Source of the DNA: Sphingobacteriaceae bacterium
GTDB taxonomy: Bacteria > Bacteroidota > Bacteroidia > Sphingobacteriales > Sphingobacteriaceae
DNA length: 64,000 bases
Assembly (NCBI GenBank): GCA_029266635.1
Contig: JAQSWM010000007.1
Span: 1 to 64,000 of the forward strand
Direction of reading: 5' to 3'
Below the pieces are notes generated by a model, which did not search any database, was not told the DNA's origin, and worked only from the letters and a program-made list of their open reading frames with translations. This document shows, one piece after another, positions 1 to 64,000 of the stretch (position 1 is the stretch's first letter; every line of letters starts with the position of its first letter). The position numbers were made by a program, and so were the translations under genes.

Positions 1-2358
1 TACCTCGATAAAGATGTCTTAACTCAGATAACTAAACTTACCAAAGGCGACCGGATAATTGTGCCGAGCGATGCTACGTCAAATGCGGTTAAAAATCTTT
101 GGGCTCAGGGGCTTTTCGATGATGTTCAATTAAACATCGCAGATATCAGGAACGACTCTGTGTTTTTCAATTTCACTGTGCTTGAACGGCCAAGGCTTAC
201 CCGCATTAACCTAAAGGGCTTAAGCAAAGGCGAAAGTGAAGAGGTAAAAGGCAAACTGAATGATAAGACCGGTAAGATTGTTAACGAAAACCTGATCAAT
301 ACCACTACTAATATCATCAAGAAGCATTTTAACGATAAAGGTTTCCTCTTCACGGAAGTGCATATCAAAGAGCAGAAAGATACTTCTGAGGCTAACAACG
401 TGATCCTGAATGTTACGGTTGATAAAAACTCAAAAGTTAAAATCCACAAAATAACCTTTGAAGGAAACAAGGAATTTAAAGATGCTGCCCTTAAAAAAAT
501 GATGAAAAAGACCAAGGAGCAGGCTTTTTACAAGGTTTTTGGTTCAGGCAAATTTTTAAGGGATAAGTACGAAGAGGATAAAGAAAAAATGATAGCCAAG
601 CTACAGGCAAAAGGCTATCGCGATGCGGAAATCCTGAAAGACACGGTTACCCGTCATGATGATAAAAGCGTGGATATTAAAATCACCATGCACGAAGGCC
701 CGAAATACTACTTCGGCGATATAACCTGGTCAGGTAATGCTAAGTATTCATCAAAGGACCTGCAGCGTATCCTCTCTATCAACAAAGGCGAGGTGTTCAG
801 TGAAGAAAAGTTGGAAAAGAAGCTGCGCAGCAGCCCATCCAGCGACGACGTATCTTCTCTGTATCTGAACGACGGCTACCTGACATTTAACGTAGATCCT
901 GTTCAAACAAAGATTCATGGCGATACCATTGATCTTGAAATGCGCATGTACGAAGGGCCTCAGTACACCATTAATAAAATTATCCTGAAGGGAAATGATA
1001 TCACCAACGATAAGGTGGTGCTGCGGGAAATTCGGACCAAGCCCGGGGATAAGTTCAATAAAGATCTAATTGTGCGCTCTCAGCGTGAGATTATTGCTCT
1101 TGGCAACTTTGATGAGCAAAAAATGGATATTACACCTATCCCAAATCCCGCAGACGGAACGGTTGACATTAAATATACGGTAGTTGAAAAGCCATCAGAT
1201 CAGATTGAGCTTTCAGGAGGTTTTGGTGGTGGCCGTGTGATAGGCACGCTCGGGTTAACGTTCAATAATTTTTCAGCACGTAACCTGTTCAACTTAAAGG
1301 AATGGAAACCGCTGCCAAAAGGTGATGGCCAAAAGCTGAGCATCCGCGGGCAAACGAATGGAAAGTATTATCAATCGTACAGCTTTTCGTTTTCCGAGCC
1401 ATGGCTGGGAGGCAAGAAGCCTGTTAACTTTGGTATCAGTGCGTTTACTTCATTGCAGTCGAATGCGCTTTCAGGAGTAAACCAGCAGAAAATTCGTTTG
1501 AATGGTGTAACCTTCAGCCTCGGGCAGCGCTTGAAATGGCCTGACGACTGGTTTCAGATTAGCCATGCTTTAAGTTTCGAGCAGTATAAGCTTGTTAACT
1601 ATTCCGGCTTTTTGTTTTCAAATGGTACCTCTTATAACTTTAATCTCACTCAGGAGCTTAGCAGGAATTCAGTAGATCAGCCAATTTATCCAACATCAGG
1701 ATCAAACATCAGGCTTACGCTACAGGCAACTCCACCATACTCATTGTTTAACAACACAAATTACAGCACCGCTCCGGATGATGAGAAATACAGGTTTACA
1801 GAGTATTTCAAAAGCAAGTTTGAAGCACAATGGTTTCAGAGGATTTACGGAAAGTTGGTGTTAAAGGCACAAGCTCAGTTCGGATTTCTTGGACAATACA
1901 ACCGTGGTGCAGGCCAGTCAGCTTTTGAGCGGTTTAAGTTAGGTGGCGATGGCATGCAGGGCTTCGACTTCCTGCAAGGTTCAGAAGTAATAGCGATGCG
2001 GGGATACGAGAATAATGCAGTTATCCCGGAAGGCTCAAACCCAACTATTGCCCAAAATTCTGGAAGCCCTATTTTTAACAAGTATATTTTAGAAGTACGT
2101 TATCCTGTAAGCTTGCAACAGTCGGCAACTATATTCCTCCTCGGATTTGCAGAAGGCGGTAATACCTGGGATTCATTTAAAGACTTTTCGCCGTTCAATG
2201 TTCGTCGTTCGGTGGGTTTAGGAGCAAGGGTTTATTTGCCGATATTTGGTTTGCTCGGAATAGATTACGGATGGGGCTTTGATAAGGTGAGGGGCTTACC
2301 TGATGGTGGCTTGAAGAAGTTCTCTTTCAGCATAGCTCAACAAATTGGTGGATTTTAA
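1..2358 (+). CDS. bamA: BamA outer-membrane assembly factor (5' end cut by window edge)
   Basis: Central subunit of the machine that inserts beta-barrel proteins into the outer membrane. The reading frame is open from base 1, so the true start lies left of the window; the GTG at 61 is only an internal codon. The N-terminal half is a series of POTRA-type units (for example around LYEGPQYTINK-like strands near 950-1000), and the C-terminal half is an Omp85 surface-antigen barrel with alternating aromatic and polar strands ending in KFSFSIAQQIGGF. The last strand ends in an aromatic residue, as usual for barrels. It is followed after 10 bp by two OmpH-type periplasmic chaperone genes, the usual Bacteroidetes order, which supports BamA over another Omp85 protein. 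Confidence 0.93.
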   Translation, partial: YLDKDVLTQITKLTKGDRIIVPSDATSNAVKNLWAQGLFDDVQLNIADIRNDSVFFNFTVLERPRLTRINLKGLSKGESEEVKGKLNDKTGKIVNENLINTTTNIIKKHFNDKGFLFTEVHIKEQKDTSEANNVILNVTVDKNSKVKIHKITFEGNKEFKDAALKKMMKKTKEQAFYKVFGSGKFLRDKYEEDKEKMIAKLQAKGYRDAEILKDTVTRHDDKSVDIKITMHEGPKYYFGDITWSGNAKYSSKDLQRILSINKGEVFSEEKLEKKLRSSPSSDDVSSLYLNDGYLTFNVDPVQTKIHGDTIDLEMRMYEGPQYTINKIILKGNDITNDKVVLREIRTKPGDKFNKDLIVRSQREIIALGNFDEQKMDITPIPNPADGTVDIKYTVVEKPSDQIELSGGFGGGRVIGTLGLTFNNFSARNLFNLKEWKPLPKGDGQKLSIRGQTNGKYYQSYSFSFSEPWLGGKKPVNFGISAFTSLQSNALSGVNQQKIRLNGVTFSLGQRLKWPDDWFQISHALSFEQYKLVNYSGFLFSNGTSYNFNLTQELSRNSVDQPIYPTSGSNIRLTLQATPPYSLFNNTNYSTAPDDEKYRFTEYFKSKFEAQWFQRIYGKLVLKAQAQFGFLGQYNRGAGQSAFERFKLGGDGMQGFDFLQGSEVIAMRGYENNAVIPEGSNPTIAQNSGSPIFNKYILEVRYPVSLQQSATIFLLGFAEGGNTWDSFKDFSPFNVRRSVGLGARVYLPIFGLLGIDYGWGFDKVRGLPDGGLKKFSFSIAQQIGGF

Positions 2359-2368
2359 TTGATAGGAT

Positions 2369-2902
2369 ATGAAAAGGATATTTTTAACGTTTGCGATTAT
2401 ATTTCTTATCGGTACTGGAAGTGCTTTTGCACAGCGTTTTGCCTATGTGGATACGGAATACATTTTAAAGCATATTCCGGAGTATAACTCGGCTCAAAAG
2501 CAATTAGACGCTCTTTCTCAGCAATGGCAGCAGGATGTAGATCAGCGGTTTGCCGAAATAGAGAAACTGTACAAATCGTACCAGGCAGATCAGGTGTTGC
2601 TAACAGACGAGATGAGAAAGCGGCGTGAGAACGAGATTGTAGAAAAAGAAAAAGCCGCCAAAGATTTTCAAAATACTAAGTTTGGTTTTGAAGGAGATCT
2701 TTACAAAAAGCGTATTGAACTCATAAAGCCAATACAGGAGAGAGTTGCTAAGGTTGTTCAGGCACTTGCAGAAAGCCAGCAGCTTGACATGATTTTTGAC
2801 AAAAACAGTGAGGTTACGCTATTATATGCCAGCCCGCGTTATGATAAAAGCAATGACGTTATTACCCGCTTGGGATATAAGGTTGATGCACCGGTTAAAT
2901 AA
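2369..2902 (+). CDS. OmpH/Skp-family periplasmic chaperone, first copy
   Basis: A 177-residue Skp-like protein that would hold unfolded outer-membrane proteins in the periplasm. It begins with a signal peptide (MKRIFLTFAIIFLIG, ending at AFAQ) followed by the typical RFAYVDTEYILKHIPEY segment and a long charged helix rich in Gln, Lys and Glu (about residues 40-130) that would form the tentacle coiled coil. It lies 10 bp after bamA and is followed by a second OmpH gene, so the three are probably one operon. The second copy differs in sequence and carries an Ala/Thr-rich tail that this one lacks. Confidence 0.88.
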   Translation: MKRIFLTFAIIFLIGTGSAFAQRFAYVDTEYILKHIPEYNSAQKQLDALSQQWQQDVDQRFAEIEKLYKSYQADQVLLTDEMRKRRENEIVEKEKAAKDFQNTKFGFEGDLYKKRIELIKPIQERVAKVVQALAESQQLDMIFDKNSEVTLLYASPRYDKSNDVITRLGYKVDAPVK

Positions 2903-2934
2903 ACGTTCGTAAATAATAATTGACTATAACAAAG

Positions 2935-3504
2935 ATGAAACACTTAGTAAAAGTAGCTGTAGTAGCGGCAGGATTGTTCTTCACAGTAAATGCAGCTAAT
3001 GCTCAGCAAAAATTCGGGCATATAAACTCCGAAGAGCTTTTAAAAGCAATGCCGGAAATTAAAGTTGCAGACACCAACTTTGAAACCTTCCGCAAGCAAA
3101 AGCAAACTGCGTTAGAGCAGATGGGAGCAGAGCACCAGAAAAAGACTTTAGCGGCACAAGAGCTGTATAAAACACTTAGCGAAGCCAATAAAGACGCGGT
3201 TAACAAAGAACTTCAAACCCGTTCTAACGAAATTGCTGATCTTGAAAAACGTATTACTGAAGCTCAGCAAAAAGCAGAGCAGGAATTAGCGACAAAACGG
3301 AATGAACTATATCAGCCTGTTTTTGACAAAGCGGAAGCTGCGGTTAAAGCGGTAGCCAAAGAAAAAGGCTATGCTTATGTATTTGACATTTCGCAGCCGG
3401 GAGTAGTTTATTTTGAAGGTGGCGACGATCTGTTAGCTGCTGTAAAAACCAAGCTTGGTATCAGCGCAACTGCTGCACCTGCAACAACTGCTAAGAAGCC
3501 ATAG
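2935..3504 (+). CDS. OmpH/Skp-family periplasmic chaperone, second copy
   Basis: Second Skp-like chaperone, 189 residues from the ATG at 2935. A TTG at 2920 is in frame, but the ATG directly precedes a standard signal peptide (MKHLVKVAVVAAGLFF to NANAQ) and is preferred. The mature part starts KFGHINSEELLKAMPEI, the family's N-terminal pattern, followed by a long alternating Lys/Glu/Gln helix. The C terminus is an Ala/Thr/Pro-rich tail. It shares order and direction with bamA and the first OmpH gene, and a strong hairpin terminator follows, so it is probably the last gene of the operon. Confidence 0.88.
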   Translation: MKHLVKVAVVAAGLFFTVNAANAQQKFGHINSEELLKAMPEIKVADTNFETFRKQKQTALEQMGAEHQKKTLAAQELYKTLSEANKDAVNKELQTRSNEIADLEKRITEAQQKAEQELATKRNELYQPVFDKAEAAVKAVAKEKGYAYVFDISQPGVVYFEGGDDLLAAVKTKLGISATAAPATTAKKP

Positions 3505-3525
3505 TAAAATTACTTGTAAGAAATG

Positions 3526-3557
3526 AAAAGCGGAACTGAGAAGTTCCGCTTTTTTTG
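3526..3557 (+). terminator. Rho-independent terminator of the bamA-ompH-ompH operon
   Basis: A perfect 12-bp stem (AAAAGCGGAACT with AGTTCCGCTTTT), a 4-base loop GAGA and a run of T on the plus strand, 22 bp after the second OmpH stop codon. Confidence 0.85.
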
Positions 3558-3619
3558 TTTAGAGGAAGTGGGTTTGTAAACCTGCGCCATTGTTGTAGAT
3601 TTATAGAAACCTAACCAAG

Positions 3620-5461
3620 ATGAAGCGTTTCATAACAGCAGCATGTGTTTTCTTGTGCATCAATCTTTCTGCACAGGAGCGGCAGATCAAAGCCGATTCA
3701 AAGATTAATCAAGTGATAGTTTTTCTCACCGGCGCACAGATACAGCGACAAGCGATAGTTGACATTCCAGCCGGTCAGAGCCAAATAGTTTTTTCTGCTT
3801 TGTCTCCGGATATCGAAGCTCAGAGCATACAGGCAAAAGGAGAAGGCGCCTTTACTATCCTGGCAGTAAACAGGCAGGATAATTTTCTGGAAGAGCAAAA
3901 GTGGGGCGAGGAGAAGGCAGGGCTGCAGGCTCAGATCGATCAGCAACAGGAGAAAATTGAAGTGCAAAGGAATTTGATTGCGGTGCTAAAATCCGAAGAG
4001 GAGATGTTGGCTAAAAACCAAACTGTGGGCACAGAAACAATCGGGCTTGACCTCAACAAGCTGAAACTTGCTTTAGATTTTCAGCGGTCAAGGCTTTCGG
4101 AGGCCAAGAACAAGCAACTTGAGGTGCAGCGCACAATCAACAAACTAACCGAGGACCTCACCAAGCTGAAAAGGCAGTTAGCCGACCTGAATGGCAAATC
4201 GAAAACTACCACGAGCGACATTGTGATCAAAGTTTCTTCGAACGCTGCTGTAAAGGCGAATTTAGGTCTTAAATATATGGTGAAGAACGCGAGCTGGTAT
4301 CCGACGTATGATCTCAGAGCAACAGATGTTAGCAGCCCGATTGAGCTGATCTATAAAGCAAATGTAACCCAACGCTCGGGCGAAGACTGGAAGAATGTTA
4401 ATCTGGTATTATCATCCGGCGATCCTTCAGTGGGAGGGAATAAGCCGGACCTAAGGCCATATCTACTGGGAGATAACATCCGGTATTCTCCTTTAAGAAA
4501 TATAAGTTCAGTAAGAGGAAGAGTTACCGACAGAACAGATGGAAGCGCATTGCCCGGAGTGTCAGTTCAGATACTCGGCACATCCATCGCGACTTCTACT
4601 GACCTGAATGGTAATTACAGTTTACAAATACCATCAAAAGAGTCTCGTGTCAAGTTCAGTTATGTTGGCTATAATTCAGAAGAACTCTCAATCAATTCAG
4701 AAGAGATGAACGTCAGCCTTGAGCCGAGCGCCCAGCAATTGAACGAAGTAGTAGTCACTAAATCATTAGTAGGCAAAGTCGCAGGTTTAAATGTAGGTTA
4801 TGGCGCCCAAAAGAGGGAAGCACTTAGAGTTCCAGTAGAAGCCCAGCAGACTCAAACCAACATCCAGTTTGATATAAAGAACCCTTACACCATCCTCAGT
4901 GATGGAAAGCAATTTAAAGTTGACATTGGCCAGTTCCAATTGAAAGCAGACTACGAGTATTATGCTGCACCAAAGCTTAGCCCTGATGTTTTTCTTACAG
5001 CCAGGATTGTAGATTTTAACGACTTGAATTTGCTTAGCGGAGAGGCTAATATCTTTTTTGAAGGCACATTTTTAGGCAAAAGCCTGATCAATGTCCAGAA
5101 CTCCAGCGACACACTGGCTGTATCCTTAGGCACCGATAGAAATGTAGTTGTAAAAAGAGAACGTGTAAAAGATTTCAAGGACCAGCAGTTTATCGGGTCT
5201 AACCAGCGAGCTGTCAGAAGCTTCACCATAGATATTAAGAATCGGAAATCGCAAAAGATCAACCTTGTAGTTGAAGATCAGTTGCCCGTCTCTACAAGCG
5301 GCGATATTACTGTAGAGAAACAAGAGATCTCAAGCGCTGAATTGGAAGACGCCACCGGTAAACTTACGTGGAAGATGGAACTGCAACCGAACGAACAGAA
5401 GAAGCTAGCACTAAAGTATTTGGTGAAATATCCGAAAGGGCGGATCATCAATCTTGAGTAG
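3620..5461 (+). CDS. DUF4139 (mucoidy inhibitor MuiA-like) protein with a carboxypeptidase-regulatory-like insert
   Basis: A secreted or periplasmic 613-residue protein with a signal peptide at 1-19 (ending LSAQE). It has an N-terminal DUF4140-type region, a coiled coil at about 95-190, and the DUF4139 body (VSSNAAVKANLGLKYMVKNA, then SWYPTYDLRA) from about residue 205 to the end. The body is interrupted at about 296-398 by an insert that looks like the N terminus of a SusC-type receptor: a CarboxypepD_reg-like fold (VRGRVTDRTDGSALPGVSV, FSYVGYNSEE) followed by LNEVVVTKSLVG and NVGYGAQKRE, close to the usual LNEVVVVGYG signature. DUF4139 proteins have no established biochemical role, and the name MuiA is only a family label. 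Confidence 0.82.
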   Translation: MKRFITAACVFLCINLSAQERQIKADSKINQVIVFLTGAQIQRQAIVDIPAGQSQIVFSALSPDIEAQSIQAKGEGAFTILAVNRQDNFLEEQKWGEEKAGLQAQIDQQQEKIEVQRNLIAVLKSEEEMLAKNQTVGTETIGLDLNKLKLALDFQRSRLSEAKNKQLEVQRTINKLTEDLTKLKRQLADLNGKSKTTTSDIVIKVSSNAAVKANLGLKYMVKNASWYPTYDLRATDVSSPIELIYKANVTQRSGEDWKNVNLVLSSGDPSVGGNKPDLRPYLLGDNIRYSPLRNISSVRGRVTDRTDGSALPGVSVQILGTSIATSTDLNGNYSLQIPSKESRVKFSYVGYNSEELSINSEEMNVSLEPSAQQLNEVVVTKSLVGKVAGLNVGYGAQKREALRVPVEAQQTQTNIQFDIKNPYTILSDGKQFKVDIGQFQLKADYEYYAAPKLSPDVFLTARIVDFNDLNLLSGEANIFFEGTFLGKSLINVQNSSDTLAVSLGTDRNVVVKRERVKDFKDQQFIGSNQRAVRSFTIDIKNRKSQKINLVVEDQLPVSTSGDITVEKQEISSAELEDATGKLTWKMELQPNEQKKLALKYLVKYPKGRIINLE

Positions 5462-5519
5462 CCTTGTAATTTGTGACATCATTATTGGAGAGTGGAATGG
5501 CATTTGCGTTTTATAATCG

Positions 5520-5527
5520 TAATTTTG
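5520..5527 (+). promoter_or_regulatory. Possible Bacteroidetes -7 promoter element upstream of the amidotransferase gene
   Basis: TAATTTTG matches the Bacteroidetes -7 consensus TAnnTTTG exactly and lies 17 bp before the ATG at 5545. No good -33 TTTG is seen at the usual 19-21 bp spacing, so this is tentative. Confidence 0.35.
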
Positions 5528-5544
5528 CAAGCTCATAAGCTGCT

Positions 5545-7449
5545 ATGAGCGATTCAATAAAACATGAGTGCGGTATTGCCTTTATCCGTCTCCTAAAGCC
5601 CCTGTCTTTTTACCAGAAAAAATACGGAACCTCCTTGTACGGATTAAATAAGCTGTACCTGCTTATGGAGAAGCAGCATAACCGGGGACAAGATGGAGCA
5701 GGGATTGCAACCATTAAGTTGGATGTAAAGCCCGGGCACCGGTACATCAGCCGGCATCGTGCCATGGGCGCAGGTGCAGTTAGCGAAATATTTGAATACG
5801 TTCAGAAGAAGTTTGCCGATGTACAGGCAGCTAATCCTGAACTATTGAAAGATCCTGACTGGCTTAAAGAAAATGTGAGCTTTACCGGCGAAGTGCTCAT
5901 GGGGCATTTGCGCTACGGCACTCATGGCAAAAATAGTATTGAAAGCTGCCATCCGTTTTTACGGCAAAATAACTGGATGACCAGAAACCTGGTTATCTCG
6001 GGAAACTTCAACATGACGAATGTTGATGAATTGCTGGAACAGCTATATGAACTTGGTCAGCATCCCAAAGAGAGAGCCGATACAGTTACTGTACTTGAAA
6101 AAATCGGGCACTTCCTCGACGCTGAAAACCAGGAGTTGTTTGATCAATTTAAAGCTGATGGTTTATCTAACGTTGAAATAACCCACAAAATAGCTGAGAA
6201 TCTCGATGTGGGAAACATCCTCCGCCGCTCAGCAAAGACCTGGGATGGAGGTTATACCATTAGTGGGATATTTGGTCATGGTGATGCTTTCATAATGCGT
6301 GACCCGTCAGGCATCCGCCCGGCATTCTATTATTATGACGATGAAATAGTGGTTGTCACGTCAGAGCGGCCCGCCATCCAAACGGCTTTCAATATTCCGT
6401 TTGAGCTTATCAGCGAAATAAAGCCTGGCCATGCGCTTATTGTTAAGAAGGATGGTAAAGTAAGCGAAGAAGAGTTTCACAAACCTACGGAACAAAAATC
6501 GTGTTCGTTCGAGCGGATTTATTTCTCCCGCGGAAGCGATGCCGCCATTTACCGAGAGCGCAAGCAATTGGGCCGCCTGCTTTGCCCGCAGATTTTAAGC
6601 GCCATCAATCACGATATCAAAAACACCGTTTTCTCTTACATCCCCAACACTGCCGAAACTGCTTTTTACGGCTTAGTAGAAGGTTTGCACAAGCATATCA
6701 AAACAGTTCAGAAGGAGCAACTGCTTAACCGAGACGATAAAATATCCGACAAAGAGCTGGAAGAAGTATTGAATATGGCTCCCCGAGTGGAGAAAATCGC
6801 CATTAAAGATGCTAAGCTGCGCACATTCATTACACAGGATGCCGATCGCCGCGATATGGTTGCCCACGTTTACGATACCACCTACGGGCTTATCAAACGC
6901 GGAACAGATACTTTGGTTGTCTTAGATGATTCAATAGTTCGCGGAACAACTCTGAAGCAAAGCGTGCTCCGGATTTTAGATCGGCTTGGCCCTAAAAAGA
7001 TCATTATTGTTTCATCTGCCCCTCAAATCCGCTACCCCGATTGTTACGGGATAGATATGTCCAGAATGGGCGAATTCGTAGCCTTTGAGGCGGCTATTTC
7101 GCTGCTGCGGGAACGTGATATGGAAGGCGTAATCTTTCAGACTTACGAAAGTTGTAAGGCAGCAAAGAGCTTGGGAAATGGGCAGGTCCACAACTACGTT
7201 CAGAAAATTTACGAGCCGTTTACCTACCAGGAAATCTCCGACCGGATCGCGAAAATCATCACTCCTAAGGAAATCAATGCCAGCGTGCAAGTGATTTATC
7301 AAACACTTGATAATTTGCATGCAGCTTGTCCGCATCACCTGGGCGACTGGTATTTCTCAGGCGATTATCCAACTCCCGGCGGGAACAAAGTTGTGAATAA
7401 GGCTTTCATGAACTGGATGGAAGGCAAGAACCAGCGGGCGTATGTTTAA
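5545..7449 (+). CDS. purF: Amidophosphoribosyltransferase-like protein (long Bacteroidetes form)
   Basis: Glutamine phosphoribosylpyrophosphate amidotransferase type, which catalyses the first step of purine synthesis. The N-terminal class II glutaminase domain begins HECGIAF, with the candidate nucleophile at Cys9, and continues with EKQHNRGQDGAGIA and GHLRYGTHGKNS. The C-terminal phosphoribosyltransferase domain carries the PRPP loop VVLDDSIVRGTTLKQSV at about residues 457-473. At 634 residues it is clearly longer than the usual PurF of about 500, with extra sequence between and after the domains (for example 370-430 and the C-terminal 100). Bacteroidetes often carry this long form, sometimes besides a standard PurF, so it may not be the only enzyme. 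Cys9 would need N-terminal processing to be a terminal nucleophile. Confidence 0.8.
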   Translation: MSDSIKHECGIAFIRLLKPLSFYQKKYGTSLYGLNKLYLLMEKQHNRGQDGAGIATIKLDVKPGHRYISRHRAMGAGAVSEIFEYVQKKFADVQAANPELLKDPDWLKENVSFTGEVLMGHLRYGTHGKNSIESCHPFLRQNNWMTRNLVISGNFNMTNVDELLEQLYELGQHPKERADTVTVLEKIGHFLDAENQELFDQFKADGLSNVEITHKIAENLDVGNILRRSAKTWDGGYTISGIFGHGDAFIMRDPSGIRPAFYYYDDEIVVVTSERPAIQTAFNIPFELISEIKPGHALIVKKDGKVSEEEFHKPTEQKSCSFERIYFSRGSDAAIYRERKQLGRLLCPQILSAINHDIKNTVFSYIPNTAETAFYGLVEGLHKHIKTVQKEQLLNRDDKISDKELEEVLNMAPRVEKIAIKDAKLRTFITQDADRRDMVAHVYDTTYGLIKRGTDTLVVLDDSIVRGTTLKQSVLRILDRLGPKKIIIVSSAPQIRYPDCYGIDMSRMGEFVAFEAAISLLRERDMEGVIFQTYESCKAAKSLGNGQVHNYVQKIYEPFTYQEISDRIAKIITPKEINASVQVIYQTLDNLHAACPHHLGDWYFSGDYPTPGGNKVVNKAFMNWMEGKNQRAYV

Positions 7450-7549
7450 GTGTAGTTAGGAGGAGGCTGGTGCCGAAACTAAAGGCACTTGTTTCTTTTG
7501 TAGACTTAATCCTTGCTTTATAACTCCATCAGACCAGATGTTTCAGAAC

Positions 7550-8413
7550 TTATTTGTCTGGTTCATATTGGAGGTACAAAACGGCACTCGTCTGTAAGGT
7601 AGATGAGATTATTACAGTTTCCTTTTTCACACCATCATCTATCGTCAATGTTGATGTATTTGGCGGCACTTGTCCCAAATTGTTCGCATACATTACAATC
7701 TCATTTAACCCTGCTGATCTGTCAAGCCGAATGGTGAATTTCGCCGGCTTTTTGCGGAGATGAAGCCTTTCCACTACCGGGTGCCTGTTGTAGTAAATTG
7801 AAACTGTATCATAATCAGAACGAAGGTAATCGGCGACGGCAAGTGTTACCATTGTTTTCTTAACCGGTATTATTATAGGTTTCGCCAGTTGAGTTTTCAT
7901 GAACGACATGCCGGGCTTATCTTTTTTCATGTCTGTCAGAATATGGTCGGGGATCGGCTCTATGCCCTCGGGTAATTTTGGATCATATCTCCGCAGGAAC
8001 ACTTTGCCGGGATCGCATTGTGTCTTCGTGTAAATGCTGCCACGCCACCTGCCCGTCAAATAGTCGTAGCTGTTTTTTGTGGCAAACTCAAGGTCCATAA
8101 TTTTGATGCAGAGCGAGCTGTCTGACAGTACTAGAGAATCCTGAAGCCGCAGTTCAGTTATTTTGCATGAGGTGCCTTTCACCTGTCCGATGAAATCAAA
8201 TTTCCCCCAGGCAAAGAAAATGGTATTGTGATAAAAGTAGCCTTTCCCGCTTATGATGTTCCCTTCCTGTTGAAGTACGTTCAAACTATATCCCGAGATA
8301 TAATATCCTTCAGCTTCTGAGGTGATGTAGCCCTGCCAAAACCCTTTATAAGATTGTGCATCGGCGATCTGGATATTCCAAATGATCAGGCAAAAACAGA
8401 TTAGTCTTTTCAA
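7550..8413 (-). CDS. Secreted protein of unknown function, paralogue of the gene at 8420
   Basis: A 287-residue exported protein with a signal peptide (MKRLICFCLIIWNIQIADAQ). The N-terminal half reads as beta-rich strands (GFWQGYITSEAEGYY, then a section on FAWGKFDFIGQV), and the C-terminal domain is marked by YLRSDYDTVSIYYNRHPV, LNEIVMYANNLGQVPPNTS and AVLYLQYEP. The whole architecture repeats in the neighbour 6 bp upstream (8420-9313), so the two arose by tandem duplication. No catalytic motif is visible. The N-terminal part resembles small lipocalin-like beta barrels in pattern only. No function is assigned. Confidence 0.78.
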   Translation of the reverse strand: MKRLICFCLIIWNIQIADAQSYKGFWQGYITSEAEGYYISGYSLNVLQQEGNIISGKGYFYHNTIFFAWGKFDFIGQVKGTSCKITELRLQDSLVLSDSSLCIKIMDLEFATKNSYDYLTGRWRGSIYTKTQCDPGKVFLRRYDPKLPEGIEPIPDHILTDMKKDKPGMSFMKTQLAKPIIIPVKKTMVTLAVADYLRSDYDTVSIYYNRHPVVERLHLRKKPAKFTIRLDRSAGLNEIVMYANNLGQVPPNTSTLTIDDGVKKETVIISSTLQTSAVLYLQYEPDK

Positions 8414-8419
8414 GTGATG

Positions 8420-9295
8420 CTACGGCGAGTACTTTAAATATATGGCTGCAGTTTTCTGCTTGTCCGATTCTATCAACAGCCGATACGTTTTTCTACCATC
8501 CGTCAGGAACATTTCGGACGTGTTTGGCGGTATTTGACCGAGGTTCTCGGCATAAATCAAAACTTCATTTAATGCTATCTCTGTATTAAGGTGGAGGGTT
8601 ATAGTTTTTGATCTCTTTGATAACCAAACGTTGCGTACAATAGGTTCGCGATTCAGATAAATGCTTATCGTATCATTGTCGACATTCAGATAATCACGAA
8701 CCTGCAGCTTTATATCGCGATTATGAACTTCTATCTCCTGCGCTTTACGAACGGCTGTATTGAGAAATGGTGCTGAAAAGTCGACTGGCGGCTCTGTTGT
8801 TTCTACCGGCTTTAGAATTTCTGAATGGATACTGTCTATAAAGTATTTTAAATCTTCTTTGTTGCGGGCCAGAATCACAGACCCGGGCAGGCATACATCA
8901 GAAGAATCATCTTTGCTTACCCCATTCCACCAGCCTTGAAGGTACTCCCTCGTGCCCACCTGCCGGTAAGCTACATTGATGTTTTTAACGCAGGCATGAT
9001 ACTCTTCCGGAACAATTACATCCTGTATAAGCAGTTTTTTTGATTCTTCAATCCTGATGGAATCGCCGTCTATTCTTCCGAAAAAACCAAAGCGGATATC
9101 CACAGCATTCGCCATGGTAGAAACAGAATTTCCAAAAAGTGATTTTTTCTGAGTAATGTCTAACTGAATGTCGTATAGCTCGCTGTAACCTCCAGGAATC
9201 TGAGTGATTTTTCCATACCACTTCCCATTAATGTCCTGGCTATGAGCTAAGCCGGAAAGAAGAACGAAGAAGAGTACTATTATTGTCGCCCTCAT
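8420..9295 (-). CDS. Secreted protein of unknown function, paralogue of the gene at 7550
   Basis: About 291 residues from the ATG at 9295, where a signal peptide begins (MRATIIVLFFVLLSGLAHSQ); an in-frame ATG at 9313 would add six residues. It parallels its neighbour throughout: INGKWYGKITQIPGGYSELY at the front, the motif GWWNGVSKDDSSDVCLPGSV in the middle (matching GRWRGSIYTKTQCDPGKVFL), then YLNVDNDTISIYLNREPI and ALNEVLIYAENLGQIPPNTS at the end. It is probably first in a two-gene operon. No enzyme motif or membrane anchor is seen, and its function is unknown. Confidence 0.76.
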   Translation of the reverse strand: MRATIIVLFFVLLSGLAHSQDINGKWYGKITQIPGGYSELYDIQLDITQKKSLFGNSVSTMANAVDIRFGFFGRIDGDSIRIEESKKLLIQDVIVPEEYHACVKNINVAYRQVGTREYLQGWWNGVSKDDSSDVCLPGSVILARNKEDLKYFIDSIHSEILKPVETTEPPVDFSAPFLNTAVRKAQEIEVHNRDIKLQVRDYLNVDNDTISIYLNREPIVRNVWLSKRSKTITLHLNTEIALNEVLIYAENLGQIPPNTSEMFLTDGRKTYRLLIESDKQKTAAIYLKYSP

Positions 9296-9340
9296 GCCTG
9301 AAATATTACTCAAGGTAATGATTTTCAGAAGTAAAGCTCT

Positions 9341-9772
9341 TTAGAGCACAAAAAGTTTCAGCATTTTCTTGCCATAGTCAATCACCGCTTTATGATCCAT
9401 CAGTATATCGCCACCTATTACGCCGATTACTTTAGGCAGGCCCAGCTGTTCATAAGCATAATTTATGCTTGACAGATCTATTACTGCTGCTTCAAAGCCG
9501 CTGATGACGAGCGTGCCGATGGCGATTTCTGGTAGGACAACAGTGAAGCTTTCCATAGAGTTTGTGCCGAGGCCTGTAGATACCCTGTCGCTGAGACGGA
9601 TTATGCTGACTTCGCCGTTCAGTTCCATGATTGTTGATTTATCGAATACGGTTTTAGAAGCGCCAGTATCCAAAACTGCCTTGAAGGATTGCCCATAAAC
9701 AACAACTTCCACCAAAAGGTGGAAGCCGTCGTCGTGAAGATTTAATACTTCTAAAGGTATTTTCGTTATCAA
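9341..9772 (-). CDS. Retropepsin-like aspartic protease
   Basis: A single-domain protein of 143 residues with the aspartic protease signature FKAVLDTGASKTVF (Asp35-Thr-Gly-Ala) and a C-terminal hydrophobic-Gly segment (VIGVIGGDILMDHKAVIDY) that fits the second conserved element of retropepsins. It has one catalytic Asp motif, so it would act as a homodimer. No signal peptide is seen, so it is probably cytosolic. It starts one base after the mdh stop codon on the same strand and is probably co-transcribed with mdh. Its substrate is unknown. Confidence 0.8.
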   Translation of the reverse strand: MITKIPLEVLNLHDDGFHLLVEVVVYGQSFKAVLDTGASKTVFDKSTIMELNGEVSIIRLSDRVSTGLGTNSMESFTVVLPEIAIGTLVISGFEAAVIDLSSINYAYEQLGLPKVIGVIGGDILMDHKAVIDYGKKMLKLFVL

Positions 9773-9773
9773 T

Positions 9774-10712
9774 TTAGATGATGTTCGAATCTGATAAAAC
9801 TTTATTCATGTTCCTTACAGCATCAGCGCTCTTGTTAAATTCAGCTTGCTCTGCATCGCTCAATTTGAAGTCGACAATTTTTTCCCACCCATTACGTCCT
9901 AGGACTACCGGTACCACTAATGAGATGTCTTTTTGACCGTACTCGCCATCCAATGCTACGCCGCAAGAAATCAGCCTTTTCTCGTCACGCACAATGCTCT
10001 CTACCATCGCCAAAGTGCCGGCTCCGGGAGCATACCATGCAGAGGTTCCAATCAGTTTGGTGAGAGTAGCACCACCAACCATAGTTGCTGCAACAATTTT
10101 GTCTTGCTGTTCCTGGCTTAAAAACTGGGTCACCGGAATGCTGTTCCATGTTGCATGTTTGATCAGCGGGATCATAGTAGTGTCGCCGTGACCGCCAATT
10201 ACTACGGCATTCAGGTCGGCAGGAGAGCAGCCCAACTCCTGGCTGAGGTAATACTTGAAACGTGCAGAATCTAGCGCTCCGCCCATGCCTATGATTTTAT
10301 TTTTAGGCATGCCTGACGTCTTCAATGTTAGATAATTCATCGTATCCATCGGGTTCGATACCACGATGATGATAGTTTCGGGCGAGTGCTTAAGAATATT
10401 TTCGGTTACCTGTTTGACGATGCCGGCGTTTGTTCCTATCAATTCTTCCCTGGTCATCCCCGGTTTGCGGGGAAGGCCTGAGGTAATTACAACAACTTCA
10501 GAACCCGCAGTGGCTGCGTAGTCATTAGTTACTCCTTTTACTTTCGTGTCGAAGCCAAGAAGGGCAGCCGTTTGCATCATGTCAATGGCTTTGCCTTCTG
10601 CAAAACCTTCTCGTATGTCAAGAAGGATCAGTTCGTGTGCTAGTTCTTTCCTGGCAATGTTATCAGCGCAAGTTGCGCCTACGGCTCCTGCGCCTACTAT
10701 AGTAATTTTCAT
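9774..10712 (-). CDS. mdh: Malate dehydrogenase
   Basis: Interconverts malate and oxaloacetate with NAD in the citric acid cycle. The 312-residue protein has the Rossmann glycine motif GAGAVGATC at 7-15, the substrate-loop arginines (LPRKPGMTREEL), the Asn in VVSNPMDTMNY, and the catalytic His in IGGHGDTTM. The sequence is the LDH-like MDH type, with Arg in the mobile loop (PRKPGM) where lactate dehydrogenases carry Gln. Length is normal for the family. The retropepsin-like gene follows after one base. Confidence 0.95.
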   Translation of the reverse strand: MKITIVGAGAVGATCADNIARKELAHELILLDIREGFAEGKAIDMMQTAALLGFDTKVKGVTNDYAATAGSEVVVITSGLPRKPGMTREELIGTNAGIVKQVTENILKHSPETIIIVVSNPMDTMNYLTLKTSGMPKNKIIGMGGALDSARFKYYLSQELGCSPADLNAVVIGGHGDTTMIPLIKHATWNSIPVTQFLSQEQQDKIVAATMVGGATLTKLIGTSAWYAPGAGTLAMVESIVRDEKRLISCGVALDGEYGQKDISLVVPVVLGRNGWEKIVDFKLSDAEQAEFNKSADAVRNMNKVLSDSNII

Positions 10713-10927
10713 GTGGCTTGAATTTAGAATGGATGGCCGAAGTTAATAAAATAGCATTTCATAAGAAATTTTTCGGACTCAATCATATTTACAGCCTCGT
10801 GCCGTTTTAGCGATGAAATTAAAATAAAAGTGAACATTGATCCCTGTGTTGCGTTATAAGGGAACCTTTCGGATACTTAGTAAGAAATAGCGTGGTCTTT
10901 AGGCTATGACTTGCTTTTAGGCACTTT

Positions 10928-10958
10928 TTTGTTAGGGCACAGATTTTTCCCATATTTG
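10928..10958 (+). promoter_or_regulatory. Possible promoter of the WecA-like gene
   Basis: TTTG at 10928-10931, a 19-bp spacer, then CATATTTG at 10951-10958, one mismatch from the Bacteroidetes TAnnTTTG element. It lies only 10 bp before the ATG at 10969, so the 5' leader would be very short. The rest of the divergent 256-bp gap between mdh and this gene shows nothing else recognisable. Confidence 0.35.
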
Positions 10959-10968
10959 TAAATTAAAT

Positions 10969-12075
10969 ATGATGCTAGAACTACTCAACTCTTCAGAACC
11001 ACTATTTTATATCACGGTGGCTTTGTTGGCTTTGGTACTCGTAATACTCTCCATCCCCTCAATAATTCACGTAGCAAACCAGCGAGGCCTTTTTGACGAT
11101 ATTGATGTTGAAAGAAAGGAGCATACTCTTGGAATTGCCCGCTTGGGTGGGGTAGCCATATTCTGCAGCTTCATGATTACCATTTTGCTTGTAACCCGGA
11201 TGGGGGAAAGCAATGGTGTCCATTATTTGCTAACATCGACCATGATCCTGTTTGCTGTTGGCTTGAAAGATGATTTATGGGGTGTGAACCCAAGCACCAA
11301 GTTTGCAATGCAGTTTATAATCTCCGTTATAATGGTGCTGCTTGCTGATGTTCGCCTTACCAGCCTGTATAGCGTGTTTGGAGTGCATGAGTTACCCTAT
11401 GCTGTGAGCGTTATCCTGTCTATCGTGGTGATAATGTTCATCACCAATGCTTTCAATTTGATCGACGGAATTGATGGTCTCGCGGGAACTACAGGACTGG
11501 TTGTGACATTAACTTTCGGATTGATTTTTGCGCACATGCATCAGATCAGCCTTGCTGCTATTTCTTTTGCCTTAGCGGGCACATGTGTAGGCTTTCTACG
11601 CTACAATCTTACACCTGCGAGGATATTTATGGGGGATACTGGCTCGCTGTTGATTGGTTTTGTGTCGGCTGTACTTGCCATCAGATTTATTGAACTAAAC
11701 AATGTGGCTACGGTGCCAGATGTGGTCTATACCTCTGCGCCATCAATCGCCGTAGCTGTTTTGATTGGACCTATCTTTGACGCAGTGCGGGTTTTCATAT
11801 TGCGGATATTAAAGAAGGGCTCACCATTTGTAGCAGATCGTAACCATGTTCACCACCGCATGTTGTACATCGGCTTTAACCACTTACAGACTACGTTCTT
11901 CCTCATGCTGTTCAATGTGCTTATGATCTTTACAGCACTGTCTTTACGTGGTATCGGTAACTTTATCCTCATCGGCATATTGTTCCTGATCTGTATGCTC
12001 TTCAATGCATTCCTTACCTTCTTTGTTCGGTCTAAAGACAGAAGAAGCTATCGCTTTGTGAATTTTCTCTGGTAA
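10969..12075 (+). CDS. WecA/MraY-family undecaprenyl-phosphate sugar-1-phosphate transferase
   Basis: A polytopic membrane enzyme of glycosyltransferase family 4 (368 residues) that would load a HexNAc-1-phosphate onto undecaprenyl phosphate for surface polysaccharide synthesis. It shows the family hallmarks: a first cytoplasmic loop (NQRGLFDDIDVERKEH, then RLGGVAIF), GLKDDLWGV, the catalytic NAFNLIDGIDGLAG, RIFMGDTGSLLIGF, and the C-terminal HVHHRML motif typical of WecA rather than MraY. About ten hydrophobic segments are visible. No polysaccharide cluster is adjacent, so the sugar and final product cannot be named. Confidence 0.88.
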   Translation: MMLELLNSSEPLFYITVALLALVLVILSIPSIIHVANQRGLFDDIDVERKEHTLGIARLGGVAIFCSFMITILLVTRMGESNGVHYLLTSTMILFAVGLKDDLWGVNPSTKFAMQFIISVIMVLLADVRLTSLYSVFGVHELPYAVSVILSIVVIMFITNAFNLIDGIDGLAGTTGLVVTLTFGLIFAHMHQISLAAISFALAGTCVGFLRYNLTPARIFMGDTGSLLIGFVSAVLAIRFIELNNVATVPDVVYTSAPSIAVAVLIGPIFDAVRVFILRILKKGSPFVADRNHVHHRMLYIGFNHLQTTFFLMLFNVLMIFTALSLRGIGNFILIGILFLICMLFNAFLTFFVRSKDRRSYRFVNFLW

Positions 12076-12135
12076 CTATCGGCTGTCCATTTTAGCTGTT
12101 CAAACTTTTTTCTGCTCGTTTGTTGTAATGTGATT

Positions 12136-13197
12136 ATGACAGATACAGAGCAACTCCTCGAAGAAAATAATCTTGTATATGCAAGCGATTCCATGCCTGG
12201 CATTCGCCGGGAGCGGGGAGAAGACGGCTTTGTTTACTTTAAAAGCAAAGGTAAGCAGGTGAGCGACGAAAAAACGCTGCTCAGAATTAGGAAGATGGTT
12301 TTGCCCCCCGCCTGGGAAAATGTGTGGATTGCCCCGAAAGCAAACGCACACCTTCAGGCAACGGGTGTAGATCAGGCGGGAAGAAAGCAATACCGTTATC
12401 ACACTGCCTGGTGCCAGTCGCGAAATGAAAGCAAATATTATCGGCTGTTGGAGTTTGGTAAAACACTGCCTCAGATCCGGAAGCACCTTCAAAAAGATAT
12501 CCGTAGGAGGGAACTGGACGAGCGGAAGGTGCTTGCTATTTCGGTAAGCCTTATGCAAAAGACACTCATCCGCGTAGGCAACGAATCATACAAGCAACTG
12601 TACGGTTCTTACGGGCTAAGCACACTTCGCGATAAGCACGTTAAGGTTGATGGCAGTAAGCTAAAGCTCTCGTTCAAAGGCAAAAAGGGAGTAATGCACG
12701 ATATTGACCTGAATGACAGTAATCTTGCCAGGCTGGTGAAAAAGTGTCGCGATATTCCCGGGCAGGAGCTCTTTCAATATTATACAGAGTCGGGCGAGCG
12801 GCGCTCTATCGATTCTGGGATGGTGAACCGGTACATTAAAGATATTACCTGCTGTGATTTTAGCGCAAAGGACTTCCGCACCTGGGCCGGAACTATGGAG
12901 GCTTTGCGTGAATATTCTACATATGAGTTTCCTGAAAATGAAACCAAGCGCAAGAAAATAACTATAGCAGTTTTAGATGAGGTGGCTTCGAAGCTTGGCA
13001 ACACCCGCAGTGTGTGTAAAAAGTATTACGTATTTCCTGCACTGGTGGAGGCTTACGAAGATGGCTCGCTCATGCCTTACCTCAAAAAGATTAAGAACAA
13101 TTCGCTGTTGGCGGCTGATGAAGGCTTGAATGCCGATGAAAAGGTGCTGTTAAACTTCCTCAAGGCAGAGCGGAAGAAACGTGAGCTGAGCAAGTGA
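12136..13197 (+). CDS. DNA topoisomerase IB (poxvirus/eukaryote type)
   Basis: Relaxes supercoiled DNA by transient single-strand cleavage with a 3'-phosphotyrosine link. Numbering from the GTG at 12130 (the ATG at 12136 is the likelier start and gives 353 residues): catalytic Arg148 in LIRVGNESY, Lys169 in STLRDKHVKV, Arg250 in DFRTWAGT and the nucleophile Tyr300 in VCKKYYVFPALV. The N-terminal domain (GFVYFKSKGKQV, then VLPPAWENVWIAP) matches the bacterial TopIB N terminus. TopIB is scattered among bacteria and is not essential. The gene stands alone between a membrane transferase and the opposite-strand dtd. Confidence 0.93.
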   Translation: MTDTEQLLEENNLVYASDSMPGIRRERGEDGFVYFKSKGKQVSDEKTLLRIRKMVLPPAWENVWIAPKANAHLQATGVDQAGRKQYRYHTAWCQSRNESKYYRLLEFGKTLPQIRKHLQKDIRRRELDERKVLAISVSLMQKTLIRVGNESYKQLYGSYGLSTLRDKHVKVDGSKLKLSFKGKKGVMHDIDLNDSNLARLVKKCRDIPGQELFQYYTESGERRSIDSGMVNRYIKDITCCDFSAKDFRTWAGTMEALREYSTYEFPENETKRKKITIAVLDEVASKLGNTRSVCKKYYVFPALVEAYEDGSLMPYLKKIKNNSLLAADEGLNADEKVLLNFLKAERKKRELSK

Positions 13198-13214
13198 GCC
13201 CTTCATCTTTGTCC

Positions 13215-13667
13215 TTACTCCTTATTCTTTGAATCCATCACTATCGTCACCGGCCCATCATTCAGCAGGCTCACTTTCATGTCTGCACCGAATATCCCGG
13301 TAGCTATCGGCTTTCTCAAGTTGCGCTCAAGCGATTTGATCATCAATTCGTAAAGCGGGATGGCTTTGTCCGGTTTGGCAGCACGAATAAAGGAGGGGCG
13401 GTTGCCCTTTTTGGTTTGAGCGAATAAGGTGAATTGGGAAATAAGAAGGACGTTCCCGTTCACATCAGCTAAAGATTTGTTCATCAAACCGTCTTCATCT
13501 CCGAAAATTCGCATGCCTACAATCTTCTGAGCCAGCCATTCCACGTCGGCCTCTGTGTCGGCATCTTCAATGCCCAGCAAGACAAGGAAACCGGTAGAAA
13601 TATTTCCTGTGGCTAAATCGTTTACAACTACAGATGCCTCGCTTACCCGCTGAATAACTGCTCTCAT
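13215..13667 (-). CDS. dtd: D-aminoacyl-tRNA deacylase
   Basis: Removes D-amino acids wrongly attached to tRNAs. It is 150 residues, the usual length, with the N terminus MRAVIQRVSEASVVV and both active-site signatures: SQFTLFAQ in the middle and NDGPVTIVMDS at the C terminus, which includes the cross-subunit Gly-Pro element. It starts directly after the rsgA stop codon and is probably the last gene of the minus-strand cluster that begins with the toxin-antitoxin pair. Confidence 0.96.
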   Translation of the reverse strand: MRAVIQRVSEASVVVNDLATGNISTGFLVLLGIEDADTEADVEWLAQKIVGMRIFGDEDGLMNKSLADVNGNVLLISQFTLFAQTKKGNRPSFIRAAKPDKAIPLYELMIKSLERNLRKPIATGIFGADMKVSLLNDGPVTIVMDSKNKE

Positions 13668-14588
13668 TTATGCCCGTGTATCTTGTCCGTGGTAAATACT
13701 CAAATAACTGTCATATCGCGACGGAGCAATTTCGCCTTCTTCAACAGCATCCAGAACTGCACATCCCGGCTCGTTGATATGCCTGCAATTATGGAAGCGA
13801 CAGTCACCCATCCGTTCACGCATCTCAGGGAAGAAGTGGCCGAGCTCTTGTTTTTCGATGTTCACAATTCCCAGTTCTCTTATTCCTGGCGTATCAATTA
13901 AAAATCCGCCGAAAGGCAGAACAAACATCTCCGCGAAAGTGGTGGTATGCATTCCTTTATCGTGCCACTCAGAAATCTCTGTAGTACGCAGTTTAAGCTC
14001 AGGCAATATTTGATTTATCAGGCTTGACTTCCCAACGCCCGAGTGCCCCGAGAATAAAGTAGTTTTGTCCTTCAGCGCATCTTTGATCTGATCAATATTC
14101 ATCCCCTTCAAAGCCGAAACTTCAAAGCATGGGTAGCCGATTTCTTCATACAGATCCCGATAATCTTTTAATACTTCCAGCCCTTCATCGCTGAAAAGAT
14201 CGAGTTTATTAAACACCAGCGCTGCGGGAATGCCGTACGCTTCGGCAGTAACTAAAAATCTATCGATAAACCCCAGGGAAGTGCGGGGCGAGGCGAGGGT
14301 AACAATCAGAAACGCCTGGTCCATGTTGGAGGCTATGATTTGCCCCTGTTTGGATAAGTTGATAGATTTACGGATGATATAATTGCGCCGGTCGTGCAAT
14401 TTAGTTATCACTCCGGTTTCCTGCTCCGGCTCCATCTCAAAATCCACCACATCACCCACCGCTATCGGATTTGTGGTGGTTATGCCTTTGATACGGAACT
14501 TTCCCTTGATCCGGCAGTCGTAAGTTCTGCCGCTTTCGGTTAAAACTTGGTACCAGCTTCCGGTAGATTTTGTAATGAGCCCTTGCAT
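13668..14588 (-). CDS. rsgA: Ribosome small-subunit GTPase RsgA
   Basis: A circularly permuted GTPase that acts late in 30S subunit maturation. The 306-residue protein has an N-terminal OB-fold, then the motifs in permuted order: G4 (NKLD), P-loop GHSGVGKSSLINQ, G3 (DTPGIRELG), and the C-terminal zinc site CRFHNCRHINEPGC. It lies 3 bp after the mazF-like stop codon and abuts dtd. A dtd-rsgA neighbourhood is common in Bacteroidetes; the toxin-antitoxin pair just upstream is the unusual part. Confidence 0.96.
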   Translation of the reverse strand: MQGLITKSTGSWYQVLTESGRTYDCRIKGKFRIKGITTTNPIAVGDVVDFEMEPEQETGVITKLHDRRNYIIRKSINLSKQGQIIASNMDQAFLIVTLASPRTSLGFIDRFLVTAEAYGIPAALVFNKLDLFSDEGLEVLKDYRDLYEEIGYPCFEVSALKGMNIDQIKDALKDKTTLFSGHSGVGKSSLINQILPELKLRTTEISEWHDKGMHTTTFAEMFVLPFGGFLIDTPGIRELGIVNIEKQELGHFFPEMRERMGDCRFHNCRHINEPGCAVLDAVEEGEIAPSRYDSYLSIYHGQDTRA

Positions 14589-14591
14589 CCG

Positions 14592-14945
14592 CTATAAATC
14601 TAAAATCACTTTCAGTGCGCTTACAATAGGCTCACGATATTCTTTGTCCAGGCTTCCTAACCGAGACTTGATCTTTCTATTGTCCACCGTTGTTAACTGG
14701 TCGATAACTGCAAAGGAGATTTTTTCTAAGCCATTTGTCTCTGTTGGCAATATCTTGTAACGCAGTAAAGAGGTCTTTTCATATGATTGCGAAGAAAGTG
14801 GTATAACAATGGTAGAAGGATGATTGACCTTGTTCAACCCGTTTGTTTGTATTACAAGTGCAGGGCGTATTTTGCCTGACATTGTACCTCTTGCAGGATT
14901 AAAATCAATGAGGCAAATATCAAGGCGGCTAATAGTCATCGTCAA
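14592..14945 (-). CDS. MazF/PemK-family toxin (mRNA interferase)
   Basis: A 117-residue type II toxin. The N-terminal part reads RLDICLIDFNPARGTMSGKI followed by RPALVIQ, the conserved MazF/PemK front where DLNPTRGSE-like sequence and RP[AV] mark the RNA-binding face; later come TIVIPLSSQ and ISFAVIDQLTTVDNRKI. The family cleaves mRNA at short sequences. It overlaps the upstream antitoxin gene by 17 bp, a typical translational coupling. It sits 3 bp before rsgA, so readthrough into rsgA-dtd is likely. Confidence 0.88.
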   Translation of the reverse strand: MTMTISRLDICLIDFNPARGTMSGKIRPALVIQTNGLNKVNHPSTIVIPLSSQSYEKTSLLRYKILPTETNGLEKISFAVIDQLTTVDNRKIKSRLGSLDKEYREPIVSALKVILDL

Positions 14946-15174
14946 AATCGCTTGTATACGCGTTACTTATCTCTTCATTAATCCGCAAAGATTCATCTCT
15001 AACCAACATGGATTCATACGCTAACTGACGCTCCACCTTTTTACGATTAAGAATGTTGATGTACGTTTCGATTGCATTCTTTATAAATCCATTTCGGCTT
15101 ATTTTGGACTCTTTTGCTGTTACTTCTGCTTTAGCAAAGAGCTCATCATCGAGTTTCAATAATATACTTTTCAT
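14929..15174 (-). CDS. Ribbon-helix-helix antitoxin of the MazF-like toxin
   Basis: An 81-residue protein with an N-terminal ribbon-helix-helix DNA-binding domain (KSILLKLDDELFAKAEVTAK, then SRNGFIKNAIETYI) and an acidic C-terminal tail ending SDFDDDY, which would wrap the toxin. It is first in the operon and overlaps the toxin gene. Such antitoxins repress their own promoter, and the AT-rich repeats at 15185-15220 just upstream are a plausible operator. Confidence 0.87.
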   Translation of the reverse strand: MKSILLKLDDELFAKAEVTAKESKISRNGFIKNAIETYINILNRKKVERQLAYESMLVRDESLRINEEISNAYTSDFDDDY

Positions 15175-15184
15175 GAGGTGTTAA

Positions 15185-15220
15185 GATATATCAAAATTAT
15201 ATATATCATAGGTATATATC
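15185..15220 (-). promoter_or_regulatory. Possible antitoxin operator (repeated TATATC boxes)
   Basis: Three related boxes lie 10-45 bp upstream of the antitoxin start: the palindrome GATATATC (15185-15192), TATATATATC (15198-15207) and GTATATATC (15212-15220). The spacing of about one helical turn fits cooperative binding of ribbon-helix-helix dimers. The assignment is by pattern and position only. Confidence 0.45.
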
Positions 15221-15239
15221 AATTTTTAAACCAACTTTT

Positions 15240-15272
15240 TTTGCAGAAGCAAAAATTTACTGCTTACTTTAC
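15240..15272 (+). promoter_or_regulatory. Possible thr operon promoter
   Basis: TTTG at 15240-15243, a 21-bp spacer and TACTTTAC at 15265-15272, which matches TAnnTTTG except at the last two bases. It would place the transcription start about 40 bp before the leader peptide at 15321, which suits the attenuator downstream. Confidence 0.33.
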
Positions 15273-15320
15273 GCCGTCGTCAGAAAGATGGCAGAATAAA
15301 TGATTTTTAATTCAACAACA

Positions 15321-15368
15321 ATGACCATGACTACTACCACCGGGCGAACTTCGGAGGAGGGTATCTAA
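15321..15368 (+). CDS. thr operon leader peptide (Thr-rich)
   Basis: A 15-codon open frame reading MTMTTTTGRTSEEGI followed by TAA. Six codons are Thr (ACC/ACT), five of them within the first seven, and the last is Ile. This parallels the Thr- and Ile-rich leader of the E. coli thr operon. It lies between a candidate promoter and a strong terminator 70 bp before thrA. Ribosome stalling on the Thr codons when charged tRNA-Thr is scarce would decide which RNA hairpin forms. Confidence 0.78.
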   Translation: MTMTTTTGRTSEEGI

Positions 15369-15406
15369 TGGCATAAAAAACACATAAACCATAAGCGCCT
15401 TCCTCC
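15353..15406 (+). promoter_or_regulatory. Antiterminator hairpin of the thr attenuator
   Basis: The segment GGAGGAGGGT (15353-15362) at the end of the leader-peptide frame can pair with GCCTTCCTCC (15397-15406), ten pairs including two G-U. The second strand is the left arm of the terminator, so the two structures exclude each other. A ribosome stalled on the Thr codons leaves 15353-15362 free and favours this pairing; a ribosome that reaches the stop codon covers it and favours the terminator. Confidence 0.68.
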
Positions 15407-15430
15407 ACAAGAGGAAGGCGCTTTTTTTTT
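15393..15430 (+). terminator. Attenuator terminator upstream of thrA
   Basis: A perfect 13-bp stem (AAGCGCCTTCCTC with GAGGAAGGCGCTT), a 5-base loop CACAA and a T run, ending 8 bp before the thrA ATG. No gene ends here, so the terminator must act on the thr operon transcript itself. Confidence 0.88.
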
Positions 15431-15438
15431 GAAAAAAA

Positions 15439-17904
15439 ATGAAAACTTTAAAATTCGGCGGTACATCAGTTGGCTCGGTTCAGAGCATCCTCACTTTGTT
15501 GGATATTATGAAAAAAGAAGCAGCTACGGGAACGAATCCTGTAGTTGTTCTATCGGCAATGAGCGGTGTTACCAACCTGCTATCGGCGATGGCGGAGCAG
15601 GCTGCTTCCGGAAATAGTTTCGCCGACGAGCTTGCAGAATTAGAGTCACGCCATTTTGAAGTGGTCAAAGCACTGCTGGATGTGCAAAAGCAGAACCCGG
15701 TTTTTACCAGGTTGAAGCTATATTTCAATGAGCTCGAGGACTTGTTGCAGGGCATTTTCAGCTTACGCGAGTTAAGTCCGCGTTCTAAAGATTTAGTTCT
15801 TAGCTACGGAGAACGTTGCTCAGCACTCATGGTTAGTAAAATTGCGGAGCAGCACCTTTCGGATGTAGTTTACCTGGATGCATCGGAGGTAATTAAAACC
15901 GACAGCAATTTTGGGCATGCACGTGTGCAAACTAAAATTACCGACTTGCTCATCCAGAATTTTTATCGTGAAAACGAAGGCAAGCTTATTATCGTAACCG
16001 GATTCATAGCCAGCAACAACGATGGACGGATTACCACTTTAGGTCGGGGCGGTAGCGACTACACAGCCGCAATAATCGGCTCAGCTTTAAACAGCAGCGA
16101 AATCCAGATCTGGACAGACGTAAACGGCATGATGACTGCCGATCCGCGGATGGTCAAAAAGGCTTTCCCGCTTACCGAGCTGTCTTACACCGAGGCAATG
16201 GAGCTTTCCTTCTTTGGAGCGAAGGTGATTTATCCGCCAACAATGGCCCCCGCGTTCCTGAAAAAGATCCCAATCGTTATCAAAAATACTTTTGATGCAG
16301 AGTTCCCCGGAACTGTTATCCGCCACGATTGCGCTCCTTCAAACCTGCCGATAAAAGGTATTTCTTCGATGAATGATATCAGTATCATCAATTTGCAGGG
16401 CAGCGGAATGGTGGGCAAAGCGGGCTTCAGCGGAAGGCTCTTCTCGTTGCTTGCCCGTGAGCAGATCAATGTTATTTTAATCACCCAATCATCGTCAGAG
16501 CACAGCATCACATTTGCTATCAATCCGGCTGATGCCATACGTGCGCAGAAGCTTATTGAAACTGAGTTTGAGCTTGAGCTTCAGGCATTAAAATTAGATA
16601 AACCTGAAATCGAAGATGGTTTGTCTATCCTGGCGATTGTCGGCGAGAACATGAAGCAAACTCCGGGTATTTCCGGCACGCTGTTCCATGCGCTTGGGCG
16701 GAACGGGGTGAATGTGCGGGCTATCGCACAGGGCTCTTCAGAATACAATATTTCAGTAATCCTGTCCAATACTGACCTTGCAAAAGCGCTCAACGCCGTC
16801 CACGACGCCTTCTACACTGATCTTAAAAAGAACCTGAATATTTTCTGTCTTGGCACCGGCAATATCGGTACCACGCTTTTCCGCCAGATACAGGAACACA
16901 GCGCCTTTTTGCAGGTTCAGAACGGGGTGATGATCAATGTCATCGGCATCAGCAACAGCCGTAAAATGCTATTCAACCAAGGTGGAATCTCGCTGGAAAG
17001 CTGGAAAGATCAGTTGAATGATAATGGCGAACAAGCAAATCTGAGCTCGTTTATCGCAAGGATGAAAGAAATGAATCTTCCCAACGCCATCCTTGTAGAT
17101 AATACTGCCAGTTTGTTGCCGATAGATTTTTATGCGGATGTGTTCCGCTCAAATATCTCGGTTGTGACCTGCAACAAGATCGGCAACTCGTCATCCTACA
17201 ACCAGTACAAAAACTTTAAAGACCTTGCTTTTTCTCACGGCGTAGATTTTTATTACGAGACAAATGTGGGAGCAGGGCTGCCTATCGTCCGAACATTAAA
17301 GGATTTAATGATTAGCGGCGACCGGATCATCAAGATCGAGGCGATACTTTCCGGTACCATTTCCTTCATCTTCAATAACTTTAAAGGCGATGTAACTTTC
17401 CACGATGTGGTTAAGCTTGCACAGGAAAAGGGCTACACTGAACCCGACCCACGCGATGATCTTCGCGGAACAGACTTTATGCGTAAAATGCTGATCCTGG
17501 CCCGCGATGCCGGTCACGTGCTTGAGCCTAAAGAGGTGGAAATAGAAAGCATGTTGCCATCTGCTTGTGTGAATGCGGCAAGCGTAGAAGATTTCTACCA
17601 GGAACTGCAAAATAATAATGCCTTTTTTGAGAACCTGAAGTCGCAAGCTGCTGCTTCTGGAAAAGTATTGCGGTATATCGGAATACTGGCAGATGGGAAG
17701 GTTTCTATCTCGCTGCAAATGGTAGATGAGAGCCATCCTTTTTACACACTTTCGGGAAGTGACAACATCATTTCTTTTACCACCGAACGGTACAAGGAGC
17801 GCCCGCTGGTTGTGAAAGGGCCTGGGGCAGGAGCAGAGGTTACGGCTGCCGGAGTATTTGCCGACATCGTAAACGTGGGTGCACAGTATCCAAATTATTT
17901 CTAA
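15439..17904 (+). CDS. thrA: Bifunctional aspartokinase / homoserine dehydrogenase
   Basis: Catalyses the first and third steps from aspartate to homoserine. The 821-residue fusion starts with the aspartokinase motif KFGGTSVGSVQ, with GRGGSDYTAAII later in the kinase domain. Two ACT regulatory regions follow (about 310-450: GMVGKAGFSGRLFSLLARE, and TPGISGTLFHALGRNGVNV, which is the usual site of threonine feedback). The homoserine dehydrogenase domain begins near residue 470 with the NAD-binding CLGTGNIGTTLF and contains YETNVGAGLPIVRTLKDL and the GYTEPDPRDDLRGTD catalytic segment. It is first in the thrABC operon and sits directly behind the attenuator. Confidence 0.97.
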   Translation: MKTLKFGGTSVGSVQSILTLLDIMKKEAATGTNPVVVLSAMSGVTNLLSAMAEQAASGNSFADELAELESRHFEVVKALLDVQKQNPVFTRLKLYFNELEDLLQGIFSLRELSPRSKDLVLSYGERCSALMVSKIAEQHLSDVVYLDASEVIKTDSNFGHARVQTKITDLLIQNFYRENEGKLIIVTGFIASNNDGRITTLGRGGSDYTAAIIGSALNSSEIQIWTDVNGMMTADPRMVKKAFPLTELSYTEAMELSFFGAKVIYPPTMAPAFLKKIPIVIKNTFDAEFPGTVIRHDCAPSNLPIKGISSMNDISIINLQGSGMVGKAGFSGRLFSLLAREQINVILITQSSSEHSITFAINPADAIRAQKLIETEFELELQALKLDKPEIEDGLSILAIVGENMKQTPGISGTLFHALGRNGVNVRAIAQGSSEYNISVILSNTDLAKALNAVHDAFYTDLKKNLNIFCLGTGNIGTTLFRQIQEHSAFLQVQNGVMINVIGISNSRKMLFNQGGISLESWKDQLNDNGEQANLSSFIARMKEMNLPNAILVDNTASLLPIDFYADVFRSNISVVTCNKIGNSSSYNQYKNFKDLAFSHGVDFYYETNVGAGLPIVRTLKDLMISGDRIIKIEAILSGTISFIFNNFKGDVTFHDVVKLAQEKGYTEPDPRDDLRGTDFMRKMLILARDAGHVLEPKEVEIESMLPSACVNAASVEDFYQELQNNNAFFENLKSQAAASGKVLRYIGILADGKVSISLQMVDESHPFYTLSGSDNIISFTTERYKERPLVVKGPGAGAEVTAAGVFADIVNVGAQYPNYF

Positions 17905-17906
17905 TA

Positions 17907-17939
17907 AGCCCGAAAGTCTGCAAGTCAGGAAGTCCGAAG
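17907..17939 (+). repeat. Short degenerate AAGTC repeat between thrA and thrB
   Basis: The 35-bp gap reads as an iterated AAGTCnG unit (AAAGTCTGC, AAGTCAGG, AAGTCCGAAG). It leaves the operon intact. Similar short intergenic iterations occur in other Bacteroidetes genomes as far as I recall. Confidence 0.4.
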
Positions 17940-18875
17940 ATGAAAGAATCAATAAAAGTTTTTGCGCCTGCAACGGTGGCTAACGTGGTCTGCGGATTTG
18001 ATGTCCTTGGTTTTGCCGTGAATGAGCCCGGCGACGAGGTGATCATGCGCCGGACTGATAAAGATGGTGTGAGCATTTCAAAAATAACCGGCGACGATGG
18101 ACGCCTGCCGCTTGATGCCGGAAAAAATACGGTTAGCGCAAGCGTGCAGCACTTCCTGAAGTACATCGGACGAGAGGATGTTGGAGTGGAAATAGACCTG
18201 CATAAAAAAATGCCAATCGGAAGTGGGCTTGGCTCCAGCTCTGCCAGCACTGTTGCGGGTTTGTTCGCCATCAATGAACTGCTCGGTAAGCCACTCGGTG
18301 TCAAAGAGCTTTTACCGTTTGCGATGAAAGGCGAGGAGCTTGCCTGCGGCTACGGGCACGCCGATAATGTTGCTCCGGCTTTGTATGGTGGCTTCGTGCT
18401 CATCCGTAGCTACGAGCCACTGGATATTATCCGCCTGCCGCACCCGAAGGATTTATATGCCGCAATCGTTTTTCCGCAAGTTGATGTCCCAACCCGCGAT
18501 GCCCGGCAAATGATCCGCAGCAAAGTGCTATTAAAGGACGCCGTTGTGCAGTGGGGAAATGTTGCGGGATTGGTGAGCGGGCTTTTTATGAACGATATTG
18601 ATCTGATTGGGCGGAGCATGAAGGACGTCATTGTGGAGCCGGTGCGCTCGATTCTCATCCCGGATTTCTATAAATTAAAAGAACTGGCGCTTGAATGTGG
18701 TGCGGTAAGTTTCGGCATTTCCGGCTCAGGGCCATCAGTATTTGCATTTGCAAAAGATCCGCAGGTAGCTGAAAACATCAACGAAAAAATTAAGCAACAC
18801 CTTTCATCATTGAACATCGGCAGCATTTCGTATGTGTCGGCAATTAATGATGAAGGTCCGAAAACAATTGGTTAA
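17940..18875 (+). CDS. thrB: Homoserine kinase
   Basis: A GHMP-family kinase, 311 residues, that phosphorylates homoserine with ATP. The ATP loop is PIGSGLGSSSASTVAGL at about residues 92-108. The N-terminal APATVANVVCGFDVLGFAV and the C-terminal GAVSFGISGSGPSVFAFA are the other two GHMP motifs. It is 35 bp after thrA and 18 bp before thrC. Confidence 0.97.
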   Translation: MKESIKVFAPATVANVVCGFDVLGFAVNEPGDEVIMRRTDKDGVSISKITGDDGRLPLDAGKNTVSASVQHFLKYIGREDVGVEIDLHKKMPIGSGLGSSSASTVAGLFAINELLGKPLGVKELLPFAMKGEELACGYGHADNVAPALYGGFVLIRSYEPLDIIRLPHPKDLYAAIVFPQVDVPTRDARQMIRSKVLLKDAVVQWGNVAGLVSGLFMNDIDLIGRSMKDVIVEPVRSILIPDFYKLKELALECGAVSFGISGSGPSVFAFAKDPQVAENINEKIKQHLSSLNIGSISYVSAINDEGPKTIG

Positions 18876-18893
18876 TCACAACTCACACCCAAA

Positions 18894-20201
18894 TTGATAC
18901 TCTACAGCACCAATAATCCGGATTTGTCGGTTCCTTTTAAGGAAGCCGTTTTCAATAGCTTGCCGCAGGATAAGGGTTTATATATGCCACAGGTTATCCC
19001 GTTATTACCCGAAGATTTTATTGAAAACCTGGACAAATACTCGCTTCGGGAGATTGCCTTTAAGGTGGCATCTGCTCTTTTACAGGATGTTATTCCAGCT
19101 GATGACCTGAAAGCGATTATAGAAGATGCTATCAATTTTCCTGCTCCAGTGGTGAAGCTGGAGGATGGCACGAATGTGCTGGAGCTTTTCCACGGTCCGT
19201 CACTTGCATTCAAAGATTTTGGTGCGAGGTTTATGAGCCGGGTGATGGGTTATTTTCTCAAAGAAGGCGAAAAGCAATTGGATGTGCTGGTTGCCACTTC
19301 GGGCGATACCGGAGGCGCAGTTGCGCTGGGCTTTTTAGGCGTGCCTAATACTCGTGTGACAATCTTATATCCCAAGGGAAAGGTTAGCCCGATACAGGAA
19401 CTGCAGCTCACCACAAACGGACGGAACATCAGAGCTGTTGAGATAGACGGCACTTTTGACGACTGCCAGGCGTTGGTGAAACACGCTTTTACAGATGATG
19501 AACTGAATCAGAAGTTCCGCCTCACCTCTGCCAATTCTATCAACATCGCAAGGCTCATTCCGCAAACCTTTTACTATTTCAATGCTTATGCGCAACTACT
19601 TCGTGAAGGCAAAAAAGATGTGGTTTTTGCAGTGCCCAGCGGAAATTTCGGAAATATAGGAGCGGGTTTGTTGGCTTACAAAATGGGGCTTCCGGTAAAA
19701 CAGTTCCTTGCAGCTACAAACGTAAATGATACCGTTCCTGCATTTCTAAGAACCGGCATTTACGAACCTAAGCCTTCTGTTCAGACCTGGTCAAATGCCA
19801 TGGATGTTGGCAATCCCAGCAATTGGGTGCGCATCATGGATATGTTTAGCGATGATCCGGATGAACTTAAAAAGATACTTACCGGCTATAGCTTCACAGA
19901 TGATGAAACGGTTTATGCCATACACTACATCTTCAAAAAGAACAACTATGTAGCCTGCCCGCATACTGCTATCGCCTGGATGGCAGCAAAGGAATGGAAA
20001 GAACAAAATCCAACGGATGAAGTAGTGTTTTTATCCACCGCACATCCGTGCAAGTTCCCGGAAGTATTTACAGAAGAAATAGCTCAGGCCATAGAAATAC
20101 CGGAGCAGGTAAAGGAATTAGAAGAACGGCAGAAGCATGCGGTGGCACTTGGAAGTGATTTCGAATCGTTTAAAGAGTATTTGCTGAACGAGCTTGTCTA
20201 A
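18894..20201 (+). CDS. thrC: Threonine synthase
   Basis: A PLP enzyme that converts phosphohomoserine to threonine, the last step of the operon's pathway. It is 435 residues, with the PLP lysine Lys107 in GPSLAFKDFGARF, the phosphate-binding ATSGDTGGAVALG and LTSANSINIARL. Translation must start at the TTG at 18894 (reading MILYSTNNPDLSV), because the frame is closed by a stop codon at 18873-18875 and the normal N terminus YYSTN aligns here. It is the end of thrABC. Confidence 0.96.
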   Translation: MILYSTNNPDLSVPFKEAVFNSLPQDKGLYMPQVIPLLPEDFIENLDKYSLREIAFKVASALLQDVIPADDLKAIIEDAINFPAPVVKLEDGTNVLELFHGPSLAFKDFGARFMSRVMGYFLKEGEKQLDVLVATSGDTGGAVALGFLGVPNTRVTILYPKGKVSPIQELQLTTNGRNIRAVEIDGTFDDCQALVKHAFTDDELNQKFRLTSANSINIARLIPQTFYYFNAYAQLLREGKKDVVFAVPSGNFGNIGAGLLAYKMGLPVKQFLAATNVNDTVPAFLRTGIYEPKPSVQTWSNAMDVGNPSNWVRIMDMFSDDPDELKKILTGYSFTDDETVYAIHYIFKKNNYVACPHTAIAWMAAKEWKEQNPTDEVVFLSTAHPCKFPEVFTEEIAQAIEIPEQVKELEERQKHAVALGSDFESFKEYLLNELV

Positions 20202-20237
20202 GGCGTTTCGTGACTAATCAGTATCTTTCTCTGAGTT

Positions 20238-21038
20238 ATGAAGCAAATTCCATCCAGCAGCCTGCTTATTGCAACCTATAACTGGCCCGAGGCGCTGGAG
20301 GCAAGCGTGCGAAGCGCATTCAGGCAAACTTCTCTTCCGAAGGAAATTATCATCTGCGATGATGGATCCGGCGACGCAACCAAAGAGCTTGTTCAGAAAC
20401 TAAAAGATGAGAGCCCGGTGCCGCTCATCTACATGTGGCATCCCGATGAAGGATTTCAGCTTGCTACGATCAGAAACAAAGGGATTGCCCTTGCTTCCGG
20501 CGACTATATTCTTCAGGTAGACGGAGATGTGATTTTGCACAAAGATTTTATTAAAGATCATCTTAACAATGCCGCTGATGGTGTTTTTTTCTCGGGTAAC
20601 CGCTTTTACCTCTCTCCCGACAGGAGCAGTAAAATATTGTCGAAGCCATTCAAACGCATGCGCATTTACCCCAAACTTGCTAAAGACAGTTGGGCACAGC
20701 TAAGAATTCCTTTCCTTCAAAAATTTATGGCTGATCGTTACCGCAAAAGCTATCATTATGTGATCGGTTGCAATCTGGGCATTTGGCGGAAAGATTTGAT
20801 TGCTATTAATGGTTATGATGAATCTTTCACTGGTTGGGGATCCGAAGATTGGGATTTGGCCATCCGTTTAGAAAATAGCGGCGTCGGACTGAGGTTACTG
20901 CGCTTCGGCGGAATTCAGTTCCATATCTTCCATCAGGAAAATCAGCGCAGCAACGTTAGCGAGAATGGCAGCCGGGCTTTACAGCACCTCCACGACAAAG
21001 TAACGCGAATAGAAAAAGGAGTTGACCAATACCTGTGA
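20238..21038 (+). CDS. Glycosyltransferase family 2 protein
   Basis: A GT-A fold glycosyltransferase, 266 residues. The N-terminal SLLIATYNWPEALEASVRSA, the nucleotide-binding ICDDGSGDAT, RNKGIALASGDYILQVDGDV (carrying the DxD metal site) and GWGSEDWDLAIRL (the galactosyltransferase-like second motif) are all visible. It has no transmembrane segment, so it is cytosolic or peripheral. It lies 36 bp after thrC without an obvious terminator. Donor and acceptor sugars cannot be read from the sequence. Confidence 0.88.
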   Translation: MKQIPSSSLLIATYNWPEALEASVRSAFRQTSLPKEIIICDDGSGDATKELVQKLKDESPVPLIYMWHPDEGFQLATIRNKGIALASGDYILQVDGDVILHKDFIKDHLNNAADGVFFSGNRFYLSPDRSSKILSKPFKRMRIYPKLAKDSWAQLRIPFLQKFMADRYRKSYHYVIGCNLGIWRKDLIAINGYDESFTGWGSEDWDLAIRLENSGVGLRLLRFGGIQFHIFHQENQRSNVSENGSRALQHLHDKVTRIEKGVDQYL

Positions 21039-21042
21039 GACC

Positions 21043-21699
21043 TCACGGTTGTTGTCCGCTTGCCATTGCGGGAGCTTTTTTTACCAGATAGAAATACCCA
21101 AGCAGCGCCAGGCAAAACAAGCCAGCTATAAATCCCGCTGTTACATCAGTAAACCAGTGTGCGCCCAAATAAACCCGCGAAAGCGGAACAACGAATATTA
21201 GAAAGATACAAATTGACATCACAATCCAACGCACGGGCTTGTAGAAATTGTGATGGTGGCGCATGATGAGAAAGAGCATACCGAAAAAGGTGACATAGAA
21301 GATCACGTGCCCGCTTGGAAAGCTTTGATGTTTGGCTTTTTCCAGAATTTCTACTAAATCATCTGTTGGTCTTGGACGATTGATAAGTAGTTTAAGCCCG
21401 CTGCTCACCAGTCCAGACAGCAAGGTGAGCAGAATGAATAAGCCTTCCTTTTTATATCTCAGTATGAAGAATATAATCGCGGTAGCCACTGCAATTGCCG
21501 CCGACCATGGCATATATCCAAACCAGCTTACTAAGCGCATTAAAGCATCCATAAATGGATTGCGATGCTCTTGCACTTCTTCAGAAAACTCGATATCCAG
21601 CGGAGACTCCGGGAAGTAATACACGAAAAGGCTTAGCAGGACAAATCCGGCAACAATACCGATCAGGGTGAGCAGATATATGTATTTGCGCCTCTTCAT
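21043..21699 (-). CDS. PAP2-family membrane phosphatase (218 aa)
   Basis: Integral membrane phosphatidic acid phosphatase type 2 protein with about six hydrophobic segments. All three phosphatase motifs are present: KLLINRPRP, SFPSGHVIFY and SRVYLGAHWFTDV. The family removes phosphate from lipid or prenyl phosphates such as phosphatidylglycerol phosphate, undecaprenyl diphosphate or lipid A. Its start codon overlaps the stop codon of the upstream PAP2 gene (TGATG), so the two are translationally coupled. Confidence 0.9.
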   Translation of the reverse strand: MKRRKYIYLLTLIGIVAGFVLLSLFVYYFPESPLDIEFSEEVQEHRNPFMDALMRLVSWFGYMPWSAAIAVATAIIFFILRYKKEGLFILLTLLSGLVSSGLKLLINRPRPTDDLVEILEKAKHQSFPSGHVIFYVTFFGMLFLIMRHHHNFYKPVRWIVMSICIFLIFVVPLSRVYLGAHWFTDVTAGFIAGLFCLALLGYFYLVKKAPAMASGQQP

Positions 21700-22667
21700 C
21701 AGGGCCTGTAGCTTAGGCTGGCAAGCATATTTCCCTGGAAGTAGCCGAAATTGAACGATACTTTGTTCTTGAGTTTAGTGTTCTGGATTTTGGCGTAACG
21801 ATGATAGTTATTTACCACCTGTCTTCCGCTCAGATAGCCAAGCATCGCACCAGTTAGGACATCAGTCGTCCAATGCATATTTTGGGCAATTCGGCTCAGC
21901 CCGATCAGCGAGGCAGCACTGTAGGAAAGTATTGGCACCCAGGGCATGTCTTTATACTCCATCGCGTAAACGGTGGCAGCGGCAAAGGCCAGCGTTGTGT
22001 GACCTGATGGAAATGAAGAATTTAGCTTATGCCCACTTTCGTCTGTGCCAAGTTTGGCAAAAGGACCAAAAAAGGTGGGCTCTGTTTCAACTTTATCAGG
22101 ATTGTAAACCGCAGGGCGCTGCCTTCCCGCCAAAAATTTCCCAACTGTACTTACTGCTGCACTTGTCAAATAGGCTTGTGTTGCCAGCAGCGTTGTAGTC
22201 TTCATTTTTTCTTTCTTGAAAACCCATCCCCAGGTGGCGAACGCCGCAAGTGTGTAGGCTTCGAATACGCCTCCGGTATTAGAAACATACTTACTGATTG
22301 AACGAACAGGCTTGTGCTGATTCTTTAAACGCAGCGCATATTGCTGTATTGGTTCATCAATAGTCGTGAGCCCTGCTATGGCACCCGCAAACCCTGCTAC
22401 TTTTAACCAGTCTTTGCCGGTTTGATGAAAAGGTGCAGTGAATTGCTGTTTATAATCGCTCCATAACAAGGTGAAATAAACGGGCACATTTATGCTGGTG
22501 ATTTCATTGTAGGCTGATGGCTGAACGTTATTGCTCTGATGCCCCGTGCTGTCGGCTTTTTTCTCTAAGCTATCTAGCTTTTTGACGAGGCTATCTGTTT
22601 TTTGACCGAATACTGTTGTTGGAGCTAAAAGTATCAGCAAAAGCAATCTCCACAAATGCGTTTTCAT
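21699..22667 (-). CDS. PAP2-family phosphatase, exported (322 aa)
   Basis: Second PAP2 protein of the pair. The ATG at 22667 is chosen because a signal peptide follows directly (MKTHLWRLLLLILLAPTTVFG); an in-frame ATG at 22700 would add eleven polar residues ahead of it. The phosphatase motifs are KFLAGRQRPAVYN, SFPSGHTTLAFAAATVY and SRIAQNMHWTTDVLTG. The N-terminal 70 residues after the signal form a polar Lys/Ser-rich stretch. The catalytic part probably faces the periplasm. It is coupled to the shorter PAP2 gene downstream. Confidence 0.88.
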   Translation of the reverse strand: MKTHLWRLLLLILLAPTTVFGQKTDSLVKKLDSLEKKADSTGHQSNNVQPSAYNEITSINVPVYFTLLWSDYKQQFTAPFHQTGKDWLKVAGFAGAIAGLTTIDEPIQQYALRLKNQHKPVRSISKYVSNTGGVFEAYTLAAFATWGWVFKKEKMKTTTLLATQAYLTSAAVSTVGKFLAGRQRPAVYNPDKVETEPTFFGPFAKLGTDESGHKLNSSFPSGHTTLAFAAATVYAMEYKDMPWVPILSYSAASLIGLSRIAQNMHWTTDVLTGAMLGYLSGRQVVNNYHRYAKIQNTKLKNKVSFNFGYFQGNMLASLSYRP

Positions 22668-22723
22668 TTCAGTAGTAGTAGTGTGCAGTTCTAACAACAA
22701 GCAGCATAGGTAGTTTTTTTGAG

Positions 22724-22757
22724 CATAAAAAAAGCGGCAATAGCCGCTTTCATTTTT
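22724..22757 (-). terminator. Terminator of the DUF1800-DUF1501 operon
   Basis: An 8-bp stem AAAGCGGC/GCCGCTTT with a 4-base loop. On the minus strand it is followed by a run of T, just downstream of the DUF1501 stop codon. Confidence 0.75.
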
Positions 22758-22772
22758 TGAATTGTTAACTGG

Positions 22773-24044
22773 TTAAGAACGCATCACACCGATTTTTGAG
22801 CCTTTCCAGCCCGGGAACAGCACGCCATCATTGTTTATGCTCAAATGTTTGTCAGCAACTTCGCTGAAAACGCTCCGAAAATCTGTTGTAACCGCTAAGT
22901 CTCTGCCATCTTCCAGGTTTTCAACGGAAAGTGGGTTCACTTTTCCATGTACCAGACCGCCGTTCACATCATTTCCCAAGATGAAATTACATGATCCGCG
23001 GCCATGATCAGTACCACCGGTGCCATTTTGCTTCACAGTACGCCCGAACTCAGTCATCGTCATTACAGTTACATCGTCCTGGTAAGCACCCATATCAGTC
23101 CAGAAAGCCATGATACTGGTGCTGAGGTCATTTACGTTGCGGGCAAAAATGCCTGATTCTGTGCCCTGGTTGAAATGGGTATCCCAACCTCCGGATTCGG
23201 CGAAAGCCACTTCCAAACCCACATCCATTTTGATTAACTGTGCAATCTGTTTGAGCGAGTTGCCGAGTGCTGTATTTGGATAAACAGCATTGTTAGATGG
23301 CGAATAGCTTTTTGTATCAGTTTGCTTTAACAACCTCACGGCATCAAAACTTTCCTTGCCAGTCTGTTTTAGCAAATCAGTAGATGCCTGATCGTATAAA
23401 TCTTCAAAAGATCTTGCAGCCAGTTTAGCGCCGTTTTGGTTGCCGCGAACCTGGATGCCGAAATCCTGGATATTGCTGATCGCGATAGCTGGATTATCTC
23501 CGTAAAAAGAACGCGGCATGGATGAAGTTAGGCTCACTGCCCGCAACGGAGTTGCAGCATCGTGCCCTAAGAGCCCAACTGCACGGTTTAACCAGCCGCT
23601 TGCTGTCCCCTTGTTGAACGGTGTGCCTGATTCCATGAAATCCTGCGCATCAAAGTGTGAGCGGGTGTTGTTTGGCGAACCAATGCCGTGTACAATGGCC
23701 ATGCGCTTTTCGCGAAACATCGGCTCAAATGCTTTCATGGCAGGGTGGAGGCCAAATCGCCCGTCAAGGTCGATGAGCGGAGTGGTGCGCCCGCCCCCTT
23801 TAGCCGCTGTCATAAACAGAGTTGGGCGTGCCGCCTTCAGATATTCGTCAGTGAAAGGCGTCACCGCCATAAGCCCATCCATTGCACCTCGCTGGAAGAT
23901 GCAAACCATTATTTTCTTCTTCTTAAATGGCTTAACTATTTTCTCGGTTTCTGCTGCACGGGCAAGAAAGGTAGGCACTCCGCCTATGCCTATGCCGAAA
24001 AGAGCCAAACCCCCTGATTTTAGAAATCCTCTTCTTGATGTCAT
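22773..24044 (-). CDS. DUF1501 protein with Tat signal
   Basis: A 423-residue exported protein with a twin-arginine signal (MTSRRGFLKSGGLALFGIG). It belongs to the DUF1501 family, related in fold to sulfatases and alkaline phosphatases; GIGSPNNTRSHFDAQDFMES and MTEFGRTVKQNGTGGTDHGR are the family's conserved His/Asp-bearing segments, suggesting metal binding. DUF1501 and DUF1800 genes occur as a pair across many bacteria, and here DUF1800 lies 22 bp upstream. The function is not established; a role in an exported complex is inference. Confidence 0.88.
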   Translation of the reverse strand: MTSRRGFLKSGGLALFGIGIGGVPTFLARAAETEKIVKPFKKKKIMVCIFQRGAMDGLMAVTPFTDEYLKAARPTLFMTAAKGGGRTTPLIDLDGRFGLHPAMKAFEPMFREKRMAIVHGIGSPNNTRSHFDAQDFMESGTPFNKGTASGWLNRAVGLLGHDAATPLRAVSLTSSMPRSFYGDNPAIAISNIQDFGIQVRGNQNGAKLAARSFEDLYDQASTDLLKQTGKESFDAVRLLKQTDTKSYSPSNNAVYPNTALGNSLKQIAQLIKMDVGLEVAFAESGGWDTHFNQGTESGIFARNVNDLSTSIMAFWTDMGAYQDDVTVMTMTEFGRTVKQNGTGGTDHGRGSCNFILGNDVNGGLVHGKVNPLSVENLEDGRDLAVTTDFRSVFSEVADKHLSINNDGVLFPGWKGSKIGVMRS

Positions 24045-24066
24045 GTTATCTTTGTGAAAGGTGATA

Positions 24067-26028
24067 TTATTTTCTCTGATATTCGGGTGAACCGATAATG
24101 ATCCCCACTACCTGAGCCAACATTGAATTGTTGCCATACGCCGTTTGTGCTGAAGCGAAAGCCTTGTCGTTTTTGCCTGCTTTTTTGGGGCTGCCCGCTT
24201 TGGCATAGCCCTTTTCGAGCATAGAATCTTCATTCATGTTTGCCGGCTTTGCCGGAGCTGCTTTTTCTGCTGCTGCGCCGATCTTTTTATCAATATTCGG
24301 GTCGTTCAGCATAGGAGTTAGGCGCTTTATCGTCTCTTCGAGATTGCGCTCGGGCATGATCAATTGACTGTAAGTTTTCAGAGCAGCTTCTGCACTTTCC
24401 GGCTCGTGGTTGCTGTTGAGCGCTTTCAGATTTATTTTAACACCGGGAATGCGCTGAGAGGCTAAAGCCAGCCCGAAGTTCATCCGGTTCAACAAGGAGC
24501 CGCTGTTGATCCAGTATTGGCCCCTGTCGGGAAAGCCGGTTGGCGCCTGATAGTAATAAACCTGTTGGCCCATTTTGGTGATCCAGGTGTACAGTGCGTA
24601 TGGCTGGGTGATGGTGGCATCCAATCCTCGGACTGCACTCATAGCAAGTTCAAAAGGCGATTTAGTTTTTTCACGGAGTGCGTCTTTGCCCCAGAACTCT
24701 GGAGCACTTGCCATGGTAATAAGGACTTGTTTGATATCGCCATCATTTTGGAGAAAGGATTTAGCCATTTTGTCGATCAGCGACTGCGGCGGGTTATCAC
24801 TTACAAAGCGTACTGCTAGTTTTTTAGAGATGAATTTAGCTGCTGATGGATGGTGTGCAAGCATCTTCAAAAGATCAACGCCTTCTTCATATCCGCCACC
24901 GGCAGGAAACTTTCTTCCCAAAACAGTTTTCTCGCCATCGTCATGACGGAAAGGAACAAACAGGAAGTCGCCGTCTTGAGTAACCCCAGCTTTAGCAAGC
25001 CTTTCTTTTGCGTAGTCCGCAGCTCTGTTATTACCGGAAAGATATTTGCCCATCGGCTTCACAGTCCAGCCGGTTAGTACACGGGCTGCCTGCGTTACAT
25101 CGCTTTGCGTATAGCCGCCATCCACGCCCAAGGTATGGAGTTCCATTACCTCGCGGGCATAGTTTTCGTTTAATCCCTGTGATTTTTTGCTTTGTTGTAT
25201 TTTTTTGAGAAGCTCTGCTTTTCGCGGATCATTCGGTTTCATTTTTGCTCTTAGGCGTTCTAATTTGTCGCGTTGCTCAAGAGTAGAAGAGTTGGTGCCT
25301 GAACTGGTTGCATTATCGAGGTACATCAGCATAGCCGGAGACTTTGCAGTTGCCAGAACCAGGTTCTCGAATTTTCCTGTGACATTTGGCCTGATCACGT
25401 CGCGTTCGTAAGCTGGCGTAAATTCAGCACATTGATTTTTAGTTAGAGATACATTGAAGTGATTAAACCAGAAATCTGTAAGCACTTCATGAAGTTGGTT
25501 GTTTGAGTAAGCTGCTCTGTATATCTTTTGGTTTACAAACTGTTTGAACAATTCCTGTTGCGGTTTGATGCCCTTGCTTTGCATGTATTCATACATTTTG
25601 GCTCGCAGAACAGCATCGTTCTTGTTCACGTTAACAGAATCTTTGGGGATAATTCCGTCTTGTACTGCCATACGTTTGATGATGGCACCCTTAGGATAAG
25701 TAGAAGATATTTCGGCATTGCTCATCTTGCTAACATCATAGCTAGCGACGAGTGATGTAACACTGTCATCAGGCAAACTGCCTTCTAATTGTTGCAAGAA
25801 CCACTGCTCAGCCCCAGTTTTTAGAACTGCATCTATGTCGCCGGGCTTTGCTCCGAAGGTAAAGCGATTAAGTAAATGTGCGGCAGCCTGTCTTTCTGTT
25901 AAACCGGCTTGTTTGTATGGGAATTTAAAATGTGGGTTCGCCGGCCCTTCGTTCAGGAACGAAGGGAGCACAAATGCGCTGAACGCTATAAACCCAAATA
26001 GAATAATAGGTTTAGTAAGAATTCTCAT
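24067..26028 (-). CDS. DUF1800 protein
   Basis: A 653-residue exported protein with an N-terminal signal (MRILTKPIILFGFIAFSAFV). The DUF1800 hallmarks run from AAHLLNRFTFGAKPGDIDAV through FWFNHFNVSLTK, LNENYAREVMELHTLGVDGG, and AARVLTGWTV to FPDRGQYWINSGSLLNRMNF. The C-terminal 60 residues are a low-complexity Ala/Lys/Pro linker (EKAAPAKPANMNED) before a final helix. First gene of the DUF1800-DUF1501 pair. The biochemical function is unknown. Confidence 0.88.
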   Translation of the reverse strand: MRILTKPIILFGFIAFSAFVLPSFLNEGPANPHFKFPYKQAGLTERQAAAHLLNRFTFGAKPGDIDAVLKTGAEQWFLQQLEGSLPDDSVTSLVASYDVSKMSNAEISSTYPKGAIIKRMAVQDGIIPKDSVNVNKNDAVLRAKMYEYMQSKGIKPQQELFKQFVNQKIYRAAYSNNQLHEVLTDFWFNHFNVSLTKNQCAEFTPAYERDVIRPNVTGKFENLVLATAKSPAMLMYLDNATSSGTNSSTLEQRDKLERLRAKMKPNDPRKAELLKKIQQSKKSQGLNENYAREVMELHTLGVDGGYTQSDVTQAARVLTGWTVKPMGKYLSGNNRAADYAKERLAKAGVTQDGDFLFVPFRHDDGEKTVLGRKFPAGGGYEEGVDLLKMLAHHPSAAKFISKKLAVRFVSDNPPQSLIDKMAKSFLQNDGDIKQVLITMASAPEFWGKDALREKTKSPFELAMSAVRGLDATITQPYALYTWITKMGQQVYYYQAPTGFPDRGQYWINSGSLLNRMNFGLALASQRIPGVKINLKALNSNHEPESAEAALKTYSQLIMPERNLEETIKRLTPMLNDPNIDKKIGAAAEKAAPAKPANMNEDSMLEKGYAKAGSPKKAGKNDKAFASAQTAYGNNSMLAQVVGIIIGSPEYQRK

Positions 26029-26167
26029 AATCTGCTGGTTAGGTGTATTTGGGTTTTTTGACTGCGCCTGCCTTCACAGGTTTAACAGCTATGAAATTTA
26101 TTCTGCCGCAGGTAGGATCTGAGCCGTGTAGAGTAGTTCTGGAATGAAGATAGGGGAGAGGCTCCTA

Positions 26168-27673
26168 CTATTTACCCGGCGTGAGATTGAAGCCGTTTTT
26201 GCCATATCTGGTAAACAATGCCTGTACTGAAGCTAACGTTGCTTTATAGGACTGGTCGTTAACTGCGTTGTGCTTTTCGCCAGGATCAGTTTTATGGTCG
26301 TATAGTTCGTTTGCTCCCGCTATCGGCAAATTGTTTTTGTACCATTGTGTGTAACGGTAACGATCTGTTCTCATGGTGTAACCCATCACACCTCCAGGTC
26401 TAATGGTTTGAGAGAAAGCGGCATCTTTAAAGGATTCGTTTGGCTTATTGAGCAAGCTGTAGAAACTTTGGCCTTGTACGCCGGCGGGTTGTGGCAGGTC
26501 TGCAGCCTGGCAAAGAGTGGGATAGATATCTACAAATTCTACGATTGCATTGGTTTTTGATCCTTTGGCTCTCATGCTCGGGGCGGATATAATCAAAGGT
26601 GCCCGTACATCGGTTTCCATGTTATCACGTTTCCCCCACATGCCATAGTCGCCGAGCTTCCATCCATGATCTCCCCACAGGATCACAATCGTGTTTTTGT
26701 CCAGATGGAGCCGCTTCAGCTCTGCCATCACTTTTCCGACCTGCGCATCCATATAACTTACGCAGGCGTAGTAGCCATGTATAAAATCAACAGCTTGCTC
26801 GCGACTGAACTTACCGGTTTTCGCCACGCCGGCATATTGCCTCAACTCGCCCGTGCCGACACCAAATTGTGCTGCGGAAGGGATGTTGTTTGGAAGGATA
26901 TTTTCTGGCACTTTGATTTTAGTGTCATCGTACATATCCCAATATTTTTTAGGAGCTGCAAACGGCAGGTGCGGCCTGACGAATCCCACAGCAAGAAAGA
27001 AGGGTTTGTCTTTTACGATATTGAGCACTTTGATCGCCTGCTCTGCAGTTTCCCCGTCTGCATAAGCATTGTCTGGAACATCGGCTCTTTCAGTGATGGG
27101 ACCGTATCTTCTGCCATTGCTGGTAATGAAGTTGTCGAGGCTTTCTTTAAGCGCATATCCTGTTATGCTTTTGGTTGGATACCATGATGGCACACTCCAC
27201 GAAGCAGCATCATCTACATGATAGATTTTGCTAAGGCTTGCGGTAAAATACCCGTTGTTCTTAAAATATTGGGGAAGTGTAATCACGTTGGCCACGTGTT
27301 TCCGCACTGGTGAAACAAGGTCGTATATTTTGGTTGAATCAGGGCGTAAGCCACTCAGCAGGCTTGCACGCGTTGGCCCGCAAAGCGCCTGTTGACAATA
27401 AGCTCGTTCGAAAATCAGCCCCTCATTAGCAATCTTGTCTATGTTAGGGCTTTTAATATACTTAGCCCCATAGCAACTCAGTTCCGGTTTTAAATCGTCA
27501 ATGGCGAGGAACAACACATTGTAACGAGTCTTTTCCGTTGAATTGCTTTGTGCGAATGCGGAATGGGCCATCAAGATGACGGTGGCTGTTAGCAAAAGCT
27601 TTAAGATGGCTAAGCTTTCAAATTCTCGTCTATTTGGCAATATCTTAGAATGAGCCAGTGCTTCGGCAATCAC
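26168..27673 (-). CDS. Exported sulfatase (iduronate-2-sulfatase-like)
   Basis: Hydrolyses sulfate esters, probably of a polysaccharide or glycosaminoglycan. The active-site motif is Cys98-Gly-Pro-Thr-Arg followed by ASLLSGLRPDSTKIY, a pattern close to iduronate-2-sulfatases; Cys98 would need oxidation to formylglycine by a maturase that is not in this window. Metal-binding Asp-Asp are in FLAIDDLKPELSCYG. A hydrophobic signal (LLLTATVILMAHSAFAQ) lies at about 26-42, so the N-terminal 20 residues from the ATG at 27673 may be over-predicted. No polysaccharide utilisation locus (SusC/D pair) is adjacent. Confidence 0.87.
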   Translation of the reverse strand: MIAEALAHSKILPNRREFESLAILKLLLTATVILMAHSAFAQSNSTEKTRYNVLFLAIDDLKPELSCYGAKYIKSPNIDKIANEGLIFERAYCQQALCGPTRASLLSGLRPDSTKIYDLVSPVRKHVANVITLPQYFKNNGYFTASLSKIYHVDDAASWSVPSWYPTKSITGYALKESLDNFITSNGRRYGPITERADVPDNAYADGETAEQAIKVLNIVKDKPFFLAVGFVRPHLPFAAPKKYWDMYDDTKIKVPENILPNNIPSAAQFGVGTGELRQYAGVAKTGKFSREQAVDFIHGYYACVSYMDAQVGKVMAELKRLHLDKNTIVILWGDHGWKLGDYGMWGKRDNMETDVRAPLIISAPSMRAKGSKTNAIVEFVDIYPTLCQAADLPQPAGVQGQSFYSLLNKPNESFKDAAFSQTIRPGGVMGYTMRTDRYRYTQWYKNNLPIAGANELYDHKTDPGEKHNAVNDQSYKATLASVQALFTRYGKNGFNLTPGK

Positions 27674-27683
27674 CCGTCAACAA

Positions 27684-27956
27684 TTAAACAACTTTGTTCA
27701 GGATTTTGATATCCGGTTGCCCTTTTACACCGGCTTTCTCCATATCTGCTTTCAATTGCGGGTTAGCCATAAAACCCTTAACTGCATCATAGCTTGGGAA
27801 CTCAGTTATAATTGTAACGGTATTTGGATTGTCTACTCCGTTGTAAACTGCAATTACCTTTACGCCGTTATTAGAACGAAGCTCTTCGCCGGCGTCAAAA
27901 AACGTTTTCCAATGCTGGAAATTTTCGGTCTCGTGTGTTAAAATAAGTGTTACCAT
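27684..27956 (-). CDS. Small dimeric alpha/beta-barrel-like protein
   Basis: A 90-residue cytosolic protein, MVTLILTHETENFQHWKTFF at the start, with alternating strands and helices (VKVIAVYNGVDNPNTVTIIT) and a C terminus ending IKILNKVV. Length and pattern fit the ferredoxin-like antibiotic biosynthesis monooxygenase or DUF1330-type group, but no catalytic residue can be named. It ends 10 bp after the sulfatase frame begins and may be co-transcribed with it as the first gene. Confidence 0.6.
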   Translation of the reverse strand: MVTLILTHETENFQHWKTFFDAGEELRSNNGVKVIAVYNGVDNPNTVTIITEFPSYDAVKGFMANPQLKADMEKAGVKGQPDIKILNKVV

Positions 27957-28067
27957 CTGGTTAGTCTAATTGTTAGTTTGAAAACCTAAATTAAGTTTTT
28001 TTGGTAAACATTGCATGAACACTGCGCCCGCCTTGGCTTAATTCCTATTTTCACGCTCTGAAACTTA

Positions 28068-28991
28068 ATGAGAAGTATTGCTTCAGCCTTTGGGCTGTTA
28101 TTTGTATTTATCGTGTCATGCGGCACAAAAGATCCGGGGCCGCGGCGCACAGGTGCCACTAACCTGTCATTTGATTCTTTAGCTGGCGTTCGGTTTATAG
28201 AAGTGCGGCGGGAGTTTGATAACGGGATTGCCTTTAACGACATGGGCTTTCAACAAATCCCCGAATGGGATATGTATTTCATTCCCGGCGATTCCAGCCG
28301 CATTTACAATCCGTTCGAGAAGCGGTACATTAATTTTCCAATCTACTTTGACCACGATTCTGTTTTTAACACAGCCAGGCAGTGGTTCAGGCTTAGAGAA
28401 GCGAGCAAAGACAGCCTTTGGCTTCAGCTATTACAGGTTGAACATAAGAAAGTGCTGAAGGACCGCTCCAACGTATACATGAAGTTTTATTCCGAAGCTT
28501 TCCTTAAAAGCGCCGGCAAGAGCGTAGAGCAGGCGAGATTGCCCAAGCCACAGGATAGCTTGTATATTGAGAAATTGGCTGGGCGGGCAAATAGAAATCC
28601 GGGCAATATTGACAGTGCTTTCGCGGCTGCCAATCCGGTAATGTTTGAAAGTGCCAACCCGAACATTTTAGTTGAGCGGGAAATACCGAAGAGGACTTTC
28701 CTTGATTATAAACCATCGGATGCATACATGCACCCGGTTTATAACATCACCATCCAAAAGGCTTATAAGGATTTTGTCTATGAATTCGGTGCTGTAGTTG
28801 ATGAGAAGGGTATTATCCGCTTTGGCGAACTGCTCACGGTGGTCGAGGATGTGGAAAACAGAAAGGCGGTGCTGAACGCCATCATCAAACTTTACCTGCA
28901 GCCCATGTTAAAAGTGGCTCCGGGCACTACGCTTGGATTTAAGCATAGCAGTTCGATTATCCTGAAGGTAAAGGGGATTAAGGCGGATTGA
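28068..28991 (+). CDS. Lipoprotein of unknown function
   Basis: A 307-residue protein with a lipoprotein signal: a hydrophobic stretch and lipobox FIVSCG with the lipidated Cys at 18. The mature part is mixed alpha/beta with no recognised domain. A C-terminal segment (AYKDFVYEFGAVVDEKGIIR, then MLKVAPGTTLGFKHSS) looks like a compact domain. It converges on the Kai-operon kinase with no gap (stop codons abut at 28991/28992). Function unknown. Confidence 0.72.
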   Translation: MRSIASAFGLLFVFIVSCGTKDPGPRRTGATNLSFDSLAGVRFIEVRREFDNGIAFNDMGFQQIPEWDMYFIPGDSSRIYNPFEKRYINFPIYFDHDSVFNTARQWFRLREASKDSLWLQLLQVEHKKVLKDRSNVYMKFYSEAFLKSAGKSVEQARLPKPQDSLYIEKLAGRANRNPGNIDSAFAAANPVMFESANPNILVEREIPKRTFLDYKPSDAYMHPVYNITIQKAYKDFVYEFGAVVDEKGIIRFGELLTVVEDVENRKAVLNAIIKLYLQPMLKVAPGTTLGFKHSSSIILKVKGIKAD

Positions 28992-30656
28992 TCAGGGTTG
29001 TACGAGAGGCAACATGAAATAGAATGTTGAACCTTCGCCCAGCTGGCTGTCTACTCCCAAAGCTCCATGATGAGCTTTAACGATTTCTGAACAGATATAT
29101 AGCCCCATTCCTAATCCAGACGTAAGGTATTTCTTGTCCTCAACGCGATAAAATCTATCGAAAATAAGGTGTTTCTGCTCGTCCGATAAGCCAATGCCGA
29201 AATCTGTAATAGCCACTTTGGCGTGATCATCTTTTGAGAACAGGTTAATTGTGATCTTTTTGCTTCCCTGCGAGTATTTGGCAGCGTTACTAACAAGGTT
29301 CATGAATACTTGCTCAAGCCTTTCTGAATTTCCGTTGATGTAAAGCCCATCTTCACAATGGCAGGTAAAATCGTAATCGGGATAGATGTGCCGGGCGTTT
29401 TCAATGTAATCACGCATCAAGCGGGAGAAATCGAGTAACTCCATCCCATAGTCCAGCCTCCCAGCCTGTATTTTGCTCACATCAAGCAAGTCACTAACTA
29501 AATGTTGAAGCTTGTTGATAGCCGTATTCGCCTTTTCAATGTATTGTTTGATGGCAAGAGGCACGGGCTCTTTCTTGTAAGCGCCCATAATCTGCAGGTA
29601 GCCTTTTAAGCTGGTTAGCGGAGTTTTAAGTTCATGGCTGGCAATTCCTATAAACTCATCACGTTTCTCCATGGCACGGGTCTGATCTTCTATGTCGGTA
29701 GCAGTACCAACCCAAAAAACAATCTTATCAGCTTCATTTTTCAGCGGAATTGCCCTGTTGAGGTGCCAGCGATAAGCTCCGTCCTTTCGCCGAAACCTGT
29801 TTTGCACTTCGAAATTGGCCCCGGTTTTTAATGCGTATTTGTAGCTATTTACAGTTTGGTCTAAATCATCAGGATGTATAACACTTTGCCATCCCATGCC
29901 TTTGGTTTGTTCAAAATCTAAGCCTGTATAATCAAACCACTGCTGATTGTAAAAATTTATCTCACCTGAGGGAAGGTTTGTCCAGGTCATTTGAGGGATG
30001 TGATCTGCGAGGAGTTTGAAATGCTCGCGACTGAGCGACAGGTCTTTTGTGCGTTCCTTAACAGTCTCCTCGAGCTCTTCATTCAGCTTCTTAAAAGAAT
30101 TTTGCGCTGCCTTGAGCTGTTCATTTTGAAGCCTAAGCTGAAGCTGATTTTCTTTATGGATTGTAAGATCGGTGATGATAATGCTGAGCGCAATGCCTTC
30201 ATCTAACTCCAGCGTATTGCAAGATAGCAGGCACGGAATAGTGAACTTATTCCCTACCAGCAGTTCCACCTCCTCCTTTGTTTCCTTTGTCCAGGCAGTT
30301 TTAAGAAGCTGCTTGTAATTTTTCTTAAAGGGTTTGGAGATGAACGATTCAAAAGGCACACCAATAATCTTTTCCAGAGGAAGCCCAACCATTTCAGAAA
30401 ACTTGGTATTGCTATACAAGATGAGCCCTTCCTGATCCAACGTGATGGCACCTTCGTTCATTTTCTCAATGAAAACGCGGTAGGTTTGGTCGGCAGTTTT
30501 TAAGGTATAAAGTTGATGGTCATCGCCGTCTTTAACTATAAGTGCATCTACCTGGCCGTTGCGAATAGCCTCAATAGTGTCAGTGGCTTCTTCCAATTGC
30601 TGGCGCAGTTCATCAGCCTCTTTTATAAGATCATTATATGGTCTCAGCGGGTCCAA
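28992..30656 (-). CDS. PAS-PAS histidine kinase of the Kai operon
   Basis: Soluble sensor kinase of 554 residues. Order: N-terminal helix with IEAIRNGQVDALIV (about 28-41), PAS at about 58-165, a coiled coil (170-210), a second PAS of PAS_3 type at about 212-325 (HPDDLDQTV, NRFRRKDGAYRWHLN), HisKA with His341 in FIGIASHELKTPLTSL, and an HATPase domain with NLVSNAAKYS, TDFGIGL and SGLGMGLYI. No transmembrane segment. It lies 11 bp after the second kaiB gene in the same direction, so it is very likely co-transcribed with kaiC-kaiB-kaiB and is a candidate output or input partner of the Kai proteins, as SasA is in cyanobacteria. Unlike SasA it has no KaiB-like sensor domain. No receiver gene is adjacent. 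Confidence 0.9.
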   Translation of the reverse strand: MDPLRPYNDLIKEADELRQQLEEATDTIEAIRNGQVDALIVKDGDDHQLYTLKTADQTYRVFIEKMNEGAITLDQEGLILYSNTKFSEMVGLPLEKIIGVPFESFISKPFKKNYKQLLKTAWTKETKEEVELLVGNKFTIPCLLSCNTLELDEGIALSIIITDLTIHKENQLQLRLQNEQLKAAQNSFKKLNEELEETVKERTKDLSLSREHFKLLADHIPQMTWTNLPSGEINFYNQQWFDYTGLDFEQTKGMGWQSVIHPDDLDQTVNSYKYALKTGANFEVQNRFRRKDGAYRWHLNRAIPLKNEADKIVFWVGTATDIEDQTRAMEKRDEFIGIASHELKTPLTSLKGYLQIMGAYKKEPVPLAIKQYIEKANTAINKLQHLVSDLLDVSKIQAGRLDYGMELLDFSRLMRDYIENARHIYPDYDFTCHCEDGLYINGNSERLEQVFMNLVSNAAKYSQGSKKITINLFSKDDHAKVAITDFGIGLSDEQKHLIFDRFYRVEDKKYLTSGLGMGLYICSEIVKAHHGALGVDSQLGEGSTFYFMLPLVQP

Positions 30657-30667
30657 TGTGTTCGCGT

Positions 30668-30988
30668 TTATTGTATTCCTAATCCTTTTAAAACTTTTGC
30701 TTCGTTGCTCATATCGCCAATAAGCCTTTTGGTGGGAGATGGTTTTTCCCTCACGAGCAAGGGCAATGCGATAATTTCTTCCTTCTCAGCAATTTCCGGT
30801 TGCTGGTAAACATCTACGATCTCCAAAGTATATCGGTTTTTTAGATGTTTCTCGCAAAGCGCTTTGACGTTTGAAACGGCACGTATAGAGTTTGGCGACG
30901 CACCGATAACAAACAGCCGCAGCAAATACGTTTCATCTTCTGCTCCGCCGTTTGCGCTTTCCCGCAGATTTTCACCGCTATCAATCAT
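30668..30988 (-). CDS. kaiB: KaiB-like protein, divergent copy
   Basis: A 106-residue thioredoxin-like KaiB homologue. After an acidic N-terminal extension of about 20 residues ([17 protein letters not shown]) comes the KaiB core: [56 protein letters not shown]. It departs from canonical KaiB at PTLV (here PLLV) and at GDLS (GDMS), and the NPQLAE motif is QPEIAE. It overlaps the upstream kaiB by 4 bp (ATGA). Having a canonical and a divergent KaiB side by side suggests split roles, for instance one binding KaiC and one the kinase; that is inference. Confidence 0.9.
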
Positions 30989-31284
30989 TTGCTCAGCGGC
31001 CGGATATTAAGCCCAACCAACACTTTTTCTTCGTTTGATAAATCGCCTATAATCTTCCTGATCGGTTCAGGAACCTTCCTCACTAACGTTGGTATAGCTA
31101 AAATCTGGTCGCCTTCAGCTAACTGCGGATTAACTAACAGATCTATAACTTCAATTTGATATTGGCCCTGCAAATGTTCCTCACAATACTTTTTCAAGTT
31201 GCTCAACGCCGTTAACGACTTTGCAGTTTTTCCTGCTACGTATAACCGAAGCTCCCAGGTTTCTTTTGTAGTGTCCATTGTCAT
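30985..31284 (-). CDS. kaiB: KaiB, canonical copy
   Basis: A 99-residue KaiB very close to the cyanobacterial pattern: [69 protein letters not shown]. KaiB switches fold to bind the CI ring of KaiC; the conserved GDLS-x-x-EKVL segment belongs to the part that rearranges. It starts 7 bp after kaiC and overlaps the second kaiB by 4 bp. Confidence 0.95.
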
Positions 31285-31291
31285 CTTGCGG

Positions 31292-33001
31292 CTAATCGTT
31301 CCCGCGACGCCTTAATTTTGTTATGTCGTCACGGGTCTTTTTCTTAATCTGTTTTTTTAGTTCTTCCTCTAGGTAAACCTTGTTCAATTCTTCTTCAATC
31401 GATTCAAACTCAGTTTGCAGGCTCGAAATTTTAGCTTCCAGCAGCTTTCGTTTTCTTGATATTTCCCTGTCTTTTCGGCTGATTGCATGGTCCTGTAAAG
31501 CCAAACCGGTTTGTTCTTCAAGCATTTGTGCCTGCCTTGCCGAGCCTGTCAACACGCCATCTGGCCCTATATAAACGTCCATCAAATCCAGCCCGTGGTC
31601 AGTTATCACAAACTCCCGGACCTGGTTGGAGTGTTGCATTCCCCGCGATTTCATGATATACATCCCGCGGTTCCGCTCTCCATTGGTCTCAATATCCCGA
31701 ACCAAAAGCCACGCATCTACCAGCGATGAAACTCCTTCATCGGTTTGTTCATTCACAACCGTATTTAATGATAAGGCTGTAAACATCACGGTGATCTGCT
31801 CTTCCTGTAAAAAGTCTATCAATCTCACCAGCATAGCCTTCACATCGCTCATGGATCCCACCGTAACCAAATTGGTAATCGGATCCAGGATTATTGTAGA
31901 AGGCTTTAATTTCTTAATGATTTTGTGAATAGCCACCAGGTGCATTTCAAGGCCATATAACGTAGGCCGCGATGCATGGAAGTGAAGCAAACCCTTATCT
32001 ACATATTGCTGCAGATTCACCTTGATGGAATGCATGTTCCGGATAATTTGCTTAGGCGATTCTTCGAATGCAAAGTAGATGCAACGCTCTTTTCGCTTGC
32101 AAGTTTCGCTTGCGAAATAGGCTGCGATGCTGGTTTTGCCGGTCCCTGCGGTTCCTGAAACAAGGATGCTGCTGCCCCTGAAAAATCCTTTCCCGCCAAG
32201 CATTTGGTCAAGTGCCTGAATACCCGACGATATGCGTTCAGAGCTTACCTCTTTTTCAAGTTTCAAAGAAGTAACCGGAAGCACGGAAATGCCATCCTCA
32301 TCTATCAAAAATGGATATTCGTTGGTTCCGTGAACTGAACCGCGGTATTTCACTACACGCAATCTTCTGGTTGTTATCTGGGCATCAACACGATGGTCGA
32401 GCAATATCACACAATCAGAAACGTATTCCTCCAAACCCTGGCGAGTGTAATTGCCCTGTCCACGCTCTCCGGTAACAATGGCAGTTACGCCTTTGTCTTT
32501 TAAAAAATGGAACAACCTTCTGATCTCTGCCCGCAGGATCGTTTGATTCTGCATGCCGGAAAAAAGGTTTTCTATAGTGTCAAGCACTACGCGTTTAGCG
32601 CCGATGCTATCAATTGCATGATTGAGGCGAATGAAAAGTCCCTCTAAATCGTATTCGCCGGTTTCTTCAATTTCCGATACCTCTATATATACATGGTCAA
32701 TACGTACCTTCTTTTCGTTCTGAAGCTGTTTAAGATCGAAGCCCAAAGACGATACGTTGACAGCAAGTTCATCGCTCTTTTCTTCGAAGGCGATAAAAAC
32801 GCCGGGTTCATTATACTCCGTTGCGCCGCGGATAATAAACTCTAAAGACATCAGAGTTTTCCCACATCCCGCATCTCCGCACACAAGAGTTGGCCTGCCT
32901 TTTGGAAGCCCGCCCATTGTTATTTCATCGAGCCCGGTAATCCCGGTAGGTGTTTTTGCTAAAACCGGAAGAGGGCTGCTCGTTTTCTTAGTTTTACTCA
33001 T
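31292..33001 (-). CDS. kaiC: KaiC circadian-clock-type double ATPase
   Basis: A RecA-like double ATPase of 569 residues. CI: Walker A GDAGCGKT (42-49), catalytic Glu73-Glu74, Walker B in [14 protein letters not shown]: Walker A GTAGTGKT (283-290), Glu313-Glu314, Walker [12 protein letters not shown]. The autophosphorylation site of CII is kept: Thr420-Asp421...Ser425-Ser426 aligns with T426, S431 and T432 of the Synechococcus protein, with Thr432 replaced by Ser. CII ends in [17 protein letters not shown] and [11 protein letters not shown]. Instead of the short KaiA-binding tail there is an 80-residue basic coiled coil (490-569). No kaiA is present. First gene of kaiC-kaiB-kaiB-kinase. Confidence 0.95.
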
Positions 33002-33176
33002 CTGTTAATTTAAAAATCTTCCAAGCGCAAATTTTTTAAGTGTTTGTTAAGTTGCGTAGTAAACTCCTAAATCACTGTTCTTGTTTGTTCCATTAATTGA
33101 TTTCTGTTGCTAATTTATTAACAGTTTTCAATATTAATCAAGGATTAAGGAGTTTAATTTATGAGAATTTTTCAGC

Positions 33177-33968
33177 TTATCGGATTAACAAGCGGGAGAA
33201 TATCAGCAATTGAAAGGCTGCCCAGGTGAAGTTTAATGACGAACCCACATGAATAAGCCTGGTTCTGCGTATATGCTCAAACAACATCAACCCGGCTACC
33301 AGAATTGCATAAATATGGAAGACTAAAAAAGGGATGGGTATAATTAAGTTTAGTACAACAACCGGTAGGAACAGCAAAGCTTCCATGAAGGTAATGGTAG
33401 CCAGGTTGCCGAGATAATCCCAGGTTTTTGCATCGGCGATAAGCCTGCAGATTATGCCTTGAAAAAGAAACATCGCGGCCACATATATCTCGACTAAGCC
33501 GGAGGATTTTATGTAGCCGGAAAAGATGAGCGCAGCACCAGTGCCGAGCAAAAATATATAAGTTAGCCTGTAGTGCAGCTTAAACGTGGGCTGCAACCTA
33601 AACCCCGAGTTATTTGGCGGAGGGACTATTACGCGTCGGTTGAAGGAGATGAACGCATATATTTTGCTCATCAGCCAGGCGAATGGCTTAAAGGAAAAGA
33701 ACGGGCGCAAAGTTGGGAACGAGTTGGCAAGCACCACAAAGAGGCTGTAAATGCCATAAGTAACCTCGCCTGTATTGTTGTTGATGAGGGCGATCTCGTC
33801 CACCGCCCGCTGCTGATCTACAAATGGGCAGCTCTCGGGCGGAGTTTGCTGGTAAGAAGCCCGGCCCTTTTCATCTAACATGCCCGAATTTACGAGCGCC
33901 TTGCTGTACAGGCTGCACATCGGGCACTCGGAATCGTACAGGATGGTGTAATTGTCAAGTTTCTTCAC
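33177..33968 (-). CDS. DCC-family (DUF393) thiol-disulfide protein with membrane segments
   Basis: A 263-residue protein that begins with the DCC motif LYDSECPMCSL (Asp12, Cys15, Cys18), a thioredoxin-like disulfide site. Residues 1-110 form that domain. The remainder has four to five hydrophobic segments (for example YIFLLGTGAALIFSGYI and LFLPVVVLNLIIPIPFLVFH), making it a membrane protein. DCC proteins are thought to be thiol oxidoreductases, but substrates are unknown. It is divergent in function from the Kai genes, with a 175-bp gap to kaiC that should hold the kai promoter. Confidence 0.8.
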   Translation of the reverse strand: MKKLDNYTILYDSECPMCSLYSKALVNSGMLDEKGRASYQQTPPESCPFVDQQRAVDEIALINNNTGEVTYGIYSLFVVLANSFPTLRPFFSFKPFAWLMSKIYAFISFNRRVIVPPPNNSGFRLQPTFKLHYRLTYIFLLGTGAALIFSGYIKSSGLVEIYVAAMFLFQGIICRLIADAKTWDYLGNLATITFMEALLFLPVVVLNLIIPIPFLVFHIYAILVAGLMLFEHIRRTRLIHVGSSLNFTWAAFQLLIFSRLLIR

Positions 33969-34001
33969 TTAACAGCTTTTGCTGTAAAGCTACAGATTAT
34001 C

Positions 34002-34526
34002 TCAACGGCTCGCTGCACGCCTGCCATGGCGATCTACATTCTCTCTGATCTTGCCATAAAAGGAAATAGGCTGGCTGTTGTTGCTAATTACATACAAGGT
34101 TGCGTACCCATCGGTGGAGATCGATAAAGCCATTTGTCGCGGCTTTGCAATATCGCTGAAAGTGATCTGGATATCGGTGCCGCCACGCCTGTCGGTTTTG
34201 GTGGTATAGGTAAAGTCAGACGATGAAAAATCAAGCGGTCCGCGGGTTGCATCCATCGGCGCAGAATACGCAACCCCGAAATAAGGCAGATAACATGACA
34301 CAGAATCGTTCTTTATAGATAAGGAGTAACTGTATGTAAGCTGCCTCGATGGCATGGATGTAGGTTGCACCGATGTGGGTTCAAAAACGAAGTCTTTCGA
34401 CTTTATTAGTCTTTCGATGTGCGCCTGTTCTGCTTTCCGCTTCTCTGCTTTTGTTTGTGCCATTATTGGCAAGCTCAGAAAAACAAAAGCACATATTGCC
34501 AGAAATGATATTGATTGCTTTTTCAT
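34002..34526 (-). CDS. DUF4251 exported protein
   Basis: A 174-residue protein with a signal peptide ending PIMAQ. The mature part (KAEKRKAEQAHIERLIKSKD, FVFEPTSVQPTSMPSRQLTY, YLPYFGVAYSAPM, KIRENVDRHG) matches the DUF4251 family, common in Bacteroidetes and of unknown function. It stands alone, with 178 bp to the divergent upstream gene. Confidence 0.82.
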   Translation of the reverse strand: MKKQSISFLAICAFVFLSLPIMAQTKAEKRKAEQAHIERLIKSKDFVFEPTSVQPTSMPSRQLTYSYSLSIKNDSVSCYLPYFGVAYSAPMDATRGPLDFSSSDFTYTTKTDRRGGTDIQITFSDIAKPRQMALSISTDGYATLYVISNNSQPISFYGKIRENVDRHGRRAASR

Positions 34527-34641
34527 AATATAATAATAAAACTATAGCTCCTCATGTTTTATTGCTTAGACCCCGGCACCTGCGGATCTCGGCGAAAGCT
34601 TAAAATATGACGTTTTTACGAGAACACGAAAGCTGTAGCCC

Positions 34642-34672
34642 TTGAAAATTAACGCCGTAAAGTTTACCTTTG
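34642..34672 (+). promoter_or_regulatory. Bacteroidetes-type promoter of the oxoamine synthase gene
   Basis: TTG at 34642-34644, a 20-bp spacer and a perfect -7 element TACCTTTG at 34665-34672. It is the best promoter match in the window and lies 32 bp before the TTG start codon at 34705. Confidence 0.6.
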
Positions 34673-34704
34673 CACCTTGTATTTACACCTTAAATTAGTT
34701 TCCA

Positions 34705-35946
34705 TTGGACTTATTTGATAAAATCACAAAGCATATGGGCCCGCTCGGGCAGCACCAGAAATGGTCGCACGGATATTTTTCTTTTCCTAAACTGGAAGGC
34801 GAAATAGCACCTCACATGCAATTCAGAGGCAAAGATCATTTAGTTTGGAGTTTGAATAATTACCTGGGCTTGGCCAACCATCCGGAAGTCCGCGAGGCTG
34901 ATGCCAAAGCGGCGGCTGATTACGGGATGGCTTACCCGATGGGCGCCCGCATGATGTCGGGAAATTCCTCACAGCACGAGGCACTTGAAAAAGATCTTGC
35001 TGAATTTGTTAGGAAAGATGATGCGTTTCTGCTGAACTATGGCTACCAGGGAATGGTTTCCATCATTGATGCGCTTGTTGACCGCTTTGACGTGATTGTA
35101 TATGATGCAGAATCGCACGCATGTATAATAGACGGATTGAGGCTGCACATGGGCAAGCGCTTTGTTTACAAACACAACGATATTGAGAGCTGCAGAAAGC
35201 AACTGGAACGGGCCACTAAGCTGGTTCAGGAGTCGGGCGGCGGCATTCTCGTGATAACTGAAGGCGTTTTCGGAATGTCGGGAGCGCAAGGCAAACTGAA
35301 AGAGATTTGTGATCTGAAATCAGAATTCAATTTCCGTTTACTGGTAGACGATGCACACGGCTTTGGCACAATGGGCAAAACCGGCGCCGGCACACACGAA
35401 GCTCAGGATTGCATAGATGGTGTTGATGTGTATTTCGGCACATTTGCAAAATCGATGGCAGGTATTGGTGCTTTCGTAGCGTCTTCTCAGGAGATCGTTA
35501 ATTTTTTACGATATAATATGCGTTCTCAAACATTCGCTAAAGCATTGCCAATGCCGATGGTTATAGGTTTGAGAAAGCGCCTCGAGTTGCTGCGTTCAAA
35601 ACCAGAATTGCGTGAAAAGCTTTGGCATGTAGCCACTGAGCTTCAAAAAGGCTTACGCGAACGTGGCTTCGATCTCGGAATTACCGATACAATGGTAACC
35701 CCTGTGTTTTTGAAAGGCGAGCTGAATGAGGCCACCGCACTCACCATGGACCTTCGTGAGAATTACGGTATTTTCTGTTCGATCGTATTGTATCCGGTTA
35801 TCCCGAAAGGGCTGATCGAATTGCGGATAATTCCAACAGCAATGCACACCCTGGAAGATGTTAACCGCACTTTGGAGGCATTTTCTGAGGTTTCTGAAAA
35901 ACTGAAATCAGGCGTTTATAAAGAGCAAAAATTCGCGATCAGCTAA
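34705..35946 (+). CDS. Alpha-oxoamine synthase family PLP enzyme (serine palmitoyltransferase/KBL-like)
   Basis: A fold-type I PLP enzyme of 413 residues related to serine palmitoyltransferase and 2-amino-3-ketobutyrate CoA ligase. Visible are WSLNNYLGLANHPEV, MMSGNSSQHEALEKDLAEF, the PLP-stacking YDAESHACIIDGLR, LLVDDAHGFGTMGKTGAG, and the Schiff-base lysine in FGTFAKSMAGIGAF. Bacteroidetes make sphingolipids, so a role in long-chain base synthesis is plausible, but the N terminus differs from the Sphingobacterium serine palmitoyltransferase as I recall it. The acyl-CoA and amino-acid substrates are uncertain. Start: TTG at 34705 (MDLFDKITKHMGPLG), since a stop at 34696-34698 closes the frame upstream. 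Confidence 0.83.
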   Translation: MDLFDKITKHMGPLGQHQKWSHGYFSFPKLEGEIAPHMQFRGKDHLVWSLNNYLGLANHPEVREADAKAAADYGMAYPMGARMMSGNSSQHEALEKDLAEFVRKDDAFLLNYGYQGMVSIIDALVDRFDVIVYDAESHACIIDGLRLHMGKRFVYKHNDIESCRKQLERATKLVQESGGGILVITEGVFGMSGAQGKLKEICDLKSEFNFRLLVDDAHGFGTMGKTGAGTHEAQDCIDGVDVYFGTFAKSMAGIGAFVASSQEIVNFLRYNMRSQTFAKALPMPMVIGLRKRLELLRSKPELREKLWHVATELQKGLRERGFDLGITDTMVTPVFLKGELNEATALTMDLRENYGIFCSIVLYPVIPKGLIELRIIPTAMHTLEDVNRTLEAFSEVSEKLKSGVYKEQKFAIS

Positions 35947-35971
35947 TCACCTGTGATTAAAAAATTGCATG

Positions 35972-36000
35972 AGCCTTCTCCTTACGGGGAAGGCTTTTTA
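35972..36000 (+). terminator. Terminator after the oxoamine synthase gene
   Basis: A 10-bp stem AGCCTTCTCC/GGGGAAGGCT with a 4-base TTAC loop and a T run, 25 bp after the stop codon. Confidence 0.75.
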
Positions 36001-36130
36001 CTTAACAAACTTCGGTGAGTGTTGATAAATACCCTCAAAACTGCCTGTATCGCCCATGTTGTGGAAAAAAAAACTGTTTAAATAGTAGTTATTTTAGTGT
36101 CGCGATATTTTTTTTTACAGAAAAAGCTTC

Positions 36131-36138
36131 TACTTTAG
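36131..36138 (+). promoter_or_regulatory. Possible -7 element of the Hc1 gene
   Basis: TACTTTAG differs from TAnnTTTG at one base and lies 49 bp before the ATG at 36188. No clear -33 TTTG precedes it, only an A/T-rich run, so it is tentative. Confidence 0.28.
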
Positions 36139-36187
36139 TCCGAAGCAATAACTAGTAACCTCATCAAACTAAAAGGAGTAACTTAAA

Positions 36188-36364
36188 ATGAAAAAATTCA
36201 ACGAAGTAAAAGAACTAATTGCAGGCCTGGAAGGTGATGCTGACAAGTTTTACAACAAAGGCAACAGCGCTGCCGGAACACGTGTTAGAAAAGGAATGCA
36301 GGATTTGAAAAACCTTGCACAGGCTATCCGCTTAGAAATTCAGGAATCAAAAAACCAAGCATAA
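36188..36364 (+). CDS. Histone H1-like protein (Hc1 family)
   Basis: A 58-residue basic protein, MKKFNEVKELIAGLEGDADK followed by FYNKGNSAAGTRVRKGMQDL and KNLAQAIRLEIQESKNQA. This is the short Hc1/histone-H1-like protein found throughout Bacteroidetes, thought to bind DNA or nucleoid components; its role is not well established. It has a clean ATG, a purine-rich AAAAGGAG just upstream of it and its own terminator, so it is a monocistronic and probably well-expressed gene. Confidence 0.85.
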   Translation: MKKFNEVKELIAGLEGDADKFYNKGNSAAGTRVRKGMQDLKNLAQAIRLEIQESKNQA

Positions 36365-36393
36365 TTTCTTTTCCTGTAAAAAACATTAACAGA

Positions 36394-36419
36394 AACGCCC
36401 GGCTTGCCGGGCGTTCTTT
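36394..36419 (+). terminator. Terminator of the Hc1 gene
   Basis: A 10-bp inverted repeat AACGCCCGGC/GCCGGGCGTT 30 bp after the stop codon, followed by TCTTTG. A strong GC-rich stem with a modest T tract. Confidence 0.7.
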
Positions 36420-36448
36420 GTTAGTCGGTATTCAGTTCAGAATTCAGT

Positions 36449-37330
36449 TCAATTCGACAGATTTCTAACCTCGTCTTTAATTTGCTGCAAGGTTCCTTGA
36501 CCCACATTCACAAGGGGGAGCCTGAGCGTATCGCCACAAACTCCCAGCTCCTTCAGCCCTGCTTTTACACCGGCCGGATTCCCTTCCACGAAACAGAGCT
36601 CCGTGAACTTCAGCAAACTATAATGAAGTGGCTGCGCTTCCCTGAACTTTCCGTCTAAACAAAGCCTCACCATGTCGGATAGTATTCGCGGGAATGCATT
36701 GCCAACCACGGAAATTAAACCCGCTGCACCCAAAGCGATCATGGGCAGCGTTACGGGATCGTCGCCTGAGATGAGCAGGAAACCTTCAGGCTTTTCTTTT
36801 GCTATTTTGTTGAATTGATTGAAATCGCCGGAAGCCTCTTTAATGGCAATGATGTTTTTGAAATCATGTGCAAGGCGAAGGGTGGTGTCTGCCGTGATGT
36901 TGCTGGCGGTGCGCCCAGGCACATTGTAAAGAATAACAGGCAGGGGTGAAGCTTCAGAAACGGCTTTGTAATGCTGATAAATGCCTTCCTGCGTAGGTTT
37001 GTTGTAGTATGGGCTCACAGAAAGGACAGCATCATAACCTGAGCTGTTAAATTCTTCGAGACTTTTAGTGATCTCAAGAGTATTGTTCCCTCCAATTCCT
37101 ACCACCAGCGGAACCCGCCCCGCAACCGTAGCCGCGGTAAAGCTCCAAACTTCTGTTTTTTCTTCGTGGGTTAAAGTTGCTGATTCGCCGGTTGTGCCGA
37201 GCGAAACCAGGTACTCCACGCCGCCGTCTATCAGAAAGTTTATAAGGTTTTTTAATCCCGCATAATCTATTTTCCCGTCCGCATTGAACGGCGTTACCAT
37301 TGCTACGCCCGTTCCGTAAAATTTATTCAT
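36449..37330 (-). CDS. dapA: 4-Hydroxy-tetrahydrodipicolinate synthase
   Basis: Condenses pyruvate with aspartate semialdehyde on the lysine/diaminopimelate branch. It is 293 residues with the Schiff-base Lys164 in IIAIKEASGD, Tyr135 in ILYNVPGRTASN and the Thr-Thr pair at 46-47 (SLGTTGESATL). This is the same aspartate pool that feeds thrABC at 15-20 kb. It lies 23 bp after ligA on the same strand and may be co-transcribed with it. Confidence 0.96.
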   Translation of the reverse strand: MNKFYGTGVAMVTPFNADGKIDYAGLKNLINFLIDGGVEYLVSLGTTGESATLTHEEKTEVWSFTAATVAGRVPLVVGIGGNNTLEITKSLEEFNSSGYDAVLSVSPYYNKPTQEGIYQHYKAVSEASPLPVILYNVPGRTASNITADTTLRLAHDFKNIIAIKEASGDFNQFNKIAKEKPEGFLLISGDDPVTLPMIALGAAGLISVVGNAFPRILSDMVRLCLDGKFREAQPLHYSLLKFTELCFVEGNPAGVKAGLKELGVCGDTLRLPLVNVGQGTLQQIKDEVRNLSN

Positions 37331-37353
37331 CTATGTTTTCAGTCTTTAAATCG

Positions 37354-39411
<2,058 letters not shown>

Positions 39412-39442
39412 TTAGGCAGAGTGCCGTTGCAGGAAAAGAAAA

Positions 39443-39464
39443 AGCCCCGGGTTTCGCCGGGGCT
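39443..39464 (-). terminator. Terminator of the small Cys-rich gene
   Basis: An 8-bp GC-rich stem AGCCCCGG/CCGGGGCT with a 6-base loop. Read on the minus strand it is followed by a T-rich tract, 12 bp after the stop codon at 39476. Confidence 0.7.
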
Positions 39465-39475
39465 CATTGGAAGGC

Positions 39476-39634
39476 TTATTTTTTAGCCTTGTCCGCATTA
39501 CACTTCATGATGTCGGGGCATTTGCTTTTGCATTCAGTGGTGCACTTCTTTGTACATTTTTTGCAATGAACAGGGTTTGCAAATGAAGATATTGAGAATA
39601 CAGCCAAAAGGGCTATTAATGATAGCTTTTTCAT
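39476..39634 (-). CDS. Small exported Cys-rich protein (52 aa)
   Basis: A 52-residue protein: a signal peptide (MKKLSLIALLAVFSISSFA) then a mature part of about 32 residues with six Cys in the series CKKCTKKCTTECKSKC...C. The clustered Cys and Lys suggest metal binding. It is followed by its own terminator. It lies 49 bp downstream of another small Cys-containing exported protein and is probably in the same transcript. No family was recognised. Confidence 0.68.
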   Translation of the reverse strand: MKKLSLIALLAVFSISSFANPVHCKKCTKKCTTECKSKCPDIMKCNADKAKK

Positions 39635-39682
39635 GATTTTAAGTTTTTAATTAAAGATTCTGTTTGCGTCGTCAAAGGCAGA

Positions 39683-40018
39683 TCAATGCACCTGATCGGC
39701 AGTTGGCGGGTGCCAGACAGACGAGTTAAAATCACTAAGCTTGGTTTGTCCGGGCTCGGGGCGATTAGCCATCACAAGCAGGAACTGCTGCGAAATATTA
39801 GTTTTTTGCGGGATTGTATAAAGCGAAATCAGGGGGCAACTGGCACAAGCCGGGCAACTTGGTTTCTTTTTCCCCTGCTTGTGGCACTGGCGGTCTTTCC
39901 CTCCCATTTTTGTGCAACATTTCATCTCCGTAGCGCTTACTGATTTTAGCTCCTGCTGTGCAAGGGCAACGGGTGCCAGCATAAGGAGGATCAGGACGTA
40001 GGAAATGAATGTTTTCAT
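39683..40018 (-). CDS. Small exported Cys-rich protein (111 aa)
   Basis: A 111-residue protein with a signal peptide (MKTFISYVLILLMLAPVALAQ) and Cys-rich segments MKCCTKMGGKDRQCHK and CPACASCPL. The CC and CPxCxxC arrangement with His and Met residues suggests binding of copper, zinc or another soft metal, but this is pattern only. The small Cys-rich gene at 39476 follows in the same direction. A function in metal handling is inference. Confidence 0.68.
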   Translation of the reverse strand: MKTFISYVLILLMLAPVALAQQELKSVSATEMKCCTKMGGKDRQCHKQGKKKPSCPACASCPLISLYTIPQKTNISQQFLLVMANRPEPGQTKLSDFNSSVWHPPTADQVH

Positions 40019-40113
40019 CGTATCAAATATATTAAGCTATAGGTGAAGCGAGCAAGGTTTTTAATCAGTTTTTATGTGATCTTCGTCACAAAATCTGCTG
40101 GTTGTGCAAGATT

Positions 40114-40319
40114 AGCCCGCAGATGTACGCTGATAGGTTCTGCGAAGATCTGCGAGATCCGCGGGAGAAGAAATCAACCAAGCTGTCGAGAGCAAGAGTC
40201 AACCCGCAGATGCCGCAGATATACGCTGATAGGTTCTGCGAAAATCAGCGAGAGAGAATCGGATCTCTACAGTTAGCCCGCCGATGTATACTGACACTTC
40301 TGCTTAAATCAGCGGGAGA
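40114..40319. repeat. Three copies of a CGCAGAT/CGCTGAT dispersed repeat
   Basis: Three diverged units lie in the 352-bp gap between 40019 and 40370: 40114-40168, 40201-40255 and 40275-40319. Each opens with CCCGC(A/C)GATG, continues through a CGCTGATAGGTTCTGCGAA core and closes with ATC(A/T)GCGnGAGA, so the ends are partly complementary and each could fold into a hairpin. The apparent open frames across them are an effect of the repeat, not genes. Similar CGCAGAT-type repeats are common in Sphingobacteriales and other bacteria, by memory. No other gene is seen in this gap. Confidence 0.72.
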
Positions 40320-40370
40320 CCAACATTACAGCGTGCACCATAATTCATCACGGCCCCTTATCTTAGCTAT

Positions 40371-41036
40371 ATGAAAATCAGAGCAATTGTGACCGGCGCC
40401 TCAGGCATGGTGGGCGAAGGCGTTCTTCATGAGTGTTTGAATGACAATGATGTTGAGCAGGTGCTGGTAATTGGCAGGCGTCCTTGTGGCACAACTCACC
40501 CTAAGATGGTTGAGGTCATTCACAACAATTTCTTTGAGCTGTCGGCAGTGGAAGATAAGCTGATCGGCTACAATGCCTGCTTCTTCTGTTTGGGAGTTTC
40601 TTCTGTCGGGATGAAGGAACCTGAATACACACAACTCACGTACGATCTTACTCTCAAATTTGCCAGCACTGTTGTAAAAAGCAATCCTGATATGGTTTTC
40701 TGCTATGTTTCCGGCGCTTCTACCGATAGTACAGAAAAAGGCAGGATGATGTGGGCGAGGGTGAAGGGGCGAACAGAAAACGATCTATCAAAGCTCCCTT
40801 TCAAAAAAGCCTATATGTTTCGCCCGGGATTTATGCACCCAACGCCGGGGCTAAAGAATACGCTTAAATACTACAAGTACATATTGTGGATGTACCCGCT
40901 TCTGAAAATTGTTTTTCCTGGAAAGGTCTCCACGCTTAAGGCCCTGGGACTGGCGATGATCAATGCTGTGCGAAAAGGATATTCCAAAAGCATCCTCGAA
41001 GTTGATGATATAAAGATCCTCGCAGGAACCGATTGA
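40371..41036 (+). CDS. NAD(P)-binding epimerase-like protein
   Basis: A 221-residue Rossmann-fold protein of the atypical short-chain reductase/epimerase type. The dinucleotide motif is VTGASGMVGEGV at 8-19, followed by VLVIGRRPCG. A conserved FCLGVSSVGM and CYVSGASTDSTEKGRMMWAR occupy the position of the usual catalytic Ser/Tyr-Lys segment, but a clear YxxxK is not present. Resembles YwnB/HTATIP2-like proteins. Substrate unknown. Not obviously in an operon. Confidence 0.75.
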   Translation: MKIRAIVTGASGMVGEGVLHECLNDNDVEQVLVIGRRPCGTTHPKMVEVIHNNFFELSAVEDKLIGYNACFFCLGVSSVGMKEPEYTQLTYDLTLKFASTVVKSNPDMVFCYVSGASTDSTEKGRMMWARVKGRTENDLSKLPFKKAYMFRPGFMHPTPGLKNTLKYYKYILWMYPLLKIVFPGKVSTLKALGLAMINAVRKGYSKSILEVDDIKILAGTD

Positions 41037-41136
41037 CTTACCTGCTCAGCCTTGCCCAAAAACTGGGTTTTTAAGCTTTCGCGAAACTTTTTGATCATGT
41101 CTGTGTTGTGACAACAATAATGCTTAAACTTGCCGC

Positions 41137-41532
41137 GTGAAACGTATTCTTTTAGTGGACGACGACCAGGACATCCTGGATACGCTTGACTTGATTTTAT
41201 CAAAGGAGGGGTATGAAGTCCAAACGCTGAATACGCCCCAAACAATTTTCTCTGTCATTCATCATTATACGCCGGACCTGATCCTGCTTGATATTTTTAT
41301 GAATGAATTCAATGGGCTGGAAATCTGCAAGGCAATTAAGTCGTACTACAACACACAGAAAATTCCCATTATAATCATCTCCTCTCACGAAAGCATCCAC
41401 ACAGCTAAAAGTGAGTTCGGCGCTTCTGACATTGTTATTAAGCCGTTTAATATGGAGCAATTGGTGAGTATTATCAACCAACATCTCAGCAAATCTTCAA
41501 ACGAAGAAGAAACAGTAGAGGCCACAGGTTAA
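41137..41532 (+). CDS. Single-domain response regulator (orphan)
   Basis: A 131-residue receiver domain with no output domain. Phosphoacceptor Asp52 in LILLDIFMNEFNG, acidic pocket VDDDQDIL, switch residue Ser in IIIISSHES and Lys in VIKPFN. Translation starts at GTG 41137 because no ATG is available. No kinase is adjacent on this strand, so its partner may be one of the PAS kinases at 44-57 kb. Receiver-only proteins work by protein-protein contact or as phosphate sinks. Confidence 0.87.
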   Translation: MKRILLVDDDQDILDTLDLILSKEGYEVQTLNTPQTIFSVIHHYTPDLILLDIFMNEFNGLEICKAIKSYYNTQKIPIIIISSHESIHTAKSEFGASDIVIKPFNMEQLVSIINQHLSKSSNEEETVEATG

Positions 41533-41662
41533 TTGCTCCCTTTTCCAGCAAAGCCCCCACACGGTACAGTTTTCTTCCAATTCATGATGGGGGCTTGAAT
41601 GCGCTAAGGCTACTTAAATATTGAGGGCTGATGCCGGTGCTCGCTTTGATGGAGTGTTTTCA

Positions 41663-42676
41663 TTATCTTCCTTGATTAATTTCCGTCATTATTTCAGCAA
41701 ACAACCTCGTCGATTTCAGGCGGTCATTTATATCGTACATCGTGGATACAGTGACCAGTTCATCCACACCGGTTTGATCAAGAAAAGCAAGTATTTTGCG
41801 TTTTACGGTCTCTTTACTGCCCACGAAAGAATACTTAAGCATTTGATAAACCGACGGGTGGCGCAGCAGTCCCTCCAATTCTTCTGTCATTTCCGTTGGT
41901 GGTTGCACCGGCTCCCGGGCTCCGGTCAGAATGCCTACAAACATTTTTATCAGGCTGGTGAACAGCTTTTCTGCTTCCTCATCTGTATCTGCAACATACA
42001 CATTCACCCCAGCTATTGTGTATGGCTTGTTTAGCGAATCGGATGGTTGAAATTCTTCTTTATAGATTTCCAGAGCGTTCAAAAGGTGGGTGGAGGCAAA
42101 GTGGCTGGCAAAAGCGTATGGCAACCCCTTTTTTGCAGCTAAATGCGCACTGTCTGGGCTTGATCCTAAAATATACAGCGGAACATCTGTGCCTTCTGCG
42201 ATAGCTGCCCGAACGCTCGATCTTCTGTTATCCACAAAAAAATACCGTTCAATCTTCTCAACCTCTTCGGGGAAGGCCTGCGCCGCCTGCATAAAATCTG
42301 ACCGTATGGCTGCAGCCGTTTGATGATCTGTTCCCGGCGCTCTGCCAAGTCCCAGGTCAATTCTGTTCGGATAGAGATGAGCCAGCGTTCCAAACTGTTC
42401 GGCTATAACAAGCGGAGAATGATTGGGAAGCATAATGCCACCCGAGCCAACCCGAATGATATCGGTATTTTCCGCAACATATCCAATGAGCAGCGAGGTT
42501 GCGCTACTGCCAATATGAGCTGAATTATGATGCTCTGCAAACCAGATCCGGGTGTAATTGCAAGCCTCAGCTTCTTTGGCCAATGCCAGCGAATTGTTGA
42601 GCGTTTGTTTTATCGTGTTGCCATGTGATACAATGGCTAGCTCTAAAATAGAATAGGAAATATGTTGTTTATCCAT
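41663..42676 (-). CDS. LLM-class flavin-dependent oxidoreductase
   Basis: A luciferase-like TIM-barrel flavoenzyme of 337 residues. Typical features: YSILELAIVSHGN near the start, TRIWFAEHHNSAHIGSSATS (the AEHH motif), IRVGSGGIMLPNHSPLVIAE and RIDLGLGRAPGTD. Uses reduced FMN. The sequence fits the general MsnO8-type subgroup found in many bacteria; the substrate is not known. It lies alone between the orphan receiver and an alcohol dehydrogenase. Confidence 0.87.
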   Translation of the reverse strand: MDKQHISYSILELAIVSHGNTIKQTLNNSLALAKEAEACNYTRIWFAEHHNSAHIGSSATSLLIGYVAENTDIIRVGSGGIMLPNHSPLVIAEQFGTLAHLYPNRIDLGLGRAPGTDHQTAAAIRSDFMQAAQAFPEEVEKIERYFFVDNRRSSVRAAIAEGTDVPLYILGSSPDSAHLAAKKGLPYAFASHFASTHLLNALEIYKEEFQPSDSLNKPYTIAGVNVYVADTDEEAEKLFTSLIKMFVGILTGAREPVQPPTEMTEELEGLLRHPSVYQMLKYSFVGSKETVKRKILAFLDQTGVDELVTVSTMYDINDRLKSTRLFAEIMTEINQGR

Positions 42677-42799
42677 AATGAATCATCAGCAAATTTCGCC
42701 AATCTGTGAAACGCTTTGGCCAGCCGCCAGTCCTTTTTGGATTCCAGAATCTTTTGTGAAGAAGAGGAGGGGTTTTTGTGATCCCCTCCAGCCCATTCT

Positions 42800-43894
42800 T
42801 TATTTCTTCAAGGATGCCATATCAATTACAAAGCGATACTTGACATCGCCTTTCAGCAAGCGCTCATACGCCTCATTGATCTGCTGAATATTGATCATCT
42901 CGATATCCGAAGTAATGCCGTGCTTGCCACAGAAATCAAGCATTTCCTGCGTTTCCGCGATGCCACCGATCATTGAACCGGCCAGGCTGCGGCGATAAGG
43001 GATGAGGCTGAATGCTGCTACCGGTAGCGGGAGTTCCGGTGCGCCGACAAGTGCGAGCGTGCCGTCTACCCGCAGAAGGCTTAGGTAGAGGTTTATGTCG
43101 TGCTGAGCCGAGACAGCGTCGAGGAGAAAGTGCAGCTTGCCTGTGTATTTTTTCATCTGTTCGGGATCTTTCGACAGCACTACATCGTCTGCACCGAGGC
43201 GGCGTGCATCCTCAAACTTCGATTCTGATGTGGTAAATACAATAACTTCTGCGCCCATTGCTTTGGCGAGCTTCACAGCCATGTGCCCTAATCCGCCGAG
43301 ACCAACCACACCAACCTTCTGCCCCGGGCCTACATTCCAGTGCTTCAGCGGCGAATAAGTAGTGATGCCGGCGCACAGCAGGGGGGCAGTGGCAGCAAGG
43401 TCGAGGTTTTCGGGTATGTGAAGAACAAAAGCTTCATCAACTACAACACTTTCTGAATAGCCGCCGTAGGTTCGTATGCCAAGATGTTTATCGGGAGAAT
43501 TGTAGGTGCCGATGTTCCCCACTTCGCAGTATTGCTCCAGCCCTTCCTGGCAATAATCGCATTCGCGGCAGCTGTCTACCATGCAGCCCACTCCCGCAAG
43601 ATCGCCGACTTTGAACTTGCTAACATGGCCGCCCACACTCACAATCCGTCCAACTATTTCATGCCCGGGCACGCATGGGTAAACGGTGCCATGCCATTCG
43701 TTGCGGGCAGTGTGAAGATCGGAGTGGCAAACGCCGCAGAATAGTATCTCAATTTCTACATCATATGGCGTGGGATTTCTCCGCTTTATAGTTAGTTGTT
43801 GTAAAGGTGCTTCTGCTGCTTCGGTGCCAAACGCTCTAGCATCTTTTCCGTTTACGGCAATTACGCCTTCTGCTGTTGATCTTACTGCTTCCAT
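42800..43894 (-). CDS. Zinc-dependent NAD(P) alcohol dehydrogenase (YahK/CAD-like)
   Basis: A medium-chain alcohol dehydrogenase of 364 residues. Catalytic zinc ligands in CGVCHSDLHTARNEWHG and VPGHEIVG; structural zinc in CRECDYCQEGLEQYC; cofactor motif VGLGGLGHMAVKLAKAMG. The pattern is that of the cinnamyl alcohol dehydrogenase/YahK group, which reduces aldehydes with NADPH. The N-terminal 25 residues (MEAVRSTAEGVIAVNGKDA) are a normal lead-in. Confidence 0.93.
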   Translation of the reverse strand: MEAVRSTAEGVIAVNGKDARAFGTEAAEAPLQQLTIKRRNPTPYDVEIEILFCGVCHSDLHTARNEWHGTVYPCVPGHEIVGRIVSVGGHVSKFKVGDLAGVGCMVDSCRECDYCQEGLEQYCEVGNIGTYNSPDKHLGIRTYGGYSESVVVDEAFVLHIPENLDLAATAPLLCAGITTYSPLKHWNVGPGQKVGVVGLGGLGHMAVKLAKAMGAEVIVFTTSESKFEDARRLGADDVVLSKDPEQMKKYTGKLHFLLDAVSAQHDINLYLSLLRVDGTLALVGAPELPLPVAAFSLIPYRRSLAGSMIGGIAETQEMLDFCGKHGITSDIEMINIQQINEAYERLLKGDVKYRFVIDMASLKK

Positions 43895-44086
43895 TTTATA
43901 TAGACAATTGATTGTTTTGAGAATCCCTTAGTTTGCCTTTGGCGAATAAGAAAGGCATTCATACAACAACAGATCAGCCAAGTAGTTCAGACTCCGCTCA
44001 ACTTTTTAAAACTATCAATTAGCTTGCTTGTTTAAGTACGATTAGACGTTGGCCGGCTAAGCTCGCCTGAGGGGATTAACAGATTA

Positions 44087-46399
44087 ATGGCAGATTCTTC
44101 ATACAACTTCTTAGAAGGCGGGGGCGAAATGGGCGCTTTGATGCGTGCTAAAAACTGGGCTGAAACTCCTGTTGGACCTGTAGAGAAGTGGCCACAATCT
44201 CTAAAGACTGCTGTACGAATGTTGCTTGATACGCCATTCCCCATGTATATTGCCTGGGGCAACGACTACACGCAGTTTTACAACGATGGTTACCGGCCTA
44301 TTTTGGGCGCTACCAAACACCCGCAAGCCTTAGGCGGCAGTTCAAGGGAAACGTTCTCGGAAATCTGGCACATCATCGGGGATATGTTTGATGGAGTAAT
44401 GGACGGAAAAGCAGTGGGATTCCCTGATTTTATGCTGCCGCTTGACAGGAACGGCTACCTTGAAGAATGCTATTTTGACTTTTCATACAGTCCTTTGCGG
44501 TATCCGGATGGAGAAGTAGGCGGAGTGCTGGTCACCGTTATCGAGACTACCGCAACAAAAAAGTCACAGAAAAGCCTTGTTGAGAGCAAAAACGAATTAG
44601 AGTTTGCTATCAATGCTGCCGAATTGGGCACCTGGGATTTGAATCCGCGAACCAATGTATTTGTAGGAAATGAGCGACTGAAAAAATGGTTCGGGCTTTC
44701 AGGCGAGGATGAGATTGGGCTGGACCACGCTCTCAATACCATTGCGGATTCTGACAGGCGAGGCGTAACAGAGGCGATCAAAATGGCACTGGATCCTGCG
44801 TCGGGTGGAAGCTATGAAATTAGTTATTCCATCCAAAACTCTTTAAACGGACAGGAGCGCAGAGTACTGGCGAAAGGAAAGGCTCTTTTCGATGACGACG
44901 GGCAGCCCTACCGGTTTAGTGGTACACTCCAGGATATTACAAAAGATTACATAGCCCAGAAAGCTGTAGAGCGCAGCCAGCAAAACTTCAAAAGCCTGGT
45001 AATTCATTCGCCGGTTGCGATGTGTATTTTACGGGGTGAAGATTATGTTGTGGATGTTGCTAATGAACGCATGTTCGAACTATGGGGGAAATCATCGGAA
45101 GAAGTACTGAATAAGCCGCTGTTTGAAGGTTTGCCTGAAGTTAAAGAGCAGGGGATCGAAGCCCTGCTTGAAAAAGTTTATACCACGGGAAAGCAGTTTG
45201 TTGCACATGAGCATTCGATCAACCTTCCACGCAACGGGGCCATAGAAACCGTTTATGTGGACTTTGTTTATGAAGCACTGCACGATGTTAACGGGGAGGT
45301 AAGTGCCATTGCCGTTGTTGCCATTAATGTGACGGAGCAGGTAAACTCCCGCCATATTGTAGAAGCCGCTGAAGAGCGGGCACGACTGGCAATAGATGCA
45401 GCAAACATGGGTACTTTTGATGTTAACCTCAAGACTGGCGAGCTTATCGCTTCCGAGCGGTTTGATGAAATATTTGGCGTCAATCATTCGCTGCAGCAAA
45501 AGGATTATGTAGATAGAATCCATCCGGATGACCGGACTTTACGCGAAGCCGCTCATGAGGAAGCCAAGGGCACAGGCCGTCTTTTCTACGTGGCTCGTTT
45601 ACAAAAGCCAGACCAGGGGATCCGTTGGATGCGGGCAGAAGGGACTATTTTATACGACAAAGACAAACAGCCCTACAGGCTTTTAGGAACTGTTCTTGAT
45701 GTCACCGAACAAAGACAGCTTGAGCAGCAGAAAGACGATTTTATCGGAATCGCCAGTCACGAGCTCAAAACTCCGCTCACCAGCCTCAAAGCGTCTTTTC
45801 AGTTTTTGAGCCGAATTGTCAAGACGGATCCCACATCGCCTAAATTGCCTGTTCTGGTTGAGCAATCAACGCAGAGTTTAGGTAAGCTTAACCGGCTGAT
45901 AGAAGATTTGCTCAATGTTACTAAAATAGACGAAGGTTATCTTGCGCTGAGAAAAGCGCCTATGGTGATCTCGGAAGTTATAGATTCATGCTGCATCCAC
46001 GTAAAAATGTCGGGCACGCATGATATCAATGTTGTCGGTGATTTGCAGTTGGAAGTCGTTGCTGACAAAGAGAGAATTGATCAGGTGCTTTCCAATCTGG
46101 TAAATAATGCAGTGAAGTATGCGCCGGAGTCAAGGGAAATTGTTATCCGTATTGAGAGGGTTATGGGCTTCGCGAAGGTTTCAGTAACTGATAAAGGCAA
46201 GGGCATCCCGCAGGATAAAATCTCCCATCTTTTTCACCGCTATTACCGCATAGAAGATAAGACCAACTTTTCCGGCCTCGGGCTCGGGCTCTACATTTCA
46301 AGCGAAATCGTCAAAAGACATCAAGGGCAGATAGGCGTTGAAAGCGAATCAGGGCGTGGCAGCACTTTTTGGTTTACCCTGCCGCTGGAGCAATCATGA
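44087..46399 (+). CDS. Multi-PAS histidine kinase
   Basis: A soluble sensor kinase of 770 residues with four PAS-type units (about 20-155, 165-290, 297-420, 425-545; the last is PAS_3 with IHPDDRTLREA and GIRWMRAEGTIL), HisKA with His558 in FIGIASHELKTPLTSL, and an HATPase domain with NLVNNAVKYAPES, TDKGKGIP and SGLGLGLYI. No transmembrane segments. Its catalytic half closely resembles the kinase at 52886 (both share VNNAxKYAPES and LGLGLYIS). The end overlaps the convergent receiver gene by 6 bp, so expression of one may disturb the other. Confidence 0.92.
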   Translation: MADSSYNFLEGGGEMGALMRAKNWAETPVGPVEKWPQSLKTAVRMLLDTPFPMYIAWGNDYTQFYNDGYRPILGATKHPQALGGSSRETFSEIWHIIGDMFDGVMDGKAVGFPDFMLPLDRNGYLEECYFDFSYSPLRYPDGEVGGVLVTVIETTATKKSQKSLVESKNELEFAINAAELGTWDLNPRTNVFVGNERLKKWFGLSGEDEIGLDHALNTIADSDRRGVTEAIKMALDPASGGSYEISYSIQNSLNGQERRVLAKGKALFDDDGQPYRFSGTLQDITKDYIAQKAVERSQQNFKSLVIHSPVAMCILRGEDYVVDVANERMFELWGKSSEEVLNKPLFEGLPEVKEQGIEALLEKVYTTGKQFVAHEHSINLPRNGAIETVYVDFVYEALHDVNGEVSAIAVVAINVTEQVNSRHIVEAAEERARLAIDAANMGTFDVNLKTGELIASERFDEIFGVNHSLQQKDYVDRIHPDDRTLREAAHEEAKGTGRLFYVARLQKPDQGIRWMRAEGTILYDKDKQPYRLLGTVLDVTEQRQLEQQKDDFIGIASHELKTPLTSLKASFQFLSRIVKTDPTSPKLPVLVEQSTQSLGKLNRLIEDLLNVTKIDEGYLALRKAPMVISEVIDSCCIHVKMSGTHDINVVGDLQLEVVADKERIDQVLSNLVNNAVKYAPESREIVIRIERVMGFAKVSVTDKGKGIPQDKISHLFHRYYRIEDKTNFSGLGLGLYISSEIVKRHQGQIGVESESGRGSTFWFTLPLEQS

Positions 46400-46786
46400 A
46401 CTAATGCTTTCAGGGATAATCTGCCGGCGGTTTATACAGTCATTGATCTGAGCCGTTAGGTCATACAGATCGAAGGGTTTCGGTATAAACTTGTCGCATT
46501 CGTAATTCCCCAATGAGAGCAGCGCACGCGGGTAAGCAGAAATAATTATTACCGGAAGGTGAGACGTTTTTTGATTCATCTTTACCCGGCGGCATATTTC
46601 CCCGCCATTAATGCCTGAAAGGATATAGTCAATTAGTAGGAGGGTTGGTTTAAATTCGTCAATATCGGCCCAGATATTGTCAGCCGTCTCTGTAGTTTTA
46701 ACCTCAAAATCATCATAGCTCAGGGCTTCCTTCAGCACATATAAAACTGCTTCGTCGTTGTCAACAACCAGGATCCGTTTACGCAT
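46394..46786 (-). CDS. Single-domain response regulator
   Basis: A 130-residue receiver. Asp53 in LLLIDYILSGING is the phosphoacceptor; VVDNDEA, IIISAYP and FIPKPFD are the other conserved elements. No output domain. It overlaps the start of its own upstream neighbour (46779) by 8 bp and the convergent kinase by 6 bp. A plausible partner is the kinase it faces. Confidence 0.88.
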   Translation of the reverse strand: MRKRILVVDNDEAVLYVLKEALSYDDFEVKTTETADNIWADIDEFKPTLLLIDYILSGINGGEICRRVKMNQKTSHLPVIIISAYPRALLSLGNYECDKFIPKPFDLYDLTAQINDCINRRQIIPESISS

Positions 46787-47099
46787 ATCGTCGGCGTTGT
46801 TCGGTGTATTCGTTCAGTACTCTTTCTTTCAGTTTAGAAACGTCTTCAGGGCAAAGGCTTACCACGATAAGCGTGCCGTCTATTCCGTTTGCCATAATTC
46901 CGGCTTCTTTGGAACCAAGGCGGATGTAGGTGTCAAAGCAGCGGGGCAGACGCCGTAGTTGGGGGCGTGCTACTACAGGTGTAAGGGTAATTTGTACATC
47001 AATGCCTGGCTGGCTGACGTTTTGGGTTTTTGATAAAAGGTATTGATATTCCCGGTCAAGCAGGAATTTGACCAGGAAGGGGGTAAGGGCAGTTTTCAT
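46779..47099 (-). CDS. Small protein of unknown function next to receiver gene
   Basis: About 106 residues from the ATG at 47099 (MKTALTPFLVKFLLDREYQY); an in-frame ATG at 47138 would add 13. Cytosolic, beta/alpha pattern with VQITLTPVVARPQLRRLPRC and GIDGTLIVVSLCPEDVSKLK. No recognised domain. It overlaps the receiver gene by 8 bp, so the two are coupled and probably function together. Function unknown. Confidence 0.6.
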   Translation of the reverse strand: MKTALTPFLVKFLLDREYQYLLSKTQNVSQPGIDVQITLTPVVARPQLRRLPRCFDTYIRLGSKEAGIMANGIDGTLIVVSLCPEDVSKLKERVLNEYTEQRRRYA

Positions 47100-47205
47100 G
47101 GTTTGATGTCGTGTATACAAATTTATAGCAAACATCACGCCTCCGGAACGGTGTAAATACCTGAATATTAGGTAAAAGTACGTGGTTTTGTGGCGGGTAA
47201 TTAAC

Positions 47206-48798
47206 TCAGCAGAGCAGCTTTAAAGCTATATGAACTTTTGTGCCGGTACCCGGTTTTGATTCAATTTTCATTTTGCCATTGAACAGGCTTATCCTGTTTT
47301 TAATACTGGCCAGCCCTGTACCTGAATTATCCGGGTTTGCGCTTTGCAGAAAGCCTTTCCCGTTATCGGTTACAATAATGACGAGCGATTTGCTTCCGGG
47401 AGCAATGCTTATATGGAGTTTTGTGGCACCGCTGTGCTTTATACTGTTATTGGTCAGTTCCTGTATAATGCGGAAAATATTGGTTTGCAGAGCGATAGAC
47501 AAATGGTTGCAAGTCGCAATAGTGGAACTGATGCTGAGGCTGTTGGTGCAAAGCCGTTTGGCCATTTCATCTATTGTGCTGGCAAGCCCAAAATCTTTAA
47601 GTATGGATGGTGCCAGTTCAAATGAAATGTTCCGCGTTTCTTTTATTGCCTGATCAAGCATCTGCTTAATTTGTTTTACCAGTTCGGGAAATTCTTCTGA
47701 GGCTTCTTTATTGTGGTCCAGTTTCAGCTTGGCACCATACAAGAGCTGGCTTACGCTGTCGTGCAGCGCTTCGCTGATACGCTGCCGCTCCTTCTCCTGT
47801 GCCTGAAGTGCGGCGGCCTGGAGAGCTTTCTGCTGATTGATTTTTAAGCTGAGCGCTTCGCGTTCCTGTAATTTCTTTTCAGTAATATCTGTAAGCAAAC
47901 CCACAAAGCACGTGTCCTGCCCTTCTTTTTCGGCAGGCACTATATGGCCGCGGGCGTTAATAATCCGTATTTTTCTTTCAGCTGCCAATACCCTGAATTC
48001 AATATCCAGCTCGCGGGCCTCGTTAATTGAATGGTAAAGTCTTTCTTCCACTTTCTTCCGGTCGGCATTATGGATATTATTCAAAAAGCTTTGTATGTTG
48101 CCGTCAAAATCCGGTTTCAAGCCAAGTATTTTGAAACCAAAACCATCCATGCTTATCTTGCCTGAGCGGGTGTTAATTTCCCAGGTACCGGTTTTCGATG
48201 CATCAAGTGCCAGAGCAAGGCGCTCCAGAATATCACGTTGTTTGATTTTAGCATCCATGCGTTCGGTAATGTCGATAACCGCCAGGCAACACCGTGTGTC
48301 ACCTGTAAAACCATGGCGTATAGCTGAACCCTCGATCTGTGCGTAAAAACCTTTGCCAGTTGGGCTAATCATACTAATCTGGCAGTTTTGCCGTGCCGGC
48401 GAACTCAGCAGCCGCTGAAAGAAGCTATTGAAAGAGTTTGTATCTTCAGGAGTGATAAATTTAGGGAAGGGCTCGCCGACTATTTTTTGACCGGTGTTAA
48501 GCAGCTTAATTCCGGTTGTATTCACTTCTTCAATAAGGCCCGAGCTATTCAGGATAAAATAGCCCACAGGAGCAAGATCGTATAACCCGGCAAATTTGAT
48601 GCGCTGGCTTTCCATCTCCTGGTCAGAGAGCTTTATCTCAGCGTTTTGCGCATCCAATTCCCTCTGCTGCGCTTCTATCTCCCGAAATATGTCCCTGATG
48701 AGCTTTTCAGGCATCTTAGATACAGCTTTCCCTTCGTGGTACATCTTTTCCGCTGCAACTCTTAACCCGGCTAATATCTGTTTATGCGTTGTGTCCAT
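47206..48798 (-). CDS. PAS histidine kinase of the NarX/DegS type (HisKA_3)
   Basis: A cytosolic kinase of 530 residues: an N-terminal helix (to about 65), PAS at about 68-180, a second PAS at about 190-310, HisKA_3 with His346 in RQRISEALHDSVSQLLYG and a C-terminal HATPase with NNSIKHSGATKL and GTGLASIKNRI. Kinases of this class pair with LuxR-type response regulators, and one lies 135 bp downstream in the same direction, so this is a complete two-component system. Confidence 0.92.
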   Translation of the reverse strand: MDTTHKQILAGLRVAAEKMYHEGKAVSKMPEKLIRDIFREIEAQQRELDAQNAEIKLSDQEMESQRIKFAGLYDLAPVGYFILNSSGLIEEVNTTGIKLLNTGQKIVGEPFPKFITPEDTNSFNSFFQRLLSSPARQNCQISMISPTGKGFYAQIEGSAIRHGFTGDTRCCLAVIDITERMDAKIKQRDILERLALALDASKTGTWEINTRSGKISMDGFGFKILGLKPDFDGNIQSFLNNIHNADRKKVEERLYHSINEARELDIEFRVLAAERKIRIINARGHIVPAEKEGQDTCFVGLLTDITEKKLQEREALSLKINQQKALQAAALQAQEKERQRISEALHDSVSQLLYGAKLKLDHNKEASEEFPELVKQIKQMLDQAIKETRNISFELAPSILKDFGLASTIDEMAKRLCTNSLSISSTIATCNHLSIALQTNIFRIIQELTNNSIKHSGATKLHISIAPGSKSLVIIVTDNGKGFLQSANPDNSGTGLASIKNRISLFNGKMKIESKPGTGTKVHIALKLLC

Positions 48799-48932
48799 GT
48801 AAGACTAGTTATGATAGGCATATCTGCTCCCCTGGGCTGCGGGTTGGTATTGCACTATCTGTTCATATAAACTTCTACTAGTATTCAGCGAGTTAGACGG
48901 CTTTCGGAAGTAGAGCGAAAGGAAAAAGCCAA

Positions 48933-49586
48933 TTATTCTATGAGCCCACTTTGTATTGCAAAACGTATCAAGGTTGCGGTATTGCGTGACCCGGTTTTTT
49001 CTATCAGGTTTAGCCGATGGCCCTCTACGGTACGTTTGCTGGTAAACACTTTATCAGCTATTTCCTGGTTAGTGTAGCCTTCTGCAATAAGCGCCAACAC
49101 CTCCGATTCTCTTTTAGATAATTCTATGTGCGCTTTTACGGCAGGGATTGTATTGAGCTGAAAAAAAGAGAGCTTTTGTAAGATCTTAATGGATAGCTCT
49201 GAACAAATGTATTGATAGCCTCCCGACGCTATATGCCTGATGGCAAAGATCAGTTCCTCACGATTGACGGTTTTTAACAAATAGCCATCCGCACCGGCGT
49301 TGATTGCCTGCACCACGTAATTCTCGTGGTCAAGCATAGAAAGAACGATGATTTTTATTTGCGGATACAACTCTTTTATCTTCCCGATCAACTCAATGCC
49401 GCTCATTTCGGGCATATTAAGGTCTGACAGGATAATGTCGGGATTAACTCCGTTGCTTAACTTATCCAACGCATCTTTGCCATTCACAGCTTCTGCTACC
49501 ACTTCAATTTCTGGGTCTTTGTCAAGCAGCGATTTGATCCCGTCGCGGACAATGTTGTGGTCTTCAGCTAGTATAATGTTTATCAC
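48933..49586 (-). CDS. NarL/LuxR-type response regulator
   Basis: A 217-residue regulator: receiver at 1-120 with Asp55 in IILSDLNMPEMSG and an LuxR-type helix-turn-helix at about 150-215 (LSKRESEVLALIAEGYTNQE, then IADKVFTSKRTVEGHRLNLI). A transcription factor activated by phosphorylation. The gene is upstream of the HisKA_3 kinase (47206) in the same direction, though with a gap of 134 bp. The target promoter is not known. Confidence 0.93.
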   Translation of the reverse strand: MINIILAEDHNIVRDGIKSLLDKDPEIEVVAEAVNGKDALDKLSNGVNPDIILSDLNMPEMSGIELIGKIKELYPQIKIIVLSMLDHENYVVQAINAGADGYLLKTVNREELIFAIRHIASGGYQYICSELSIKILQKLSFFQLNTIPAVKAHIELSKRESEVLALIAEGYTNQEIADKVFTSKRTVEGHRLNLIEKTGSRNTATLIRFAIQSGLIE

Positions 49587-49720
49587 GCTCAGTTCAAGGC
49601 AAGGTGTACACGTATAAGTACCTGTAAAAAGAAGTAGAATACCTGGGAATTGTTTGTAACTAATTACAGCGATTCGCTTAATCGGAATAACAGGGTATTG
49701 TGCACCAGCTTCGTAAACGC

Positions 49721-49746
49721 AAAAAGGCAGCCCGAAGCTGCCTTGT
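49721..49746 (-). terminator. Terminator of the receiver gene at 49765
   Basis: An 8-bp stem AAGGCAGC/GCTGCCTT with a 5-base loop; on the minus strand it ends in a T run, 19 bp after the stop codon. Confidence 0.78.
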
Positions 49747-49764
49747 ATTGCTGTTAAATTTGTT

Positions 49765-50127
49765 TCAGGCCATCACCTGCTTTTCTATAATATCTACCAG
49801 GAAATCTACGTCAAAAGGTTTTTTTATCACATCATCTGCACAAACGTCTTTGAGCGTATCGGCTTTGGTGTGCGTAGAAAGCGCAATGACCGGTATATGA
49901 CTGATGCCTTCGGCTGCCTTGATGGCCCGGCATAGTTCTGTGCCTTCGGGAGTGGGGCGGATAATATCCAGCAAAATAACATCAGGGCAATAAAGTTTAA
50001 TTTGCTGTAGCAACCCCTTTTCAGAACGTGCAAGTTTTACATCGTAGCCCTCGTCCATTAAAATATGGGAAAGAACCTGAAGGATGTCCTCATCTTTCTC
50101 CAGCACTAAAATCTTTTTCTTACTCAT
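49765..50127 (-). CDS. Single-domain response regulator
   Basis: A 120-residue receiver with Asp54 in VILLDIIRPTPEG, an acidic pocket with one Asp replaced by Glu (LVLEKDEDIL), and VIKKPFD as the Lys switch. No output domain. It is monocistronic, with its own terminator. Partner unknown. Confidence 0.87.
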   Translation of the reverse strand: MSKKKILVLEKDEDILQVLSHILMDEGYDVKLARSEKGLLQQIKLYCPDVILLDIIRPTPEGTELCRAIKAAEGISHIPVIALSTHTKADTLKDVCADDVIKKPFDVDFLVDIIEKQVMA

Positions 50128-50203
50128 CAGGTATAAAGGTAAACGAAAATTAATTATTAAATGCTCGCACTCAAATTATTACAATTGTGTAACCAAGAGT
50201 TTT

Positions 50204-52489
<2,286 letters not shown>

Positions 52490-52566
52490 GACCGAAGGCA
52501 ATGCAAATCTCAGGCAATCCGTATTTGTGGCATGCTAATGGAGCACATTGAACAAATCATTTGAAT

Positions 52567-52761
52567 ATGAAGGTCATTAACATACGCGGTACATACCTGA
52601 AAGATCAACTCCCCACTGAATGGCGGAGCTTGCCTTTAAGGAACATGGCTGCTAATACATACAAAGTTGTCGTTTTGCCACGAAGCGTATCGGCAATCAA
52701 ACGGAGGGTGCTTGATGCCTTAGCCCTGACGATCAGTGGCCCGGACTGTATCAGAAGTTAG
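52567..52761 (+). CDS. Doubtful small open frame
   Basis: A 64-codon frame from ATG 52567, MKVINIRGTYLKDQLPTEWR at the front. It has no recognised family and no neighbour with which to place it. Low coding evidence; it may be an untranslated stretch. Confidence 0.22.
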   Translation: MKVINIRGTYLKDQLPTEWRSLPLRNMAANTYKVVVLPRSVSAIKRRVLDALALTISGPDCIRS

Positions 52762-52885
52762 TCATTGTATCCGCGAGTTATAAAACTTAATCAGGCTCTA
52801 AATGTCTTTCTTCTGAGAGATTTGCAGCACCCTGCTGGCCATCGCTTCAACAGGGTATTAGCCATTGGTATTAGTTGAATAAAAC

Positions 52886-54007
52886 ATGGACAACACTCAA
52901 TTATTGAAAGCCCGCGTAAAAAAGCTGAAAGACGAAAACAGGAAATTAACCGCTAGGCTTTCAGAAAGCGAAAAGGGAGAGAACCGGTTTGAAACGATCT
53001 TCGAAACGTCAAAACTCGGCAACAAGATTATCTCTCCCGACCTGGAAATACTCGAAGTTAATTCTGCTTTAGTGAAACTTTTAGGCTACGGGAGCAAACA
53101 AGATGTTATCGGCACAAAAATTCTCGACTACTCTCCCGAGGACCATCAAAAACATTGGGCCAATCTCCAGAAAGAGTTATGGGAAAAAGAAACGCCCTAT
53201 TTTAATTTAGAGACGTCGCTCTGCAAAAAGAACGGCACCATAATCTGGGTTCACGTTACTTCAGTATTGTTTCAGGACGGTGGCAAAACTTACGGCTATA
53301 CAATAATTGAAGATATTACCGAGCAGTATAAAGAGAAGATCAAAAAAGAGGAATTTATTTCTGTAGCCAGCCATGAGCTTAAGACGCCCATCACCACCAT
53401 GAAGGCAAGCTTGCAATTGATGAACAGAATGATTTCCAATGAGAAAGATTTCCCGTCTAAAATCTTAAAGCTCTCGCAGGATGCAGAAAAATACACGGCT
53501 AAACTTTCTCACATGGTAGGAGATCTCCTGAACCTCAGCAACTTTGAGCAGGGTGAGATGACCTTAAACAAAACGAAATTCAGGTTTTCTGATCTTATAA
53601 ACGAATGTTGCAATCACGTTCAGCTGGACGGCAAATATACAATTGCTTACAAGGGAGACCTGTCTGTCGAAATAGTTGCTGATCAATATAAGATAGATCA
53701 GGTGTTAGTGAACCTGGTGAATAACGCAATCAAGTATGCTCCTGAATCATCAAAAATTACAGTAAAAGCAGACAGCCTTAAAAAGTTTCACAGGATCTCG
53801 GTGACAGATGAGGGGAAAGGTATCCCGGAAGAAAATATCCCCCATCTTTTTGAACGGTACTATCAGATTAATAAGAAAGCCAAAAACTCCGGGCTGGGGC
53901 TCGGGCTTTATATATCCGCCGAGATAATCAGAGCCCATGGGGGCGACATAGGGGTTAAAAGCCAGGTTGGGACAGGTACTACTTTTTGGTTTACAATTCC
54001 TAAATGA
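52886..54007 (+). CDS. PAS histidine kinase
   Basis: A 373-residue soluble kinase with an N-terminal coiled coil (1-32), a single PAS domain at about 33-145, HisKA with His163 in FISVASHELKTPITTM, and an HATPase (NLVNNAIKYAPESS, TDEGKGIPEENI, SGLGLGLYISAE). It resembles the catalytic half of the 44087 kinase. No receiver lies next to it on the same strand; the receivers at 46394 and 49765 are possible partners. Confidence 0.92.
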   Translation: MDNTQLLKARVKKLKDENRKLTARLSESEKGENRFETIFETSKLGNKIISPDLEILEVNSALVKLLGYGSKQDVIGTKILDYSPEDHQKHWANLQKELWEKETPYFNLETSLCKKNGTIIWVHVTSVLFQDGGKTYGYTIIEDITEQYKEKIKKEEFISVASHELKTPITTMKASLQLMNRMISNEKDFPSKILKLSQDAEKYTAKLSHMVGDLLNLSNFEQGEMTLNKTKFRFSDLINECCNHVQLDGKYTIAYKGDLSVEIVADQYKIDQVLVNLVNNAIKYAPESSKITVKADSLKKFHRISVTDEGKGIPEENIPHLFERYYQINKKAKNSGLGLGLYISAEIIRAHGGDIGVKSQVGTGTTFWFTIPK

Positions 54008-54054
54008 GATAAACAGGTATAGCCCTGCTTGCAAACCCGGCCGGGACCTGATCT

Positions 54055-54378
54055 TTATTCCATCCGCTTCTGCCGGGCAGCAATATATCGCAAGCTTTTG
54101 AACGCCCGCATGCATTGCAGGTTCCCTCCGGTAGAATTATAGTTTTCAGGCTCCAGCTCGGCAATCAAACGGTCCAGTTCATCATTGGCAGGAGGTTTAC
54201 CGGTTTCTCTTTCCAGATTTGCTATTTTCTCCAGTTTCTTAAATGCCGGGTTATCCTTCAGCTTCGGCTCAAAGCTATCCGCATTCATGGCCGCTACAAT
54301 GTCGGTAAGCGTAGGGTAGGCAAGGTGGTCGCCTCTTTCAGGCGGCAAATCTGCACATGGTAAATTCTCCTCTTCCAT
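54055..54378 (-). CDS. Small acidic protein of unknown function
   Basis: A 107-residue polar protein, MEEENLPCADLPPERGDHLA at the start and ending ARQKRME, mostly helical by composition, with no signal peptide. Two Asn/Glu-rich segments surround NLERETGKPPANDELDRLI. No recognised domain. It converges on the PAS kinase at 52886 with a 47-bp gap. Function unknown. Confidence 0.5.
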   Translation of the reverse strand: MEEENLPCADLPPERGDHLAYPTLTDIVAAMNADSFEPKLKDNPAFKKLEKIANLERETGKPPANDELDRLIAELEPENYNSTGGNLQCMRAFKSLRYIAARQKRME

Positions 54379-54464
54379 CTTTAACTAACGCATGGCAAAA
54401 GGGAATGTTTCAAACCCAATCACCAGCAACTTGTTGATTTTGATGTAACTCTATGCCACCCTCT

Positions 54465-54496
54465 GTCCGTAGAGTTTAGCGCAGCGCCTCTACAGA
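54465..54496. repeat. REP-like hairpin upstream of RAYT remnant
   Basis: An imperfect hairpin CCGTAGAG (54467-54474) and CTCTACAG (54488-54495) with a GC-rich loop, followed by ATTGATGATTGATGAG. It is the same arm as the downstream hairpin at 55124-55149, so it likely marks the left edge of the RAYT unit. Confidence 0.62.
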
Positions 54497-54561
54497 TTGA
54501 TGATTGATGAGTAAAAAAGAGTCTCCGACTCGGATAACTTTAAAAAAGCTATCTTCATTGT

Positions 54562-55157
54562 ATGCCCGACCGCGGTTATCAGATCAAAGATCAGTTTGCT
54601 ACATTTTGTAACGTTCGCAGTTGTGCAGTGGGCTGATGTTTTTACACGTAAACAGTATGCCGATATTCTGCTTGATAGCCTTAAGTTCTGTCAGAAAAAC
54701 AAAGGATTAAGGGTGCATGCATGGTGCATCATGCCCAATCATGTTCATTTTATCCTTTCTGCGAGCTCAAAGCCTACCTTATCAGACATTCTCCGGGATC
54801 TTAAAAAGTTTAGTTCATCGGAGATAATAAAGGCTATCAAAGCCAATGCTAATGAGAGCAGGCAAAGCTGGATGCTGTATATTTTTAAAAGTGCCGTGAG
54901 CAAAACAGTCGCAATAACGATTATCAATCTGGCAACAGGATAATCATTCGATGCAATGTGATACAGCAGACATTCTGGAAACAAGAATGGCTTATCTTCA
55001 TGAAAATCCCGTCAGGGCGGGTATTGTACGTTATGAGCAGGATTATATATATTCATCTGGAATAGACTACCACGGCAATTCGAAAGGGCTGATTGAATTG
55101 ATTACTCCTGTTTATGCCTTAATCCGTAGAGCCCTTCGGAACTCTACGGACAGATGA
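54562..55157 (+). pseudogene. Degenerate REP-associated tyrosine transposase (RAYT, Y1/IS200-like)
   Basis: A REP-associated transposase broken by three small indels. The fragments are MPDRGYQIKDQFA (ATG 54562), then from about 54602 HFVTFAVVQWADVF and the HUH motif MPNHVHFILSAS, then GEQNSRNNDYQ in a second frame near 54896, then WQQDNHSMQCDTADILETRM and YLHENPVRAGIVRYE from near 54930. Together they rebuild a full-length RAYT. It contains the HUH motif, while the Tyr-rich segment typical of Y1 enzymes is in the last fragment. It is flanked by REP-like hairpins and is not expected to be active. Confidence 0.85.
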
Positions 55158-55177
55158 GAACTCTACAGACAGATGAG
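55124..55177. repeat. REP-like hairpin with ACAGATGAG repeat
   Basis: A perfect 8-bp stem CCGTAGAG (55124-55131) / CTCTACGG (55142-55149) with a loop around CCCTTCGGAA, followed by ACAGATGAG and a second partial unit AACTCTACAGACAGATGAG. It is the right-hand partner of the hairpin at 54465. The next 230 bp (to the ECF gene) contain no recognised gene. Confidence 0.72.
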
Positions 55178-55411
55178 TGAAGAAGATAACACAACTTTTG
55201 TCGAACCACGCAAGCTTGTAGCCAAGATTCGAACACCAGATCAGGCTCGGCCTTTTTCCCGTCAGAGCCTACTGCACGTGGGCAGCCCTGTGGATTGATC
55301 AATGTCGCCCACAACTGAACCCATGCTATTTTTAGAACCCATCCAAGCCATTTGAATTAACTAAAACTTCGCAGATATATGCTTGTAGTAATAGAACTGA
55401 TTTGAATAGCA

Positions 55412-55984
55412 TTGTTAGCCCAAGTATATATCGCCCCTATCCAAAACCTTTGTCACCAGGGGAACTCTGCTGAACAAGAGTTTGTTGTGAGGTTAAAGAC
55501 AGGTGATAGGAAGGCACTCGCAGAGTTATACGATAACTATTCTGCAGCCTTATATGGAATTATATCCAGGATTGTTATTGTTGATGAAGTTGCGGAGGAT
55601 GTGCTTCAGGAATGTTTTATAAAGGCATGGAAGCATATTGACCAGTACGATCCATCAAAAGGGCGTTTGTTTACATGGCTCGTTAATATCGCCAGAAATT
55701 CTTCCATTGATTACCAGCGCAGTACCCAAAGAAGAAAAGACCGCTGCCAGGAAAAAATTGAAGACAATTTACATAACCTTGAACCCGTCCATCAGCCAAA
55801 TCATGACAGGATAGGCCTCGCAGCATTAGTTAGTTTGCTGGATTGCAAATACAGTGTGTTAATTGAGCTGGTTTACTTTCGTGGATTTACTCACAATGAG
55901 GTTGCAGAACTTTTAAAATTGCCAGTTGGTACGGTGAAAACGCGAGTCAGGAAGGCAGTTCTGCTCTTAAGGCACATGTTTTAA
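55412..55984 (+). CDS. ECF-type RNA polymerase sigma factor
   Basis: A 190-residue sigma-70 family protein. Region 2 is at about 25-95 (EFVVRLKTGDRKALAELYDN, then VLQECFIKAWKHIDQYDPSK, RLFTWLVNIARNSSIDYQR), region 4 at about 135-190 (LIELVYFRGFTHNEVAELLK, LPVGTVKTRVRKAVLLL). It starts at a TTG (55412) because no in-frame Met lies near. No anti-sigma factor (FecR type) is next to it. Its stop codon overlaps the convergent histidine kinase by 4 bp, which places it beside the stressosome operon. Confidence 0.88.
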   Translation: MLAQVYIAPIQNLCHQGNSAEQEFVVRLKTGDRKALAELYDNYSAALYGIISRIVIVDEVAEDVLQECFIKAWKHIDQYDPSKGRLFTWLVNIARNSSIDYQRSTQRRKDRCQEKIEDNLHNLEPVHQPNHDRIGLAALVSLLDCKYSVLIELVYFRGFTHNEVAELLKLPVGTVKTRVRKAVLLLRHMF

Positions 55985-57168
55985 TGCATGAGCACAGGAA
56001 GGGTGAAGCAGAATGTTGATCCGACTCCTTCTTCACTTTCCACCCAAATCTTTCCTCCGTGATCGGTGATTATTTTGGAGGACACATAAAGCCCTACTCC
56101 GAAGCCGTTGAAGCTCTTTGTCACCTGTTCTACCCTATAAAACTTCTTGAAAATTTTATTTAACTCTTCCTGGGACATACCGATCCCCCAGTCCTGAACG
56201 GCTACCATTATCTGATTTTCAGGCGATTTTTTCGTGGATATTTTGATTTGCGGGGCGAATGGCGAGTATTTAGCTGCGTTACTGACAATGTTCATCATCA
56301 CCTGCTCGATTCTCAGTTTATCAATAGAAACATGAACCGATTCGCCGAGCGTTACTGTAAGGTGATGCTCCGGAACTAGAAGCGGCATAATTTCAGTGAT
56401 TTCTTGGAGATAGCTGTTAAATTCTACAGGTTCCTTATTATAATCCGCTTGCCCGTCGCCAACCTTGGAAATATCAAGCAATTGTTGGATGAGAGTTTTC
56501 ATTTTCTGAGCCTGCTGATCCACTTTTTTAATTAAAGCCATGGTTGCAGGAGCACAATCAGTTTTCAAGGCGAGCTGAGCGTAGGCTATTAATATTGTCA
56601 GCGGCGTTTTTAACTCGTGACTGGCTACCGAAAGAAACTCATTTTTTTGCTGACTAAGCTGTTCTGCCAGTAGCAATGCAATTTCGGTTTGTTCGTTATG
56701 TTTAAATAACTGTATGTTTTTTTGACGAACCTCCTCATAGGCGGATGAGGGTGCTACGGTTTTAAAGTAGTTCTTTACTTCAAGCGTTTTGGCCTTATCA
56801 ACACAGGCTGAACGGGGGATGTTCAACTTAAGCTCAATGGTGCCCGTACCATTTTTAATACAAGAGCTAAAGTCAGGCACTAATTTTTGGGCATACTGTA
56901 ATCCTTCCCTTAATGGCTCATCTCCGCCGCTTTGTTTGTAACTTATAATTGCAGCGAGGTTTAGACGGCTTGACTCCGTCTGTATCTCAATACTTGCTAT
57001 TCCATCAGTGGTCTTATCTATTACCTCGCGGCACACCTCAGATACAGCCGTAGCGAAAGCTGTTTGCGTAGACATGGAAAGTCCAAGTAACTCCGCCGCC
57101 TTTATTGACTTTTTATAAGCCAGCGCCAGGTCCATCTCATTTTCCAATGCTACCTTAACTATTTGCAT
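55981..57168 (-). CDS. Histidine kinase with RsbT-like N-terminal domain, last gene of the stressosome operon
   Basis: A cytosolic kinase of 395 residues. The N-terminal 120 residues look like an RsbT/anti-sigma ATPase-type domain (MQIVKVALENEMDLALAYKK, ELLGLSMSTQTAFATAVSEV), followed by HisKA with His184 in FLSVASHELKTPLTIL and an HATPase (NIVSNAAKYSPFAP, QDWGIGMSQEE, FGVGLYVSSK). It overlaps the PP2C gene by 10 bp, so both are translated from one transcript with rsbRST. It replaces the sigma-B branch as the presumable output. No receiver is adjacent, but an ECF sigma gene lies convergently at its 3' end. Confidence 0.87.
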   Translation of the reverse strand: MQIVKVALENEMDLALAYKKSIKAAELLGLSMSTQTAFATAVSEVCREVIDKTTDGIASIEIQTESSRLNLAAIISYKQSGGDEPLREGLQYAQKLVPDFSSCIKNGTGTIELKLNIPRSACVDKAKTLEVKNYFKTVAPSSAYEEVRQKNIQLFKHNEQTEIALLLAEQLSQQKNEFLSVASHELKTPLTILIAYAQLALKTDCAPATMALIKKVDQQAQKMKTLIQQLLDISKVGDGQADYNKEPVEFNSYLQEITEIMPLLVPEHHLTVTLGESVHVSIDKLRIEQVMMNIVSNAAKYSPFAPQIKISTKKSPENQIMVAVQDWGIGMSQEELNKIFKKFYRVEQVTKSFNGFGVGLYVSSKIITDHGGKIWVESEEGVGSTFCFTLPVLMH

Positions 57169-58184
57169 AACCGCTGGTTGATTTTAGTCATGATGACAGA
57201 CATATCATCGGTTCGACGACCATATTGTTTATAAATTGCAGCAGCTTGTACTGAAAGGTCACAACGTGTGATTCCGGAGAACTGTGTCAAGTCCCATTGC
57301 GATTTCAGACCGTCGCTGCACAAAGTTAATTGATGAAAATCTTCAACAGCTATTAATTGATCAGAAATTGTGTTTGGAATGTTGTGTCCTATGATGCCAT
57401 TGTAGGACATCAGATTTCTTATTTCAAGAAAGTTTGACATCCGTGTTGCGATGTTTCCTACACCTGCCATTTGCCATCGTTTCAACTTAAAATCAAATAC
57501 GATTACAACAGCAACCATCCCCCGGGTCTGTTTTATGGAGCTGTGAATATATTTGATAATCTTTGACGGGGTATTGTGCGGGCATGATTTGAAAGAGTTG
57601 ATGCCTTCGTTAATTGCGTAGTTGGCCTCAGGGCCGTGTCCCAGGCCATCGGCTAAAAGTAGTTTAAAGTGCGTTTCTGTTAGCTTGTAATAGTAACCGT
57701 CGCCACTGGTTACCTGTCCGGGCATGCTAAGAACCAGCGGGCGCACATCAACCAGCTTCGATTGGCTTGCCCTGGCGGGCCATTTATATAATCGGCTAAG
57801 CAAAATTGTTCCCCAACCTTTTTGGGAATAGATGTCAAATTCGGTGGATAACCTCTTAATGCTGCCTAATCCCACGCCCATTGTACCAGTGGTAGAAATT
57901 CCGTCAATCATCATCCTTGAAACATCTGTCATGCCCGGCCCTTCGTCAATGCAGATCAGTTCCAAGAAATCCTCCCCATTGTCTTTCAACAAGCCGCATA
58001 GGATTTCGCCACCCTTAGTGTATTTGTGGAGATTTGATGTCAATTCTGATAAAATCAAAGCCAGGTCGTCTAACTTTCTTTTATCAAAACCGGCTTTTAC
58101 CGCAAATTGATGTATATCTTTCTTTAGAATTGAAAAATAGCTGCGATCGTTAGCCGGATAACGTAAATGTGTTGCATCAACCAT
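57159..58184 (-). CDS. Fused RsbT-like ATPase / SpoIIE-type PP2C phosphatase (RsbX/RsbU-like)
   Basis: A 341-residue protein in two parts. Residues 1-135 form an RsbT/HATPase-type domain (LDDLALILSELTSNLHKYTK, DEGPGMTDVSRMMIDGIST, MGVGLGSIKRL), residues 140-341 a SpoIIE/PP2C phosphatase (GDGYYYKLTETHFKLLLADG, LGHGPEANYA, LTLCSDGLKSQW, RTDDMSVIMTK). Asp residues in SGDGYYY, LADG and TDDMS are the metal ligands. In stressosome modules such a phosphatase resets RsbR/RsbS. It overlaps the rsbT frame by 8 bp upstream and the kinase by 10 bp downstream. Confidence 0.87.
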   Translation of the reverse strand: MVDATHLRYPANDRSYFSILKKDIHQFAVKAGFDKRKLDDLALILSELTSNLHKYTKGGEILCGLLKDNGEDFLELICIDEGPGMTDVSRMMIDGISTTGTMGVGLGSIKRLSTEFDIYSQKGWGTILLSRLYKWPARASQSKLVDVRPLVLSMPGQVTSGDGYYYKLTETHFKLLLADGLGHGPEANYAINEGINSFKSCPHNTPSKIIKYIHSSIKQTRGMVAVVIVFDFKLKRWQMAGVGNIATRMSNFLEIRNLMSYNGIIGHNIPNTISDQLIAVEDFHQLTLCSDGLKSQWDLTQFSGITRCDLSVQAAAIYKQYGRRTDDMSVIMTKINQRLCK

Positions 58185-58564
58185 TCGCCCACTTCAAAAT
58201 GGTTATACGTGTGCCTTTTCCCAATTCGCTTTGAATGTCGAATTCGCTTGCCAATCGTTTTGCCCCAGGTAAACCGAGTCCCATGCTTCTACCGGTGGTA
58301 TAGCCATCTTCCATAGCCCGCCCTATGTCCGCGATTTCCGGGCCGCAATCTGTAAAAGTTACCCTTACTCCTGTATCCCGTCCTTTGGAAACTATCTCAA
58401 TGACAGTTTCCCCGCCGTTTCCATATCTTAGCATATTTCTCAACTATTTCACTCGCAGCCGTTATCAGCTTTGTTTGATTTACAAGGCCCATTTTTATTT
58501 TTACCGCGTTTTCTTTCACCATGTTCCGGAAAGCAACAACGTCCTGTTCACGCATAATTTCCAT
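58177..58564 (-). pseudogene. rsbT: rsbT serine kinase, split by a single-base frameshift
   Basis: RsbT switches the stressosome by phosphorylating RsbR and RsbS. The first frame (ATG 58564, MEIMREQDVVAFRNMVKENA to TAASEIV) covers the N-terminal 40 residues; the second resumes RNMLRYGNGGETVIEIVSKG, FTDCGPEIADIGRAMEDGY, TTGRSMGLGLPGAKRLASEF and ends at 58177. The change occurs at about 58441 (GTTGAGAAA where GTTAGAAA would keep frame): one extra G. The sequence on both sides is conserved, the start is one base after rsbS and the end overlaps the phosphatase. Sequencing error is a serious alternative; the second half could only start from a weak TTG. Confidence 0.82.
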
Positions 58565-58565
58565 G

Positions 58566-58973
58566 CTATCTCTGGTAAGAGGCAGGAGGCCCATCCTGTG
58601 CTGGATCATTGGCGGGTTTGATTATTGACTTTAACAATGCCATTCCTCGTTCCACGTTTAATGCTGTATAAACACCATTAAGTGGCAAGCCTAACTCAAC
58701 AAGCGTGATAGCAATAGCAGGCTGCATGCCTACAACAACAGTCTCCGACTCCAGAAGCTTACACATACTGGCGATGTTCCCAAAAATCCTTCCCATAAAC
58801 GAATCCACTATACTAACAGCTGAAATATCAATAAGAACGCCCTTGGCCGATGTTTTCTGTACCATCTTTACCAAATCCTGCTCAAGGTCTAATGCAAGCC
58901 GGTCATATAGGTCCACCTGGATGGTCACTAGTAAAAACGGCCCCATTTTCAAGATAGGAATACGTTCCATCAA
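58566..58973 (-). CDS. rsbS: RsbS STAS-domain stressosome protein
   Basis: A 135-residue single STAS-domain scaffold protein. IPILKMGPFLLVTIQVDLYD at the front and the phosphorylation segment DISAVSIVDSFMGRIF with Ser58 in the position of the RsbT target. It ends in an extended tail (SIIKPANDPAQDGPP). It starts one base after the rsbR stop codon. RsbS mixed with RsbR forms the stressosome core that binds RsbT. Confidence 0.92.
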   Translation of the reverse strand: MMERIPILKMGPFLLVTIQVDLYDRLALDLEQDLVKMVQKTSAKGVLIDISAVSIVDSFMGRIFGNIASMCKLLESETVVVGMQPAIAITLVELGLPLNGVYTALNVERGMALLKSIIKPANDPAQDGPPASYQR

Positions 58974-58974
58974 A

Positions 58975-59829
58975 TTATTCCGGTTTAAATACCGCCACTT
59001 TCCGCACTTCCAGTTTGAGCGATTTTAACGCATACTGCAAAGCACTAGCCAGGGAAGCCTTCGTAATTATCTGCGACAGGTCAATACCTAAATGCACAAT
59101 GGTTTGAGCAATCTCCGGCCGGATGCCGCTGATTATACAATCAGCCCCCATTAGCCTCGTTGCGCTTACTGTTTTCAGCAAATGTTGAGCTACCAGCGAA
59201 TCGACGGTCGGCACTCCTGATATATCAAGAATAGCGATGCTGCTACCAGTTTCGACTATTTCCTGCAACAGGTTTTCCATCACCACCTGGGTGCGTGCGC
59301 TATCAAGCGTGCCTATGATTGGAAGAACCAGAATCCCATCCCAAACCTTAATTACCGGCGTAGAAATATCAGTTATCTCGCTTGTTTGGCGCAGAATGAT
59401 TTCCTCACGGCCTTGAATGAAAGTTTCAAAAGTTAAAATAGTGAAGTTGTCAAGCAAACGGCTTAACTTCATGCTTTCTTCAAACAACTCATTTACGTTA
59501 GATGAACTTCTTTTGGATATCTCCAGCAACGCTTCTTTCAAACTCAAAATGAAATTTCCGGTTTCCCGGGGACTATAGCCCTGCCTTGCCCGTGAAATCG
59601 AAATTCCTCCGAGCAGTTCAATCACTTTGTCAAAGTCTGGTGAATCGCTGTTATTGATATTGTTTTCGTTGAGGTTATCAACCAGGGCGTTAACCAGTTC
59701 TTCAGACTGTGCTCTCAACTCATCGTTGCTAATTAAGTCCTCTCGCAGGCCTGAGTCCGCTAACTGATTTTTCATCCATAACTCAAGGATTTCACTCTTC
59801 CGCTTTTTAAGCGCAATGTTTACTGACAT
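58975..59829 (-). CDS. rsbR: RsbR stressosome sensor (N-terminal helical domain plus STAS)
   Basis: A 284-residue stressosome protein. N-terminal 1-150 is the helical RsbR sensory domain (SEILELWMKNQLADSG, LGGISISRARQGYSPRETGN), C-terminal 155-284 is STAS: VWDGILVLPIIGTLDSART, LDISGVPTVDSLVAQHLLK with Ser211 (replacing the usual Thr), and GIRPEIAQTIVHLGIDL with Thr243. These are the two phosphorylation positions of RsbR. It is the first gene of rsbR-rsbS-rsbT-PP2C-kinase. Ligand or signal unknown. Confidence 0.92.
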   Translation of the reverse strand: MSVNIALKKRKSEILELWMKNQLADSGLREDLISNDELRAQSEELVNALVDNLNENNINNSDSPDFDKVIELLGGISISRARQGYSPRETGNFILSLKEALLEISKRSSSNVNELFEESMKLSRLLDNFTILTFETFIQGREEIILRQTSEITDISTPVIKVWDGILVLPIIGTLDSARTQVVMENLLQEIVETGSSIAILDISGVPTVDSLVAQHLLKTVSATRLMGADCIISGIRPEIAQTIVHLGIDLSQIITKASLASALQYALKSLKLEVRKVAVFKPE

Positions 59830-59936
59830 GGAATTTTATTTTTTATTTTAAAGAATATACAAATATTATTCGACAGTCTAATCGCTAAGCGAAATAATAT
59901 TTTACATGTCTGATGCAAGCCCTTGTTTAAACCTTT

Positions 59937-59972
59937 AAAAAGTTGCTCAGGAATCGCCTGGGCAACTTTTTT
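59937..59972 (-). terminator. Terminator of the OmpA-family gene
   Basis: A 13-14 bp stem with one mismatch around AAGTTGCTCAGG and CCTGGGCAACTT, T runs on both sides; it lies 12 bp after the OmpA stop codon on the minus strand and could act in both directions. Confidence 0.72.
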
Positions 59973-59984
59973 ACATTATTCGGC

Positions 59985-61931
59985 TTAGCGGGCGTTGGCC
60001 GGCACAATATCTATAATGACCGTTCTGTTATAGAATCGCTCTTCCGGCAGGCTATTATCGAACGGCGAATGGCTTAAATCTTCTCCAAATCCCAGAGTCT
60101 CGAACTTCACGTTATTCTTTCCTGAACCCGACAAAGCATTCTCCAGAATTTTCTGGGTCTGTAGCGCTCTGTCGTGAGACAAACTGTGATTATATCCATC
60201 TTCCCCAATAATATCTGTGTGGCCGTGTATTATTACCGTTGAACCGGATGAAATAGATGGTGAAACTATGGTTGTGAGGAATTTATTATAAGATGCTATT
60301 GTATTGGCTTTATTGAAATCAAACAAAACACTGTAGCGGAAGCCTTTTTGCACAGCTTCTTTCTGCCTGTCCAACCTGATAGTGCTCTCTTTTCTGATAG
60401 TTAGCCCGTTTTTCGTTTCTCCCGTCATAGCAATCTTGTAATTTCCGCTGGGATTATTTCCAAGAATTGTTTTTCCGGAAATGCTTTGTTCATCTCCCGT
60501 AAAGGGACCATAATGCTGAACGGCACCCCTCTCATCTGTAACATCAATATTCCAGGATTTTAGCATCTCATTGCCGCCATCAACATTAAATATTACATGG
60601 CTGTCCAGAGGATCAGTTTGTGTAGCCAGTATAGAAACGGGCTTCATCATTCCGCCTCCAACTTCCAGTAACAGTTCAGGAGATTCGCTCGCAATATCAA
60701 CTCGACGGTCGCCCTCACGAAGCAATGAAAGCTCTTTGGTGCCACCCGGCTGCTCTGACGGATTAAGAGGTTTTACACGGCCATTTGTTGCGATTCTTGA
60801 GCCCTCTATCCCAAAATTGCTCACTAAATACGATTTAACAGCTTCCGCCATTTTCCTGCCGTCCGGAGCTCCGGTTAAGGAGGCTCCGCTGAGCGAAATA
60901 GATGCACCCGGGTTTGAACGCAAACGGTCTCCGATAATATTCAGGATATTGTGGTAAACGTTTAATTGTCTTACGGAGCGTCCACTGATATTTGTAGTTT
61001 GTTCCTTCTCTAATCCGGCTTCTCTGAACCGTGCCGCATCTTCCTGTGAAAGCAAAATGTATCTGTTTGGGATCTCGGTTGATCCTTCATTAAAAAATAC
61101 CGAATTGCGCAAAGGCAATGTTTCACTCATAACCCGGCTTGCGGCCACTGCCTTTGGCTCGCGAACAGAAAAAACGATGCCCCGTTCTGCAACAGTTGCA
61201 ATTGCGGGCCGGTCTTGTTCCGTCACAGCCGGCCCCTTGCCAAATTTCAGAGCGATGCCGGTCCGTATTGTTGCTACAGACCATGTTTCTATTGACCTTG
61301 GATTTTGACCAATGTTAGGATGAAACGAGAGAAAGGGCGAAAGGCTTATCTTGCTGGTACTGGATGGTGACGAAATGATATGGTCATACCCAACCCCAGC
61401 CTGGCCCGAGAAAATGGTTTTTCGAGTTGCACTGAATTCTGAATTCGTGTTTGGTTGCTTAAGTTGTGTGTAAGCAAAGTCGTTCTTCAGATTAAAAGCC
61501 ACCCGTGGTCCTGCGAAGAAGAAAAACTGAGATTTTTCAAATCCTATCCTGACACTCGGTTCAACTGTAACATATTTAGTCTCGGCAGTTAGGGTGGCCG
61601 GACAATTACAAGGCGCCACCACATCACGGAACTTAGCACCGCGACTGTCGTACCCTGCATTTAACATTGCTCCCCACCTCCGCCCCGGGCGATATTCCAT
61701 TAGAACAGAACCAAAAGGCCTTACACCTATCCCTTTATGAAAAGCAGTAGGTACAATCAGGGAGTTGTTCATGCGTTGAGTAAAGCCATCGTAAAAGTTT
61801 AGGTTAGCGGCTCCTGATATACCAAACCACCATGGCGACTGGGCAACCTGTGCATTAGCTGCGCTTTTTGAGAGGACAAGGACCAGTAAACAGATGGCGA
61901 GCCTTTGTAATATTTTATTTATCGTGGACAT
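59985..61931 (-). CDS. OmpA-family outer-membrane protein
   Basis: A 648-residue protein with a signal peptide (MSTINKILQRLAICLLVLVL, ending AANAQ) from the ATG 61931. N-terminal about 30-240: beta-barrel or OmpW/porin-like segment (ISGAANLNFYDGFTQRMNNS, YRPGRRWGAMLNAGYDSRGA). The middle contains an OmpA-like segment (LRSNPGASISLSGASLTGAP, SNFGIEGSRIATNG). The C terminus has the peptidoglycan-binding domain (SVLFDFNKANTIASYNKFL, IIHGHTDIIGEDGYNHSLSH, RALQTQKILENAL). It probably anchors the outer membrane to peptidoglycan. Upstream is the ice-binding-like gene, with a terminator hairpin between. Confidence 0.85.
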   Translation of the reverse strand: MSTINKILQRLAICLLVLVLSKSAANAQVAQSPWWFGISGAANLNFYDGFTQRMNNSLIVPTAFHKGIGVRPFGSVLMEYRPGRRWGAMLNAGYDSRGAKFRDVVAPCNCPATLTAETKYVTVEPSVRIGFEKSQFFFFAGPRVAFNLKNDFAYTQLKQPNTNSEFSATRKTIFSGQAGVGYDHIISSPSSTSKISLSPFLSFHPNIGQNPRSIETWSVATIRTGIALKFGKGPAVTEQDRPAIATVAERGIVFSVREPKAVAASRVMSETLPLRNSVFFNEGSTEIPNRYILLSQEDAARFREAGLEKEQTTNISGRSVRQLNVYHNILNIIGDRLRSNPGASISLSGASLTGAPDGRKMAEAVKSYLVSNFGIEGSRIATNGRVKPLNPSEQPGGTKELSLLREGDRRVDIASESPELLLEVGGGMMKPVSILATQTDPLDSHVIFNVDGGNEMLKSWNIDVTDERGAVQHYGPFTGDEQSISGKTILGNNPSGNYKIAMTGETKNGLTIRKESTIRLDRQKEAVQKGFRYSVLFDFNKANTIASYNKFLTTIVSPSISSGSTVIIHGHTDIIGEDGYNHSLSHDRALQTQKILENALSGSGKNNVKFETLGFGEDLSHSPFDNSLPEERFYNRTVIIDIVPANAR

Positions 61932-61970
61932 AGTTTTTTGTTTTAGAATAAGAATAGAGATGAAATCAGA

Positions 61971-61997
61971 ACTCTCCTGCCGCAAAGGCAGGAGAGT
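61971..61997 (-). terminator. Hairpin after the ice-binding-like gene
   Basis: A perfect 11-bp inverted repeat ACTCTCCTGCC/GGCAGGAGAGT with a 5-base loop, 12 bp after the stop codon of the 62009 gene. The following minus-strand sequence is only moderately T-rich, so termination may be partial. Confidence 0.6.
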
Positions 61998-62008
61998 TGA
62001 TTTTATGA

Positions 62009-64000
62009 TTAAGGATTGTTAATGGTAGTGTTAACCATAGTAACAGACGCCACCAACGAGATTGCTCTTCCGTTTAAAACCGTTTGTGCGAAGTTGCCTG
62101 CTGTGGAGAAAGTAATTCCTGATGTTGATATAATAGTGCCAACCATCACACCACCGCCTGCGCCATTGATAGTTGCCGCACTGCCCACATACCAGTAAAC
62201 ATTCTCGGCACGTGCTCCGCCAATGAGTATCACACTTTTGGCACCTGTTGGCCCTGCAATTCCTACTGTTAAGCTGGTTGGTGCCTGGAAAACAAATACT
62301 GCGTTCGGATCGCCTTTTGCATCAAGCGTCAAATCGCCATTTGTTATAAGGAAAGGCCCGGCGGCAGAACGGTATGTGCCGGGTGCTATTGTTAACCCAC
62401 CTAATTCCTGTGCTTGCACTGTACCTGGCCTGTTGGCAGGGGAAATTGACAGGTAAAATGCGTTAGCTGCTGCAAGAGCAGCGGTAGCTGCCGCAAATTT
62501 CGTTGCCGTGCCCGGAGGCGGCGGGGCAGAGAAAATGCCACCGGTAACAAACCCTTTGTTCAATGGTGTTTCAGTGTAAACGTCTACAGCATCATGAAAG
62601 CCGGTTATTGCGGTTGATACCGCCGTTGTTCCCAGGCCTCCGTTATTGATGATCGTGTTGATGCCCTGATTAGTAACTCCGGCCGAGCCGCCAATCACTC
62701 CAAAGTTTGAGGAGAACAGGGGCGATGCTACCGGAACCGCTGTAAAGTTTGCGACAATGTTTTTATTTGAATTCATTACCACCGTGATGGGATTAAGAGA
62801 GCCGGAGGCATCTCCATTCCAGCCGGTAAACGTGAATCCGGTGCTCGGAGTCGCGGTCAATTGCACAGATGTGCCGTGGTTATATGTGGACTGGTTTGGG
62901 TTTTTTGACACCGTACCGCCTACCGCAACCACATTCAACGTGTAAGTATTGATAGCGAAGTTTGCAACCAGGTTGCGGCTGTTATTCAGGGCAAATGTAT
63001 AGCTTGAACTTGTAGAGACAATGGTTCCGTTCTCTGTCCAGTTTCTAAACGTATACCCCGTATTTGCTGTGGCGGTCACCGTGCGTGAAGATCCGGCACT
63101 AAAAGACCCTGAACCGCTTGTTGTTCCTCCTGCTGGAGGATTTGAAGATAATGTGATCGCAAATTGTGATGCTGGTATCGCTGTGTAATTAGCAACCAGA
63201 TTCCTGTTACCGGCAATTATAAACTGATAACTTGAACTTGTTGATACAGGTACACCATTTTCAGTAAAGTTTGTGAAAAAGTAGCCGGGGTTTGGTGATG
63301 CTGTTACCGTAACGTTTGTACCTACCGTATAAGCTCCTGAACCGGTAGTTGTACCGCCTGCAACAGGATTCGACGAAAGTATTACGGCAAATGTGCCCGG
63401 CACTACAGGAACAAAGTTTGCTACAAGTGTGCGGTTGCCGGCGACGGTAAACTGATAGCTGGAGCTTGTTGAAACTACAACATTGTTAACGGTGAAGTTA
63501 CTGAAGGCAAATCCAGCATTAGGCGTTGCCGTTACTGTTATTACCGAGCCTTGAGCAAATTCGCCGCCACCTGCAACAGTGCCGCTTGTAGCCGGGCTCG
63601 CAGAAACTAAGATTTGCGGAATGCTTGTAAAGGACCAATTGTAGTCGGCAACCATTGCGGTTTTTAGCGTGTCTGTAACAGCCGCTGAAATAGTTCCGGT
63701 ATAAGTGGTAAAGGGCAACAGGGGAGTGCTTGGGGTAAACGTGAATACCTTTCCATTTGTGGTCGGGCTGATTGTTCCCGGAACAACCGTTGCTCCCTGT
63801 TTAATCACGAAGTTGGTGTTGTTTATAGTAGATGCTTTCATATCCGTATTAAATGTGACAGATATTGCTTTATTGAGCACTACATCCACTGCCTTATCCA
63901 TGGGGTCTGTTGAGACAACCTCAGGACAAAGCCCCGAGATCTCGCCCGTGTAATCATCTTTTTGGCAGCTGCCAATAAAAATTGCCAGGAGCATAATTAA
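62009..64000 (-). CDS. DUF3494 ice-binding-like lipoprotein with beta repeats (5' end cut by window edge)
   Basis: At least 663 residues; the frame is open to the window edge at 64000, so the first Met may be further right. The start contains a lipobox FIGSC (Cys10 from the ATG at 63994). Domains: a Big_5/SbsA Ig-like unit (about 22-123: VVSTDPMDKAVDVVLNKAIS), four repeats of about 73 residues (124-420) and the C-terminal DUF3494 ice-binding domain (about 424-661: NFGVIGGSAGVTNQG, VQAQELGGLTIAPGTYRSA, LDAKGDPNAVFVFQAP, GARAENVYWYVGSAATINGA). Ice-binding domains bind ice or related surfaces; others act as adhesins. Anchored at the outer membrane surface. Confidence 0.87.
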   Translation of the reverse strand, partial: LIMLLAIFIGSCQKDDYTGEISGLCPEVVSTDPMDKAVDVVLNKAISVTFNTDMKASTINNTNFVIKQGATVVPGTISPTTNGKVFTFTPSTPLLPFTTYTGTISAAVTDTLKTAMVADYNWSFTSIPQILVSASPATSGTVAGGGEFAQGSVITVTATPNAGFAFSNFTVNNVVVSTSSSYQFTVAGNRTLVANFVPVVPGTFAVILSSNPVAGGTTTGSGAYTVGTNVTVTASPNPGYFFTNFTENGVPVSTSSSYQFIIAGNRNLVANYTAIPASQFAITLSSNPPAGGTTSGSGSFSAGSSRTVTATANTGYTFRNWTENGTIVSTSSSYTFALNNSRNLVANFAINTYTLNVVAVGGTVSKNPNQSTYNHGTSVQLTATPSTGFTFTGWNGDASGSLNPITVVMNSNKNIVANFTAVPVASPLFSSNFGVIGGSAGVTNQGINTIINNGGLGTTAVSTAITGFHDAVDVYTETPLNKGFVTGGIFSAPPPPGTATKFAAATAALAAANAFYLSISPANRPGTVQAQELGGLTIAPGTYRSAAGPFLITNGDLTLDAKGDPNAVFVFQAPTSLTVGIAGPTGAKSVILIGGARAENVYWYVGSAATINGAGGGVMVGTIISTSGITFSTAGNFAQTVLNGRAISLVASVTMVNTTINNP
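62735..63625 (-). repeat. Four tandem coding repeats of about 220 bp in the ice-binding-like gene
   Basis: Residues 124-197, 198-274, 275-347 and 348-420 each repeat a beta-unit with the pattern SNPxAGGTxxGSG, TVTATPNxGYxFxNWTENG, VSTSSSYxF, NRNLVANF. The first three are close to each other; the fourth (TYTLNVVAVGGTVSKNPNQS) is more diverged. This is the bacterial repeat (Flg_new-like) arrangement that extends a passenger away from the cell. Confidence 0.8.

Follow-up and report, generated by a model that had tools for sequence, protein, structure and literature searches.

The thrABC operon of a Sphingobacteriaceae genome is preceded by a short region that is rich in threonine codons and can fold in alternative ways, raising the question of whether the operon is governed by attenuation of the kind known from E. 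coli. We addressed this question in a 64,000-nucleotide stretch of contig JAQSWM010000007.1, hereafter the window. A preliminary description had read the region as an E. coli-type attenuator made of leader peptide, antiterminator and terminator. Conservation and covariation support that reading, and judged from sequence comparison the leader is very probably a ribosome-mediated threonine attenuator of thrABC.

Anatomy of the leader and its operon

All features are on the plus strand unless stated otherwise. Directly 3' of the leader, the genes follow in the order thrA-thrB-thrC and all three exceed their NCBIfam cut-offs: thrA (15439-17904; bifunctional aspartate kinase/homoserine dehydrogenase I; NF006959, 1022 bits for a cut-off of 726), thrB (17940-18875; homoserine kinase; TIGR00191 and NF002288, both above cut-off) and thrC (18894-20201; threonine synthase; TIGR00260, above cut-off). 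Upstream of the leader, a candidate promoter is predicted at 15240-15272, where TTTG (15240-15243), a 21 nt gap and TACTTTAC (15265-15272) resemble the Bacteroidota -33/-7 pattern. More generally, TAnnTT(T/A)(G/C) is found at most 75 nt 5' of the leader in 105 of 155 family leaders and in 29 of 155 shuffled sequences. Immediately 5' of the thr leader and transcribed divergently, a region of the minus strand (14592-15173) encodes a 117-aa small protein without NCBIfam match and a short gene ahead of it, an arrangement that looks toxin-antitoxin-like by eye.

The leader peptide frame, MIFNSTTMTMTTTTGRTSEEGI, spans 15300-15368 and comprises 22 codons, eight of them Thr, with the stop codon UAA at 15366-15368. 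Its start is predicted by homology. The preliminary description had proposed a 15-codon frame with six Thr codons starting at 15321; this shorter frame (15321-15368, MTMTTTTGRTSEEGI) exists as part of the longer one, in which 15321 is an internal ATG. Because the leaders of relatives match the longer frame in length (20-27 codons) and in their N-termini (MFNTSIITITTTTTTG.., MILISSTTITTTTTTR.. and MIFNTSIITTIIITTG..), 15300 is the most likely start. The control codons occupy 15315-15341, with Thr at 15315, 15318, 15324, 15330, 15333, 15336 and 15339 and Met at 15321 and 15327; the eighth Thr codon, at 15348, is outside this block. The final Ile, singled out earlier, is given no role, since it lies beyond both the run and the control codons.

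The intrinsic terminator proposed earlier within 15321-15430 is real. It extends over 15394-15430 and consists of a 12 bp stem (15394-15405/15411-15422), a CACAA loop (15406-15410) and a run of 8-9 U (15422-15430) finishing 8 nt before thrA. The segment 15353-15430 folds into this terminator at -25.5 kcal/mol (z = -4.4), and none of 200 shuffles folded as well.

Pairing between 15353-15362 (GGAGGAGGGU, the antiterminator 5' arm, hereafter strand 2) and 15397-15406 (the 3' arm, hereafter strand 3, which overlaps the 5' arm of the terminator) is equally real and comprises eight Watson-Crick and two G-U pairs. When the terminator 3' arm is left out, this helix forms together with an inner helix between 15368-15371 (AUGG) and 15389-15392 (CCAU), at -21.2 kcal/mol (z = -4.3). 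The two exclusive structures of the preliminary description are thus both retained, and two pairings are added to them: the inner antiterminator helix and a protector stem. In the latter, formed in the leader alone at -15.7 kcal/mol, 15321-15344 (strand 1) pairs with 15350-15374. The protector fold of the window leader is no better than shuffles (z = -1.1) and as a single sequence is unconvincing; the case for it comes from the fold together with strand coevolution (see below).

A start-like/stop-like string, AUG-GUG-UAA, follows GGAGGAAG at 15368-15376. Homologous strings (AUGGUGUAA/AUGUUGUAA) are found in relatives, the AUGGUGUAA-like motif being the counterpart of the inner helix 5' side, and the string is conserved whatever the leader frame. 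We explain it as part of the inner antiterminator helix and of the protector stem; a minimal ORF is a conceivable alternative.

Conservation and coevolution of the alternative pairings

Regions upstream of thrA were gathered from named contigs and from whole genomes across the family and phylum. Among named organisms, the closest relatives belong to the Sphingobacteriaceae genera Paradesertivirga, Pedobacter, Arcticibacter, Mucilaginibacter and Daejeonella. A Thr/Ile-rich leader with a terminator at most 90 nt downstream was found in 155 of 159 distinct pooled upstreams, and all 155 distinct upstreams of orthologous thrA in the family show the same layout. The other four (loci L027-L030, one from another family) precede divergent thrA genes that are 48-49% identical. 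The conserved core of the family leader reads GGAGGA/AUGGUGUAA/ACCAU/CCUUCCUCC and includes the two-helix antiterminator. Of 1000 dinucleotide-shuffled versions of the upstream region, three attained the density of Thr/Ile codons seen in the frame, which is conserved in every orthologue. Between close pairs, substitutions in the codon block number 618 at first, 1536 at second and 3095 at third positions, the second-position changes including Thr/Ile exchange (ACN to ATN); this bias to third positions is as expected of a translated Thr/Ile run.

A locus from another family (L111, thrA 61% identical) has a degenerate leader with few Thr codons and several Met codons (MTTIMSIM), and its terminator resembles that of the family. 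Methionine shares the homoserine branch with threonine.

To align the hairpins, a covariance model was built with the terminator helix alone from 35 representatives and then used to align 77 sequences; it replaced a MAFFT alignment in which the terminator 3' arms stood out of register. Across the 77 sequences, 87.4% of terminator cells are paired and two-sided changes occur at 11 of 12 pairs, amounting to 107 two-sided cells compared to 35.3 in shuffles, with all slid registers far worse. On this alignment, fitted to the terminator only, the antiterminator helix is 87.5% paired, with 20 two-sided cells compared to 7.0 in shuffles; on four of five measures none of 500 shuffles did as well, and the true register was the best of all slid ones.

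Coevolution was also assessed by an alignment-free swap test, which compares pairing with an organism's own strand to pairing with strands borrowed from other species; neither the swap nor the shuffle controls model phylogeny, and the following values are to be read with that limit. Strand 2 pairs with its own strand 3 at -12.8 kcal/mol, compared to -11.0 kcal/mol for swapped strands (0 of 2000 permutations), and the inner antiterminator helix gave 15 of 2000, or 34 of 2000 on representatives. For strand 1 as a whole leader against strand 2 with its flank, the result was 0 of 5000 permutations in both sets, while a truncated strand 1 gave no signal. Swaps of strand 1 with strand 3 and with the region upstream of strand 3, in which phylogeny is the same as in the protector test, were null as well.

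Sequences without the common form of strand 2 give a further view of coevolution. GGAGG is absent from strand 2 in 26 of 76 sequences; in these, the own strand 2 pairs with the terminator arm at a mean of -13.9 kcal/mol and the consensus strand 2 at -10.0 kcal/mol, the own strand being better in 19. In one example (L180) the values are -20.8 and -5.4 kcal/mol. Thus, in clades with a completely changed terminator arm, strand 2 was rewritten together with that arm. The preliminary description had looked to close relatives for its leader frame and both pairing arms, and these are conserved there; the alignment it called for likewise yields compensatory changes in both hairpins and conserved Thr/Ile codons with mostly third-position changes.

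A proposed mechanism, its alternatives and its precedents

Ribosome-mediated attenuation depends on translation following RNA polymerase closely at the transcript's 5' end. In the proposed mechanism, a ribosome would translate the 22-codon Thr-rich frame as RNA polymerase is still transcribing the leader. A shortage of charged tRNA-Thr would stall the ribosome within the Thr run, leaving strand 2, about 11 nt past the run, free. Strand 2 would then pair with strand 3, aided by the inner AUGG:CCAU helix, which would prevent the terminator and allow transcription of thrABC. With ample threonine, a ribosome reaching the stop codon at 15366-15368 would cover strand 2 and the terminator would form. 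If the leader is not translated at all, strand 1 (the codon region) would pair with strand 2, again freeing the terminator to form. Stalling, transcription-translation coupling and the response to threonine are what we infer from this anatomy; that a ribosome in the run exposes strand 2 and one at the stop covers it is likewise deduced from known ribosome footprints. The spacing agrees with both positions: from the last codon of the run to the start of strand 2 the median is 12 nt (10-90%: 8-15; window 11), and the median distance from the start of strand 2 to the end of the stop codon is likewise 12 nt (window 16).

Three other readings were weighed and rejected on the coevolution of strand 2, the negative Rfam results and the matched codons. 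The GGAGGA(AG)-AUG string could be a Shine-Dalgarno-like translational element, with the leader frame incidental, comparable to the extended Shine-Dalgarno described for rpsU of many Flavobacteriales (PMC9976891). The combination of GGAGGAAG and AUGGUGUAA is indeed very common in relatives. However, in most of the sequences without GGAGG, strand 2 matches the altered terminator arm (CGGGG:UCCCG, AUCGGGAGC:GCGUCCCGAU) and not the anti-Shine-Dalgarno, pheA leaders carry GAGCCGGGACU in place of the GGAGGA element, and the AUG of the element sits 70 nt upstream of thrA, which makes this reading very unlikely.

It is similarly improbable that the leader is constitutive, its terminator blocking upstream read-through or fixing a basal level while the Thr codons go unsensed: coevolving antiterminator and protector pairings are not expected of such a leader, and the leaders of pheA, hisG and ilv genes also have pathway-matched codons. 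Switches between antiterminator and terminator are also common to T-boxes, riboswitches and RNA-binding proteins, any of which could in principle act on the same hairpins. We consider this extremely unlikely, as neither the window nor any of 12 loci gave an Rfam match at threshold, T-box included, and the in-frame conservation of the codons comes with spacing that suits a stalled ribosome.

The attenuator reading places the leader close to E. coli thrL, with which it shares a Thr-rich leader peptide, three alternative pairings, an intrinsic terminator and, next in line, the bifunctional thrA of thrABC. The thrL leader mixes Thr and Ile codons, as do many relatives of the window leader, whereas the run in the window consists of Thr and Met without Ile. 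Compared to the E. coli family RF00506 (Thr_leader), the GGAGGA/ACCAU core with its accompanying motifs and the two-helix antiterminator are peculiar to the Sphingobacteriaceae leader. RF00506 itself aligned over its full length at 15301-15428 with 23.8 bits, below the gathering threshold of 55; its E-value of 0.012 was the lowest among the Rfam families listed for the window.

The preliminary description held attenuation to be scarcely studied in this phylum. This is fair, but the subject is not unknown: transcriptome data from Flavobacterium psychrophilum revealed structured regions 5' of amino-acid operons, with hints of leader peptides (PMC9723704). That work concerns the same phylum and the same kind of operon, but a member of the Flavobacteriaceae, and its main text contains no thr leader or detail of mechanism. 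Leader-like sORFs have been described in B. thetaiotaomicron (PMC7366714), and the Bacteroidetes motif Bacteroid-trp was marked as probably cis-regulatory (PMC2864571). A survey of classical attenuators across bacteria (Lopatovskaya et al., 2010, as represented by its citation in PMC4833913) covers the same mechanism and may already list Bacteroidota genes. In the openly accessible literature searched, no thr attenuator is described in Bacteroidota. Because its Rfam match falls below threshold and leader-peptide attenuation has been studied before, the Sphingobacteriaceae thr leader is an uncatalogued RNA family that very probably works by a known mechanism, and not a new kind; as such, it could be added to annotation pipelines.

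Sister leaders and a second leader design

A model search of 41 related genomes returned strong matches at thrA only, and the weaker full-length matches included other attenuators; genes beyond thrA were named by reading their products. More specifically, we found His-rich leaders before hisG (L234, MFTQFHHIHHHTTTDSSGG; L235), an Ile/Val leader before ilvA (L236, MKNLSTIITVIIIIVVILHT), an Ile leader before ilvE (L239) and aromatic-codon leaders before pheA (L237, L240, L243 and L244). Two further weak matches (L242 and L245) were discarded as ordinary terminators with no matching leader.

Nearly every pheA (prephenate dehydratase; L246-L271) is preceded by a Phe/Tyr/Trp-rich leader, for example MKFTYAYFYGYFYYTSESRG, with a terminator. 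The antiterminator of the pheA leaders is GAGCCGGGACU/AGUCCCGG, and coevolution of its inner helix gave 6 of 5000. The genome of the window has its own pheA leader (L253) and its own His-rich hisG leader (L282). Bacteroidota ribosomes mostly disregard Shine-Dalgarno sequences, and with thr and phe attenuators conserved family-wide, and further ones at ilv and his genes, transcription-translation coupling in this phylum becomes directly testable by simple reporters.

Among branched-chain genes, Ile/Val/Leu-rich leaders with terminator-like hairpins precede the ilvA and ilvE genes named above and two ilvD genes (L302 and L312, the latter with an Ile/Val/Leu leader and terminator). Most ilvD genes have none directly upstream, in several cases because the end of an ilvE-like gene precedes them, and no leader was found at leuC.

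Outside the family, many thrA leaders follow another design, in which the Thr codons are followed by an ACCCC(UUA)GGGGU hairpin that holds the stop codon, and then by ACAUAUAAUCC (L118, L119, L122, L123, L125, L128, L133, L197-L199, L202, L204, L207, L213 and L030). These leaders have no G+C intrinsic terminator; ACAUAUAAUCC is conserved in many, and the outer pairs of the hairpin vary together (UACCCC/GGGGUA, CAACCC/GGGUUG). An inverse ACGGG..CCC hairpin lies at the stop codon in L028, L115 and L124. No Rfam family reached threshold for the thr members of this design.

The stop-codon hairpin is a stranger lead than the canonical thr attenuator. Bacteroidota might conceivably use two designs of leader-peptide control throughout the phylum, one canonical and the other a stop-codon hairpin without a G+C-rich terminator, the second being a distinct ribosome-sensed switch that acts via Rho, translation or weak A+T hairpins; we put this forward tentatively and regard it as rather doubtful. 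If true, the stop-codon-hairpin design, at thrA in other families and at hisG in this family and genome, would be a distinct kind of switch. The hisG leaders of the window's own family (L278-L296) carry an analogous stop-codon hairpin, AUCGCC/GGCGAU, together with an GUAUGUUUCUACGUGAAAC element and no clear U-tract terminator; in their second element, GUUUC..GAAAC is changed to GUUUU..AAAAC in two genomes.
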